NCBI RefSeq assembly: GCF_001406815.1
Contig: NZ_CVRR01000013.1
Location: 1 to 49,341 of the forward strand
Source: Roseburia faecis
GTDB taxonomy: Bacteria > Bacillota > Clostridia > Lachnospirales > Lachnospiraceae
Length of the DNA: 49,341 nt
Reading direction: 5' to 3'
Every line of letters begins with the position of its first letter. Position 1 is the first letter of the stretch. Below, one piece after another: positions 1 to 49,341 of the stretch. Made by a program: the position numbers and the translations under genes. The notes below the pieces were generated by a model. It was not told where the DNA came from. It saw nothing but the letters and a program-made list of their open reading frames with translations, and did no database searches.

Positions 1-71
1 GGTGTAAATGAAGGGGCAGTTCTCTGCAATGTCAAAACTGCTTTTTCGTTTACCCCATCATCGATTGTAAC

Positions 72-596
72 CTAAAGAATTTTCAATTCATGATTTGTTG
101 CTATTTGTAGTGTGAGAACCCAGATGTTTCTTTTATCATCCTTTTGGATAGATACACCATTCACATAGTTGCTGCCTTTCAAATTATCGATTTCATAGGG
201 AGTCCATGTTTTACCGGCATCATTTGTAATATACGCATAAGTATCCTCGCCGTGGTAACTTGTGAGAATCATTCCGTTTGATTTATTTCTAAAAGCCATA
301 TCTGCCGGATAATTCCGTATATCAGTTGACAGGTCTTTTACAGGTGTGTAAGTGTGACCGCTATCTTTTGTTGTCCATAACATTTTACCCATTATTCCGG
401 CACCCGGATCAGAACAATACAGGAGATATCCATGTCTGGCATCCGTAAAACTTATGTATACAGCATTTGGTCCGCCATAGGATTCATAAGATAATGAAGA
501 AAGTTTTTCTACTTTTCCACTGTTTGTGCAACAAATTACGGAAATTTTATTGTCAGTGGAAAAGTATGCAACGTATACCAGATCTTTGCCACAAAG
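72..596 (-). pseudogene. Remnant of an Asp-box (BNR-like) beta-propeller protein
   Basis: The minus-strand frame is open from about 596 down to a TAG at 72-74, but the only ATG (390-392) lies mid-domain and the coding sense clearly continues upstream of it. Two Asp-box motifs are visible, TTKDSGHTY and TNDAGKTW, which in the family sit on hairpin turns of sialidase-like propellers. The 5' end is lost at a TGA (597-599), so signal peptide and first blades are gone; the 3' end stops abruptly after ELKIL, exactly where similarity to the copy at 2478-2666 begins to fail (near 80). I read it as a gene fragment cut at both ends. Surface binding or hydrolase function is unknown. Confidence 0.6.
81..269. 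repeat. 189-bp direct repeat, copy 1 (propeller coding segment)
   Basis: This stretch aligns without gaps to 2478-2666 with about seven mismatches by eye. It codes on the minus strand for the same propeller segment (from ILTSYHGE to NHELKI). Both copies lie in the same orientation about 2.4 kb apart. Confidence 0.9.
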
Positions 597-738
597 TCAA
601 GTGATGAATTTATAGAAATAATTTGTTTTTAATAATCGCTCTCCAGAAATATATTATGTATAGGCTGTACACGTCATGTATAATTAACAAAATTACAGCT
701 GTTTAACTCAAATATATAAGCATTTTCGATAGTCATAA

Positions 739-767
739 TTGACTAAGTAGCACAAATATGGTATTAT
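739..767 (+). promoter_or_regulatory. Sigma-A type promoter of the secreted 310-residue protein
   Basis: TTGACT at 739-744, 17-bp spacer, TATTAT at 762-767 preceded by TGG (extended -10). It lies about 55 bp ahead of the start codon at 826. The rest of 597-825 is AT-rich and holds nothing else I recognise. Confidence 0.7.
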
Positions 768-825
768 TTTAACAACAATTAATTATGGGGATTTTTTATA
801 AAAATGAGAAGGAGGTCACAACTTT

Positions 826-1758
826 ATGAAAAGAATGATAAGCACTTTAATGGCGACTATATTGTTAGCATTGTCTTTTGCTGTTCCGGTATTTGCCCAA
901 GAATCTTCCGATAACAGTGTTCTAATAGACTCGTTATTAGAAGAACGTGCAGCACTTATCTGTTTGGAAAAATGGAACGAAGTAGATTCTCTTGACCAAC
1001 AGTTAGAAAGTTTAGGTGTTGAAAAACTTACTGCCGCAGAGGTAGATGAACGCTTTGGCAGTATAAATGGTGCCACACCATATGTATCAAAGCCAGCTTC
1101 CACAAATGTAACTTGGCTATCAAGCCGAACCAATTATACATATAAAGGTGTTACATATGAAATTCAAACACTAACAGCTCAGCCGAACCAGAATAATTCT
1201 AACTTAAAAAATAGTGGAAGCCGTTCCATTGCATCAAGCTATAAGTGGAAAGTCGGTTCCATGAATGCTCTTTCGGTTGTAGGCTCCTCTCTTGCAGGAG
1301 AAATTCCAGGTGCATCTTTGGCTTTGTCGGTATATGATACCATAAGCGGCTTTGTAAGTGGAATTTCTAAGACAACTGAAATATCTTCGGCCGAAATTGT
1401 GTATTCATATGCGCATATAACTACGGCATCCTTTAAATATGTAAAAATCAAGGGACAGTCAGATGACTATCAAAATTTAACTTATATTTCTACTAAAGGT
1501 ACGACTGCTGTTGGCTATCAGTATCCTACCTTTACATATTCTGGTGGTTCTGTAAAACCTAATGTTATTCAAGGTAATCGTACAATAACCTCTACTCCTA
1601 GTGGGTATAACAGTAATGTTAATGCTGTAAAAGCATACTCTGACCCATATGCTGCACGAAGATCATATGTGGGAAGTGTAAAAATTACTGGACTTGAAAG
1701 TAAATCTGTTTCTTCAATTTATCCGGTTTGCCCTGAATTTCCGGCACATATTTATTAA
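826..1758 (+). CDS. Secreted protein of unknown function, 310 aa
   Basis: Starts at an ATG behind a strong AGGAGG (812-817). Residues 1-24 form a classic signal peptide (basic start, hydrophobic core, cleavage likely after PVFA). The mature protein has a short acidic helical N-terminal part (about 25-75), then a Ser/Thr/Tyr-rich region with a hydrophobic glycine/alanine stretch near 150-185 (about LSVVGSSLAGEIPGASLAL) that could insert into or span a membrane, and a beta-rich C-terminus. No catalytic motif was recognised. It is followed within 10 bp by a small membrane protein with a zinc ribbon. Large secreted bacteriocin-like proteins (for example the geobacillin 26 type) have a broadly similar plan, so a bacteriocin/immunity pair is possible, but this is only a guess. 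Confidence 0.75.
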   Translation: MKRMISTLMATILLALSFAVPVFAQESSDNSVLIDSLLEERAALICLEKWNEVDSLDQQLESLGVEKLTAAEVDERFGSINGATPYVSKPASTNVTWLSSRTNYTYKGVTYEIQTLTAQPNQNNSNLKNSGSRSIASSYKWKVGSMNALSVVGSSLAGEIPGASLALSVYDTISGFVSGISKTTEISSAEIVYSYAHITTASFKYVKIKGQSDDYQNLTYISTKGTTAVGYQYPTFTYSGGSVKPNVIQGNRTITSTPSGYNSNVNAVKAYSDPYAARRSYVGSVKITGLESKSVSSIYPVCPEFPAHIY

Positions 1759-1765
1759 AGGATGA

Positions 1766-2017
1766 TTGAGAAATATGAAAAAGAGAAAAATTATAGGTAA
1801 TACATTGATAGTAGTTGGGCTATTGCTTTTGACAACTACACTTTTAACAGATATTGTCGTTCCACTATTGTCAATAGCAGGAGTTATTATAACTTGCATC
1901 GGGTTTATATATTTTTTAATTTTTTGGCGATGTCCATTTTGTCGAAAGCATTTACCATTTCACGGAATGATTGGTATGGTAAATTGTCCATATTGCGGTA
2001 ACAAAATAGATTCCTAA
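1766..2017 (+). CDS. Small membrane protein with C-terminal zinc ribbon
   Basis: Encodes about 80 residues: basic N-terminus, two hydrophobic segments (about 12-30 and 34-52), then a cytoplasmic zinc ribbon made of CPFC and CPYC knuckles 20 residues apart. A TTG (1766) and an ATG (1775) are both possible starts; AAAGGA at 1757-1762 overlaps the upstream stop and suits neither perfectly. It directly follows the secreted 310-aa gene and is very probably co-transcribed. The same architecture recurs at 3054-3338 on the other strand. Role unknown; a membrane partner or immunity protein for the secreted product is inference from position. Confidence 0.75.
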   Translation: MRNMKKRKIIGNTLIVVGLLLLTTTLLTDIVVPLLSIAGVIITCIGFIYFLIFWRCPFCRKHLPFHGMIGMVNCPYCGNKIDS

Positions 2018-2070
2018 ATTTAAAATGGAAATATTCCCCATAATTATGATTAGTATGTGAAAAATCAAGA

Positions 2071-2113
2071 AACTCCAGATTGAAGTCATAAATCACGACG
2101 TCAATCTGGAGTT
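2071..2113 (+). terminator. Hairpin terminator after the zinc-ribbon gene
   Basis: A perfect 13-bp inverted repeat, AACTCCAGATTGA (2071-2083) and its complement (2101-2113), followed by a T-rich run. It ends the 826-2017 transcription unit. Confidence 0.75.
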
Positions 2114-2157
2114 TTATCTTTAATTACATACTCTTTTTACTTGAATTTTGTTCAAAG

Positions 2158-2290
2158 TCATTCCAAGGCTATCGCTACTTCCCCAACAAAGTTATAAACT
2201 ATCTTAACTTCCTGCACTTTCTGACCGTCAATCTTTTTGACCTCACCCACCAGAATCTTATGGATAAGTCGGTGAAGCACCACCGGACTA
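2158..2290 (-). pseudogene. C-terminal fragment of a serine site-specific recombinase
   Basis: The minus strand reads about 43 codons to a TGA at 2158-2160, bounded upstream by another stop. The end, with VLHRLIHKILVGEVKK and VKIVYNFVGEV, resembles the last strand region (DUF4368-like, typically IxIYYNFVG) of large serine recombinases from conjugative or phage-like elements. No catalytic domain remains. Together with the duplicated segments on either side it marks a decayed mobile element. The remaining 2018-2402 sequence, outside this fragment and the hairpin at 2071-2113, has no other recognisable gene. Confidence 0.45.
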
Positions 2291-2402
2291 CGCGATCAAA
2301 CTTTCTGCAAAGAATTTTGCATTTGAAGATCGTAAAAAAATTGTGCCATTATATGCAGCGTTTTGTATCTGATATGCAATTATTATGAAAAAATGATAAA
2401 AA

Positions 2403-2861
2403 TTATGTCGCTTTCTGTACAGAATTTTGCACCTTGTTCCAACTTTTCCATAGATCATTGGATGTATAAATTACGATTTTCAATTCATGATTTGTTGCTA
2501 TTTGTAGTGTGAGAACCCAGATGTTTCTTTTATCATCCTTTTGGATAGATACACCATTCACATGGTTGCTGCCTTTCAAATTATCAATTTCATAGGGAAT
2601 CCATGTTTTACCGGCATTATTTGTAATATACGCATAATTATTCTCACCGTGGTAACTTGTGAGAATAATTTTATTGCCAAATGTGATTTTGTTGCCGGAT
2701 GCGCTCCAAATATCAGATGCATAATTTTTAAATTTTTTTGCTTCCGAAACTTGGGATTCTGTATTTTCTTTCACATTACCACATGAGGAAAGGAAACAAA
2801 CGCATATACATAATAGGAACATTAATATGGCAGATTTATAATGAAATTTACCATGCCCCAA
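2403..2861 (-). CDS. Short lipoprotein with an Asp-box propeller segment
   Basis: 152 residues if the TTG at 2859-2861 is the start; an ATG at residue 14 would leave a signal peptide with no basic start. Residues 10-26 are hydrophobic and end in a lipobox LSSC with Cys27. A short linker leads into the propeller segment shared with 81-269 (Asp box TNNAGKTW), then one further strand pair. Full-length relatives should have many more blades, so this looks like an internally deleted version joining the lipoprotein N-terminus to the last blade. The TTG overlaps the end of an upstream remnant frame (stop at 2848-2850), which may provide translational coupling. Whether the short protein folds or is functional is unclear. 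Confidence 0.5.
   Translation of the reverse strand: MGHGKFHYKSAILMFLLCICVCFLSSCGNVKENTESQVSEAKKFKNYASDIWSASGNKITFGNKIILTSYHGENNYAYITNNAGKTWIPYEIDNLKGSNHVNGVSIQKDDKRNIWVLTLQIATNHELKIVIYTSNDLWKSWNKVQNSVQKAT
2478..2666. repeat. 189-bp direct repeat, copy 2
   Basis: Gap-free partner of 81-269, about 96 percent identical by eye. It forms the C-terminal half of the small lipoprotein gene. Similarity stops sharply at both ends. Confidence 0.9.
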
Positions 2862-2964
2862 TAGAAGGAATGGATGTTACCACATCTTTATCAAATAAAA
2901 TTCCCCCTACTGTAATTTGAGATTGTTGTTTTATATTATAATCTGAAAAGGTTGTCCCATATCC
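2848..2964 (-). pseudogene. Short unknown protein tail upstream of the lipoprotein gene
   Basis: A 38-codon open stretch (about GYGTTFSDYNIK to VVTSIPSIGAW) lies between an in-frame TGA and the TAA at 2848-2850, with no start codon. The composition looks protein-like and it overlaps the lipoprotein start by 14 nt. It may be the tail of a lost upstream gene. I do not recognise the family. Confidence 0.3.
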
Positions 2965-3053
2965 TCAGTTAGATTTCGGTTAAAAAACCTGATATCGTTG
3001 GTTAAGATGCCGGCGCAGTCTTTTCAAGTACAACTTAAAAAAAGGATCATTGT

Positions 3054-3338
3054 TTAGAAGTAAATATAATCATTCTTGTCCACATATTTACCACAATGTG
3101 GACAATATCGATTACAACCTGTTTTAAGAAAACTACCACAATGAGGACATCTTCTGAACACAGCAATAAAAATTATCGTTCCAACAAGTTCCACTAACCC
3201 GGCTCCTAATATTATCAATCCTATCATAGTTCCTGTGCAAATACCTATGATCACAAGAAGTAAACCTATGACCGTAAATATAACGGATAATCTTGTCACA
3301 ATTTTAAGTGGAATACGGTGCATTTCAATCATCTCCAT
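3054..3338 (-). CDS. Small membrane protein with C-terminal zinc ribbon (second copy)
   Basis: 94 residues from the first ATG; a start at the third ATG (3323) is better spaced from a GGAG and equally possible. Two long hydrophobic segments (about 14-34 and 38-60) precede a zinc ribbon with CPHC and CPHC knuckles (RRCPHCGSF, RYCPHCGKY). The layout matches the protein at 1766-2017, with the ribbon held on the cytoplasmic side. It stands alone, oriented away from agrB. Function unknown. The upstream stretch 3339-3522 has no gene. Confidence 0.7.
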   Translation of the reverse strand: MEMIEMHRIPLKIVTRLSVIFTVIGLLLVIIGICTGTMIGLIILGAGLVELVGTIIFIAVFRRCPHCGSFLKTGCNRYCPHCGKYVDKNDYIYF

Positions 3339-3522
3339 TCTTTCAATTCTGTGGTGTATATCCTTTATAGAACCATTTGTTTAAGCAGAAAAATTCAAAA
3401 TTAAATCCGTGATATCAGAAATTGTATCTGATAAAGTGCCATTAATAGTGTATGACTTGGTATCCTGATAGATAGTTAATTGACGACATAATATTTTTTA
3501 AAAAATATATTTAATTCCATAC

Positions 3523-3646
3523 TAGTATATTTGTATAGAAAAAGCAATAGAATTGGTGCAATTGGTGTGAACTGCAAAATATTGGCTTTAAACGACAGAA
3601 CAAAAAGAGAGGGAAGAACAGCATTTTTATGTATATATGATATAAT
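3523..3646 (+). promoter_or_regulatory. agrB promoter with shared upstream activator element
   Basis: The -10 box TATAAT is at 3641-3646 and there is no good -35 box, as expected of an activated promoter. A 75-bp block at 3523-3597 repeats at 7995-8059. Its core AATATTGGCTTTAAACGACA ends 43 bp before the -10, the same distance as at the kinase promoter. Read on the minus strand it shows two GTT-centred half-sites 21 bp apart, the spacing typical of LytTR regulator sites. That the LytTR protein at 9461-10162 binds here is inference. Confidence 0.6.
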
Positions 3647-3666
3647 GAAAGCAGTATATTAGAAAA

Positions 3667-4164
3667 ATGGTGAAAATAAATATGAGTATTCCCTTTATGG
3701 TTATATTTGTGTGTGCATGGTATTTTAAAATGTTGATCCCAATGTTGATTTGGTGTGTGATGTTTTTAATGCTTCGGAATTATATTGGAGGATATCATGC
3801 AAAAACGCATTTCCGATGTATTTTGTATAGCAGTGTTTATGGAGTTATAGCAATGTATGGAATAATCTGGTTGGCGGTTGTTCACCTGACAGTAAAATTG
3901 ATTGTATGTGGAGGTCTGTTATTGATTAATATTTTTACAGGACCTGTCATTCATGATGAAAACTTGAAAGGTTATAAGAGAAACTATTGTAAAATCGGTG
4001 TTGGTGTATTAGCAGGTGGAGTAGTTTGCGCAGTATTTTTAAACCTTGGCAATACAAAATTAGGGAATGCTGTTTTTATGGGGATAATTTCTGCCGAGTT
4101 TTTATATGGAATAGATTTGTTAATAAATGGGAAAAAGATAAAGCTGTATAATGAGATGAATTAG
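3667..4164 (+). CDS. agrB: AgrB-like peptide-processing membrane protease
   Basis: AgrB proteins are membrane cysteine proteases that trim and cyclise the AgrD precursor into a peptide signal. The catalytic region is clear: RNYIGGYHAKTHFRC, with His and Cys seven residues apart as in the family, followed by several hydrophobic segments. At 165 residues it is shorter than usual (about 190-200), lacking roughly 30 residues before the catalytic motif; the promoter -10 lies only about 20 bp upstream, so this short form seems to be the natural product. Start is ATG 3667 with a weak SD, or ATG 3682. No AgrD-like gene was recognised beside it. It is co-transcribed with the next small gene and sits convergent to the ABC transporter operon. 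Confidence 0.8.
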   Translation: MVKINMSIPFMVIFVCAWYFKMLIPMLIWCVMFLMLRNYIGGYHAKTHFRCILYSSVYGVIAMYGIIWLAVVHLTVKLIVCGGLLLINIFTGPVIHDENLKGYKRNYCKIGVGVLAGGVVCAVFLNLGNTKLGNAVFMGIISAEFLYGIDLLINGKKIKLYNEMN

Positions 4165-4171
4165 GAGAAAA

Positions 4172-4393
4172 ATGAGAATGAAAAAATATCTTGGAACAAT
4201 TTTTTTAATATTTGGTTTTTTGGAAATTATAGTATTGAGTGCAATTTCAACTTTTGACAGGGTAATGTATGAAGATACAAATCATTTTATTGGATTTATA
4301 AATAATTATGGGTTGTGGCCATTTCTAATAGGTTCTGTAATAGTACTATTTTGCGGAGTGGTTTTGATAGTGTTAGAATATAGTAAAAGATAG
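4172..4393 (+). CDS. Small two-helix membrane protein after agrB
   Basis: 73 residues behind AGGAG, 8 bp after agrB. Two hydrophobic helices (about 5-25 and 48-68) flank a polar loop rich in Asp, Asn and aromatic residues (about residues 28-46). In AgrB loci this slot usually carries AgrD, but the protein is long, its only Cys is inside the second helix, and it has no acidic AgrD tail, so I do not call it AgrD. It could be a membrane helper, an immunity protein, or an unusual signal precursor. Confidence 0.6.
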   Translation: MRMKKYLGTIFLIFGFLEIIVLSAISTFDRVMYEDTNHFIGFINNYGLWPFLIGSVIVLFCGVVLIVLEYSKR

Positions 4394-4414
4394 TGAAATA
4401 AAGGATATTTTATC

Positions 4415-4472
4415 AAATGCCAGAAGTGTCAGTTAAGATAAAGAGTTTATTTTGATTGACATTCTGGCATTT
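4415..4472. terminator. Bidirectional hairpin between convergent operons
   Basis: Arms AAATGCCAGAA plus TGTCA (4415-4431) and their complement (4456-4472), with one bulged base, lie between the agrB unit and the convergent transporter operon. AT-rich flanks on both sides fit use in both directions. Confidence 0.65.
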
Positions 4473-4497
4473 AAAATTAAGGTATTTAAGTATGTAA

Positions 4498-5031
4498 TTA
4501 CAAAGTTTTTACGGTATATCCGTAATTTTTTAATTGTTCATAGACCTGACTATTTTGGGGAGCATAGATAATTCCGGTAAAATTTCCAAAAGAATCTTTT
4601 TCAATTGTGCAATTTCCGTTTTCTATCGAAATTGATGTTAAAGAAGGATTATCATAAAAAGCCATATGACCAATTTTATTGACAGAAGCTGGAATGTATA
4701 CTGTTTTGATAGCCTCGCACCATGAAAAACATCCTTCTTCAATTTCGCAGACTTTATAACCAGCAAGTTCATTGGGAATACGCAGATCTACAGGTGTCGA
4801 ATTGCTTGGTAGATAGGAAACAAGATCTGCATAATTTTGCGCACGAATTCTGTAATTATAATTTTCAGCGTTTTGAAGCGGATCGTTGGTAGTCATTTCA
4901 TTTTTTGAAACAGAAAAAGACTGCGGAAAATAAAATTTTAACAATTGATTGCAACCACAAGAGAGTAAGATCATGCCAATAATAAGAATAGAAAATATCC
5001 AAAAAACGATGCGATGATTAATTTTTATCAT
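4498..5031 (-). CDS. Lipoprotein with BspA-type leucine-rich repeats
   Basis: 177 residues. A hydrophobic N-terminus (about 9-25) ends in LLSCGC, with Cys25 or Cys27 as lipidation site. The C-terminal half has BspA-like LRR_5 repeats (VYIPASVNKIGHMAF, then LTSISIENG) as in surface proteins of gut Firmicutes. Last gene of the transporter operon, overlapping the ATPase gene by 14 bp, so its product is likely tied to the exporter: a surface immunity or sensor lipoprotein would fit, but no direct sign of the substrate exists. Confidence 0.7.
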   Translation of the reverse strand: MIKINHRIVFWIFSILIIGMILLSCGCNQLLKFYFPQSFSVSKNEMTTNDPLQNAENYNYRIRAQNYADLVSYLPSNSTPVDLRIPNELAGYKVCEIEEGCFSWCEAIKTVYIPASVNKIGHMAFYDNPSLTSISIENGNCTIEKDSFGNFTGIIYAPQNSQVYEQLKNYGYTVKTL

Positions 5032-5644
5032 AAAGGTTTCCTTCTTTCATTTCAAGAATCTGGTCACAGAGACTGGTAATATTCTGATGATCATGTGTGG
5101 CGATTATAATACAGGACTTCTTCTTTTTTAAATCTTCCAGAATGGCTTTCAGACACCCAATGGTATCTGTATCCAGCGCATTGGTTGGTTCGTCTAAAAG
5201 AAGTAATTGTGGGGTTTCAAAAATTGCCTGCGCAATATTAAGCTTTTGTTTCATCCCCAGAGAGAATTTTTTTACTTTTTCATTGCTTTCAAGGTTTATT
5301 TTCCGGAGTGCGTCCTGAATGTCGGAAGTGGTGGCATAATGGTTGATTTTATTTAATTCTTCCAGATTTTCGAATGCAGTTAACTGGGGTTGTAATTCCA
5401 TGTTTTCTATAATTAGTCCCATATGGTCAGGAAAAGAGATTTCTTTATGTAACGTTTTCCCATTAATTATGATTGAGCCGGAAGTCGGGAAAACCAGACC
5501 GGATATGATACGGAGTAACATTGTTTTTCCGGAACCGTTGATGCCATAAATACCGTAAATTTTTCCGGCCTCAAAAGTGTAAGAAATATCATTTAGTACG
5601 GTTTTCTTTTTAAATTTTTTTGAGATGTGTTCTAATTGAATCAT
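5018..5644 (-). CDS. ABC transporter ATP-binding protein
   Basis: 208 residues from ATG 5644, which overlaps the stop of the upstream permease gene as ATGA; the longer open frame upstream is not used. All ATPase motifs are intact: Walker A GINGSGKT, signature SLGMKQK, Walker B LLLLDEPT and the switch His in ATHD. Proteins of this short type pair with ABC-2 permeases for bacteriocin export or immunity. Its partners are the three membrane genes upstream in the same operon. Confidence 0.9.
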   Translation of the reverse strand: MIQLEHISKKFKKKTVLNDISYTFEAGKIYGIYGINGSGKTMLLRIISGLVFPTSGSIIINGKTLHKEISFPDHMGLIIENMELQPQLTAFENLEELNKINHYATTSDIQDALRKINLESNEKVKKFSLGMKQKLNIAQAIFETPQLLLLDEPTNALDTDTIGCLKAILEDLKKKKSCIIIATHDHQNITSLCDQILEMKEGNLYDKN

Positions 5645-6285
5645 ACAAAGTCCTTTCTTTTTATTTGTAAATAAAGTAAAAAATACAGCATCATGATAAA
5701 AATGATTTTGATTGCAGGTGTGCAATACCATGGAAATATAAGGTAAGCAATTTTGCGGAATGGATGGGCGAAAACCATACATTCGGATATCAGGCAATAA
5801 ATCGAGAGAAATAAAATGGTGGTCGTTTCAGATACACATAAGCGGAGTAAAAGAACCCACTGAAACAACAGATACAGGTTTAAAAAAGTACCAAATAAAT
5901 GCATTATGATGGTCACGCTATTTTGCATAAAACATTCAAAATATAATAATACATTCCCACAAAAATATATAGAGCAAGTAATAAAAACTAATATAATACC
6001 GGAAAGATGTAATTTATTGATTAAAATATTCCGTGATTTTAAGCGAGGAATAATAAAACTCCCGTAATCATACAAAAAATCGGTATCATAAACAGAAAAA
6101 TATAAAATTGCACTTATAGGAAGAAGCCATTGGGCACAAACATCTAAAAAGGATGTGGGGTGTGATGGCAGTTGGTAAGCAAACATAAATGCAGTGTCTG
6201 GTAAAATACTGATATATTTAAAATGTAATAATTGTAAAATAAAAAACGGCAAAAGAAATCGAATACAATTTTTAAGTGCTTTCAT
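5641..6285 (-). CDS. ABC-2 type permease subunit (third membrane protein)
   Basis: 214 residues, about six hydrophobic segments and no soluble domain; rich in Phe, Leu, Tyr. It overlaps the preceding permease by 4 bp and the ATPase by 4 bp, indicating tight co-expression. No conserved motif recognised, so the permease role rests on context. Confidence 0.65.
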   Translation of the reverse strand: MKALKNCIRFLLPFFILQLLHFKYISILPDTAFMFAYQLPSHPTSFLDVCAQWLLPISAILYFSVYDTDFLYDYGSFIIPRLKSRNILINKLHLSGIILVFITCSIYFCGNVLLYFECFMQNSVTIIMHLFGTFLNLYLLFQWVLLLRLCVSETTTILFLSIYCLISECMVFAHPFRKIAYLIFPWYCTPAIKIIFIMMLYFLLYLQIKRKDFV

Positions 6286-6992
6286 TCATAAAACTCCTTC
6301 TTCTTATTTGTTTGCAAATATACCAGATACAAAAGAAGGGCAAGAAATGTAAGCCGAAGCAAGTCATAAAAGCATACAATAACAGACTGGTGGTGCGCCA
6401 TATAGTGAATGGCTACCAGGCAATTCCGAAGAGGAAGGAAATAACTGTTGCTTATTTTGTAAAGAAAAATCTGCGTGCAGCATAAAAGACATACTCCAAG
6501 TGAAGCGTACAGGGTAGGAATGTAGTTGTTTAATATTTGCTGAATGCAAAAGATTCCCATACAATACAAAAAATCTGCAATCCACTGAAAGAAAAAAATA
6601 TAAAAAATGGGAAAAAAATTCAAATAACGAAATCCGATCTGTGTAAACAGATAGATTCCTCCCGAAAGTATGTGAAGGGCAGCAAATAGCAAAGTAAAAC
6701 AAAGCACTGTCTGGTATTGGCAGCGGAAATACTGGTATCGTGTCTGGTATCTGCAGACAAAGCAGCTAGTTTGCGGAGCCATCATCTGGGGAAGATAAAC
6801 CAGATATACAAAAGGAATAATAATTGCATAAGCATGCAAAAAGTAAAAATCACCTGAGAAAAAGGAGACCAGATAAGAAGAAAATGTAATCAGGTTTTTA
6901 TGATACATATGACCTGATTTCGCATATACAAGAGCCACTGTGACATAAAAAAACAAAAAAGTAAAAACTGTTGTGATACATTTCTTATTCAT
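6282..6992 (-). CDS. ABC-2 type permease subunit (second membrane protein)
   Basis: 236 residues, strongly hydrophobic with about six membrane segments, and a loop with FVCRYQTRYQYFRCQYQ near residues 78-94 that resembles the coupling segment seen in the neighbouring permeases (compare ILISRIGKRKMLYRLLIK in the first one). Overlaps both neighbours by a few bases. Function assigned from operon position. Confidence 0.65.
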   Translation of the reverse strand: MNKKCITTVFTFLFFYVTVALVYAKSGHMYHKNLITFSSYLVSFFSGDFYFLHAYAIIIPFVYLVYLPQMMAPQTSCFVCRYQTRYQYFRCQYQTVLCFTLLFAALHILSGGIYLFTQIGFRYLNFFPIFYIFFFQWIADFLYCMGIFCIQQILNNYIPTLYASLGVCLLCCTQIFLYKISNSYFLPLRNCLVAIHYMAHHQSVIVCFYDLLRLTFLALLLYLVYLQTNKKKEFYE

Positions 6993-7746
6993 AGATACTC
7001 CTTCTGGTCAGAATACAGATGTATAGGATTGCTGGCACGAAAAATAATAAAAGTCCTGAAGCTGTTTCTGTAAGGGTAGAATTAATTTGAAACGGCTGGA
7101 AAATTAAAAGCAGGGAGCCGGGTTTTAAAATTTCAATCAGCCAGAAAAATATACTTACAAAATATACCGTTTTTCGGTTGCGGAAATAAAAGGATGTTGC
7201 ACAACAAAACATACCCATAATGCCATAGATAATACATGTGATCAGAATATGTACAAAATTGTTTAACAAAGGATGGTTAGTCCAAAACATTGTAAAAACG
7301 TTTAAAGCAGAAATTTCAGATGGATTGTATTTCCCACCACGAAACATCAAGTGAACACAGAGTAGATTCAGGGAAAGAGAAAGAAAAACCAATACGGATA
7401 GCAATATAAAATTTTTTATAAGAAGACGGTAAAGCATTTTTCTCTTTCCAATCCGGCTGATCAGGATATTATCATAACCCCGTTCCTGATCCATCAAACA
7501 ATCATTGGAGGAAATTACCAGACAGTACAATGGAATCAGCCATAAGTAAAGACCTTGAAAGATATGTCCGATACCAACGCTGTTTCCGCATAAAAAGAAA
7601 GCACAATCTGGCTGATAGGCATAGTTTCCCTGAATAATCTGATATATGTACCACCAGGATTCCAGAAATGGAAGAATAAAAATCCATAGCAAAACCATAA
7701 CGGTGGATAAAGTGCTGAGATTTCGTTTGATTAAAAATTGTAACAT
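6985..7746 (-). CDS. ABC-2 type permease subunit (first gene of the operon)
   Basis: 253 residues with about six membrane segments. The first extracellular loop is long and aromatic; residues about 85-120 (QERGYDNILISRIGKRKM) resemble the cytosolic coupling motif of ABC-2 permeases such as those of lantibiotic immunity systems. First gene of a five-gene operon that reads 7746 to 4498 with overlaps at every junction. SD AAAGGAG lies before ATG 7746. The operon runs divergently from the histidine kinase gene. Confidence 0.7.
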   Translation of the reverse strand: MLQFLIKRNLSTLSTVMVLLWIFILPFLESWWYIYQIIQGNYAYQPDCAFFLCGNSVGIGHIFQGLYLWLIPLYCLVISSNDCLMDQERGYDNILISRIGKRKMLYRLLIKNFILLSVLVFLSLSLNLLCVHLMFRGGKYNPSEISALNVFTMFWTNHPLLNNFVHILITCIIYGIMGMFCCATSFYFRNRKTVYFVSIFFWLIEILKPGSLLLIFQPFQINSTLTETASGLLLFFVPAILYICILTRRSIYE

Positions 7747-7994
7747 AGGTGCTCCTTTTCCTTTCCCCGAAAGATATGATATTCTTTATATTTCAATCCT
7801 TTCGTAAGGCTGATTGGTTTTTTAGGTTCATACATAAGGCTAAGACAGTTTGTAGTTGCTTTTTTGGGGCAACTTTACAAATTACATCTTTCACAATTCC
7901 TATAGTATTTTTTTCTCTTTTTATCATCGTTTTTCGTTCGTGTAAATTGTTAATTGGAAATATAATATATTCCAGAATATATTAAATTTTACAA

Positions 7995-8108
7995 TAGCAT
8001 ATTTATATAAAAAAACAATAGAATTGGCGCGAAATACAAAATATTGGCTTTAAACGACATTGAAATTAAGGATTCAATTTCCTTTTTATTCTGCATTTAT
8101 GGTACAAT
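7995..8108 (+). promoter_or_regulatory. Kinase operon promoter with the shared upstream element
   Basis: The block 7995-8059 matches 3523-3597 apart from a 10-bp gap and a few changes; the core at 8040-8059 is identical. The -10 TACAAT (8103-8108) sits 43 bp downstream, as at agrB. No consensus -35 is present. In the rest of the 370-bp gap between the divergent operons (7747-7994) I see no gene and no clear second copy of the element facing the transporter operon. Confidence 0.6.
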
Positions 8109-8132
8109 TGTAGTCAGGTGGAGGTGCTGACT

Positions 8133-9464
8133 TTGTGGAATATATGGGAATTTCTTATTATTTTATTTGAATCATTTTTGTTTTTCTTATTTATGAATAG
8201 AAAGCTGGATCCCAAAAAGAGAATTTTTAAATGGCAATGGTGTGCATGGTTACTGTTTTCTATCATTTTATTTTTTTTAAATCAGATGAAAGTATCAATA
8301 TTTTATACTGTGTTTTACGGTATAATAGTGCATTTTTTAATTACAATGATTTTTACAAATTCTTCTCTTTTTTCACAGTTTTTTTATGTTATATTGTATT
8401 CGATCTATGCGTTGCTTGCAGATGTAGTGTCTGCAATGCTTCCAGTGGTTCTTTTTCACGAAAATATCAATCGCGTTTTATCGGGAGGCTGGGTTCGGGC
8501 GGTTTTTACATTGGTTTACCTGATCCTGCTTGGGTTGTTGATCGGATTGACGATAATGATTGGAAAACAAAATATCTGCCTGCAGACAAAGGAAAAGCTG
8601 ATTTTTATAGGAATTGCGTTGTTGTGTGTGGCAATCGAGCAAATAGACATGATTGCTGTAGTAAGAGCATTACAGCAATCCCGGGATAACGATTTTTTCA
8701 TGCTTGTGACAATTTTTGTCTTTGTGTTATTCCTGTTTATGATTATGCTGTTATTTATTTATAATCTGGGTGTGGAAAGAGAAAAAAATAATAAACTGCT
8801 GGAAGAGAATCTGCTGTCACATATGGAATCACAGCAGTACGAGCAGATTCTTGCTTCGGTCAAAGAGCTGCGTATAATGAAGCATGATGTAAAAAACCAT
8901 CTGGATGTGTTGCAGACGCTTTTGGAAGGGAACCATACCGGACAGGCTGTTGACTATATGAGGCAGATCACAGCAGACCTGAACAAGGTGCATTATACGC
9001 TTTCCAGTGGAAATACAACGGTTGACTGTATCGTCAGCAATAAGCAAAGCATGGCGGAAAATGTTGGGATTCTTACAGAAAATATCATATATTTACCCGA
9101 AGAGATTCCATTAAGTGATGTAGAGATTTGTTCCTTGCTGGGGAATCTCTACGATAATGCAATTGAGGGATGCATGCGGGCAGAAAGTAAGAGAATTTGG
9201 TTGTATATGAAGCCATTTCATAATATGCTGTCAATAAAAATTGTCAATACTTCGGATGGGGGTTACAGATCTGATTCTGAGAATGAATTATTGAGCACAA
9301 AAGCAGGGAAAGGCAATCAAAATGGAATGGAACATGGAATTGGATTGAAGCGAATACGGGAAATTGTAGAGAGACATTTCGGAATCATGGAAATATTGCC
9401 GGAAAAAGAAATGTTCTCCGTAAATATTTTGATTCCGTTGCATCAGGGAGAGCAGCAGACATGA
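8133..9464 (+). CDS. AgrC-like sensor histidine kinase (GHKL family)
   Basis: Membrane sensor that should detect a peptide and phosphorylate the regulator encoded next to it. I place the start at TTG 8133, eight bases after GGTGGAGG, since a GTG at 8118 would lie almost on the transcription start. Residues 1-210 hold about six or seven membrane helices; a coiled stretch follows; the H-box MKHDVKNHLD has the phospho-His near residue 250; the N-box LLGNLYDNAIEG and G-box GIGLKRI form the HATPase_c_5 domain. It overlaps the regulator by 4 bp. Confidence 0.85.
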   Translation: MWNIWEFLIILFESFLFFLFMNRKLDPKKRIFKWQWCAWLLFSIILFFLNQMKVSIFYTVFYGIIVHFLITMIFTNSSLFSQFFYVILYSIYALLADVVSAMLPVVLFHENINRVLSGGWVRAVFTLVYLILLGLLIGLTIMIGKQNICLQTKEKLIFIGIALLCVAIEQIDMIAVVRALQQSRDNDFFMLVTIFVFVLFLFMIMLLFIYNLGVEREKNNKLLEENLLSHMESQQYEQILASVKELRIMKHDVKNHLDVLQTLLEGNHTGQAVDYMRQITADLNKVHYTLSSGNTTVDCIVSNKQSMAENVGILTENIIYLPEEIPLSDVEICSLLGNLYDNAIEGCMRAESKRIWLYMKPFHNMLSIKIVNTSDGGYRSDSENELLSTKAGKGNQNGMEHGIGLKRIREIVERHFGIMEILPEKEMFSVNILIPLHQGEQQT

Positions 9465-10162
9465 ATTTGAAAATTGCAGTTTTGGAAGATAAAGAAAACG
9501 ATTACCGCATATTGGAGTCGGCTCTGAAAATTTGGAGTGAGGGTAGCGGAAACCGAATCGAATTATTCTGGTATCAGACCGGAAATGAAATGCTAAAGTC
9601 TTTTGAACAGGATGGTTTTGATATTTTGTTTTCAGATATTGAATTAGAAGAAAACGAAATAGGACTTACATTTTGTGGAAGATTGAGGGAACTGGGATAT
9701 TCTGGAGAGATTATTTTTCTTACAGCTTTTCGGGAGTATGTCTTTCGTGGTTATGATGTGAGGGCACTTCATTATCTGTTAAAACCAATCACACAGGAAA
9801 CCTTATCCGGATGCATGGACAAATATCTTACAATCCATGCAGGTGATTTTTATTACTTCCATAAAGAAAATGATATTGTTAAAATCCGATATTATGATAT
9901 GATTTTGATTCGGAAGGAAAAACATGATGCGGTAATTCAAATGAAAAATATGGCATATGCGGAGAGAGTTTCCCTTGGGGAGATGGAGAAACGATTGCCT
10001 CCGCAATTTGTTCGTTGTCATAAATCATATATTATAAATATCATGTATGTGGATTCTATAGTTGGAAGCCTGATTTACATGGCGGATGGAACGCAGATTG
10101 TGGCAGGACGAAAATATCTGGCAGATGTAAGAAAAGAACTGCTTGCGTTTGCACAGAAATAA
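9461..10162 (+). CDS. LytTR-family response regulator (AgrA-like)
   Basis: 233 residues. The receiver domain (1-120) has the acidic pocket LED near residue 9, phospho-acceptor Asp59 in LFSDIE, Thr in FLTAF and Lys in LLKPI. The LytTR DNA-binding domain (about 130-230) carries FVRCHKSYIIN and the GTQIVAGRKY strand pair. Overlaps the kinase stop by ATGA. Its most likely targets are the two promoters with the shared element (3523-3646, 7995-8108), by analogy to AgrA, which binds paired 9-bp repeats 21 bp apart. Confidence 0.9.
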   Translation: MNLKIAVLEDKENDYRILESALKIWSEGSGNRIELFWYQTGNEMLKSFEQDGFDILFSDIELEENEIGLTFCGRLRELGYSGEIIFLTAFREYVFRGYDVRALHYLLKPITQETLSGCMDKYLTIHAGDFYYFHKENDIVKIRYYDMILIRKEKHDAVIQMKNMAYAERVSLGEMEKRLPPQFVRCHKSYIINIMYVDSIVGSLIYMADGTQIVAGRKYLADVRKELLAFAQK

Positions 10163-10246
10163 AATTTAATAATATAATGTTTGGAGCCGGTAGTTATATT
10201 ACTGCAAGTACATAAGATGACAGAAGTGTTATTAATGTAATTTTAC

Positions 10247-10274
10247 TTTAGGTTTCGGGATAACCTGCCGATAC
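10247..10274 (+). promoter_or_regulatory. Candidate sigma-28 promoter before the DUF6240-like gene
   Basis: CCGATAC at 10268-10274 fits the sigma-28/SigD -10 (CCGATAT). An imperfect -35 (TTTAGG from 10247) lies 16-17 bp upstream, where TAAA is expected. It is 39 bp ahead of ATG 10313. This would place the gene in the late flagellar regulon. Confidence 0.4.
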
Positions 10275-10312
10275 ATGTTATAGCGTAAAATGTAATGGTA
10301 CGGAGGCAATAC

Positions 10313-13282
10313 ATGCAGGTTGAGCAGAAAAATATATGGGAAGATGTAACGCGGAATGCAAAACGTGATAACAGTAACAGGGCAATTGCGGCTTATCAGG
10401 CAAATATGCCGGATGCCGGAGCGGTTGCAGCTTTTGGCGGACAGGAAGCCTATGTGCAGCAGAAAACTGCGGTGTCCGAGGCTGGAAATATCGATATGGC
10501 AACGTATTCCAACCCGGCAAAGCAGGGGCAGGAAGAAAAGACAGTAGCGGAAAAAATTGCAGGGCAGGAGATTTCTTCGGGACAGGCGCGCAGCAACGAA
10601 ATCGCTGTAGTGGCAAATACCACTTCCACAGAAGATTTAAAGAAGATGGAAGAGGACGGATTTTCCATTTCCGATGCAGACAGCCATACCATTATTACCG
10701 TGACGGACAAGATTAAAGCAGCTCTGGCAAAAGCCGGAGTGGATGTGTCTTCCATGGGCGGAACACTCACAAAGGAACAGTTAGAGGAGATCACCGGAAG
10801 TCCGGTTGTGACGCAGCAGATCATGGACTCTCTTGCGGCAAACGACCTGCCGGCGACGGAGGAAAATGTGCAGGACAGTGCGGAGGCACTAGCACAGGCT
10901 GCCTCGATTCCGGAGATCACGAAACAGGCGATGAGTTATCTTCTGAAAAATGATATGGAGCCGACCATCCGCAATCTGTATTTGTCCAATTACAGCAGCA
11001 GCGCAGAAAATATTGTGGAGCCGGAGCAGAGCGGAATTGATTTTGAGTCCCTGATGCCGCAGATTCGTGAGATTATTGCAGAAGCAGGCCTTTCCGATGA
11101 CGAACATGCGGTGGACAACAGCAAGTGGCTGGTGGCAAACCAGATTCCCCTTACACCGGAAAATCTGCAGTATCTGACAGATCTGCAGGGATTATCGGAC
11201 GATCTGCAGACCGATCATATAGACTGGGACCAGATCGTGGATTCCATGGCGAAGGCAATTGCGGCAGGAAAACGTCCGGCAGATGCTTCCATGATTACTG
11301 CACGCAGACAGATGGAGGAAGCACGTCTGGTAATGACCAGTGAGGCATCCATGGCGATGGAAAAAGCAGGCGTAGAGATGGATCTGACACCGCTGGCGGA
11401 TCTGGTCGAGGATTTAAAATCCCAGGAGAGAGAATACTATAAAGACCTGCTTGCCGGTGCCGGAGTTGAGCCAAGTGAAAAAAATGTGGATCTTATGGCA
11501 GAAACCATGGATGTGTTTGCCGAACTGAAACAGCAGCCGGCATATGTAATCGGGCAGGTGGATGCGGATGATTCCGTTCAGGAGATTCATGATGCCGGAG
11601 CGCAGATGCAGCGCGCATTTGCACAGGCAAATGAAAGTTATGAAACACTGATGACTGCTCCGCGCAGTGACATGGGGGATTCCATAAAAAAAGCATTTTC
11701 CAATGTGGACGATATTTTACAGGATCTGCAGCTGGATACAAGTGAAACAAACCGCCGTGCAGTGCGGATACTGGCTTATAACAATACCGAAATTACACCG
11801 GAAAATATTATGGAAGTAAAAGCACTGGATGAGCAGATGCAGCGTGCGTTTTCTAATATGAAACCGGCAGTAACGCTGGAAATGATCCGCCGTGGGGAAA
11901 ATCCACTGGATATGACTATGGAGCAGCTGAATCAGGCGGCACAGGAGATTCAGCAGGAGAACGGAACACAGGAGCAGGAACGGTTTAGCAAATATCTGTG
12001 GAAACTGGAGCAGAATCATGAGATTTCTGAGGAAGAGCGCAGCAGTTATATTGGTATTTACCGTCTGATCGCACAGGTGGAAAAAGGAGATGGGGCAGCA
12101 CTTGGATTTCTGATGAATCAGGGATCGGACGTGACGATGCGAAACCTTTTGCGTGCTGTGCGTTCAGAAAAAAAGAGTGGTCTGGATTATCAGGTGGACG
12201 ATGATTTTGACGGAGTTGACAGCACAGCAGAAGGTCCGAAAATTGACGAGCAGATCTCGGCTGCGTTCCAGCAGAATTGTCTGCGCGATGTGATGGAACA
12301 TATTTCACCGGAAAAACTTTCCCGTCTGGGAGAAGAAAAGTGGCAGAATATGTCTCCGGAACAACTGGCAGAGGCACTCCGGCAGATGGATGAATCCGTT
12401 GGGGAACAGGAAGCGGAAAAAAGCTATCGGCAGGAACAGCTTGCGCAGTATCAGCAGCTTGCAGAAACACCGGAAGACGTATATACCTATCTGGAGCGGT
12501 ATGATATTCCAAACAGTATGGTAAATGTCATGGCAGCATCGGAAATGCTGCGCAAACCAAACCGGATGATGGAGAGGTTGTTTCAGCAAGATCATGTTTC
12601 CAAAGATTCCATGACAGAGATTGCAGAGATGAAAGAGCAGGTACTTGAACAGTTTTCAAAAGCCCTTGAGAATCCTTCGGATCTTGCAGATGCCATGGAG
12701 ACGCTTGCGGATGTGGCAGAGCATGTGATGGATACGATGATCGTAGAAGATCCGGATGTCCGCACGATTGATATCCGGGAAATGCGCCAGATGACCGCAC
12801 AGTTTCAGATTGGTGCGAAACAATCGCAGGAAGAATGTTATGTGATTCCGATGCAGACAGGAGATTCTGTCACCGGGGTTTCTTTAAAAATCGTAAGAGG
12901 AAAAAAGAAAAAGGGTCTTGTGGATATTTTTCTGGATGGAGAAAAGGCAGGAAAGATTACGGCATCTTTTCAGGTAAAATCAGACCGTATTTCTGGAACA
13001 ATTGTGACAAGCGAGGAAGAGACCGCAAAACAGATCGAAGAACACCTGCAGGAACTGCAGGATGCCATGCAGGAACCGGCAGATATCCATGTTGCATATA
13101 CACCGGATCTTTCTTTGTCGCAGTTTGAGATGTCCGGAATCCGGAGGGAAAGTGAAATGAAAGAGCAGGGAGAACTGGAGGAAGACCGTTCCAATCAGGT
13201 ACAGACAACGAGGTTGTATCATACAGCGGAAGTTTTTATTAATTCCATAAAATCCCTTTTGACAAAAACAAAAGATCTGTAG
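10313..13282 (+). CDS. Large DUF6240-like protein, possibly flagellum-associated
   Basis: 989 residues from ATG 10313, six bases after CGGAGG; an earlier ATG at 10295 lacks an SD. No signal peptide or membrane helix. It is built from helical repeats of about 60-70 residues with a recurring phrase such as LTPENLQYL, ITPENIMEVKAL, TEENVQDSAEAL, ending in NxLP/NxxI turns. The last 150 residues change to a beta-rich segment (SVTGVSLKIVRG, VDIFLDGEKAGKI, ASFQVKSDRISGTI) with the general form of a FliK-type hook-length control C-terminus. I recall this family near flagellar genes in Lachnospiraceae; the hook-control link is inference. Confidence 0.6.
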   Translation: MQVEQKNIWEDVTRNAKRDNSNRAIAAYQANMPDAGAVAAFGGQEAYVQQKTAVSEAGNIDMATYSNPAKQGQEEKTVAEKIAGQEISSGQARSNEIAVVANTTSTEDLKKMEEDGFSISDADSHTIITVTDKIKAALAKAGVDVSSMGGTLTKEQLEEITGSPVVTQQIMDSLAANDLPATEENVQDSAEALAQAASIPEITKQAMSYLLKNDMEPTIRNLYLSNYSSSAENIVEPEQSGIDFESLMPQIREIIAEAGLSDDEHAVDNSKWLVANQIPLTPENLQYLTDLQGLSDDLQTDHIDWDQIVDSMAKAIAAGKRPADASMITARRQMEEARLVMTSEASMAMEKAGVEMDLTPLADLVEDLKSQEREYYKDLLAGAGVEPSEKNVDLMAETMDVFAELKQQPAYVIGQVDADDSVQEIHDAGAQMQRAFAQANESYETLMTAPRSDMGDSIKKAFSNVDDILQDLQLDTSETNRRAVRILAYNNTEITPENIMEVKALDEQMQRAFSNMKPAVTLEMIRRGENPLDMTMEQLNQAAQEIQQENGTQEQERFSKYLWKLEQNHEISEEERSSYIGIYRLIAQVEKGDGAALGFLMNQGSDVTMRNLLRAVRSEKKSGLDYQVDDDFDGVDSTAEGPKIDEQISAAFQQNCLRDVMEHISPEKLSRLGEEKWQNMSPEQLAEALRQMDESVGEQEAEKSYRQEQLAQYQQLAETPEDVYTYLERYDIPNSMVNVMAASEMLRKPNRMMERLFQQDHVSKDSMTEIAEMKEQVLEQFSKALENPSDLADAMETLADVAEHVMDTMIVEDPDVRTIDIREMRQMTAQFQIGAKQSQEECYVIPMQTGDSVTGVSLKIVRGKKKKGLVDIFLDGEKAGKITASFQVKSDRISGTIVTSEEETAKQIEEHLQELQDAMQEPADIHVAYTPDLSLSQFEMSGIRRESEMKEQGELEEDRSNQVQTTRLYHTAEVFINSIKSLLTKTKDL

Positions 13283-13361
13283 TAGGATAGTGCGGAAACC
13301 AGATTACAGGTGGTTTCACGATAAGAATGAAAATATACAGGATCTGGAAGGAGAATGGAGA

Positions 13362-13931
13362 ATGAAAAAGAAAATTGTGGCAATGATACTGGTGCTTGCC
13401 TGTGTGACAGGAATATATGCACCGGAAAATGCATGGGAAGCACCGGTGACGGTAGAAGCATCCACGCAGAAAGGGAAGAAAACCCCATCCATACAAAAAG
13501 TATACAATGCTGTAAAGAAAGCGTATGGGGATGATTATATCCCAAGTGAAAAAGTATCAAAGAAAGAATTGAAGGAGCGCTACGGAATTTCTTCCAAATG
13601 GTACAGTGCTGCAATTGCGGAGGTGCCGATGATCAGTGCAAATGCAGACACACTGGTTATTGTAAAAGCAAAGAATGCAGCTTCCAAAAAGAAAATCCGG
13701 TCGGCATTAAAAAAATACAGGGAGGAACTGATACAGGATACCTGTCAGTACCCGATGAACCAGTTAAAGATTCAGGCTTCCAAAGTTTATGTAAAAGGAA
13801 ACTATGTATGCTTTATCATGCTTGGGACAATCAGCAACAAGCAGGAGGAACAGTCCGAGGACAAAGTGATTGCTGCATATAAAAAGCAGAATGAAAAGGC
13901 CGTAAAAGCCATCAGTAAACTGTACAAATAG
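13362..13931 (+). CDS. DUF4358 secreted protein
   Basis: 189 residues from ATG 13362 behind GGAAGGAG. Signal peptide in residues 1-25. The mature part (YNAVKKAYGDDYIPSE, then YGISSKWYSAAIAEVPMISANADTLVIVKAK) fits the DUF4358 family, common beside DHHW/MBOAT acetylation genes in Lachnospiraceae. Nine bases precede the DHHW gene, so the two are an operon. Exact role unknown; cell-surface polymer modification is likely from context. Confidence 0.75.
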   Translation: MKKKIVAMILVLACVTGIYAPENAWEAPVTVEASTQKGKKTPSIQKVYNAVKKAYGDDYIPSEKVSKKELKERYGISSKWYSAAIAEVPMISANADTLVIVKAKNAASKKKIRSALKKYREELIQDTCQYPMNQLKIQASKVYVKGNYVCFIMLGTISNKQEEQSEDKVIAAYKKQNEKAVKAISKLYK

Positions 13932-13939
13932 AGAAAATT

Positions 13940-15073
13940 ATGATACGGATATTCAAACGGCTGCCGGGTGTGATTTTTATGGTGCTTCTCCTCGGTCTGG
14001 CAGGAAAAGAAGCACTGTCGCATCAGAGAACCTATTCTCCGGTTGAAAAAAGAGAACTTCAGACACGCCCGGAAATAAGTATAACGAAAGTTCTGGATGG
14101 AAGATTCCAGAAAAAATATGAATCGTATCTGCGGGATCAGTTTCCCGGAAGGGATCATTGGGTTTCGTTCCAGACAGACATGGAATTGTTTATGGGCAAA
14201 AATGAAATTCATAATGTTTACATCGGAAAGAACCATTACCTTTTGGAACACTATACAGAAAAAGAGTTTGATCCGCAGCAGATTTCCAAAAATCTGCAGG
14301 CTCTGGAGAAGTTTGTCGGAAAAGCAAAACAGAACGCGGATGTCCATGTGATGATGGTGCCGACAAAGTCGTGGATACTCCGGGAAAAACTTCCGGCATT
14401 TGCCCCTCATTATAAGGAGCAGAAGTTTTATGATGCATTGCAGCAGAAATTGGAAAAAGAGGATGTACTGATTTCCGTGGAGCCCGTACTGGATGCACAT
14501 AAAGAGGAAGAAATTTATTACCGGACAGACCATCACTGGACGACGCTGGGAGCATGGTATGCCTATGAACAATACACAAAGGCGGTTGGTGGAGATCTTC
14601 AGAGGGCACAGGGGAAAAAGAAGTTCCGTTGCATCAGTAAAGATTTCTATGGAACAACTTATGCAAAAATAAATTATGCCAGACAGGCAGACAAAATTGA
14701 GATTTATGAGCCGGCGGATAAACTGCGTGTTGTTTATAATATGGGAGAAAAGAAGACAAAGACACTGTATGATGTTTCCTTCCTGAAAACAGCAGACCAG
14801 TACAGCGTTTTTACCGGTGGGAATCAGGCAGTGCTTGAGATTACCGGGGGAATAAAGAACGGAAAAACGCTGCTTTTGATCAAGGATTCTTTTGCGAACA
14901 GTATCCTTCCTTTTCTGGCAGAAGATTATGAAAAACTTGTCGTTGTGGATCTTCGCCAGCTGAATGTAAGCGGAGACCGGCTTTTGGAAATGTTTTCACC
15001 TACCGATATACTGATTCTTTACAACAGTGCACAGTTTGCACAGGATAAAGAGTTTGAGATCAAGTGTAACTAG
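13940..15073 (+). CDS. DHHW-family (AlgX/SGNH-like) surface polymer modification protein
   Basis: 377 residues with an N-terminal membrane anchor (about 8-24). The hallmark YYRTDHHWTTLGAWYAY is near residue 195, and LLIKDSFANSILPFLA near 315 supplies the SGNH-type Ser block; both belong to AlgJ/AlgX-like O-acetylation proteins acting outside the membrane. Partners usually include an MBOAT acyl carrier (AlgI/DltB-like), absent here, so the acetyl donor must be encoded elsewhere. Transcribed with the DUF4358 gene. Confidence 0.8.
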   Translation: MIRIFKRLPGVIFMVLLLGLAGKEALSHQRTYSPVEKRELQTRPEISITKVLDGRFQKKYESYLRDQFPGRDHWVSFQTDMELFMGKNEIHNVYIGKNHYLLEHYTEKEFDPQQISKNLQALEKFVGKAKQNADVHVMMVPTKSWILREKLPAFAPHYKEQKFYDALQQKLEKEDVLISVEPVLDAHKEEEIYYRTDHHWTTLGAWYAYEQYTKAVGGDLQRAQGKKKFRCISKDFYGTTYAKINYARQADKIEIYEPADKLRVVYNMGEKKTKTLYDVSFLKTADQYSVFTGGNQAVLEITGGIKNGKTLLLIKDSFANSILPFLAEDYEKLVVVDLRQLNVSGDRLLEMFSPTDILILYNSAQFAQDKEFEIKCN

Positions 15074-15097
15074 TATATCGTTTCGTAAAGAAACGGA

Positions 15098-15808
15098 TTA
15101 GGTGGCAGTATCCGGTACGTCTTTTCCGCTTTCCAGATAGGTTATGGCACCAAGGTAAACGGCTCGTGCCAGTTTTTCCTGATAGGCATCTGTGACCAGC
15201 AGAGCTGCTTCCGTTTCATTGCTCAGAAACCCACATTCGACAATTATGATCGGTGTGGGTGTTTTTTTTAATATGTAGTAGTCGTTGTTGGATTTACAAA
15301 CCCTTGGCTTTGGAGGATTAAGGCTGTTGTTTAGGGTATCCTGCATTACTGAGGCAATTGCAGAACTTTCCGCAGACTGTTCGAAGTAAAACACCTGTGG
15401 ACCGGAGACAGAGGCATCCGGAAAACTGTTCTGATGGATGCTGATGGTCATAACCGGATTGGTATCTGTGATCAGTTTTACGCGGTTTCGCAGATCTTCT
15501 ACTTTTACACTGCGCGAGTTTTCATCTGCAGGAACGGTATCATCACTTCGCGTGAGTACAACCTTATATCCTTTGTTTTCAAACAGGGTTTTGAGTTTTA
15601 GCACAATAGACAGGTTGATGTCTTTTTCCAGAGCATCGTTACAGCCAACTTTTCCAGGATCGCTTCCTCCATGTCCGGCATCAAGAACGATACAGGTTTT
15701 GGAGGAAGCCGCATGTCTGGAAGATGTCAGTGCAGCTGATGCACGCGCAAGTAAGAAAGCACTTATAAACAGACAGGCAACCATAAGAATTTCAAATTTC
15801 TTTTTCAT
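15098..15808 (-). CDS. cwlD: N-acetylmuramoyl-L-alanine amidase, CwlD-like
   Basis: 236 residues, signal anchor in 1-25, then a complete Amidase_3 domain. Zinc ligands His46 (LDAGHGG), Glu61 and His125 (SIHQNS), and catalytic Glu191 (VECGFLSN) are all present. Single-domain amidases of this size in Clostridia are CwlD, which makes muramic lactam in the spore cortex. It lies 47 bp downstream of the GH18 gene on the same strand, consistent with a sporulation pair. A vegetative amidase is the alternative. Confidence 0.75.
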   Translation of the reverse strand: MKKKFEILMVACLFISAFLLARASAALTSSRHAASSKTCIVLDAGHGGSDPGKVGCNDALEKDINLSIVLKLKTLFENKGYKVVLTRSDDTVPADENSRSVKVEDLRNRVKLITDTNPVMTISIHQNSFPDASVSGPQVFYFEQSAESSAIASVMQDTLNNSLNPPKPRVCKSNNDYYILKKTPTPIIIVECGFLSNETEAALLVTDAYQEKLARAVYLGAITYLESGKDVPDTAT

Positions 15809-15855
15809 AGAACCTGCTTTATGGAATTATTTATTCCTATATATATGCAGGTAAG

Positions 15856-17574
15856 TCAGTGGATATACCTGGTAACGGTATCCCAGATATCACTCGTTTC
15901 AAATCCGAGTTTCCAGAAGGATGCACCGGCAAGCTTCTTTTCTTCAACCAGTTTCAACCGGCATTCTGCGGAGGCGGAGTCTTCCAGCCATACCTTATAG
16001 GTGGTGTCATTATCTGTAAATTCCGAATAGTTCTGTCCACAGTCATCCTGCCATGTTTTGGTTGCACCATGTGTGGCGAGAAAATCGTTTGCAGCTTTCA
16101 TGCCATAAATTTTTGAGGGAATTTTGGCACCGGCTGCTGTGTCATCGGAACTGCTCTCGGATGGGATTTCCCATACACGCGTATAAAATGGCATTCCAAG
16201 AATTACCTGATCGGCAGGAACCTCTTTTAAAGTATCGCTTACACCCTGGGTTACCCAGCTTAAAGAGGCAACAGACCCGGCTTCGGGGCTTCCGGCATAA
16301 TGTTCATCGTATCCCATAATCACAACATAATCTGCAAAATTTGCCTGTTCTTTTCGGTTATAAAAGGAAGTATGTGACATCGGAACGTAATTGTCTACAG
16401 AAAGAACAACCCCATTGTTTTTGCATTTGATGGAAAGCTCCCGGATGAATTCAATAAATGCATCCCCGACTTTCTCCCCGTTCATACTTTCAAAGTCTAC
16501 GTTGATTCCATCCAGATTGTATTGAATCGCCATGGAAACAATCTGGTTTACCAGATTCTGTCTCTTAGAGGTATGGGTCAGGACTTCTGTTGTATCGACA
16601 TTTTTATTTTCCAGATTGCTGACAAGCGCCCAGACTTCAATCCCCTGGTTATGACAGTAATTTACATAATTCAGGCTTGCCAGGTTGGCAATGTTTCCAT
16701 TGTTGTCATTCAGATAAAACCAGGTAGGAGAGAGTACATTGATTCCTCTGGTATTGGCAAGGACAGAGGAAACCGCGTTATTTGCAGACTGGTTTGTAAC
16801 CTGATGCCAGGCCATACAGATATTGTAATCTTTCTTTATATGTGCAAAGGTATCCGGAGTGAAATCGCTTTTTCTTGTTTTTTCTTTGACGGAGGAAAGC
16901 ATACGTTTCTGCATGTATCCAATAATACCGTCGTCTGTCATTACTTTGTCCCAGTTGTCGCCCTGTTCGATCACGGTGACTTCCTCTTTGGAAGAAACTT
17001 TTTTCAGAATCGGGCTTTTGATGCCTCCTCTTACGCGCAGGGAGGCATTTTTTTTGGCAGTGGCAGTCTGGTATTTTCCCCACTGGCTGGTAATAATGAT
17101 CCGGTGAGGATCTTTTACATGTTTGTATTTAAAATCAGAATATTCTTTCACAAAATCCAGATCAATATATGCAGTATCAGAGTTTATGGTAACAATTTTA
17201 CGACCGTAATCTGCGGAAGATTTTGTAACCATATAACTGGTCTGCTCTGCCTGTGCCGAGATCAGATTTTGTGTTGTTGCATAGAGAAGAATATTCTCGT
17301 TATTGTCCCAGTAAAAACGTGAATTTAAATTGTCATGGACAAAATCATAATCAATATAAATATGACCGTCAATGACCCTGGCTTTGGAAGAGGTTACTTC
17401 ATTATTTAAAACAATGGCAACCTCATCGGAATTTGTCAGATGATAATAAGTGGTTAAATCTTCGTGTTCCTTACTCGGTGTGTATTTGCGGATCAGGGCG
17501 AAGACTACGATCGCTGCAGCAATGACAAGTGCCAGTGCAAGCACAGCGAAAATGGAATGAGATTTTTTCTTCAT
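15856..17574 (-). CDS. Glycoside hydrolase family 18 protein with SH3b domain
   Basis: 572 residues. Membrane anchor about 8-28; a copper-amine-oxidase-N-like beta domain (about 40-165); an SH3b domain (about 172-225, ending in GIIGYMQKRML); GH18 barrel (about 250-572). The catalytic signature LDGINVDFE near residue 352 keeps the Asp/Glu pair of the DxxDxDxE motif. Relatives such as YdhD and SleL cut spore cortex or cell wall glycans. First gene of a pair with the amidase. The 335-bp gap upstream is described separately. Confidence 0.85.
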   Translation of the reverse strand: MKKKSHSIFAVLALALVIAAAIVVFALIRKYTPSKEHEDLTTYYHLTNSDEVAIVLNNEVTSSKARVIDGHIYIDYDFVHDNLNSRFYWDNNENILLYATTQNLISAQAEQTSYMVTKSSADYGRKIVTINSDTAYIDLDFVKEYSDFKYKHVKDPHRIIITSQWGKYQTATAKKNASLRVRGGIKSPILKKVSSKEEVTVIEQGDNWDKVMTDDGIIGYMQKRMLSSVKEKTRKSDFTPDTFAHIKKDYNICMAWHQVTNQSANNAVSSVLANTRGINVLSPTWFYLNDNNGNIANLASLNYVNYCHNQGIEVWALVSNLENKNVDTTEVLTHTSKRQNLVNQIVSMAIQYNLDGINVDFESMNGEKVGDAFIEFIRELSIKCKNNGVVLSVDNYVPMSHTSFYNRKEQANFADYVVIMGYDEHYAGSPEAGSVASLSWVTQGVSDTLKEVPADQVILGMPFYTRVWEIPSESSSDDTAAGAKIPSKIYGMKAANDFLATHGATKTWQDDCGQNYSEFTDNDTTYKVWLEDSASAECRLKLVEEKKLAGASFWKLGFETSDIWDTVTRYIH

Positions 17575-17694
17575 GAGCCGTCCTTCCTTTGTCTGTTGGC
17601 AAATTATATATTTATTCCGATTATAGCATTGTGCCTGTACAGATTCAAATGGAATCAGATAAAATTAAGAAATAGAAGTTGTTTGAATTTTTTC

Positions 17695-17728
17695 GGGAGG
17701 GCAGTTGTGTCTGTGGATCTGCCCTCCC
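17695..17728 (+). terminator. Strong hairpin in the 17575-17909 gap
   Basis: Ten-base arms GGGAGGGCAG and CTGCCCTCCC (17695-17704, 17719-17728) with a 14-base loop, followed on the plus strand by a T-rich tail. No plus-strand gene ends here. On the minus strand it lies between the P-loop-like gene (ending 17910) and the GH18 gene, but there the tail is not U-rich. It may serve as a terminator or transcript-processing structure; nothing else was found in the gap. Confidence 0.5.
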
Positions 17729-17909
17729 ATTTGTCTTTTTTCAGTTTATTTTGTGCGTGACGGAGTTGCATTGAGACTCATTTCACACCCATAATAATAG
17801 CCCATTTGTTATTTTATTTTTTTTAATGGATCGTTTTAAAAAGTAACGATCAGACTTTCATATACTTCTGGTCTGAATTCAATGACCAGCTGATTGTCAG
17901 TAGATAAAT

Positions 17910-18527
17910 TTAATGTGATAACTGTTTTCCTTTCCATATTTGTTCAAAGAATCCAAAATCATGAGAGGACACTTGAAACGGGTTTTCGAGAAAGGGAACC
18001 GGAATCACACGGATTCCATAGGACGTTTCGACTCTTTTTCGGTCTTTTTTGAGGTTTCCCATACTCATAAAACGGACATTTGTTTTATAATCCTTTCCTA
18101 AATTTGTTTTTTTCAGTTCCTCAATAAATTGTAAGAGCTGCCGATCCTTCCAAATACTCACATTTGTCAGTACAATACAGTAATCACAGCGGACAAATTC
18201 CGGAAATGAGTATGGAGTCAGAACCCCGAAATCCAGAATTTTATACTTGTGTTGCAGATGTAACTGTTCCCGCAGCTGCCGGAGTGTAATCTCCGGATAG
18301 TAGCTGACACCATTGCAGCGAAAAGGAATGGTTGGGTCCTTTTTCGAAGAAAGCGCAGCGATTTCATGACTGGAATTGACTTCCAGGTATGCGGTGCGGG
18401 CCAGAAATCTGCTATGTAAAAAGTTGCAAAGCGAAATACTAAAGTGTGTTACACCGGAATTTACTGTTGTACCGCAGACTCCTATGGTTGCAGGAGCCGG
18501 AATAAATGGTTTATGAAACGTAAAAAT
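17910..18527 (-). CDS. ParA-like ATPase domain protein with no canonical start codon
   Basis: The minus frame is open from 18545 to the TAA at 17910, about 212 codons, but contains no ATG, GTG or TTG until a GTG at 18159, far inside the coding sense. The N-terminal region has a P-loop-like loop, GVCGTTVNSGVTHFSISLCNFL in two parts (about residues 16-37), close to the loop GSHSGCGATHIAIAL in the upstream kinase-ATPase, but lacking the Walker Lys. The best start is ATT at 18525-18527, 11 bases after AAAGGA. It overlaps the end of the kinase gene in the -1 frame. A rare start, frameshift fusion, or decay are all possible. Confidence in coding is high, in the start low. Confidence 0.6.
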   Translation of the reverse strand: MFTFHKPFIPAPATIGVCGTTVNSGVTHFSISLCNFLHSRFLARTAYLEVNSSHEIAALSSKKDPTIPFRCNGVSYYPEITLRQLREQLHLQHKYKILDFGVLTPYSFPEFVRCDYCIVLTNVSIWKDRQLLQFIEELKKTNLGKDYKTNVRFMSMGNLKKDRKRVETSYGIRVIPVPFLENPFQVSSHDFGFFEQIWKGKQLSH

Positions 18528-19846
18528 AGGCGATTCCGTCCTTTCTCAGGTTGTTGCAGCCAGTGAACAAAATCCAGCTTTTCTTTGTCTGCACGAAAGA
18601 TGTCCGTATTAAACGGATAAGAATAGACCGGCTGTGAAAATGTTCTGGCAAAATAAATGGCAGAATTGTGGTCGCACAGATTCGCAACAACATGCAGGCG
18701 GTTACCAAAATTTTGTAAAAGAAAGTCTTTGGACTTTGCATCGTCCTGATGCCACAATGCTCCTCCACACACATAGATAATATGATCCGCCGTTGCAAGG
18801 CAGGAGGAAGAAAAATCACATCCGTAATCATTTACCATGATTTGTGCGACAGGCTCCGGGATTTCGATGCCACTGTCATATTTTGGAAATCCTGTAAAAT
18901 TGCGATAAAAGAAACAACCGTTTTTTTCCCACACATGTTTCAGCTGGGCAACCGTCTTGCGCAGATCGTTTGACCAGTTTTTTTCCTGATAAACCGCCGA
19001 AATGCCAAGGTAGTTAAGTGTTGTCACCAGTGCGATTGCTATGTGTGTTGCACCACAGCCGCTGTGACTTCCAACGACTGCAATTGTCTGCCTGAGATGC
19101 GTTCTTCCCGTAGTTTCAATTACTTCTTTTAATGCAGAGTACAGAGCCTGCGGTGATTCATAGCGCAGGTCGGGATCTGCTGAAATTGCTTTCTGAATTT
19201 TGGGATAAATAGATCGGTTGGTGGCTGCATCCAGATATGGCATCATGTATTCCATGATTTTTCCAATGCTGTAGATATCGGATCTCAGGGTTACCGGTTT
19301 TCCTGAGATAAGTTCCGGAGCAGAAAAATCCACGTTTCCGAAATGGTTGAAGTCTTTTCCAGAAATGGCAGCAAAAGATGCGACACTGAAGTCAATCAAT
19401 TTAAGCTGTGTTCCACATACTATAATATGTTCCGGCTTAAGATCCTGATAAAGAATCGGAGAAGGCCGTAATGTATGCAGATATGCAAAAATGTCACAAA
19501 GCTGCTCACAAAAATATAAAAACTGGTTCTGGGATATTGACTGTTGATGAAGCAAAAATTCTTCTAAAGAGTCACCCTGAATATATTCTTCCACAAGATA
19601 GTAGAATGATTCATCTTCTTCAAAATCATAAATTGTGGGAATTCCGGGATGCTGAACAGACTTTAGAATCTGTGCTTCGGATATTGCGAAGAGCGGTTGT
19701 GCCGAAGTATTTTTGGGGAATCGCTTCATTGCACGGTACTGCTCTAAAGATTGCTGTCTGACAAGAAAGACACTTCCGCATTCTCCCTGGCCAAGGGGAC
19801 GAATCAGCTCGTATCGGTCAGACAATATTAAATTTTTGTTATTCAT
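18482..19846 (-). CDS. Ser/Thr protein kinase fused to a ParA-like ATPase domain
   Basis: 454 residues from ATG 19846 (MNNKNL), just after AAAGGAG; the longer frame is discarded. Residues 8-245 form a Hanks-type kinase: Gly loop LGQGECGSVF, Lys in AMKRF, catalytic YQDLKPEHI (HRD replaced by YQD), DFS in place of DFG, and APE. Residues about 250-454 are a MinD/ParA-like domain with a degenerate P-loop (VVGSHSGCGATH). There is no transmembrane PASTA region, so it is not PknB/PrkC. The pair of ATPase-like domains here and in the next gene, and the FHA gene in the pilus operon, suggest a signalling role, which is inference. Confidence 0.8.
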   Translation of the reverse strand: MNNKNLILSDRYELIRPLGQGECGSVFLVRQQSLEQYRAMKRFPKNTSAQPLFAISEAQILKSVQHPGIPTIYDFEEDESFYYLVEEYIQGDSLEEFLLHQQSISQNQFLYFCEQLCDIFAYLHTLRPSPILYQDLKPEHIIVCGTQLKLIDFSVASFAAISGKDFNHFGNVDFSAPELISGKPVTLRSDIYSIGKIMEYMMPYLDAATNRSIYPKIQKAISADPDLRYESPQALYSALKEVIETTGRTHLRQTIAVVGSHSGCGATHIAIALVTTLNYLGISAVYQEKNWSNDLRKTVAQLKHVWEKNGCFFYRNFTGFPKYDSGIEIPEPVAQIMVNDYGCDFSSSCLATADHIIYVCGGALWHQDDAKSKDFLLQNFGNRLHVVANLCDHNSAIYFARTFSQPVYSYPFNTDIFRADKEKLDFVHWLQQPEKGRNRLFLRFINHLFRLLQP

Positions 19847-20022
19847 ACGCTCCTTTGGGTCAGAGACGCATCTCATGCATAAACTTATAACACACTTTAT
19901 TTTGCAATGCAAGTATTTTTTTATAATTTTTTAATCCGTGGTAACTTTACAATGGGAGGGCATTTGATTATAATAAGTGTACCATTTACGGAAAGCGATT
20001 TCCAGAGAAGGATGTGATAGAG

Positions 20023-20772
20023 ATGAAAATTGAAAAAGTAAATGAAAATCAGATTCGATGCACATTAACAAAACAGGATCTTGCAGATCGTCAGATTAAT
20101 CTGCGGGAACTGGCATATGGTTCTGAGAAAGCAAAAGGACTTTTCCATGATATGATACAGCAGGCAAATTATGAGTTTGGATTTGATGTGAGTGACAATC
20201 CACTTATGGTAGAGGCAATTCCATTGTCTTCCGAATCCCTGGTTTTGCTGATTACAAAGGTTGAATACCCGGAAGAACTCGATACCCGTTTTTCCCAGTT
20301 TACGGAAGCCGGAGATGAGGAACTGTTTTCAAATACGGGAGCAGTCGGAAATGTGGAACGCAAAGGCGCAGATGATATTTTGGAACTTTTCCAGAAAATA
20401 CGTGAAGCAAAAGCCTCTCCGGAGAGTGAAAATGCACAGCAGACAGAGGCACCGGAAGAAGTACCGGAAGTACCGGCAGATCTGACGAAAATGTTTGAAT
20501 TTACGACGATAGATCAGGTGGAGCGTCTCGCACATGTACTTGTAAATTATTACAATGGACGAAATGACCTGTTTAAGAACGAGAAGAAAAACCGGTTTTA
20601 TCTGGTGATCCACAAAGATGACCACACACCGGAAGAGTTTAATAAAGTCTGCAATATTATTTGCGAATATGCACAGCAGAAAAACTATAATCCTGCAGTC
20701 GGAGCATATTTTGCGGAGCATGGAAATAAAATTACGGGACCGCAGGCACTGCAGGTGTTTGCATCTCTTTAG
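20023..20772 (+). CDS. mecA: Adaptor protein MecA
   Basis: 249 residues from ATG 20023; the GTG at 20014 sits on the SD (AGAAGGA). The N-terminal substrate-binding part (MKIEKVNENQIRCTLTKQDL, with LRELAYGSEKAKGLFHDM) and the C-terminal ClpC-binding part (about 165-249, with YLVIHKDDHTPEEFNKVC) are typical of MecA, joined by a Glu/Pro-rich linker. MecA hands ComK-like or other targets to ClpCP. A hairpin terminator follows. Confidence 0.9.
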   Translation: MKIEKVNENQIRCTLTKQDLADRQINLRELAYGSEKAKGLFHDMIQQANYEFGFDVSDNPLMVEAIPLSSESLVLLITKVEYPEELDTRFSQFTEAGDEELFSNTGAVGNVERKGADDILELFQKIREAKASPESENAQQTEAPEEVPEVPADLTKMFEFTTIDQVERLAHVLVNYYNGRNDLFKNEKKNRFYLVIHKDDHTPEEFNKVCNIICEYAQQKNYNPAVGAYFAEHGNKITGPQALQVFASL

Positions 20773-20781
20773 AAAATTTAA

Positions 20782-20820
20782 ATCAAAAAGGAGTGCTGAA
20801 ATTCAGCACTCCTTTTTGAT
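20782..20820. terminator. Bidirectional terminator after mecA
   Basis: Near-perfect palindrome ATCAAAAAGGAGTGCTGAA with its complement (20782-20820), A-run on one side and T-run on the other. It serves both mecA and the convergent DUF1858 gene. Confidence 0.85.
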
Positions 20821-20829
20821 ACGTGAAAT

Positions 20830-21042
20830 CTATGCGGTTGCATCATGCTCGATGAAATCGTTGATATCATTTACCAGATCATCCGGGTCGATTCCATGAA
20901 CCATAGCTGCCTCAGCAATAGTCTCCATCTGGGATGATGGGCAGCCAAGACAATGCATACCAATGTTTAAAAGCATAGGTGCTACGTTCTCATCAATCTG
21001 AAGAAGTTCTCCGATCATAGTATCCTTGGTTACTTTAGCCAT
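20830..21042 (-). CDS. DUF1858 redox-disulfide protein
   Basis: 70 residues from ATG 21042, eight bases after AAAGGAGG. The motif HCLGCPSS with a CxxC pair, and VTKDTMIGELLQIDENVAPML before it, match the DUF1858/hybrid-cluster-associated redox-disulfide family (TIGR03980-like). It is a single, free-standing domain. Electron or sulfur transfer is assumed; no partner gene is adjacent. Confidence 0.85.
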   Translation of the reverse strand: MAKVTKDTMIGELLQIDENVAPMLLNIGMHCLGCPSSQMETIAEAAMVHGIDPDDLVNDINDFIEHDATA

Positions 21043-21127
21043 GGGATAAATCCTCCTTTGCAAATATCGTTTAATGTTGCTATTATAATACGATTTCCCG
21101 TTAATTGCAAATTATACTTTTTTTTAT

Positions 21128-21154
21128 TAAAGAATTGACATTTTCGGACGATAT
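21128..21154 (+). promoter_or_regulatory. Sigma-28 (SigD) promoter of the flagellin gene
   Basis: TAAA at 21128-21131, 16-bp spacer, ACGATAT at 21148-21154, one base off the consensus CCGATAT. It lies 80 bp before ATG 21235. This fits late-class flagellar expression. Confidence 0.75.
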
Positions 21155-21234
21155 ATATGTCAGATGAAATGACAGGGAGCGTCAAATCAGAGGGCAGGGA
21201 TGCTCAAACGTAGCGTATACGGGAAGGAATAAAT

Positions 21235-22683
21235 ATGAAAATTAATCGCAATATGTCTGCTGTTGTAGCCAATCGGCAGCTGCTTCGGACAGAAAATAAA
21301 CTGAGCCTTTCTATGGGGCGTCTTTCCAGCGGATATAAGATCAATAAAGCTGGAGATAATCCGGCGGGAATGGCAATCTCCAGCAAGATGAAAGCACAGA
21401 TTGATGGTCTGAATCAGGCAGAAGCGAATTCTGATGATGGACAGTCCGTACTCAGAATTGCAGACGGGGCATTAAACGAAGTCAGCAATATGCTGCAGCG
21501 TATCCGTGAATTGAGTGTTCAGGCGGCAAATGGAACAAACTCTTATTCGGACCGTCAGAGTATTCAGGACGAGATTGATCAGCTGACACAGGAAGTTGAC
21601 CGGATTTCCACAGATACAGAGTACAACAAGAAGACGTTGCTTGACGGTTCGGCAAATACACGTGTGTATGTGAGTGGAACACATAAGGATACTACAAAAT
21701 TTGCACGGAGCGCAACAAGAATTGACTTTTCCGAGGAGGTTCTTCCGGGAGATTATACGGTGGAAGTGAAGACTCCGGCAAAACAGGCAACGTATCAGCT
21801 GGATATGTCCGGCCTGATCAATGATCCGAATTTTGACGGAGGTACGGTTTCCATCAATGGAGTAGGAATAGAGTATGAAAAGGGCATGAGTGCGGATGAT
21901 GTATACAAGCAGCTGATGTCTGTGGCAGATGAGATCGGATGTAAGATTGAAAAGGATCCAAATAATGCAGGAGTTTATAATATTACTGCAGACAACAAAG
22001 GATCGGCAGAAGTACTGACTGTCAGTATGTCAGAAGAGATGGCACAAAAAACAGGTCTGTCTAATGACCCGGAAGCTGTTAAGAATGCTGATGACAATAG
22101 TTACAAACTTGTGGCAAGCGGAACCGATGCAGAGATAGAACTGAAAGATGGGTTTGGAAGTACAGTAATTACAAATGTCGAGGGAAATCGTGTGAAAATC
22201 ACGGATAAAGGTGGATTTTCCATGGATTTTCTGCTGAGTGATGACGTACAAAATGGGGATACCCTTACATTTGATGTGACGGATGTTGGTGCGATGACCA
22301 TCCAGATCGGTGCGAACCAGTATCAGAATATGGATGTACATATTCCGGAAGTTTCCTCGGAGAGTCTGTATCTGGATACGGTAAATGTGGCGGTCAACGG
22401 AGGTGCTGACAAAGCCATCAGCACGATGGATGCAGCAATTGCAAAATTAAGTGCTGTCCGCTCCGGAATCGGTGCATATACCAATCGTCTCGAGTATGCA
22501 AGCTCCAGTCTTGCAGAGACACAGGAAGATATGACAACCGCATATTCAGGGCTTATGGATACCGATATGGCATCTGAAATGACAGAATATACACAGCAGA
22601 ATATTCTGGAACAGGCTGCTGTTTCGGTGTTATCACAGGCAAATGATATTCCACAGCAGGTACTGTCTTTGCTGCAGAAATAG
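21235..22683 (+). CDS. Flagellin
   Basis: 482 residues. The N-terminal D0/D1 domain (1-145) has MKINRNMSAVVANRQL, RLSSGYKINKAGDNPAGMAIS and LSVQAANGTNSYSDR; the C-terminal D1/D0 domain (about 395-482) has RSGIGAYTNRLEYASSSLAE and ends in QVLSLLQK. The middle (about 150-390) is a beta-rich variable surface insert, longer than in short Clostridial flagellins. Secreted through the flagellar export path and polymerised at the tip. SD GGAAGGA precedes ATG 21235, and fliS follows 9 bp downstream. Confidence 0.97.
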   Translation: MKINRNMSAVVANRQLLRTENKLSLSMGRLSSGYKINKAGDNPAGMAISSKMKAQIDGLNQAEANSDDGQSVLRIADGALNEVSNMLQRIRELSVQAANGTNSYSDRQSIQDEIDQLTQEVDRISTDTEYNKKTLLDGSANTRVYVSGTHKDTTKFARSATRIDFSEEVLPGDYTVEVKTPAKQATYQLDMSGLINDPNFDGGTVSINGVGIEYEKGMSADDVYKQLMSVADEIGCKIEKDPNNAGVYNITADNKGSAEVLTVSMSEEMAQKTGLSNDPEAVKNADDNSYKLVASGTDAEIELKDGFGSTVITNVEGNRVKITDKGGFSMDFLLSDDVQNGDTLTFDVTDVGAMTIQIGANQYQNMDVHIPEVSSESLYLDTVNVAVNGGADKAISTMDAAIAKLSAVRSGIGAYTNRLEYASSSLAETQEDMTTAYSGLMDTDMASEMTEYTQQNILEQAAVSVLSQANDIPQQVLSLLQK

Positions 22684-22692
22684 GAGTAGCAT

Positions 22693-23169
22693 ATGGAAAA
22701 TGAGCTGAAAAAAGATTTTACGAGACGACTGAGCCAGTGTAATTCCGGTGAGATGATCGTCATCATTTACGATATCTTTTTTGCCTATGTGGATGATATT
22801 CGGCAGGCACACTGCAATGGAGATCATGATGGACAGAAGGATGCGATCCGGAATGCACAGAGTGTTCTGGATGAACTGATCGGAAGTCTCAATTTTTCGT
22901 ATCCGATCTCGCACAACCTGTATAAACTCTATATGTTCTGTAAAAATGAGCTTTCACGGGCGATGTACGAGAATCGGCTGGATGGAGTGCAGGAAGCGGA
23001 ACATATCATGCACCGGTTGTATACTTCTTTTGTAGAGGCAGCAAAACAGGACAAGAGTGCACCCCTTATGAAAAATACCCAGCAGGTATATGCAGGGATG
23101 ACTTATGCGCGCGGTGCCGTAAACGAAGATTATATGGATGTGGACAGTCACCGGGGCTTTTTTGTATAA
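22693..23169 (+). CDS. fliS: FliS-like flagellin chaperone
   Basis: 158 residues behind AGGAG. Helical, with LSQCNSGEMIVIIYDIFFAYVDD and a Leu-Asn-Tyr region near 75-85, matching FliS, which binds the flagellin C-terminus and keeps it monomeric before export. It ends with an unusual extra tail of about 30 residues (from about 130, ending SHRGFFV). Cotranscribed with flagellin; a terminator follows immediately. Confidence 0.85.
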   Translation: MENELKKDFTRRLSQCNSGEMIVIIYDIFFAYVDDIRQAHCNGDHDGQKDAIRNAQSVLDELIGSLNFSYPISHNLYKLYMFCKNELSRAMYENRLDGVQEAEHIMHRLYTSFVEAAKQDKSAPLMKNTQQVYAGMTYARGAVNEDYMDVDSHRGFFV

Positions 23170-23191
23170 AATTTCCGTAAAATGTGAACGG

Positions 23192-23422
23192 TCAGGAGGG
23201 AAGCGAATAGTTTCCCTCTATTTTTTTTACACATCCCAGAAGAAATTTATAGCGCATCTGTACCGCTTTTGCCTGATAAATGTAATAGTCGATCAAATCC
23301 GGATCAACGACATTTTCAAGATTGGCATAGGTATTTTGCAGTTCTGCGGTTGTCTGTTTCAGATTATCGAGAAGTATTGCATAGCCGTCAGGGGGCTGAG
23401 GGGTTGTCTTAAACAATTTCAT
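23192..23422 (-). CDS. DUF2508 (YaaL-like) protein
   Basis: 76 residues from ATG 23422 (MKLFKTT), preceded by AGGTG; the longer frame carries an implausible N-terminus. The core PDLIDYYIYQAKAVQMRYKFLL fits the DUF2508 family, seen in Firmicutes near recR/yaaK, of unknown function. Here it stands apart from those genes. Its 3' end carries the fliS terminator. Confidence 0.75.
   Translation of the reverse strand: MKLFKTTPQPPDGYAILLDNLKQTTAELQNTYANLENVVDPDLIDYYIYQAKAVQMRYKFLLGCVKKIEGNYSLPS
23195..23228 (+). terminator. Terminator after fliS, inside the end of the convergent gene
   Basis: Arms GGAGGGAA (23195-23202) and TTCCCTC (23212-23218), then eight T residues at 23221-23228. It overlaps the last codons of the DUF2508 gene on the other strand. 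Confidence 0.85.
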
Positions 23423-23505
23423 TGGATCACCTGCTTTCTGAAGTCTCTCTTTTACAAGTATAAGCAAAAATGGAAAAGTTATACAAAAAATTTGTAAAAA
23501 ACTGC

Positions 23506-23534
23506 TTGACAAATAAAATTGGCATTGTTATAAT
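23506..23534 (+). promoter_or_regulatory. Consensus sigma-A promoter of the Tad pilus operon
   Basis: TTGACA at 23506-23511, 17-bp spacer, TATAAT at 23529-23534: both hexamers match perfectly. It is 28 bp before the first gene, with no obvious operator overlapping it. Pilus expression would therefore be strong unless controlled at another level. Confidence 0.85.
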
Positions 23535-23562
23535 TCGATTCACAACAAAGGGGTGATGCAAA

Positions 23563-24096
23563 TTGATTTCGATGCAGGGGGCATCGGTTCTGACACTGTA
23601 TGCAATCCTAATTGTGGCAGTCGTTCAGGATATTACCAGCATGAGGATCAGTAACCGGCTGATTATCATGGGTTTATTTTTATCGATGGCATTCGGTATA
23701 GTTTTGGGTGGAATGCCGCGAATCATTCAAGTTCTTTTGAATATTTCTATTCCGGTTATCATGTTATATCTTTTTTATCTCATAGGTGTGTTGGGCGCCG
23801 GAGATATCAAACTTTTTTCCGTTATCGGTGGATTTACAAATTTAAAAACATTGACAGACTGTGTGCTGGCAGCATTTGTGGCAGGAGCAGTAATAGCCGT
23901 GCTCAAGATGTTGTATATGCGCAATCTTAGAATCAGCCTTTTTAAAGCACAGGTTTTTTTAAGAGAACTGTTTTCGGGGAAATTCTCCTCTTATCGAAAT
24001 GGCTGGGTTCAGGAGCAGAATCTGATGCATTTTTCTGTTGCGGTTTTACTGGGAATGTTATATGCGCATCGGACAGTATGGCTGTCACTGTTTTGA
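23563..24096 (+). CDS. tadV: Prepilin peptidase, TadV/CpaA type (first of two)
   Basis: 177 residues, several membrane helices. The two catalytic Asp sites are visible: QDITSMRISN and GAGDIKLF. These A24 proteases clip the Flp and TadE leader peptides. Start is TTG 23563, eight bases after AAAGGGG; an in-frame ATG at 23572 is too far from the SD. First gene of the Tad operon. Confidence 0.85.
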   Translation: MISMQGASVLTLYAILIVAVVQDITSMRISNRLIIMGLFLSMAFGIVLGGMPRIIQVLLNISIPVIMLYLFYLIGVLGAGDIKLFSVIGGFTNLKTLTDCVLAAFVAGAVIAVLKMLYMRNLRISLFKAQVFLRELFSGKFSSYRNGWVQEQNLMHFSVAVLLGMLYAHRTVWLSLF

Positions 24097-24112
24097 AAAG
24101 AAAGGAGGAGCT

Positions 24113-25111
24113 ATGAGGAGAGCTCGATTGGGACTCTGTATTGGAGACCGGGAGTATGGTGACCGTTTTACCAGCTGCCTGATGAATCATTATCGGGATC
24201 AGCTTGAGCTGCACATGTTTTCCCAGAAGGAGGCACTTCAGGAGAACTGGAAAACCCTGGATGCAATTGTTCTGTCGGATGATTTGGCTGGGGAAAACAG
24301 GATAGAATGTGAAATTCCACAAATTTATCTGTTTGATGGAAATGAAAATGTGGATAAAGAGGTGGAAAAAGGGGTGGTGTTTGTGGATAAGTATCAGGAA
24401 GTGAATAAAATCGTCGATGAGATTTTAAAACAGATTGGGGAGGAAATAAAAAATGCCAGTGGGGGTGTGAAGCAAAAATTACAGGTTCTTGCAGTATATT
24501 CGCTGGCAGAAAATGAAATGCAGCTTCCGTTTGCGGTCACGCTGTCCTCCATTCTGAGTGAAAACGAAAAAGTTCTGCTTCTGGATTTGCAGGAAAACAG
24601 TGGATTGTCGCAGCTGATGGGGGAATTTTATTCGTCCGGGATGGAAGAACTTCTGGTGATGGCAGAAAGCGGAAAATACTCAAAGAGCAGGATGGTTTCC
24701 TGCATCGGTCATCTGGACAGGACAGATGTTGTGTATCCTCTGGGAAATACCGAGTGTCTGTGTGAAGTGAAAAATCTGACGTATCAGAAATTGTTTCAGA
24801 TTTTAGCGCAGGAAATGAATTATACAACCATCGTTTTAAATCTGGGGTCACGGTTTATGGGATTTTTTGAATTGCTGGGGAGCTGCCAGAAAATTTTCCT
24901 GATGAAAAGCAGAGGAGGGCTTGGACAATGGAGAGAGAAAGAATTTTTGACAGAAATTCAAAAACGCGGAGAAGAACGGTTATCCGAGAATCTGCGGGAA
25001 ATACAGCTTCCGCTTGTGGTATCCCCTGTGGTATCCTGCGAGCGGCTCGTCGAGCAATGGAAATGGAACGAATTTGGAGACAGTATCCGGAGGATGATGC
25101 CGGTTGGATGA
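24113..25111 (+). CDS. tadZ: TadZ/CpaE-like pilus localisation protein
   Basis: 332 residues from ATG 24113 behind AAAGGAGG. N-terminal receiver-like fold (1-110: LGLCIGDREYGDRF, then AIVLSDDL), followed by a MinD/ParA-type fold (from about 125: LAVYSLAENEM and VLLLDLQENSGLSQLM). The Walker A Lys motif is missing, as in several Lachnospiraceae TadZ proteins, so ATP hydrolysis is doubtful. It overlaps the ATPase gene by 8 bp. Confidence 0.75.
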   Translation: MRRARLGLCIGDREYGDRFTSCLMNHYRDQLELHMFSQKEALQENWKTLDAIVLSDDLAGENRIECEIPQIYLFDGNENVDKEVEKGVVFVDKYQEVNKIVDEILKQIGEEIKNASGGVKQKLQVLAVYSLAENEMQLPFAVTLSSILSENEKVLLLDLQENSGLSQLMGEFYSSGMEELLVMAESGKYSKSRMVSCIGHLDRTDVVYPLGNTECLCEVKNLTYQKLFQILAQEMNYTTIVLNLGSRFMGFFELLGSCQKIFLMKSRGGLGQWREKEFLTEIQKRGEERLSENLREIQLPLVVSPVVSCERLVEQWKWNEFGDSIRRMMPVG

Positions 25112-26360
25112 GTATGTAGGAGATATCCGGCAGCGTGTATTGGAACGCATGGATCTTTCACGGGAGATGTCGGATGAAGAAATTGAAAATCTGATTGGGG
25201 AAGAGGCATCCCGGCTGATGCAGGAGGAACCCATTTCCATTCGGGAACGTCTGATGCTGGAAGCAAGAGTATTTAATTCACTCAGAAAACTGGATGCTTT
25301 GCAGGAACTTCTGGATGATCCGGAAATTTCCGAGATCATGGTAAATGGACCGAAACATATTTTTTACGAAAAGGCAGGAAGGGTTCATGCATGGAATCAG
25401 GCATTTGCCAGCGAAGAAAAAATGCAGGATGTGATACAGCAGATCGTTGGAAGACATAACCGGGTGGTTAATTTATCGAATCCAATCGTAGATACAAGAC
25501 TTGCAGATGGCTCCCGTGTAAATATTGTCCTGGCACCGGTTTCTCTGGATGGTTCTACAATCACAATCCGGAAATTTCCGGAGAAACCGCTGGATATGCA
25601 GACCCTTATTCAAAAAGGGGCACTTCCGGAAGATGCAGCAGAGTTTTTAAAGATGCTGGTAAGGGCAAAATACAACCTGTTGATTTCGGGAGGGACAAGC
25701 TCCGGGAAAACGACATTTTTAAATGCTTTATCACAGTACATTCCGGAGGATGAGAGAGTCATAACGATTGAGGATTCCGCGGAACTTCAAATACAGGGAA
25801 TCAAAAATCTGGTACGTTTAGAAACACGGAATGCAAATATGGAGGGCGTCCAGCCGGTAACAATCCGGGATCTGATCCGCACGGCATTGCGTATGCGTCC
25901 GGACAGAATACTCGTTGGGGAGTGCCGTGGAGCGGAGGCATTTGATATGCTTCAGGCATTGAACACCGGGCATGATGGCGGATTATCCACCGCCCATGGA
26001 AATTCAAGCAGAGATATTCTCTCCCGTCTGGAAATGATGGTACTGATGGGAATGGAACTGCCGATTGCTGCAATCAGACAACAGATTGCATCGGGGATAG
26101 ACCTGATCGTTCATCTGGGAAGATTACCGGATAAAAGCCGCAGAGTATTGGAAATTACAGAGGTATGCGGAGTGGAAAATGGCGAGATTCAGATTTCTCC
26201 GATTTATCAGCTGGAAGGAACCGAGGGCAGCTGGAAGTGGAAGCACTGTGGCATATTAAAGAATCGTAAAAAACTGGAGATGGCAGGACTTGCCCGGGAG
26301 AAGGGAGAGATAGAAGATGGATTATCGTGTGTATCATCTGAGCCGGAAGGAAGTTTGTAA
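25104..26360 (+). CDS. cpaF: Tad pilus assembly ATPase, CpaF/TadA
   Basis: 418 residues from TTG 25104, with CGGAGG nine bases ahead. Contains the secretion-ATPase domain: MVNGPKHIFYEKAGRVH (N-terminal), Walker A SGGTSSGKTTFLN near residue 195, Asp box VITIEDSAELQ, Walker B RPDRILVGECRGAEAFDML, His box TGHDGGLSTAHGNS. It powers pilin polymerisation at the inner face of the membrane. Its end overlaps the tadB start by 44 bp. Confidence 0.95.
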   Translation: MDEYVGDIRQRVLERMDLSREMSDEEIENLIGEEASRLMQEEPISIRERLMLEARVFNSLRKLDALQELLDDPEISEIMVNGPKHIFYEKAGRVHAWNQAFASEEKMQDVIQQIVGRHNRVVNLSNPIVDTRLADGSRVNIVLAPVSLDGSTITIRKFPEKPLDMQTLIQKGALPEDAAEFLKMLVRAKYNLLISGGTSSGKTTFLNALSQYIPEDERVITIEDSAELQIQGIKNLVRLETRNANMEGVQPVTIRDLIRTALRMRPDRILVGECRGAEAFDMLQALNTGHDGGLSTAHGNSSRDILSRLEMMVLMGMELPIAAIRQQIASGIDLIVHLGRLPDKSRRVLEITEVCGVENGEIQISPIYQLEGTEGSWKWKHCGILKNRKKLEMAGLAREKGEIEDGLSCVSSEPEGSL

Positions 26361-27054
26361 AAGCATTACTTTGGCGGGGCTGCTGACAGTGGCAATTGCG
26401 TATTTATTTTATGCCAGCTGGCTGGGGATAGTATTTTTTCCTGTTTTTATCTGGTTTTTCATGAAGCGTCAGAAAAAAGCAGGGGAAGAGCAGATGCAAT
26501 TACAGCTTGCGAAGGAATTTGTGGATACTCTCCGGAGTATCAGTGCGGCTTTACTTGCTGGTTTCTCTATAGAAAATGCGTGGAAAGAGGCAGAAAAAGA
26601 AATACTCGCATTATATGGGAAAAGATCCTATATGTATCAGGAGGTAAAGGAGATGAATTGTTCCATCAGCCTCAATCAACCATTGGAGCTGCTGCTGGGA
26701 GATTTCTCAACCCGAAGTGGAAATATGGATATTGCAAGTTTTTCTGAAGTTTTTTCATTTGCAAAACGCAGCGGTGGAAATTTTGTGACAATTATTGATG
26801 CAACATCCCGGCACATGCGGGTGCGCCATGAAACAGAGAGGGAGATTCAGGTACAGATTGCTTCTAGAAAGATGGAACAGAAAGTAATGAATGTGATACC
26901 GTTGTTCATTTTGTTATATCTGAAGGTGACATCCATGGATTTCCTGAATGTTTTATATGGAAATGTGGCAGGGGCATTGTTTATGACAATATGCCTTGCA
27001 GCTTATGGTGGGGCGATTGTACTGGCAGAGAAAATAATGACAATACATATGTAG
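26317..27054 (+). CDS. tadB: TadB-like pilus membrane platform protein
   Basis: 245 residues with an N-terminal helix pair and a type II secretion F domain (about 70-180; FVDTLRSISAALLAGFSIENAW, FSFAKRSGGNFVTIID), then two more helices. TadB and TadC form the inner membrane platform for the ATPase. Overlaps cpaF by 44 bp. Confidence 0.85.
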   Translation: MDYRVYHLSRKEVCKSITLAGLLTVAIAYLFYASWLGIVFFPVFIWFFMKRQKKAGEEQMQLQLAKEFVDTLRSISAALLAGFSIENAWKEAEKEILALYGKRSYMYQEVKEMNCSISLNQPLELLLGDFSTRSGNMDIASFSEVFSFAKRSGGNFVTIIDATSRHMRVRHETEREIQVQIASRKMEQKVMNVIPLFILLYLKVTSMDFLNVLYGNVAGALFMTICLAAYGGAIVLAEKIMTIHM

Positions 27055-27064
27055 AGGGGGAAGT

Positions 27065-28282
27065 GTGAGAAGGAAAAAAATAATAGAAGCAGCGGTTGTT
27101 TGTATTCTGTTATTGCTGCTTGGGGCATATATGGAATTTTCCGATCGCAGTATGGACGATAAAAACAGAATTATCCGGGGCAGTCCGGGCAGTGGGCGGC
27201 AGGAAGTGGAACTTACGCTGAATGCAGGGGAGAAACTGAAAAATTATGACTATCAGGTAAGCGTTCCTGCACAATGTATTGATGAAAAGACAGCACAATC
27301 CTATTTTTCCCGGGCAGAAAAGGAAATAGACGAAACCTTTTTCCCAGAGGGAGAAGAGGCTGCACATGTAACAGAGCAGGTGCATATGAAGCCAAGCTAT
27401 GTGAAAGGATTGGTAAAAGCCGACTGGACATTGGATCAATACAATGCAGTGGACGTGGATGGAACGATCCGGGAGGATCAATTAGATCCCCAGGGAGAAC
27501 TTGTACAGGCGAGTGTGGCACTTACCTGTGAAAAGTACCGGGAGGAATATACGTTTTCTTTTCAAGTATACCCGAAAGTGATGTCGCAACAGGAAAAGGT
27601 CATTCATGAAATTGCAGCTGAAGTGGAGCAGCAGAGTACGCAGGAAGGGGAAAGGTATCTGACGCTGCCGGATCAGGCGGCAGGGGTGAAGCTGCAATGG
27701 AAAGAAAAAAAACAGCATCTGGTATGGAAAATTTTGTTTTTTGAGGTGCTTGTCTGTTTCCTGATGGCGGGAATTGTTCTGGAGAGAAAACGTACTGCAG
27801 ATCATATAAAAAAAGAGCAGATGAAACTGGATTATGCGGAAGTTGTGAGTAAACTTCTGATTTTACTGGGAGCAGGCATGTCATTAAAACAGGCATGGAA
27901 TAGAATTTCCGCTCAATATTCTGATAAAAGGCAGAAAAAACAAATAAAAGAACGGTATATCTATGAAGAAATGATAATAACGAATCAAGAAATCCTGGAC
28001 GGGGAAAGTGAACGTCTTGCATACCAGAAATTTGGAGAAAGAGTGGATTTGGGAGAGTATCAGAGACTCATTCGGATTCTTTTACAGAATTTACAGACAG
28101 GAAGCAGGGGATTATGTAAACTTTTGGAACAGGAATCGGAGAATGCACTGGAAGAAAGGAAGGCACTGGCCTGTAAATTGGGAGAAGAGGCAGGAACGAA
28201 AATGCTGTTGCCACTCATGATGATGCTTGGCATCGTGATTGCCATCATTATGATTCCGGCAATGCTGTCATTTCAAGTATAA
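27065..28282 (+). CDS. tadC: TadC-like platform protein with a large extracellular N-domain
   Basis: 405 residues from GTG 27065. The first membrane helix (7-22) is followed by about 195 residues outside the cell (VELTLNAGEKLKNYDYQV, repeats of beta strands), a second helix (about 220-240), and a degenerate T2SSF domain (from 260: VSKLLILLGAGMSLKQAW, LLQNLQTGSRGL), ending in a long membrane segment. Usual TadC lacks such an extracellular part, so this looks like a lineage-specific fusion, consistent with the thick Gram-positive wall. Confidence 0.75.
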   Translation: MRRKKIIEAAVVCILLLLLGAYMEFSDRSMDDKNRIIRGSPGSGRQEVELTLNAGEKLKNYDYQVSVPAQCIDEKTAQSYFSRAEKEIDETFFPEGEEAAHVTEQVHMKPSYVKGLVKADWTLDQYNAVDVDGTIREDQLDPQGELVQASVALTCEKYREEYTFSFQVYPKVMSQQEKVIHEIAAEVEQQSTQEGERYLTLPDQAAGVKLQWKEKKQHLVWKILFFEVLVCFLMAGIVLERKRTADHIKKEQMKLDYAEVVSKLLILLGAGMSLKQAWNRISAQYSDKRQKKQIKERYIYEEMIITNQEILDGESERLAYQKFGERVDLGEYQRLIRILLQNLQTGSRGLCKLLEQESENALEERKALACKLGEEAGTKMLLPLMMMLGIVIAIIMIPAMLSFQV

Positions 28283-28294
28283 GGAGAAAAAATT

Positions 28295-28462
28295 ATGTTA
28301 GGATTTAAAAACTTTTTGATGGAAGAAGATGGGGTAGGAGTTGTAGAAATGGTGTTGATCGTTGTGGTGTTGATAGGAATTGTTGTGTTGTTCAAGAAAA
28401 AACTGACAACGCTGGTTTCTGATATTTTCAACACAATTAAAGAACGCACAGGGGAGGTATAG
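28295..28462 (+). CDS. flp: Flp-type major pilin, 55 aa
   Basis: Too short for normal ORF lists. ATG 28295 lies behind AAGGAGAAAA; TAG at 28460-28462. Sequence begins MLGFKNFLMEEDG, cleavage site after Gly13, then VGVVEMVLIVVVLIGIVVLF. Glu at +5 of the mature form (Glu18) is the conserved type IV pilin residue. The mature pilin is only 42 residues. Stop overlaps the GTG start of the next gene. Confidence 0.9.
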   Translation: MLGFKNFLMEEDGVGVVEMVLIVVVLIGIVVLFKKKLTTLVSDIFNTIKERTGEV

Positions 28463-30015
28463 TGAGGAGAAAGGCGAGTATTACTGTGTTTGCAGCCCTT
28501 TCACTGATGCTGGTGGCGCAGCTTCTTTTCACACTTTTAGAAGCAGCGAGACATTATGAACTTCAGAAAGTATTGTATATGAATACGGATACGGTTTTGG
28601 AATCCGTTTTTGCCGATTATTGCAGTCCTTTGTGGGAAACATACAAAATTCTTGGAGTACGGGTGGATGATACAGAAGGTAAATTATGTTTTAATAACCG
28701 GGAAGCACAGTTGCGTGGCCTTACATTGGATCATCTTGGAAGCAAAGAACAAAAAACTTTGCTTTCCGGGATGAGTCTGTTGACCGCGGAGATGACAGAT
28801 GCAAGGTATGATCCCTATCGATTGCTGACAGATCAGAATGGTGTCGTATTTCAGAAGGCTGTATGTACTTATATGAAAAAGAATATTGCATATGAGATGG
28901 CAAAGTCTGTCTACAATCATTATGAAGCAGTAAAAGAAGTAAAAAAGGACTATAAAAATCCGGATGAGGGTATTGCAGATGCAATGGATGCACTGAAGCA
29001 TCCGAAAAAATATGAAACGGAGGGGGCAGGTAATTCATCATCCCGGCAGTTAAAAGGGGAAGCGCGTCAGGGGGATAAAACAAAGAAAGAGGATTCTGGA
29101 GAAAAGGCAACGCCAACAGAGAATCCTTTAGAAACGGTGACAGAAGTAAAAAAAGAAGGGGTACTATCCCTTGTTTTGCCGGAAAATACAAAGGTATCCG
29201 GAAAATCTATTAGTATAGAAGAAACTGTTTCACACAGAAGTCTGGAAAAAGGTACGATGGATTCTTATGTGGGAACAGACTGGTATCAAAAAGTATTGTT
29301 TTATCAGTATCTGGTGAATTATCTTGGAAACTATGTGGAAAAAAAGCAGGATCGCGTATTGGAATATGAGCTGGAGTATGTTTTGGGCGGAAAAAGAAAT
29401 GACGCGGATAATTTAAAAATTGTGGTTTCGGAGCTGCTGGCAATGAGAGAACCGTTAAATATGGCCTCATTAACCGCATCTTCCCAGCGACAATCAGAGG
29501 CAATGGCACTTGCGGTCACGTTGGCGGGAGTATCCGCAAATCCGGCCGTAATCGAAGCTGTAAAATACGGAATCTTAGTAGCGTGGGCATTTGCAGAAAG
29601 TGTGTTAGATGTAAGGACACTATTGTCCGGTGGGAAAATTACAATGATAAAAAGTGATGCGGACTGGACTTCAAATGTACATATGATTCCGGAACTTTTG
29701 TCGGGCTGGTCTGTGGCGAAAGATTGTTCTCAGGGATTGGATTATGGACAATATGCTGCCATTTTGCTTTTGTTTCATAAGGGAAATACCCTTGCAATGC
29801 GCACCATGGATGTGGAGGAAGCGTATGTACAGACACAGGAAGGGTACGAAAATTTTCAGATGGACCACGTTTTGTGTGAAACTGAGCTTACTGCCACCTA
29901 TGAATTCCAACCGGTATTTCTTGGCTTTGTATCCATCCTTGAAAATTTCTCAAATGGATTCCGGATTCAAAATCATTCCGGATATAGTTATTTTCATGGG
30001 AAGGAGGGGATGTAA
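28462..30015 (+). CDS. DUF5702-like Tad operon protein (TadG analogue)
   Basis: 517 residues from GTG 28462. The N-terminus, KASITVFAALSLMLVAQLLFTLLEAAR, is a single pseudopilin-like helix as in DUF5702 proteins of Lachnospiraceae Tad loci. The outside part (30-517) has a charged, Ser/Lys-rich linker near 185-215 (GNSSSRQLKGEARQGDKTKK) and a helical domain. It takes the place of TadG, anchored in the membrane and facing the wall. Overlaps the flp stop by one base. Confidence 0.7.
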   Translation: MRRKASITVFAALSLMLVAQLLFTLLEAARHYELQKVLYMNTDTVLESVFADYCSPLWETYKILGVRVDDTEGKLCFNNREAQLRGLTLDHLGSKEQKTLLSGMSLLTAEMTDARYDPYRLLTDQNGVVFQKAVCTYMKKNIAYEMAKSVYNHYEAVKEVKKDYKNPDEGIADAMDALKHPKKYETEGAGNSSSRQLKGEARQGDKTKKEDSGEKATPTENPLETVTEVKKEGVLSLVLPENTKVSGKSISIEETVSHRSLEKGTMDSYVGTDWYQKVLFYQYLVNYLGNYVEKKQDRVLEYELEYVLGGKRNDADNLKIVVSELLAMREPLNMASLTASSQRQSEAMALAVTLAGVSANPAVIEAVKYGILVAWAFAESVLDVRTLLSGGKITMIKSDADWTSNVHMIPELLSGWSVAKDCSQGLDYGQYAAILLLFHKGNTLAMRTMDVEEAYVQTQEGYENFQMDHVLCETELTATYEFQPVFLGFVSILENFSNGFRIQNHSGYSYFHGKEGM

Positions 30016-30017
30016 GG

Positions 30018-30929
30018 ATGTCTTTTGGACAGTGGAAACCAACAATTACCCTCAAATATCAACCTTTTCCGAAGCAGGCATGTATTCATAAGATAATAAA
30101 CGAACCAATAGATTCGAATCCGCAAGACGATATCTATAACCTGGGAGAACATCCTTGCCAAAAGGCATCCTTATGTTCCTTTTTTAAGGGATCGTATACG
30201 CTGGAAGCAGCCGTGATTATTCCTGTAGCAGCCGTGTTTTTCCTTACGCTCTTATTTTTCTTTCGGGTATTGCAGATTCAGACAGAAGTTCAGGAGGCGT
30301 TGAATTATGCAAGCAGAAAAACAGCATGTGAAGCATCTGCGGTTTCATCGCAAACGGGGCTTCTGGTATCTGCGGAAGCGTATTTTAGAAAGGAGCTGGG
30401 AACGTACAGCCTGCCGGAAAAATATATTCGCGGTGGAAAACATGCGATTACGATGGCAAAATCCGATCTGTCAGGAAATTATATTAATTTGCAGGTTAAT
30501 TATTACATTAAAATTCCAATTAGCTTTTTTGAGGTAAAGGGTGTTGGTATCTGTCAGAAAAGTAAGAGCCATAAGTGGATTGGCGACCGTACAGATGGAA
30601 AGCAGAGTGATTATGTGTATGTTACAAAACATGGAACTGTTTATCACAGGAGCAGAAAGTGCCATTATCTGGATTTGAGTATTAAAAGTACGGATTATGC
30701 ACAGATCAGCAGTATGAGAAACAAAAATGAACATAAGTACAGCGCATGTTCCGGGTGCGTGGCAAAAAATCATGTTGCCGGAAAGGTGTATGTGACGGAT
30801 TATGGAACCTGTTATCATAGTGATCTTGCCTGCAGTGGGCTAAAAAGAACTATTTATCTGATCCTTTTGGAAGAGACGGGAGGAAAAAGAGCCTGTGGTA
30901 AATGTGGTGCGAATACGGAGGTGAGGTAA
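30018..30929 (+). CDS. TadE-like pseudopilin with tandem His/Cys motifs
   Basis: 303 residues. Cytoplasmic N-tail of about 57 residues, then GSYTLEAAVIIPVAAVFF (58-75), the TadE class helix with its Glu. The outer part ends in two copies of one unit: YVTKHGTVYHRSRKC (201-215) with C244xxC247, and YVTDYGTCYHSDLAC (258-272) with C293xxC296. Each has HxxxxC plus CxxC, the layout of a one-metal site. This tail is absent from usual TadE. It could bind zinc or heme, or form disulfides. Confidence 0.7.
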   Translation: MSFGQWKPTITLKYQPFPKQACIHKIINEPIDSNPQDDIYNLGEHPCQKASLCSFFKGSYTLEAAVIIPVAAVFFLTLLFFFRVLQIQTEVQEALNYASRKTACEASAVSSQTGLLVSAEAYFRKELGTYSLPEKYIRGGKHAITMAKSDLSGNYINLQVNYYIKIPISFFEVKGVGICQKSKSHKWIGDRTDGKQSDYVYVTKHGTVYHRSRKCHYLDLSIKSTDYAQISSMRNKNEHKYSACSGCVAKNHVAGKVYVTDYGTCYHSDLACSGLKRTIYLILLEETGGKRACGKCGANTEVR

Positions 30930-30933
30930 AATC

Positions 30934-31374
30934 ATGCAGAATAACTATGAAATGATCAGAATGTGCATATTGACGTTTGGATTGGCAGGACTCTCCTGGG
31001 AAGATATGAGAAAACAGGAACTTCATGGCTGGGCAATTTTGCTGCTGGGAATATCAGGTATGGCTGTATCACTGCTGGGAGGCTGTTGGAAAAATCCAGT
31101 ATGGTTTTTTGGATTACTGCCGGGGATATTTATGCTTATACTGGCCTGGAGTACAAGGGAAAGTATTGGGTATGGAGACGGTTTGGTAATTTTAGGTATG
31201 GGATGTTTTTATGCACTGGGTGAAATAATGGGAATTGTCATGATTGCCATTACCATTGCGGGAATTACGGCTCTTGGTTTGCTGGTATTCGGACATAAAA
31301 ACAGAAGATCCGAGTTTCCGTTTGTACCATTTCTGCTAGGGGCACATCTGGTCATGTGGGGATTACAGGGATAA
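30934..31374 (+). CDS. Second prepilin peptidase (A24 family)
   Basis: 146 residues, mostly membrane helices. Catalytic Asp sites: SWEDMRKQEL near residue 24 and GYGDGLVILGMG near residue 80. A second A24 enzyme in the same operon implies either separate substrates (Flp versus TadE-like) or a backup. It is smaller than the first one. Confidence 0.8.
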   Translation: MQNNYEMIRMCILTFGLAGLSWEDMRKQELHGWAILLLGISGMAVSLLGGCWKNPVWFFGLLPGIFMLILAWSTRESIGYGDGLVILGMGCFYALGEIMGIVMIAITIAGITALGLLVFGHKNRRSEFPFVPFLLGAHLVMWGLQG

Positions 31375-31385
31375 AAGGAGAAAAT

Positions 31386-31583
31386 ATGAAATGGAGAGGA
31401 AGTTATACCGTAGAGGCGGCTGTGATTATACCGGTTCTGATATGGACGATGGCAGCAGCTATGTGTACAGGAATTGATTTGTTGCATGAAGTACGTGAGG
31501 AGCATGAAGAAAAACAGATAGAAGATATGTGGGCAGTAGATTCCTTTTATCAGTATCAGACGTTAAAAGAGGTGAAAAAATGA
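31386..31583 (+). CDS. Small TadE-like pseudopilin
   Basis: 65 residues from ATG 31386 (MKWRGSYTVEAAV), behind AAAGGAG. The helix GSYTVEAAVIIPVLIW matches the TadE leader core; the rest is a short acidic tail ending in EVKK. It is far shorter than usual TadE. Overlaps the FHA gene by 4 bp (ATGA). Confidence 0.7.
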   Translation: MKWRGSYTVEAAVIIPVLIWTMAAAMCTGIDLLHEVREEHEEKQIEDMWAVDSFYQYQTLKEVKK

Positions 31584-32827
31584 TCAATCGGGAAATAGTA
31601 TATGAAAGAAATCTTACGGGAAGTTTTATGAAAATTGCAGCGGGAATCCATGCGGGGCTGGATGAAAAGCTGATGCTGAGGAGAAAATTGCCGGGACTTC
31701 TTGCGGTGGAAAAGGCATATATGGATGGGGAGGGACAGTACTGGTATAACATATCCGGCAAACAGTCGCTTGATATGTATTGCAGGGTAAAAGAAGTAGA
31801 TATTTCTTTCATTGAAAAACTGATTATGAGCATTTGCAGTGAGATGGAGATTCTGGAATGGAATCTGATTCAGACCAATTGCCTGATGCTGGATCCCGAG
31901 TTAATATTTATTACCAACAGCAACCAGGAAATTATTTTTACCGTATATCCGGGTGGGAGTGGAACCATTGGGACAGAATTTCAGCAGTTAATGGAATTTC
32001 TGCTTACAAAAGTGGATCATAAAGACACACGGGCGGTAAAAGCAGCATATGGAATTTATGAGAAGACGCTTCTGGATGGTTATTCTATTACAGATATCCG
32101 GGATGAAATTGTAAGAACCAGACAAAATGAGGGGAAAAAGGCGGCTGTGGAGGAATCCGGGGGAAATGGAATGGAAAAAGTTTGGAGAGAGGAAAACAAT
32201 CAACCCGTAGTTCCTGAAAGAAAATATGAAGATCATCCAGACAAAAAAAGAAAAGATGAAACTGTAAAAAGAGCCAACAGAAAGAAAAAGGAGGGAAAGA
32301 AAAAGGAGCAGAAGGAGTGGATCAGAAAATTAAAAAAGCTACTGATAGAAATAGGTCTTCTGGAAGAGGAAGAAACCGAAAAACAGGTATATGAATCTTA
32401 TCATGGAAGTAGGGAATGCCTGCAGGATACCAGAAAACTTTCGAAGTCTGCGGTTGTATATCCGGAGGAAGTAATAAAAACGGTGGCACAACCCGAATAT
32501 CGGCCAACGGTATGCCTGAACAGCATGACAGGGAAAGTCAGGGGAATGTTGTTGTATCAGGGAGCTGAATCTTACGAGGATATCTGTGTTACAAAGAAAA
32601 TGACAAGAATCGGGTACGGTCCCGATGCGGACATACAAATACAGGCAGATACGATTAGTCAGCTGCATGCGCGGATTGATCATGATGGAGAGACCTATTA
32701 TATTGAAGATTTAAATTCGACAAATGGTACGTTTGTGAATGATGAGCCGCTGGCTTACAAAGAGAGAAGAAAATTAAACAGTAATGACATGATCCGTTTC
32801 GCGGATGTCCGATATCGTTTTTGCTAA
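31580..32827 (+). CDS. FHA-domain protein with DUF6382-like N-domain
   Basis: 415 residues from ATG 31580. N-domain (1-190) of DUF6382 type; a Lys/Glu-rich, predicted disordered or coiled linker (190-265); C-terminal FHA domain (about 325-415: MTRIGYGPDADIQIQADTIS, QLHARIDHDGETYYIEDLNS, TNGTFVNDE). FHA reads phospho-Thr, so it may link pilus assembly to the kinase at 18482-19846; that link is inference. Last gene of the Tad operon. Confidence 0.8.
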   Translation: MINREIVYERNLTGSFMKIAAGIHAGLDEKLMLRRKLPGLLAVEKAYMDGEGQYWYNISGKQSLDMYCRVKEVDISFIEKLIMSICSEMEILEWNLIQTNCLMLDPELIFITNSNQEIIFTVYPGGSGTIGTEFQQLMEFLLTKVDHKDTRAVKAAYGIYEKTLLDGYSITDIRDEIVRTRQNEGKKAAVEESGGNGMEKVWREENNQPVVPERKYEDHPDKKRKDETVKRANRKKKEGKKKEQKEWIRKLKKLLIEIGLLEEEETEKQVYESYHGSRECLQDTRKLSKSAVVYPEEVIKTVAQPEYRPTVCLNSMTGKVRGMLLYQGAESYEDICVTKKMTRIGYGPDADIQIQADTISQLHARIDHDGETYYIEDLNSTNGTFVNDEPLAYKERRKLNSNDMIRFADVRYRFC

Positions 32828-32893
32828 CTGCCTTGTTTTTCCAAAAGGAAGTGAGTATACTGATAGCATGTGAAAAAATCAGGAGGGAAAAGC

Positions 32894-33517
32894 ATGCCAC
32901 AAAAAAAGAAACTTCCATTTGTAACCGTGGGATTTGTCGCTGTGAATGTTCTTGTTTATGTGATTCTGGAAATCCTTGGAAATACGGAAAATTCGGAGTT
33001 TATGGTAAGAATGGGAGCGGTCTGGCCGCCATATGTGAAGCAGGGAGAATACTGGAGACTGTTTACAGCTACTTTTATGCATTTTGGATTTGAACATATT
33101 TTGAATAATATGCTGGTACTGATCTGTGCCGGTCCGATTCTGGAGAAGGCGATGGGGCATATCAAATACCTGTGTCTGTATCTGATCGCCGGTGTGGGAG
33201 GAAGTACACTGTCCTATGTGCAAATGATCGCACGGGGAAAGTATGATGTATCGGCAGGGGCATCCGGTGCTATTTTCGGTATTATCGGGGCATTGCTGTG
33301 GATTGTGATTATACACAAAGGAAGATATGAATCTCTTACGGGCAAAGGGCTGCTTTTTATGATTGTGATCAGCCTGTATTATGGAATTACCAGTGTGGAT
33401 GTGGACAACTGGGCACACATCGGTGGCCTTGCAATGGGATTTGTTCTTGCAATTATTTTATACTGGAAACCTCGTAAAGCAGTTGATTTATCGGGGGAAA
33501 ATCCCTATACTAATTAG
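32894..33517 (+). CDS. Rhomboid family intramembrane serine protease
   Basis: 207 residues from ATG 32894, six bases after AGGAGGG; the GTG at 32870 is rejected. Six membrane helices; catalytic Ser in GASGAIFG and His in DNWAHIGGLAMG; HFGFEHILNNM supplies the conserved loop. It cuts membrane proteins inside the bilayer; substrate unknown. Separated by 66 bp from the pilus operon and may or may not share its transcript. Confidence 0.9.
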   Translation: MPQKKKLPFVTVGFVAVNVLVYVILEILGNTENSEFMVRMGAVWPPYVKQGEYWRLFTATFMHFGFEHILNNMLVLICAGPILEKAMGHIKYLCLYLIAGVGGSTLSYVQMIARGKYDVSAGASGAIFGIIGALLWIVIIHKGRYESLTGKGLLFMIVISLYYGITSVDVDNWAHIGGLAMGFVLAIILYWKPRKAVDLSGENPYTN

Positions 33518-33541
33518 TATCAAAGCAAGGAGAGTATACCG

Positions 33542-34531
33542 ATGAAAATCAACGTGTATTATGGAGGCCGGGGACTTTTGGATGACCCGACACTGTATGT
33601 ATTAAAAAAGATGGAAGATGTTTTACGGGAACTTCGGGTAAACATCGAACGATTCAATATATATGAGCATAAGAATGAAATTGCAACCCTTCCGCTGACG
33701 TTCAAAGAGGCAGACGGAATTATTCTTGCCACAACGATTGAGTGGCTGGGAATCGGTGGTTATATGCAGCAGTTTCTGGATGCCTGCTGGTTATATGGTG
33801 ATAAGGAAAAAATCAGCCATACCTATATGCAGCCGATTGTTATGTCCACAACCTATGGAGAGCGCGAGGGAGAACTGACTCTGATGAATGCATGGGAGAT
33901 TCTGGGTGGATTACCATGTGCAGGGTTATGCGGATATGTAGAGGATCTGGTGGAATTCAAGCAGAATAAAGATTATACGCTGATCATTGAAAAGAAAGCG
34001 GAAAACCTGTACCGGACCATTTCCCAGAAGATCAAAAACCTTCCGACCAGTAATCAGGCAGTAAAGCAGAGTGTTCTGCGGACGCAGCAGCTGAATCTGA
34101 CACCACAGGAGAGCGAGCAGCTCTCGAAGTATGTATCGGATGATACTTATGTGAAGCAGCAGAAAGAGGATATTGAGGAACTGGCATCAATGTTCAAAGA
34201 TATGCTTGGAAAACCGGATGATGATATGGATACACCGTTTGTGAAGGAACTCGAAAGCCATTTTGTATCTACCGAGGATTTTGCTGCCAGCTATTCCTTT
34301 ATTATCGAAGGAATCAAAAAGCCATTGTATGTAGCAATTGAAAACGGAGAATTGGAGATTCATTACGGACAGGAAGAAAAGATTGACGTGGTTGCAAAAT
34401 TAAGCAGAGATGTTCTGCAGTCAATCATTGACGGACGGATGACATTCCAGAGAGCGTTTATGACGGGTGAGATGACAGCGAAAGGAAATTTTAAAACGCT
34501 TCGTATGCTCGATCAGATATTTGTATTTTAG
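33542..34531 (+). CDS. Flavodoxin-like / SCP2-domain protein
   Basis: 329 residues. N-half (1-165) resembles NADPH-dependent FMN reductase/flavodoxin (KINVYYGGRG, ADGIILATTIEWLGIGGYMQ). The C-half (230-329) is an SCP2 sterol-carrier fold (IKKPLYVAIENGELEIH, DGRMTFQRAFMTGEMTAKGNF). Functions in Lachnospiraceae are not established; flavin-linked lipid handling is speculative. Followed after 11 bp by the HIT gene. Confidence 0.7.
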   Translation: MKINVYYGGRGLLDDPTLYVLKKMEDVLRELRVNIERFNIYEHKNEIATLPLTFKEADGIILATTIEWLGIGGYMQQFLDACWLYGDKEKISHTYMQPIVMSTTYGEREGELTLMNAWEILGGLPCAGLCGYVEDLVEFKQNKDYTLIIEKKAENLYRTISQKIKNLPTSNQAVKQSVLRTQQLNLTPQESEQLSKYVSDDTYVKQQKEDIEELASMFKDMLGKPDDDMDTPFVKELESHFVSTEDFAASYSFIIEGIKKPLYVAIENGELEIHYGQEEKIDVVAKLSRDVLQSIIDGRMTFQRAFMTGEMTAKGNFKTLRMLDQIFVF

Positions 34532-34542
34532 GAGGCAAAAAA

Positions 34543-34953
34543 ATGAAAGACGACAATTGTATTTTTTGTAAACTGGCAAACGGAGATATTCCGACCAATA
34601 CGATCTATGAAGATGCGGATTTCCGTGTGATTCTGGATGCAAGTCCTGCAACAAAGGGACATGCGCTGATTCTGCCGAAACAGCACTATGCAAATATGTT
34701 TGAGATGGATGATGAAGTACTCGCAAAGGCTGCAAAGCTTGCAAAGAAAGTTATTACACACGAAAAAGAAGTGTTGGGATGTGACGGTTACAATGTGCTT
34801 CAGAATAACGGAGAAGCAGCAGGACAGACCGTATTTCATTTCCATATGCATCTGATTCCGCGTAAAGCAGGAGATCAGGCAGTTCCTGAGTGGGAGCATT
34901 TATCTCTTTCCGATGATGAGATGAAAGAAATCTGTGATAAGATGAAGATGTAA
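34543..34953 (+). CDS. HIT-family nucleotide-binding hydrolase
   Basis: 136 residues with the HIT motif HFHMHLIPR and the typical start IFCKLANGDIPTNTIYED. Proteins of this type hydrolyse AMP-lysine or dinucleotide polyphosphates. Terminator at 34977-35028. Confidence 0.9.
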   Translation: MKDDNCIFCKLANGDIPTNTIYEDADFRVILDASPATKGHALILPKQHYANMFEMDDEVLAKAAKLAKKVITHEKEVLGCDGYNVLQNNGEAAGQTVFHFHMHLIPRKAGDQAVPEWEHLSLSDDEMKEICDKMKM

Positions 34954-34976
34954 AAAAAATCTGTATCTCTATATAC

Positions 34977-35028
34977 AAAAACATGCATATCGCTGGAAAA
35001 ACGTACAGCAGATATGCATGTTTTTTTG
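34977..35028 (+). terminator. Terminator after the HIT gene
   Basis: Arms ACATGCATATC and GATATGCATGT (from 34981 and ending 35021), extended by CTG/CAG, followed by seven T residues. The upstream A-run may let it serve murG on the other strand too. Confidence 0.8.
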
Positions 35029-35042
35029 TTTTGGCGTGTGAA

Positions 35043-36119
35043 TTATTTAGAAACACTTTCAATCAGTTTTAATATCGTTCCGATGGAATCCATCTGACCG
35101 CTCTCTGACATGGTATGGATGTATTTTTCGCGGTCGGCATATACTTCGCGTACTGCATCAAGTAATGTCTGATCGGTCAGTTTTTCTTCTTCAATCACAT
35201 AAGAAAATCCCTGCTTTGCAAAAGATTTCGCATTTAAAATCTGATCACCACGGCTGGCAGCGGCAGAAAGCGGAATCAGGATGTTTGGCTTGTGTAATGC
35301 AAGAAGCTCACAGATGGAATTCGCTCCTGCGCGGGAAATGGCAAGATCTGCCAGGGCAAACATGTCGGTCAGTTCTGCACTTGCATATTCAAACTGCGCA
35401 TAGCCAACCACGCCTTTTAATTTCTCATCGAGATTTCCTTTTCCGCAAAGATGAATGATATAAAACTGCTCTAACAGTTCCGGAAGCACTTTCCGTACCG
35501 CTTCATTGATGACCTTGGAACCTGAACTTCCGCCGACGATCAGGAGTACCGGTTTGCTGTGATCCGGGAAACCGCAGTAGTGAAGAGATTTTTCCGCATC
35601 TCCGTGGAACAGTTCCCGGCGGATCGGTGAACCGGTAAGAACTGCTTTTTCCGCTGGAAGGTATTTCATGGTCTCCGGGAAATTACAGCATACTTTTTTT
35701 GCACCGCGGATTGCGATTTTGTTTGCAAGTCCCGGTGTGATATCGGATTCGTGGATAATTGCCGGAATATGGCAGTGCTTTGCGGCAAGGACAACCGGAA
35801 CAGACACAAATCCACCTTTGGAAAAGACAACGTCCGGTTTGAGTTTGCGCAGGATGGAGATTGCCTGCCCATATCCTTTTAATACTTTAAAAGGATCGGA
35901 AAAGTTTTTCCAGTCAAAATAACGGCGAAGTTTTCCGGAAGAAATTCCGATATAAGGGATTTTTTGCGCTTCAATAAGTTCTTTTTCCATTCCGTTGTAG
36001 GAACCGATATATGTAATTTCATAACCGGCTTCCTGAAGTGCCGGCATAAGGGCAATGTTTGGAGTAACATGTCCGGCAGTTCCGCCACCGGTCATAACAA
36101 TTTTTTTTGATTTAGCCAT
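35043..36119 (-). CDS. murG: UDP-GlcNAc:lipid I GlcNAc transferase MurG
   Basis: 358 residues from ATG 36119 (MAKSKKIVM); the 75 residues ahead in the open frame are not coding, with GAGGAAATA as SD. Glycosyltransferase 28 signatures: [50 protein letters not shown]. It adds GlcNAc to lipid I on the inner face of the membrane. Here it stands alone, away from the usual dcw cluster. Confidence 0.95.
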
Positions 36120-36311
36120 TCGATATTTCCTCTTTTCTTTACTTAAGTCAACTCTATATGATCCATATAGAAATGTCAAGCAACATGAGCAGTAACGACA
36201 TATGTCGAAACTTGCGACCGAAAGGATATTCCGGTGATGACGTTCTTTCATTATAATAAGATTTATACAGTAAGAAATGATTTTATATAATATGAAAGGA
36301 TGGGAGCAGAT

Positions 36312-36608
36312 ATGACAATACTGATGTGGATCAGCAGGTGGCAAAATGAAATGGAGTTAATGATTATGGGGTTGCAGATCATACTTTTTTTATTTTTAAC
36401 AATTGGGGTGTTTTGTATTGTGCGGCAACAGAAAAAAGCAAACCGGTGCAGAAGACGCCTGGAATTGTACTTAAAAAAACACATGGACAAGCCTGGGAAA
36501 AAAGAAGAAAAAAGTGTATCACCGGAGAAAGTGCAAAATAAAAATTTACATGAGGATGAGGAAGAAAACCGCATAATTTCAACTGTTTTGCAGGAAATTT
36601 TCCCATAG
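36312..36608 (+). CDS. Single-pass membrane protein, unknown
   Basis: 98 residues from ATG 36312 (an ATG at 36300 is closer to the SD than usual). One hydrophobic helix (about 13-33), then a basic cytoplasmic stretch ([13 protein letters not shown]) and an acidic tail. No family recognised. Followed by a terminator at 36683. Confidence 0.55.
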
Positions 36609-36682
36609 TGGAATGTTTTTTATCAAAAACAATACATAAATTGACACAGGAATATAAAATATGTAACATTTTCAAAACCGGC

Positions 36683-36716
36683 ATGGGTGTGCAGTGAAAA
36701 CGCACACCCATTTTTT
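36683..36716 (+). terminator. Terminator after the small membrane gene
   Basis: Arms ATGGGTGTGC and GCACACCCAT (36683-36692, 36702-36711) and a six-T tail at 36711-36716. Confidence 0.9.
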
Positions 36717-36767
36717 AAACGGAATATGAGTAAAAGTGGAGAGCACCACCCATTTTTTTACTAAAAT

Positions 36768-36796
36768 TTGACAAACAGGAATTTCTGTGCTACAAT
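36768..36796 (+). promoter_or_regulatory. Sigma-A promoter of the SleB-like hydrolase
   Basis: TTGACA (36768-36773), 17-bp spacer, TACAAT (36791-36796). Transcription would start near 36803 and give a leader of about 125 nt. Confidence 0.8.
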
Positions 36797-36802
36797 GAGC
36801 CG

Positions 36803-36920
36803 CGTAACAAACTTGTAACAAATGAAATAAAGTGTTTAAAAACGCAACATAAGTGTAATACTTATTGCATAAAATGTTACGAATCCACGGTTGAGATGTG
36901 GATGAAACAAACTACGGAGG
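36803..36920 (+). other. Long structured leader of the SleB-like hydrolase mRNA
   Basis: Visible pairing options: CGTAAC near 36803 with GTTACG near 36880, AAGTGTAATACTT (36851-36863), and ATCCAC/GTGGAT (36883-36888, 36898-36903). It does not match the c-di-AMP (ydaO) motif often found before wall hydrolases. Regulation through the leader is possible but unproved. Confidence 0.35.
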
Positions 36921-36927
36921 TTCATCA

Positions 36928-38190
36928 ATGAAAGCAAGCAAAAAGGTGATGGAAAGTGTAATCGTGTCGGGATTGGCACTCACACTTGCGGTCACTGCAG
37001 TTACCGGTAATGGAGTGAATATTGCAGCAAAGGATGCAGCAGACACACAGTTTGTCAATAACGGGATTGCCGGAGTGGCATCTGCCATGAATGAATATGA
37101 ATTGGAGTCGGCAGACTATCTGGACAGATATATTTCTGTTGAAAAGACAAATGCGGCTTTGGTTGCGGCAACAGCAGATGGAACGGTTATATCCGGAAAT
37201 GATACAAAAAAAGAAGAAACCACAGAAAAGGAAACTGTTTCCGAAGAGGAACAGGAGTGGCAGAATAAGCTGATGGCGAAGGTAGATGATTTTCTTTACG
37301 TTCGCGAAAAGGCAGATTCTGATTCCGAAATTGTCGGAAAGATGTACAAAGGGGATCGCGCAGTTGTGAAAGAAGCAGGCGATACCTGGACAAAGATTGA
37401 GTCCGGCAATGTAACAGGATATGTAAAGAATGAATATTGTGTGACAGGAACAGATGCATTAAATTATGCAAAGAAGCACTGTGATACGGTTGCGAAGGTT
37501 TCTATTGACGGTCTTCGTATTCGTAAAGCGCCAGACACAGATGCGGAGGTAGTGAAAACCGTTGCATCGGGTGAGCACATGGATGTGAATACAAAAGCCG
37601 AAGAAACAGACGGATGGATTGCCGTTAAAGTTGGTTCAAATACCTGTTATGTGAGTGACGATTATGTGACCGTCACACTGGATACAGGCAAAGCTGTCAC
37701 CATTGAGGAAGAACAGGCAGCAATCAAGGCTGCCGAAGAGAAAAAGGCAGCGGAAGAAGCGAAGAAGAATGTTTCTGTTTCTGCTGAAAAGAAATCATCG
37801 TCCGGTCAGTCGGCATCTTCCCAGACAACACAGAATGCGTCGATTGCCGCAAGTGCAGATGAAGAGACACTTCTGGCAGCACTTGTACAGTGTGAGGCTG
37901 GAGGAACCAGCGTACAGTGTATGACAGCGGTTGGAGCGGTTGTTGTTAATCGTGTGAGAAGCGGCGGATTTGCAAACTCTATCTACGGAGTTATCTATCA
38001 GAGAGGTCAGTTTGGACCGGCATCTTCCGGCAGACTTGAAGCAAGACTTGCCAGCGGTGTCAGCGCAAGCGCCAGACAGGCAGCGAGAGCCGCATTAAAC
38101 GGCAGTGATCCGACAGGTGGAGCAAAATACTTCAAACTGGCATCCAGCGGTCATGCGGGAACGGTTGTAGGACCGATTGTATTTTATTAA
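36928..38190 (+). CDS. SleB/CwlJ-like cell wall hydrolase with two SH3b domains
   Basis: 420 residues from ATG 36928, eight bases after CGGAGG. Signal peptide 1-35; an acidic linker; SH3b 1 (about 115-175, VDDFLYVREKADSDSEIVGK); SH3b 2 (about 185-250, IDGLRIRKAPDTDAEVVK); a coiled Ala/Glu/Lys linker; Hydrolase_2 domain (310-420, LAALVQCEAGGTSVQCMTA, AVVVNRVRSGGF). SleB enzymes act as lytic transglycosylases in spores; the SH3 modules suggest a vegetative wall role instead. Confidence 0.9.
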   Translation: MKASKKVMESVIVSGLALTLAVTAVTGNGVNIAAKDAADTQFVNNGIAGVASAMNEYELESADYLDRYISVEKTNAALVAATADGTVISGNDTKKEETTEKETVSEEEQEWQNKLMAKVDDFLYVREKADSDSEIVGKMYKGDRAVVKEAGDTWTKIESGNVTGYVKNEYCVTGTDALNYAKKHCDTVAKVSIDGLRIRKAPDTDAEVVKTVASGEHMDVNTKAEETDGWIAVKVGSNTCYVSDDYVTVTLDTGKAVTIEEEQAAIKAAEEKKAAEEAKKNVSVSAEKKSSSGQSASSQTTQNASIAASADEETLLAALVQCEAGGTSVQCMTAVGAVVVNRVRSGGFANSIYGVIYQRGQFGPASSGRLEARLASGVSASARQAARAALNGSDPTGGAKYFKLASSGHAGTVVGPIVFY

Positions 38191-38202
38191 ACTTAAAAAT
38201 CC

Positions 38203-38235
38203 AGGAGCTTTGTCGAAAGGCAGAGCTCCTTTTTT
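38203..38235 (+). terminator. Terminator after the SleB-like gene
   Basis: AGGAGCT (38203-38209) pairs with AGCTCCT (38224-38230), extended by an imperfect inner stem, then six T residues. Confidence 0.8.
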
Positions 38236-38320
38236 GATCGGTCAATTTTCCATACCATTGTTGTAAAATTCCGGCAAATGGAGTAAAATGTTTTCAACGT
38301 ACACTTAAGGAGGAAGAGCA

Positions 38321-39310
38321 ATGACATTAAAGGGACGTAATTTGTTAAAAATGATGGATTTTACACCGGAGGAGATCCTGTATCTTGTGGATCTGTCCGC
38401 AGAGCTGAAAGAGAAGAAACATCAGGGAATCATGCATGACAGTCTGGTTGGAAAAAATATTGCACTGATTTTCGAGAAGACAAGTACAAGAACCCGATGC
38501 TCTTTCGAGGTAGCCGCACATGATCTGGGTATGCATGTGACATATCTTGATCCGAGCGGTTCCCAGATTGGAAAAAAGGAAAGTATTCCGGATACGGCCC
38601 GTGTTCTTGGACGTATGTTTGATGGAATCGAATATCGTGGATACGGACAGGAAATCGTGGAAGAACTGGCAAAATATGCAGGGGTTCCGGTGTGGAACGG
38701 ACTGACCAATGAATCCCATCCGACACAGATGATTGCCGATATGCTTACCATCAAGGAGCATCTTGGAAAACTTAAGGGTGTGAAGTTTGTATACATGGGG
38801 GATGCTCGTTACAATATGGGCAATTCCCTGATGGTTACCTGTGCAAAGCTTGGTATGCATTTTGTTGCCTGCACCAATCCAAAATATTATCCGGACAAGA
38901 AGCTTGTGGATTATTGTGTGGACGTGGCATCTACGACAGGAGCAAGCATCACACTGACAGACAGTGTTGCGGAAGCAACCAGGGATGCTGATGTCATTTA
39001 TACAGATGTATGGGTATCCATGGGTGAACCGGAAGAAGTATGGGCAGAGCGTATCAATGACCTGAAACCGTATCAGGTCAATGCCGATGCATTCAAAAAT
39101 GCAAAGGACAGCGCGATCTTCATGCATTGTCTGCCGGCATTCCATGATTTAAAGACCACGATCGGAAAACAGGTTTATGAAAAGTTTGGATTATCCGAGC
39201 TGGAAGTGACCGATGAGGTATTTGAAAGTGAGCGCTCCGTTGTCTTCGATGAAGCTGAGAACCGTATGCATTCCATCAAGGCGATCATGAAGGCAACGTT
39301 ATCTGACTAA
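38321..39310 (+). CDS. argF: Ornithine carbamoyltransferase
   Basis: 329 residues, AAGGAGGA before the ATG. Carbamoyl-phosphate motif STRTRCSF, ornithine motif HCLPAFHD, and [11 protein letters not shown] are present. It makes citrulline from ornithine and carbamoyl phosphate. No arg neighbours, so biosynthetic (argF) or catabolic (arcB) use cannot be told from context; the absence of arcA/arcC favours argF. Confidence 0.93.
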
Positions 39311-39351
39311 GAAAAAACGTTTACATATTTTTGTGAATGGAAAGTATGATT

Positions 39352-40329
39352 ATGAAAGCAGAAATTTTAAGACTGCTCCGTGAGACGGATGGATATGTGT
39401 CCGGTCAGGAGCTGTGCAATCAGTTTGGCGTATCCCGGACCGCTGTCTGGAAGGCAATTAATCAGCTGAAAGAGGCCGGTTATGAGATTGAGGCGGTGCA
39501 GAATAAGGGATATCATCTGGTATCTGTGCCGGACCGTATGGACGAAGTGGAGCTGGCAAGCATCCGAAAGACCGAATGGGCAGGCGCGGAAACGTATTAT
39601 TTTGACAAGATTGATTCCACGAATACGAAAGCAAAAGAACTGGCAGAAGAAGGACATCCGTCAGGAACTTTTGTGGTAGCGGATCAGCAGACCGCGGGAA
39701 AAGGACGCCGTGGACGGTCATGGGATTCCCTTCCGGGAACGGGAATTTATATGACACTCATGCTCAAACCGGACATCAATCCGAACCATGCATCCATGCT
39801 GACCCTCGTGACAGCGATGGCAGTGGCAAATGCAATGCACCGGGTGACGGGAGCAGAGGCTTTGATCAAATGGCCGAATGATATTGTCATAAATGGTAAG
39901 AAGATCTGTGGTATTCTTACGGAAATGAGTGCACAGTTTGACTATATCAACCATATAGTGATCGGAATCGGAATTAATGTGCACAATGAAAGCTTCCCGG
40001 AAGAACTGCAGGATCATGCAGGTTCCCTGCTGCTGGAGTGCGGAAAACGTGTGCACCGTGCAGATCTGATTGAGGCATTTCTGGAAGAATTTGAACGGCT
40101 GTATGCGATCTATCTGAAAACCGAGGATCTGTCAGCATTACAGGAAGAGTACGATCAGCTGCTTGTGAACCGTGGCCGGCAGGTGCGCGTGCTGGACCCG
40201 AAGGAGCCATTTGAGGGAAAGGCTATGGGAATTACAAAAAAGGGAGAACTGATCGTAGACACCTGGGAGTCAAGAAAACTGGTGTCTTCCGGAGAAGTCT
40301 CCGTGAGAGGAATCTATGGATATGTCTAA
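39352..40329 (+). CDS. birA: Biotin ligase / biotin operon repressor BirA
   Basis: 325 residues from ATG 39352, with GGAAAG seven bases ahead; upstream in-frame ATGs at 39337 and 39346 are alternatives. N-terminal winged helix (YVSGQELCNQFGVSRTAVWKAI), then the ligase core with GKGRRGRSWDS and KWPNDIVINGKKICGIL, and an SH3-like C-domain. Both repression and biotinylation are likely. Overlaps the next gene by 14 bp. Confidence 0.93.
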   Translation: MKAEILRLLRETDGYVSGQELCNQFGVSRTAVWKAINQLKEAGYEIEAVQNKGYHLVSVPDRMDEVELASIRKTEWAGAETYYFDKIDSTNTKAKELAEEGHPSGTFVVADQQTAGKGRRGRSWDSLPGTGIYMTLMLKPDINPNHASMLTLVTAMAVANAMHRVTGAEALIKWPNDIVINGKKICGILTEMSAQFDYINHIVIGIGINVHNESFPEELQDHAGSLLLECGKRVHRADLIEAFLEEFERLYAIYLKTEDLSALQEEYDQLLVNRGRQVRVLDPKEPFEGKAMGITKKGELIVDTWESRKLVSSGEVSVRGIYGYV

Positions 40330-40684
40330 AGAGTCAAATGAGGTAGTATTGTGCGTATCCAACGCATACCAGAAAAAATTTTATCTGAATGAGAACTTCA
40401 ACGGACTTCCACAGTCCATCCGTGATGAGTTAAAAATCATGTGCGTCATTTACACCGAGGATATCGGCGGAGTATTGGAGCTGGTATTTGATGAAGCGGG
40501 AAATCTGGAACTTCGCACTTCCTGTAAAGAAGGCGATTTCTGCTATGATGAGATCGGAAGCGTGCTGAAAATCAAGCAGCTGCGCAACGAAAAAAGGGAA
40601 TTGCTGGAAGCACTTGAGATGTATTACAAAGTTCTGTATCTGGGCGAGGGCTTAGAGGCACTGGACGAGGAGGAAGACAAATGA
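40316..40684 (+). CDS. DUF6145-like protein between birA and coaX
   Basis: 122 residues (ATG 40316 or 40322). Acidic, mixed fold: [41 protein letters not shown], ending in an acidic tail. It overlaps both neighbours (14 bp with birA, 4 bp with coaX), so translation is coupled. I recall this as DUF6145; function unknown. Confidence 0.6.
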
Positions 40685-41460
40685 TATTAACCATAGATGT
40701 TGGAAATACGAATATTACCTGCGGGGTGTTTCAGGGCGATGAGATCGCCGCAAGTTTTCGTATTACGACAAAAATGCCACGGACATCGGATGAGTACGGC
40801 ATGATGCTTTTGAATCTGCTGGAGCAGAACGATATTCATCCGACAGAAATTAAGGATGCCATCATCTGTTCCGTTGTGCCGAATGTGATGCATTCCCTGA
40901 GGGGCGGACTTGTCAAATATTTCCATATCACACCGATCGTGGTGGAGGCGGGCATCAAAACGGGAATCCGCATCGTGACACCGAATCCGCAGCAGATCGG
41001 AGCTGACCGTATTGTGGATGCAGTCGGGGCATATGAAATATACGGAGGTCCGGTGCTTGTCATTGATTTCGGTACCGCCACAACCTATGATTATGTGGAT
41101 GAAAGCGGAGCCTTTCAGGGAGGGATCACAGCACCCGGAATCCGGATTTCGGCAAAAGCCTTGTGGGAAGATGCTGCAAAACTTCCGGAGATCGAGATCA
41201 AAAAGCCAGCATCAATTCTCGGAAAAGACACGATCACAAGTATGCAGGCAGGGCTTGTGTACGGACAGATCGGACAGACCGAATACATCATCAACCGCGT
41301 GAAAGCGGAAGTCGGACTCGAAAATATCAAAACCGTTGTAACCGGAGGACTTGGCCGCATCATTGCCAATGAGACGGATGCTGTGGATATTTACGATCCG
41401 AACCTGACGTTAAAAGGGATCAATCTTGTGTATAAAAAACAGAATCGGAAAATAAAATAG
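40681..41460 (+). CDS. coaX: Type III pantothenate kinase
   Basis: 259 residues. Phosphate-binding [13 protein letters not shown], catalytic region [14 protein letters not shown] and [11 protein letters not shown]. First step of CoA synthesis. ATGA overlap with the gene before; dusB follows after 2 bp. Confidence 0.95.
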
Positions 41461-41462
41461 TT

Positions 41463-42431
41463 ATGATCAGATCACTTCAGATCGGCAGTGTGACACTGCC
41501 AAACAATTTAATATTAGCTCCTATGGCAGGCGTAACCGACCTGCCATTTCGCTTGTTGTGCAAAGAGCAGGGGGCAGGGCTTCTGTGCATGGAAATGGTA
41601 AGTGCCAAAGCAATTCTCTATAAAAACCGTAATACACAGACACTTCTGACGATTGATCCGCGGGAAAACCCGGTGTCTTTGCAGTTGTTTGGATCAGATC
41701 CGGATATTATTGCAGAGATTGCACATCAGATTGAGGATCGCCCATTTGATATTCTTGACCTGAATATGGGCTGCCCAGTGCCAAAGATTGTGAACAACGG
41801 GGAAGGCTCGGCACTCATGAAAAATCCAAAACTTGCAGGCGAGATCATTGAAAAGACGGTAAAAGCGATCAAAAAACCGGTTACGGTAAAAATCCGCAAA
41901 GGGTTTGATGATGATCATATCAATGCGGTGGAGATGGCAAAGATTGCAGAAGCCTCCGGTGCGGCAGCAGTTGCTGTGCATGGACGGACCAGGGAGCAGT
42001 TCTATTCCGGTAAGGCAGACTGGGACATTATCCGTCAGGTAAAAGAAGCCGTAAAGATTCCGGTCATCGGAAACGGAGATCTGCTTACGGCGGAGGATGT
42101 GATTGCCATGGAAGAACAGACCGGATGTGATGGCTTCATGATTGCAAGGGGTGCACAGGGAAATCCGTGGATTTTCCGGCAGATCCTGCATTATTTTGAA
42201 ACGGGAGAGCATCTGCAGAAGCCACCGGCATCGGAGGTGGCACAGATGATTCTGCGTCATGCCCGGATGATGCTGGAGTTTAAAGGAGAGTATATCGGTA
42301 TCCGTGAGATCCGCAAGCATGCAGCGTGGTATACCGCCGGATATCCGCATGGAGCACGGCTGCGTGTGGCAATCAATCAGGTGGAAAATTACGAACAGCT
42401 GGAGACACTATTGATGGAGTATTTCGTCTGA
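41463..42431 (+). CDS. dusB: tRNA-dihydrouridine synthase B
   Basis: 322 residues. LAPMAGVTDLPFR, LNMGCPVPKIVNNGEGSALM with catalytic Cys, VHGRTREQFYSGKADW and the FMN site GNGDLLTAEDV. Reduces U in the tRNA D-loop. Last gene of the birA-coaX-dusB run; its stop overlaps a tiny Cys-rich frame. Confidence 0.95.
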   Translation: MIRSLQIGSVTLPNNLILAPMAGVTDLPFRLLCKEQGAGLLCMEMVSAKAILYKNRNTQTLLTIDPRENPVSLQLFGSDPDIIAEIAHQIEDRPFDILDLNMGCPVPKIVNNGEGSALMKNPKLAGEIIEKTVKAIKKPVTVKIRKGFDDDHINAVEMAKIAEASGAAAVAVHGRTREQFYSGKADWDIIRQVKEAVKIPVIGNGDLLTAEDVIAMEEQTGCDGFMIARGAQGNPWIFRQILHYFETGEHLQKPPASEVAQMILRHARMMLEFKGEYIGIREIRKHAAWYTAGYPHGARLRVAINQVENYEQLETLLMEYFV

Positions 42432-42508
42432 TGCATAGAAAGCTGTGTCGATGTTCATGGAATTGCTGTTCAGGTTGCTGGGTGGACACGGTGTGGGGCG
42501 GGCGGTAA
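42431..42508 (+). CDS. Possible 25-residue Cys/Trp-rich peptide
   Basis: ATG 42431 overlaps the dusB TGA (TGATG). The frame reads MHRKLCRCSWNCC to GCWVDTVWGGR and stops at 42508: five Cys and three Trp in 25 residues. There is no SD, so only termination-reinitiation would express it. Most probably chance; listed as a candidate only. Confidence 0.2.
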   Translation: MHRKLCRCSWNCCSGCWVDTVWGGR

Positions 42509-42548
42509 CTTCACGGATGAGCGACAGTCCTGTTTGAAGGAGAATATC

Positions 42549-42577
42549 TTGACAGAATGTGGACAATTCGCTATAAT
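42549..42577 (+). promoter_or_regulatory. Consensus promoter of greA-lysS
   Basis: TTGACA (42549-42554), 17-bp spacer, TATAAT (42572-42577), both perfect. Confidence 0.85.
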
Positions 42578-42655
42578 ACCTAGGTTATTGTGGATTATTT
42601 ATGCGCTTTTTTCAAAAAGCTGCATATAAAAAATATAGAATCAGGGGTAAATCAA

Positions 42656-43141
42656 ATGGATAAGAAAAATATCTTGACCTATGAAGGTCTGAAAAAGCTC
42701 GAAGACGAACTGCAGAATCTCAAAGTTGTAAAGCGTAAGGAAGTTGCTCAGAAGATCAAAGAAGCCCGTGAGCAGGGTGACTTGTCCGAGAACGCAGAAT
42801 ACGATGCAGCAAAGGACGAGCAGAGAGACATCGAGGCGCGTATCGAGGAGATCGAAAAGATCTTAAAGAATGCCGAAGTCGTTGTTGAGGAAGAGGTCGA
42901 TCTGGAGAAGATCAGCATCGGATGTAAGGTAAAGATTCTCGACTGCGAGTTCAACGATGAGTTAGAGTACAAGATTGTTGGTTCCACAGAGGCAAACAGC
43001 TTAAAGGGAAAGATCAGTAATGAATCACCGGTAGGCCGCGCACTGTTAGGTAAAAAAGTAGGCGATACCATTACCGTAGAGACACAGGCTGGAGAGTTAT
43101 CTTACAAGGTACTCGAGATCCAGAGATCAACCGTAGATTAA
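42656..43141 (+). CDS. greA: Transcription elongation factor GreA
   Basis: 161 residues from ATG 42656 (SD AGGGG); the longer open frame is rejected. N-terminal coiled coil ([31 protein letters not shown] with the tip acidic pair) and C-terminal domain ending [19 protein letters not shown]. It rescues backtracked RNA polymerase. Followed by lysS after 14 bp. Confidence 0.96.
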
Positions 43142-43155
43142 GAGAGGAAATGAAA

Positions 43156-45216
43156 ATGGCAGGACAGAATAACGGAAAGCAGGGCGGACAGCAGCAGGAT
43201 GTCAACCAGCTGTTAAAGGTGCGCCGTGAAAAGCTTGCAAATCTGCAGGAAGCGGGACAGGACCCGTTTCAGATTACCAAATATGACGTAACCCATCACA
43301 CATCAGATGTGAAGGATCTTTACAATGCACACGAAGAGAAGCTTTTAGCCGGCAGACCGGCAGTTAATACCGATGGTATGGACGAGGCAGCTGCAAGAGA
43401 GGCAGTCAAAGCAGATTATGAGGAGAGAAGAAGCATCATGGATGCCGATCCGATCCACGTATCCATTGCAGGACGCATGATGTTCAAGCGTGTCATGGGA
43501 AAAGCATCTTTCGCAAACATTCAGGATCTCAAGGGAAACATTCAGATCTATGTTGCGCGTGACGCAATCGGAGAAGATCTGTATGCAACTTTCAAGAAAT
43601 CCGACATCGGTGATATTTGGGGTGTCAAGGGATATGCATTCCGCACAAAGACAGGAGAAATCTCCATCCATGCGGAGGAGATGACACTGCTTTCCAAATC
43701 TTTGCAGATCCTTCCGGAGAAATTCCATGGACTGACCGACACGGATATGCGTTACCGTCAGAGATACATTGATCTGATCATGAATCAGGAGAGCAAGGAA
43801 GTATTTGTAAAGCGCTCCAAGATTTTAAAGGAGATCCGTAACTTCTTAGCAGACCGTGATTTCATGGAAGTAGAGACTCCGATGCTTGTTGCAAACGCAG
43901 GTGGTGCGGCAGCAAGACCATTTGAGACACATTACAATGCATTAAATGAGGATGTAAAGCTTCGTATTTCCCTGGAACTTTACTTAAAGAGACTGATCGT
44001 TGGTGGACTGGAGCGTGTATACGAGATCGGCCGTGTATTCCGTAACGAGGGTGTGGATACCCGCCACAATCCGGAATTTACCCTGATGGAGCTGTATCAG
44101 GCATACACTGATTACGAGGGCATGATGGAACTGACCGAATCCATGTTCCGTTACCTTGCCGAAAAAGTATGCGGATCTACAAAGATCTCTTACAATGGTG
44201 TAGAAATTGACCTTGGAAAGCCATTCGCACGTCTGACAATGAACGATGCGATCAAGAAATATACCGGAATTGATTTTGATCAGGTACCGGATGATGCAGC
44301 AGCAAAGAAACTTGCAGACGAGCATCATATTGCATACGAAGAGCGTCACAAGAAGGGTGATATCATCAACCTCTTCTTCGAGGAATACTGCGAGAAGGAA
44401 CTGATCCAGCCGACCTTTATCATGGATCACCCGATCGAGATTTCTCCACTGACCAAGAAGAAACCAAGCGATCCTACCAAGGTAGAGCGTTTCGAGTTAT
44501 TCTGCAATACATGGGAGATGTGTAACGCATACTCCGAGTTAAATGATCCGATTGATCAGCGTGAGCGTTTCGCGGCACAGGATGCCAATGCCGCGGCCGG
44601 TGATGACGAAGCAGAACACACCGATGAAGATTTCCTGAATGCACTGGAGATCGGTATGCCGCCTACAGGTGGTATCGGATACGGAATTGACCGTCTGGTA
44701 ATGTTACTGACAGACAGTCAGGCAATCCGTGACGTACTTCTGTTCCCGACGATGAAGAGCATCGGTGGCGTAAAGGCTGAAAATGGCGTAAGTTCTAAGC
44801 CTTCAGAAGAGGTAAAAGCTGAGCCGGAGAAGATTGATTTCTCTAATGTAAAGATTGAACCTTTATTTGAGGAAGAAGTAGACTTCGATACATTCAGCAA
44901 GTCAGATTTCAGAGCTGTTAAGGTAAAAGAGTGTGTAGCAGTTCCTAAGTCAAAGAAATTATTACAGTTTACTTTAGATGACGGAACAGGCACAGACCGC
45001 ACTATTTTAAGCGGAATCCACGCTTATTATGAGCCAGAAGAGCTTGTTGGAAAGACACTTATTGCCATCACAAATCTTCCACCTAGAAAGATGATGGGAA
45101 TTGAATCTTGTGGTATGTTACTTTCAGCAGTAAACAATCTTAAGGATTCAGAGGATGAAGAACTTCATCTTCTTATGGTTGATAACCACATTCCAGCAGG
45201 TGCAAAGCTTTACTAA
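43156..45216 (+). CDS. lysS: Lysyl-tRNA synthetase fused to a MetRS-type tRNA-binding domain
   Basis: 686 residues from ATG 43156 (AGAGAGG eight bases ahead; ATG 43150 is too close). Residues 1-535 are class II LysRS: OB-fold anticodon domain (60-170), motif 2 [21 protein letters not shown], motif 3 [13 protein letters not shown] short linker (535-570) leads to a Trbp111/EMAP-like domain (576-686: [38 protein letters not shown]), normally seen in MetRS. The nucleotide style changes near 44770 to more A/T at third positions, suggesting a later fusion. Confidence 0.92.
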
Positions 45217-45342
45217 AAACGTGATGTACCTTATTGGTGGAAATTTGTAAAATTACAAAAATACGCCAATTTTACGCCAAACGATGCAGAGTTTGATGTA
45301 AGAAAATAATATAATGATGTGGAATCAGACGATATGACATAG

Positions 45343-45380
45343 AAGCCCCATTGGATAGAGAAATCTGTCTGATGGGGCTT
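45343..45380 (+). terminator. Hairpin after lysS
   Basis: AAGCCCCAT (45343-45351) pairs with ATGGGGCTT (45372-45380), followed by AATTA rather than a long T run. Likely lysS terminator, though 125 bp past the stop. The region 45217-45342 holds no gene. Confidence 0.55.
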
Positions 45381-45426
45381 AATTACATATAGAACAAAGA
45401 TTTTAATAATAAAGGAGAATTTGAGG

Positions 45427-45858
45427 ATGCAGAATTATGATGGTCAATTTAAACTAAATGGACAGGAATATTTTTATAGAGCAAAGGATGACAGTGGAAG
45501 TTCAAAAATTACAAGGGTTAATAATGAAGAACATCATTACCGAATGGTTGAAATAACTAATAAGGAAACTGGGAATTATGATGTTATGATGATTAGTACA
45601 GGAGATTCATTTACTATGTTTCACAGAGCAGCAGGACCGGAGCTTCTGGCAGAGTGCAGGACACTTCACGGATGTGAGACTGGAGAAGCAAAGATAACAA
45701 AAGCCTATAATTTGCCATGTGATTATGTGATACATACTGTAGGACCGATATGGAATGGTGGAAGGAATAGAGAAGAGGAACTTCTTGCTAACTGCTATTT
45801 TAATTCCATGAAGCTGGCAATGGATAATGGAATCAGGAGGAACTACGGAGAGAGGTAA
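45427..45858 (+). pseudogene. Chimeric, truncated macro-domain gene
   Basis: 143 residues from ATG 45427 behind AAAGGAG. Residues about 1-60 ([18 protein letters not shown]) are unrelated to macro domains; from about 65 the protein reads [44 protein letters not shown], a clear macro domain missing its first strand and ADP-ribose loop (NAAN, GGGVDGAI) and also its C-terminal third. Two gene pieces seem joined by deletion and then cut. ADP-ribose binding is unlikely. Confidence 0.65.
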
Positions 45859-46002
45859 AACATATAAGGTTATTATGTGACTTTGATGATAAAGTAGCAT
45901 ATATCATTGGTTATGTTACATACAAATGAGGTTGCAGATATTAGTGAAAGAATGATTGAGTAGAATAAATTATTAGTATTTTATTAGGAAGGTGGAATAT
46001 AT

Positions 46003-47562
46003 ATGAAACAAGATACTTTAGAGGGCAAAGCAAAAACAAAAAATGGGGTAAAACGGCTGTGTTTTTCCATAATCTGCATTCTTCTGGAAGTGATTTTTAT
46101 TATTACTATCGTAACACGCTTGAATGAATATGCAGAAATTATAAATTTATTTACAAGGATTTTGAGTGGGATCTTGGTTTTGGGATTGTACGCATCAAAT
46201 AAGACATCCTCTATGAAAATGCCTTGGGTCATCTTAATTCTAATTTTCCCAATTATGGGTGTAGGCCTGTATTTGTTGATTGGTTTGAATGGTGGCACAC
46301 ATAAAATGCGTGAGCGATATGCAGAAATTGATAGCAAATTGTTACCAATGCTTCCGGACAGTCAGGAGTGTTTGAGCAGAATAAAAGAAACAATTCCGAA
46401 AGCAGGAAATATAGCAAGTTACATACAAAGAAATTCGCAGTATCCAATCTATCAGAATACGGATATTATGTATTTTGATGAAGCAGTGAAAGGATTAGAG
46501 GCACAGCTTAAGGATTTGGAGAAAGCACAGAAGTTTATCTTTATGGAATATCATGCGATAGAAGACGCTGAAGCATGGCATAAGATTCAAGATGTTCTGG
46601 AAGAGCGAGTAAAAGCAGGTGTGGAAGTTAGAGTATTCTACGATGATATGGGTTCTATAGGCTTTATTAACACAGATTTTGTGAAAAAGATGGAGGCAAT
46701 AGGAATTCATTGCCGTGTATTCAATCCGTTTATGCCAGGTTTAAATCTGTTTTTGAACAATCGTGATCATAGAAAAATAACAGTTATTGATGGAAAAGTC
46801 GGATTTACAGGTGGATATAATCTGGCAAACGAATATTTTAATTACACACACCCGTATGGACAGTGGAAAGATACAGGTATTCGTTTAGAAGGAGATGCTG
46901 TTCAGTCGCTTACGGTGACATTTTTGGAAATGTGGAATGCAGTAAGTGATAAGGATGCTAATGATTCTGATTTTAGTAAATACCTTTTCCACTATGATTA
47001 TGCGGCACAGCAAACTGGGTTTGTTCAACCTTATGCAGACAGCCCTATGGATAATGAGCAAGTAGGAGAAGAAGTTTATATCAGTATGATAAATAAAGCT
47101 GAAAAATATTGTTGGTTTATGACTCCATATCTAATCATAACAGATGAAATGACGCATGCGTTATGTCTGGCAGCTAAGCGAGGGGTAGACGTAAGAATTA
47201 TCACACCTGGTATCCCTGATAAAAAATTCATTTATAATATAACTCGTTCTTTTTATCATGGATTAGTTAAACATGGTGTTCGTGTTTATGAATGGACTCC
47301 TGGTTTCTGTCATGCAAAAATGAGTGTGGCAGATGACTGTATGGCAACTTGTGGAACAATTAATCTGGATTATCGAAGTTTATATCACCATTTTGAAAAC
47401 GGCTGTTTTATGGCAGATTGTCAGGCAGTTGTGGAAATAAAAAATGATCTGATAAGAACGATGGGAGAATGTCGTGATGTGACAGACCAATATCAAACCG
47501 GACGAAGTGCATATTTGCGACTGGGACAATTATTTATGAGATTATTTGCTGGATTGCTATAA
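46003..47562 (+). CDS. cls: Cardiolipin synthase
   Basis: 519 residues. Two N-terminal membrane helices (about 15-40, 45-85), and two PLD catalytic motifs: NRDHRKITVIDGKVGFTGG and HAKMSVADDCMATCGTINLD. It joins two phosphatidylglycerols to cardiolipin. SD GGAAGG before ATG 46003; terminator at 47576. Confidence 0.93.
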   Translation: MKQDTLEGKAKTKNGVKRLCFSIICILLEVIFIITIVTRLNEYAEIINLFTRILSGILVLGLYASNKTSSMKMPWVILILIFPIMGVGLYLLIGLNGGTHKMRERYAEIDSKLLPMLPDSQECLSRIKETIPKAGNIASYIQRNSQYPIYQNTDIMYFDEAVKGLEAQLKDLEKAQKFIFMEYHAIEDAEAWHKIQDVLEERVKAGVEVRVFYDDMGSIGFINTDFVKKMEAIGIHCRVFNPFMPGLNLFLNNRDHRKITVIDGKVGFTGGYNLANEYFNYTHPYGQWKDTGIRLEGDAVQSLTVTFLEMWNAVSDKDANDSDFSKYLFHYDYAAQQTGFVQPYADSPMDNEQVGEEVYISMINKAEKYCWFMTPYLIITDEMTHALCLAAKRGVDVRIITPGIPDKKFIYNITRSFYHGLVKHGVRVYEWTPGFCHAKMSVADDCMATCGTINLDYRSLYHHFENGCFMADCQAVVEIKNDLIRTMGECRDVTDQYQTGRSAYLRLGQLFMRLFAGLL

Positions 47563-47575
47563 GAATCTGATGAAA

Positions 47576-47630
47576 CGACCTTTCAAAAAACAGTTGATTT
47601 AGAAGTTAACTGTTTTTGAAAGGCCGTTTT
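47576..47630 (+). terminator. Long hairpin terminator after cls
   Basis: A roughly 20-bp stem: CGACCTTTCAAAAAACAGTT (47576-47595) with its near complement (47605-47625), then TTTT. The gap 47640-47816 shows a short frame EQTMLNALETRISEY ending near 47802, possibly a gene tail, nothing firm. Confidence 0.8.
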
Positions 47631-47834
47631 TGCTATATCTAACAGTCTGTTGTACAAAAAAGATTTTGCATGGATGAAAAAACAAACCTTGTTGAGGTTA
47701 AATTGAGTTTTCCATTGTATTGTATTGCTAATGAATAAGGATAAGAAAAAGAACAGACAATGCTGAATGCTCTGGAAACAAGAATATCTGAGTATAGTAT
47801 GTAAGTTCGTAACAGAATGAAAGGAGCGATTCAA

Positions 47835-48374
47835 ATGAGCAATTTGGAAAATTATATGAAACAGCAAGCAATTTTTTGTGAACAAAATGATAGCATTAGT
47901 AAGAATCTGTATTCAGAGTATGGTGTAAAAAGAGGCTTACGAGATGAAAAAGGGCAAGGTGTGTTGACGGGGCTTACAAATATTTCTAATATAAAAGCTT
48001 TTGAATATCGTGATGGAGTAAAGAGTCCATGTGATGGCGAGTTATCTTATCGTGGTTATAATATAAAAGATTTAGTAACAGGAAGTAAAGGAAAAAGGTT
48101 TGTCTTTGAAGAAGGAGCATATCTTCTTTTATTCGGAGAATTGCCAACTGATACACAGTTAATGGAATTTCAGGGAAGACTATCTGATTGTATGGAACTA
48201 CCGACTAACTTTACCAGAGATGTCATTATGAAAGCACCTACATCAGATATTATGGGTTCTATGACTCGAAGTATTCTTACATTGGGCTCTTACGATAAGG
48301 AGAAAGAAAGTCTTGAAATGATTACAGGTTTTGCTTGCACTATTAATGCTATTGAAAAGAACAAGAAGGACTGA
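47835..48374 (+). pseudogene. Truncated citrate synthase
   Basis: 179 residues from ATG 47835 (MSNLENYMK). The first 160 residues follow citrate synthase: NISNIKAFEYRDGVKSPCDG, GELSYRGYNIKDLVTG, FEEGAYLLLFGELPT, TSDIMGSMTRSILTLGSYD. After about residue 163 the sequence turns into an unrelated tail (EMITGFACTINAIEKNKKD) and stops; normal length is about 450, and all catalytic His/Asp residues are lost. A deletion is the simplest cause. Confidence 0.75.
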
Positions 48375-48430
48375 CAACTCCCTGTTTTGAGAATTGAGAA
48401 AATCGATACTTGTAGATGGAGGTAATCAAA

Positions 48431-48574
48431 ATGAAAGAATATCAATATTTGATTGGAAAAATTATTGTCGCAGTGGCAATTATAGTTGCCGCAATCATTA
48501 TAGCGCAGGCTATTGGTGGAGCTGGAGAAAGTATCCGTAGTAGCTTGTTGCAATTAAGGGATGCTCTTCGATAA
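48431..48574 (+). CDS. Small membrane peptide, 47 aa
   Basis: ATG 48431 behind GGAGG (48418-48422). The product has one hydrophobic helix (about 7-27, IGKIIVAVAIIVAAIIIAQA) and a basic amphipathic tail (RSSLLQLRDALR). It is too short for routine ORF calls. Family unknown; small toxins and holin-like peptides have similar form. Confidence 0.5.
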   Translation: MKEYQYLIGKIIVAVAIIVAAIIIAQAIGGAGESIRSSLLQLRDALR

Positions 48575-48630
48575 CTTCCTGTTTTTCAAGCTGTACATGA
48601 AAATGTATGGCTTTATTTTATAAAAACACA

Positions 48631-48673
48631 TTGACAATTATCTATGTATATGCTAATCTACACACATAGATAA
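48631..48673 (+). promoter_or_regulatory. ArsR promoter and operator
   Basis: TTGACA at 48631-48636 and TAATCT at 48654-48659 with an upstream TGC (extended -10). A perfect 10-bp inverted repeat TTATCTATGT / ACATAGATAA (48638-48647, 48664-48673) brackets the -10. Repression by the ArsR product is expected, as in other arsR operons. Confidence 0.75.
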
Positions 48674-48695
48674 ATATCAATGCGAGGTAAATGAA

Positions 48696-48998
48696 ATGGA
48701 ACTAACAAATGTTGCATTAATCTGCAAGGCACTTGGAGATTCAAACAGATTAGAAATAGTGCAAATGTTGTCAGATGGCGAAAAATGTGGATGCAGGCTC
48801 TTGGAAAAATTTGAAATTACACAGCCAACCCTGTCTCATCATATGAAGATACTGGTGGAATGTGGATTGGTGAATGATCGCAAAGAAGGTAAATGGCATC
48901 ATTACTCTTTGAATTGTGATACTTTATTAGAATTCAAGAATTTTATTGGCAGTTTGACATGTGAGTCATGCTGTGACAAAAAAGATAGCTGTTGTTAG
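48696..48998 (+). CDS. arsR: ArsR/SmtB-family repressor
   Basis: 100 residues from ATG 48696, GAGG at eight bases. Winged helix with metal site EKCGCRLLEKF in helix 3 (CxC form) and recognition helix TQPTLSHHMKILVECGLV. The tail CESCCDKKDSCC adds further Cys. It should release DNA when arsenite or antimonite binds. Drives the acr3 gene that follows 15 bp later. Confidence 0.93.
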   Translation: MELTNVALICKALGDSNRLEIVQMLSDGEKCGCRLLEKFEITQPTLSHHMKILVECGLVNDRKEGKWHHYSLNCDTLLEFKNFIGSLTCESCCDKKDSCC

Positions 48999-49013
48999 AG
49001 GGGAAATGCTAAG

Positions 49014-49260
49014 ATGAAGTTTTTTCAAAAGTATTTATCTGTGTGGGTCATTCTATGCATGATCATCGGTGTATCCATAGGACATTTTTTTCCGATGATA
49101 CCCAATATATTAAATAAGTTTGAATATGCAGGGATATCTATTCCTATGGCTGTATTAATCTGGATTATGATTTATCCAATGATGATTAAGGTGGACTTCA
49201 AAAGTGTCAAGTATATCAGCAAAAATCCGAAAGGATTATTTGTGACTTGGATCGTTAATT
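49014..49260 (+). pseudogene. acr3: acr3 arsenite efflux gene, interrupted
   Basis: Starts with the ACR3 N-terminus MKFFQKYLSVWVILCM and reads normal family sequence through NPKGLFVTWIVN (about residue 83), with the first two membrane segments. At 49261 a foreign sequence begins and the frame ends at 49289 with CKRLVSGWI. ACR3 proteins are about 350 residues, so the gene is broken, unless it resumes beyond the window. Confidence 0.8.
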
Positions 49261-49341
49261 GTAAGCGCCTAGTTTCAGGGTGGATTTAAAATCATCACAA
49301 AATTTGCCATAATTATAGATGATAGATGCCAGCATTTTACT
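49261..49341. mobile_element. Probable IS66-family element, left end
   Basis: At the break point in acr3 the sequence starts GTAAGCGCCTAGTTTCAGGG. IS66-family inverted repeats usually begin GTAAGCG, and the element inserts into coding DNA with short target repeats. The window ends before any transposase gene, so family and boundaries need the next sequence. Confidence 0.5.

Follow-up and report, generated by a model that had tools for sequence, protein, structure and literature searches.

The window, the whole stretch of 49,341 nucleotides of Roseburia faecis DNA that was analysed, contains an agr-like locus whose sensing genes lie side by side on the plus strand. In particular, an AgrC-type GHKL sensor kinase (8118-9464) with the ATPase domain HATPase_c_5 (PF14501, 59.3 bits against a cut-off of 22) is followed by a response regulator (9461-10162) composed of a receiver domain (PF00072, 47 bits, cut-off 30.2) and a LytTR domain (PF04397, 62.3 bits, cut-off 22.6), which is the presumed binder of the sites considered here. 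The regulator scores 30.5 bits against the NCBIfam AgrA equivalog NF046049, far below its cut-off of 400, and has 14 matches in its own genome, itself included. Across 16 related loci, agrB adjoins the kinase-regulator pair in 9; in the window it is detached, with a site of its own, and encodes 165 aa (3667-4164, plus strand). On the minus strand, a 44-aa open reading frame with the presumed agrD start (7793-7927) is overlapped by an AgrD signature, NCLSLMYEPKKP (7734-7874), and is followed by a run of membrane-protein genes at 6985-7746 (with a weak relative in L067, the locus of a paralogous module on C5 of the same genome), 6282-6992 (no Pfam family) and 5641-6285 (Pfam DUF2705, just over the cut-off), and by an ABC ATPase gene at 5018-5644, whose best NCBIfam match, a lantibiotic protection ATPase, is below the cut-off. 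The earlier note had overlooked agrD, which runs on the minus strand from 7927 to about 7734 on the other side of the element, as well as the apparent damage to agrB and agrD.

The same block of DNA lies upstream of agrB and of the kinase-regulator operon. The earlier note had described its recurrence and placed an identical 20-bp core exactly 43 bp before each -10 box; the recurrence, the identity and the distance are all real, but the two copies resemble each other over more DNA than first given (about 3469-3597 and 7943-8059, plus strand) and the identical core, CAAAATATTGGCTTTAAACGACA, spans 23 bp (3575-3597 and 8037-8059). Between 3469-3559 and the kinase-side block, 69 of 88 aligned columns are identical (78% in the flanks), and the agrB-side copy does carry an insert, which measures 9 bp in the alignment rather than the 10 bp first stated; other upstream positions have smaller gaps, of 1 and 2 bp. 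The 43-bp spacers from core to -10 box, previously called unrelated, share 20 of 43 bases ungapped (29 of 47 in a gapped alignment), which makes that description a fair one. Judged by this alignment, the block pair is a diverged promoter duplication.

The core, with up to 3 mismatches, has 2 matches in the window and 0 in 100 shuffles. A scan of the draft genome of 100 contigs with a 19-base part of the core (up to 3 mismatches) found only the two window copies, both at promoters, and no copy away from promoters. The block is present twice, as would be a dispersed repeat or a mobile element that plays no part in regulation, yet that reading is barely credible: related loci carry the site at the same place, and it was rejected on the presence of just two copies in the draft genome together with the lack of matches in the plasmid collection (near mode, 3400-10200), the phage collection (distant mode, 3400-4400) and viral contigs (exact 21 bases). 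An RNA element was likewise rejected, with no Rfam family at the block and one sub-threshold Rfam match elsewhere.

The identity of the core is, by itself, weak evidence of selection, because the flanks are duplicated too and a run of at least 23 matches arose in about 11% of simulations with flanks 78% identical. Homologous flanks, a core whose identity chance could supply and a truncated agrB are what a passive, unselected duplication relic would leave, with the regulator working at the kinase copy only. We nevertheless consider such a relic unlikely, since the agrB copy has both half-sites, spaced by 21 bp and set 43 bp before a perfect TATAAT, since a model built without the window scores it as well as the kinase copy, and since the protein database contains longer agrB alleles (P0128, with 1123 member sequences).

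The half-sites predicted by the site models form, in both copies, a direct repeat of two 9-bp elements 21 bp apart, the arrangement of an AgrA-type operator and the spacing claimed in the earlier note. They are TGAACTGCA (3568-3576) and TAAACGACA (3589-3597) in the agrB copy, and CGAAATACA (8030-8038) and TAAACGACA (8051-8059) in the kinase copy, all on the plus strand. Half-site 1 is identical at only 6 of 9 bases between the copies, whereas the 12-bp spacer between the half-sites is identical throughout; the sequence that has been kept is therefore not simply the half-sites.

Related loci carry the same arrangement. Of 15 distinct related kinase-LytTR loci, 10 have two 9-mers 21 bp apart ahead of the kinase operon, and such pairs lie upstream of the operon in 9 non-window loci. 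By eye, a pair was also read in G043, upstream of agrB-kinase-regulator, and was taken into the -10 score analysis; no clear pair is visible by eye in L063, L103, L106, L107 and L108. A lag scan of 16 upstream regions, that of the window kinase and 15 others, yielded its highest mean self-match at lag 21 (9.56, versus 7.69-8.75 for the other 17 lags). Further, among 98,616 window placements, a matrix derived from the 9 non-window loci gave rank 2 to the kinase site and rank 5 to the agrB site, and R2, a site model built without the window rows, placed the agrB site first and the kinase site second in the window with filters off, at weak E-values of 0.24 and 0.34 in 49 kb. In an R2 scan of the whole genome (E ≤ 10, 150 of 353 candidates scored), the matches listed included two C5 sites and C37:39892, and the window sites were absent from them. 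The model R1 had matches at E ≤ 0.1 in all 5 genus genomes with the kinase (E ≤ 1e-30, own genome included), the same genomes from which some of its rows come, and in 2 of the 57 others; of 11 family genomes that carry the kinase, it missed 6. The kinase locus L065 of G016 showed no match to any agrB query used and no convincing AgrD signature, its one motif match lying outside such a context, and a search for the regulator in the genome-contig collection returned 2 distant loci.

Downstream of the sites, each promoter has a -10 box that begins after the common 43-bp gap, TATAAT for agrB (3641-3646) and TACAAT for the kinase-regulator operon (8103-8108), both on the plus strand and both without a consensus -35; no consensus promoter ending at 3646 or 8108 was found. 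Because a -10 box is present without a consensus -35 and the site lies well upstream, the two promoters look activator-dependent. The position of an operator does not by itself prove the sign of regulation, and the regulator could instead repress or merely tune these promoters; given their apparent dependence on an activator, this is quite improbable. Across 12 sites, strong -10 hexamers occur 32-34 bp from the site in 7, 42-44 bp in 6 and at either distance in 10, compared with a background mean of 1.6 of 12 sites per 3-bp bin, and their count peaks at 33 and 43 bp. The top-scoring hexamer falls at 32-34 bp in only 3 of the 12 and at 42-44 bp in 6, and the mean -10 score profile has no single peak distance (best offsets 46, 49 and 33).

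The opposite side of the site is also patterned. Of 13 sites, 11 have a TTG at offset 11-12; on this side, 6 of 12 sites have strong hexamers 32-34 bp away, versus a mean of 1.2. The fixed offset of the TTG suggests that the element is two-way, with agrD as its other product. In the kinase copy, the candidate divergent agrD promoter (TTGTTT, 16 bp, TATTGT; 7991-8018, minus strand) has the TTG offset shared with related sites; its -10 is weak, and a TAAAAT 5 bp further scores higher. The divergent candidate of the agrB copy (TTGCTT, 17 bp, TAGTAT; 3519-3547, minus strand) is proposed from consensus resemblance only, and its TTG is more distant from the site, by 9 bp, than that of the kinase copy.

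Overall, we think it probable that the block represents a bidirectional promoter-operator that has been duplicated, with the half-site pair at its heart, and through which the LytTR regulator drives the kinase-regulator operon and agrB, and perhaps also agrD and the ABC genes. The earlier note had assigned this regulator to both promoters; an operator at each is supported by the related loci and by the window-free model, and from these we infer binding and activation. The phosphorylated regulator would bind the half-site pair of the kinase copy (8030-8059) and switch on the plus-strand kinase-regulator operon, and probably also agrD and the ABC transporter genes, which lie on the minus strand; at 3568-3597 it would activate the detached agrB. 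This would create the positive feedback usual for agr, and agrB would stay in the regulon through its own operator.

A comparable arrangement is familiar from the agr P2/P3 region of Staphylococcus aureus, where two divergent promoters flank direct repeats, spaced by about 21 bp, to which the LytTR protein AgrA binds. The window shares the LytTR regulator, the repeat spacing and, on the present reading, the positive feedback on signalling genes; unlike S. aureus, its divergent unit is not an RNA effector but agrD with an ABC transporter, its agrB stands apart under a separate copy of the operator, and its half-sites fit the AgrA 9-mer consensus only partly (by eye, about 5-7 of 9 bases, with a full match in a G004 half-site). 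The VirR boxes of Clostridium perfringens are also LytTR direct repeats upstream of a -10; they differ in sequence and are not known to have such a tie to an agrB-agrD loop. The genome's own paralogous module on C5 is also similar, and L100 in another genus is a near-identical copy of it. Both hold a kinase, a regulator, divergent exported proteins, agrD, ABC genes, a 21-bp site and a second site beside agrD, and they differ from the window in that agrB follows the regulator and matches its Pfam profile over 2-182 of 185, the agrD start and signature share one frame, and the best -10 lies at 33 bp. Another LytTR regulator of the cell, such as the C5 paralogue (34% identical), might bind the window sites alone or by cross-talk, given the number of regulator matches in the genome and a C5 module of the same kind whose sites the same model finds. 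This is improbable, as the C5 half-sites, TGAATGGTA and CAAACGGTA, differ from those of the window and each regulator lies beside its own site. The analysis yields an operator model for a set of agr-like systems that occur here and there in this bacterial family, and the cases of agrB in the window and agrD in C5 suggest that operon splitting may accompany operator duplication.

In this strain, agrB and agrD look broken and the sensing genes look whole. The AgrB domain of agrB (PF04647, 65.4 bits, cut-off 23) matches from profile position 30, its N-terminal part being absent, and the protein is without 44 N-terminal residues of P0128. The agrD start codon is not in frame with the pheromone core: its own frame has no pheromone signature, which lies in the -1 frame. 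A programmed -1 frameshift was considered and is unsupported; a heptamer, A AAA AAG, is present at 7865-7859 (minus strand), but the downstream RNA folds no more than shuffles do (z 0.06), and a damaged allele is the simpler account. With agrB N-terminally short and the pheromone frame out of register, the strain is probably signal-mute, its loop probably able to sense the signal and unable to send it. More tentatively, the lineage may keep a two-way LytTR switch that follows a helical-phase rule on both sides, with the -10 about 33 bp from the site or one turn beyond that, and that is copied when the agr operon splits; its population may be polymorphic for signal production, many strains having lost a working agrB or agrD through short deletions or frame slips but retained their receptor, regulator and responsive promoters. 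Strains that are signal-mute and still listening thereby become a testable idea. The -1 frame piece of the window agrD scores 16 bits against the AgrD family TIGR04223, below its cut-off of 19; of the two relatives tested, P0125 (15.9 bits) also falls below it and P0123 (21.3 bits) lies above.

The promoters of agrB (3667..4164) and of the AgrC-type GHKL kinase gene (8118..9464) share a core (3575-3597 and 8037-8059) that the earlier note rightly called exact in both copies and set at 20 bp, where it spans 23 bp; the insert it described in the agrB copy is present, at 9 bp in the alignment versus the 10 bp claimed, and the 43-bp distance from core end to -10 box is indeed the same in both. Homology starts at about 3469 / 7943, with 69 of 88 aligned columns identical left of 3560, 22/22 in the core and, gaps allowed, 29/47 to its right. 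The alignment score of 127 (300 shuffles reach at most 46) indicates that, judged by sequence, the two blocks are a diverged duplication of one promoter region. At a flank identity of 0.78, an identical run of at least 23 arises in about 11% of simulations, so that the identical core by itself is not a footprint of selection. A genome scan like the one proposed earlier (19 core bases, at most 3 mismatches; 3,333,086 bases) found no third copy.

Relatives of the kinase (E<=1e-30) occur in 4/61 other genus genomes, in 11/396 other family genomes (at most four candidates scored per genome) and as a paralogue on contig C5 of the same genome. Sixteen related loci were compared (L063, L065-L069, L099-L108; genome G318 was left out); two of them, L100 and L067 (the C5 module), are almost identical. 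Upstream of the kinase operon, nine of these non-window loci carry two 9-mers resembling YRAANNRYA and lying 21 bp apart (G016 is off by one base, G292 by several), and a tenth pair lies upstream of the agrB-kinase-regulator genes of G043. Overall, the pair occurs in 10 of 15 distinct loci (L100 set aside), a clear pair being absent by eye in L063, L103, L106, L107 and L108. Because the pairs were selected by eye, two checks were made. A scan of every lag from 14 to 31 across 16 upstream regions (the window kinase and 15 others) peaks at lag 21, with a mean best 13-mer self-match of 9.56 versus 7.69-8.75 elsewhere, which together with the recurring pairs bears out the previously proposed half-site spacing of 21 bp. 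Further, a matrix from the nine non-window loci ranks the kinase site (8030-8038 / 8051-8059) second and the agrB site (3568-3576 / 3589-3597) fifth of 98,616 placements; its top placement, at 13047, and two others elsewhere in the window outscore the agrB site. Of the 12 window matches of a model without window rows (R2; nine rows, G043 included and G292 excluded), the agrB site ranks first (8.6 bits, E 0.24) and the kinase site next (8.2 bits, E 0.34), these E-values being individually weak. In its filtered whole-genome scan (150 of 353 candidates scored), the matches listed are C5:415936, C5:417498 and C37:39892 only, the window sites not being among them. The C37 match (39892-39923) is weak, and no agr-type gene was seen within the surrounding 3 kb.

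A second model (R1, 11 rows, E<=0.1) finds the site in all five genus genomes with the kinase, this genome included, and in 2/57 without it (G013 and G023), under the stricter filters of the genus scan; the G013 site is directly ahead of another LytTR regulator gene. In a family sample of 23, the site is found in 5 of 11 genomes with the kinase and not in the other six (G201, G265, G292, G318, G419, G479), and among the 12 without it G070 matches at five sites. The rows of R1 include G000 (this genome), G016, G043, G004, G014, G454, G384, G280 and G346, where matches therefore arise by construction. The site is typical of the kinase group, not exclusive to it. The five G070 matches are strong though the genome lacks the kinase at E<=1e-30, and could mark the regulon of a different LytTR regulator. 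Separately, three matches in G346 (C12:10657-11057) fall within the one upstream region that parts the kinase from a divergent gene for an exported protein.

Strong -10 hexamers lie 32-34 bp past the second half-site in 7/12 promoters (C5, G014, G004, G454, G384, G280, G043) and 42-44 bp past it in 6/12 (both window promoters, G016, G014, G454, G384); 10/12 have one at either distance, with a mean per bin of 1.6. The best-scoring hexamer is at 33 bp in three promoters, at 42-44 bp in six and elsewhere in three (G292 48, G346 26, G043 46). Together, these counts support two site-to--10 distances, one helical turn apart, and G014, G454 and G384 carry candidate -10s at both. On the opposite side, 11/13 sites have a TTG at offset 11-12 and 6/12 have strong hexamers at 32-34 bp, a spacing that suggests a promoter read two ways; in the agrB copy this TTG is at offset 20, as a result of the 9-bp insert. 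The divergent side of that copy faces a small membrane protein gene (3054-3338) with CxxC pairs, 31% identical in product to another at 1766-2017.

The regulator is followed by agrB in the same direction in 8/16 loci (L067, L068, L069, L099, L100, L101, L102, L107); in L066 agrB comes before the kinase, in L063 it lies on the other strand, and in L065, L103-L106 and L108 the agrB queries used did not find it. The agrB of the window is detached from kinase and regulator. On C5, agrD is parted from the kinase by two genes and a second site adjoins it, a parallel to the window agrB with its own site. The C5 module is 99.98% identical over 14,521 bp to its counterpart in a genome from another genus (L067:2914-17434 / L100:2124-16644), reflecting recent horizontal transfer or contamination.

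The locus comprises agrB, agrD, kinase, regulator and ABC transporter. Left of the kinase, the minus strand carries three genes for membrane proteins and one for an ABC ATPase. Ahead of these it encodes the AgrD signature NCLSLMYEPKKP, whose Cys codon begins at 7847 and whose frame is -1 with respect to an ATG ORF at 7927-7793; divergent-side AgrD signatures also occur in eight loci (L066-L069, L099-L101, L107). All five database candidates (P0121-P0125) have start and signature in a single frame. Against TIGR04223 (cut-off 19), the window piece scores 16 bits, below the cut-off, and the two relatives tested score 21.3 (P0123, above) and 15.9 (P0125, below). Near the frame change lies an A AAA AAG heptamer (7859-7865, minus strand) of the dnaX slippery type; no structure beyond chance was found downstream of it.

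The window AgrB begins MVKI-NMSIP, where P0128 (205 aa; 1123 member sequences) has 44 residues between MVKI and NMSIP. Of the 32 AgrB clusters found, all of them read, five have the window-like start MVKINMSIPF (P0127, with 641 members, P0129, P0131, P0132, P0145), and in 13 an internal junction removes the GGYHA...C stretch (P0129, P0131-P0135, P0137, P0139-P0141, P0144, P0152, P0156); cluster sizes may mix alleles. P0149 and P0157 appear chimeric, a warning that some database entries may be assembly products, and the many agrB deletion forms in the protein database reflect either recurrent loss or assembly effects. The regulator appears whole (233 aa, the length of its nearest clusters P0001-P0003), as does the kinase, whose relatives align from residues 4-9 to 442-445. 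The genes for the signal look damaged, and the window strain has probably lost signal production. Nine agrB genes, the window copy included, exceed the Pfam cut-off in this genome, and several of the surrounding stretches read also carry AgrD signatures.

Sequence, spacing, recurrence across related loci and gene damage were seen directly; from these, the regulator (receiver and LytTR, 9461..10162) would bind the paired site and activate the promoters, and the element would act two ways. LytTR-controlled agr loops are a known kind, and the system would work in like manner to the AgrA operator and loop, with a LytTR regulator that is not an AgrA equivalog by NCBIfam (30.5 bits, cut-off 400). 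Its H155, H187, N193 and R217, invariant in a six-sequence alignment, resemble DNA-contact residues of AgrA. What sets this system apart is an agrB detached from kinase and regulator, with a duplicated operator that appears to work two ways, together with the spacing and a presumed mute-listener state. On a more speculative, less likely reading, a two-way LytTR switch with a helical-phase rule would have been copied along when the agr operon split, in a population polymorphic for signal production that includes signal-mute listeners. Elsewhere in the window, a paralogous ORF pair on the minus strand (72-392 and 2403-2861; 73-76% protein identity) lies on either side of a 310-aa ORF (826-1758).
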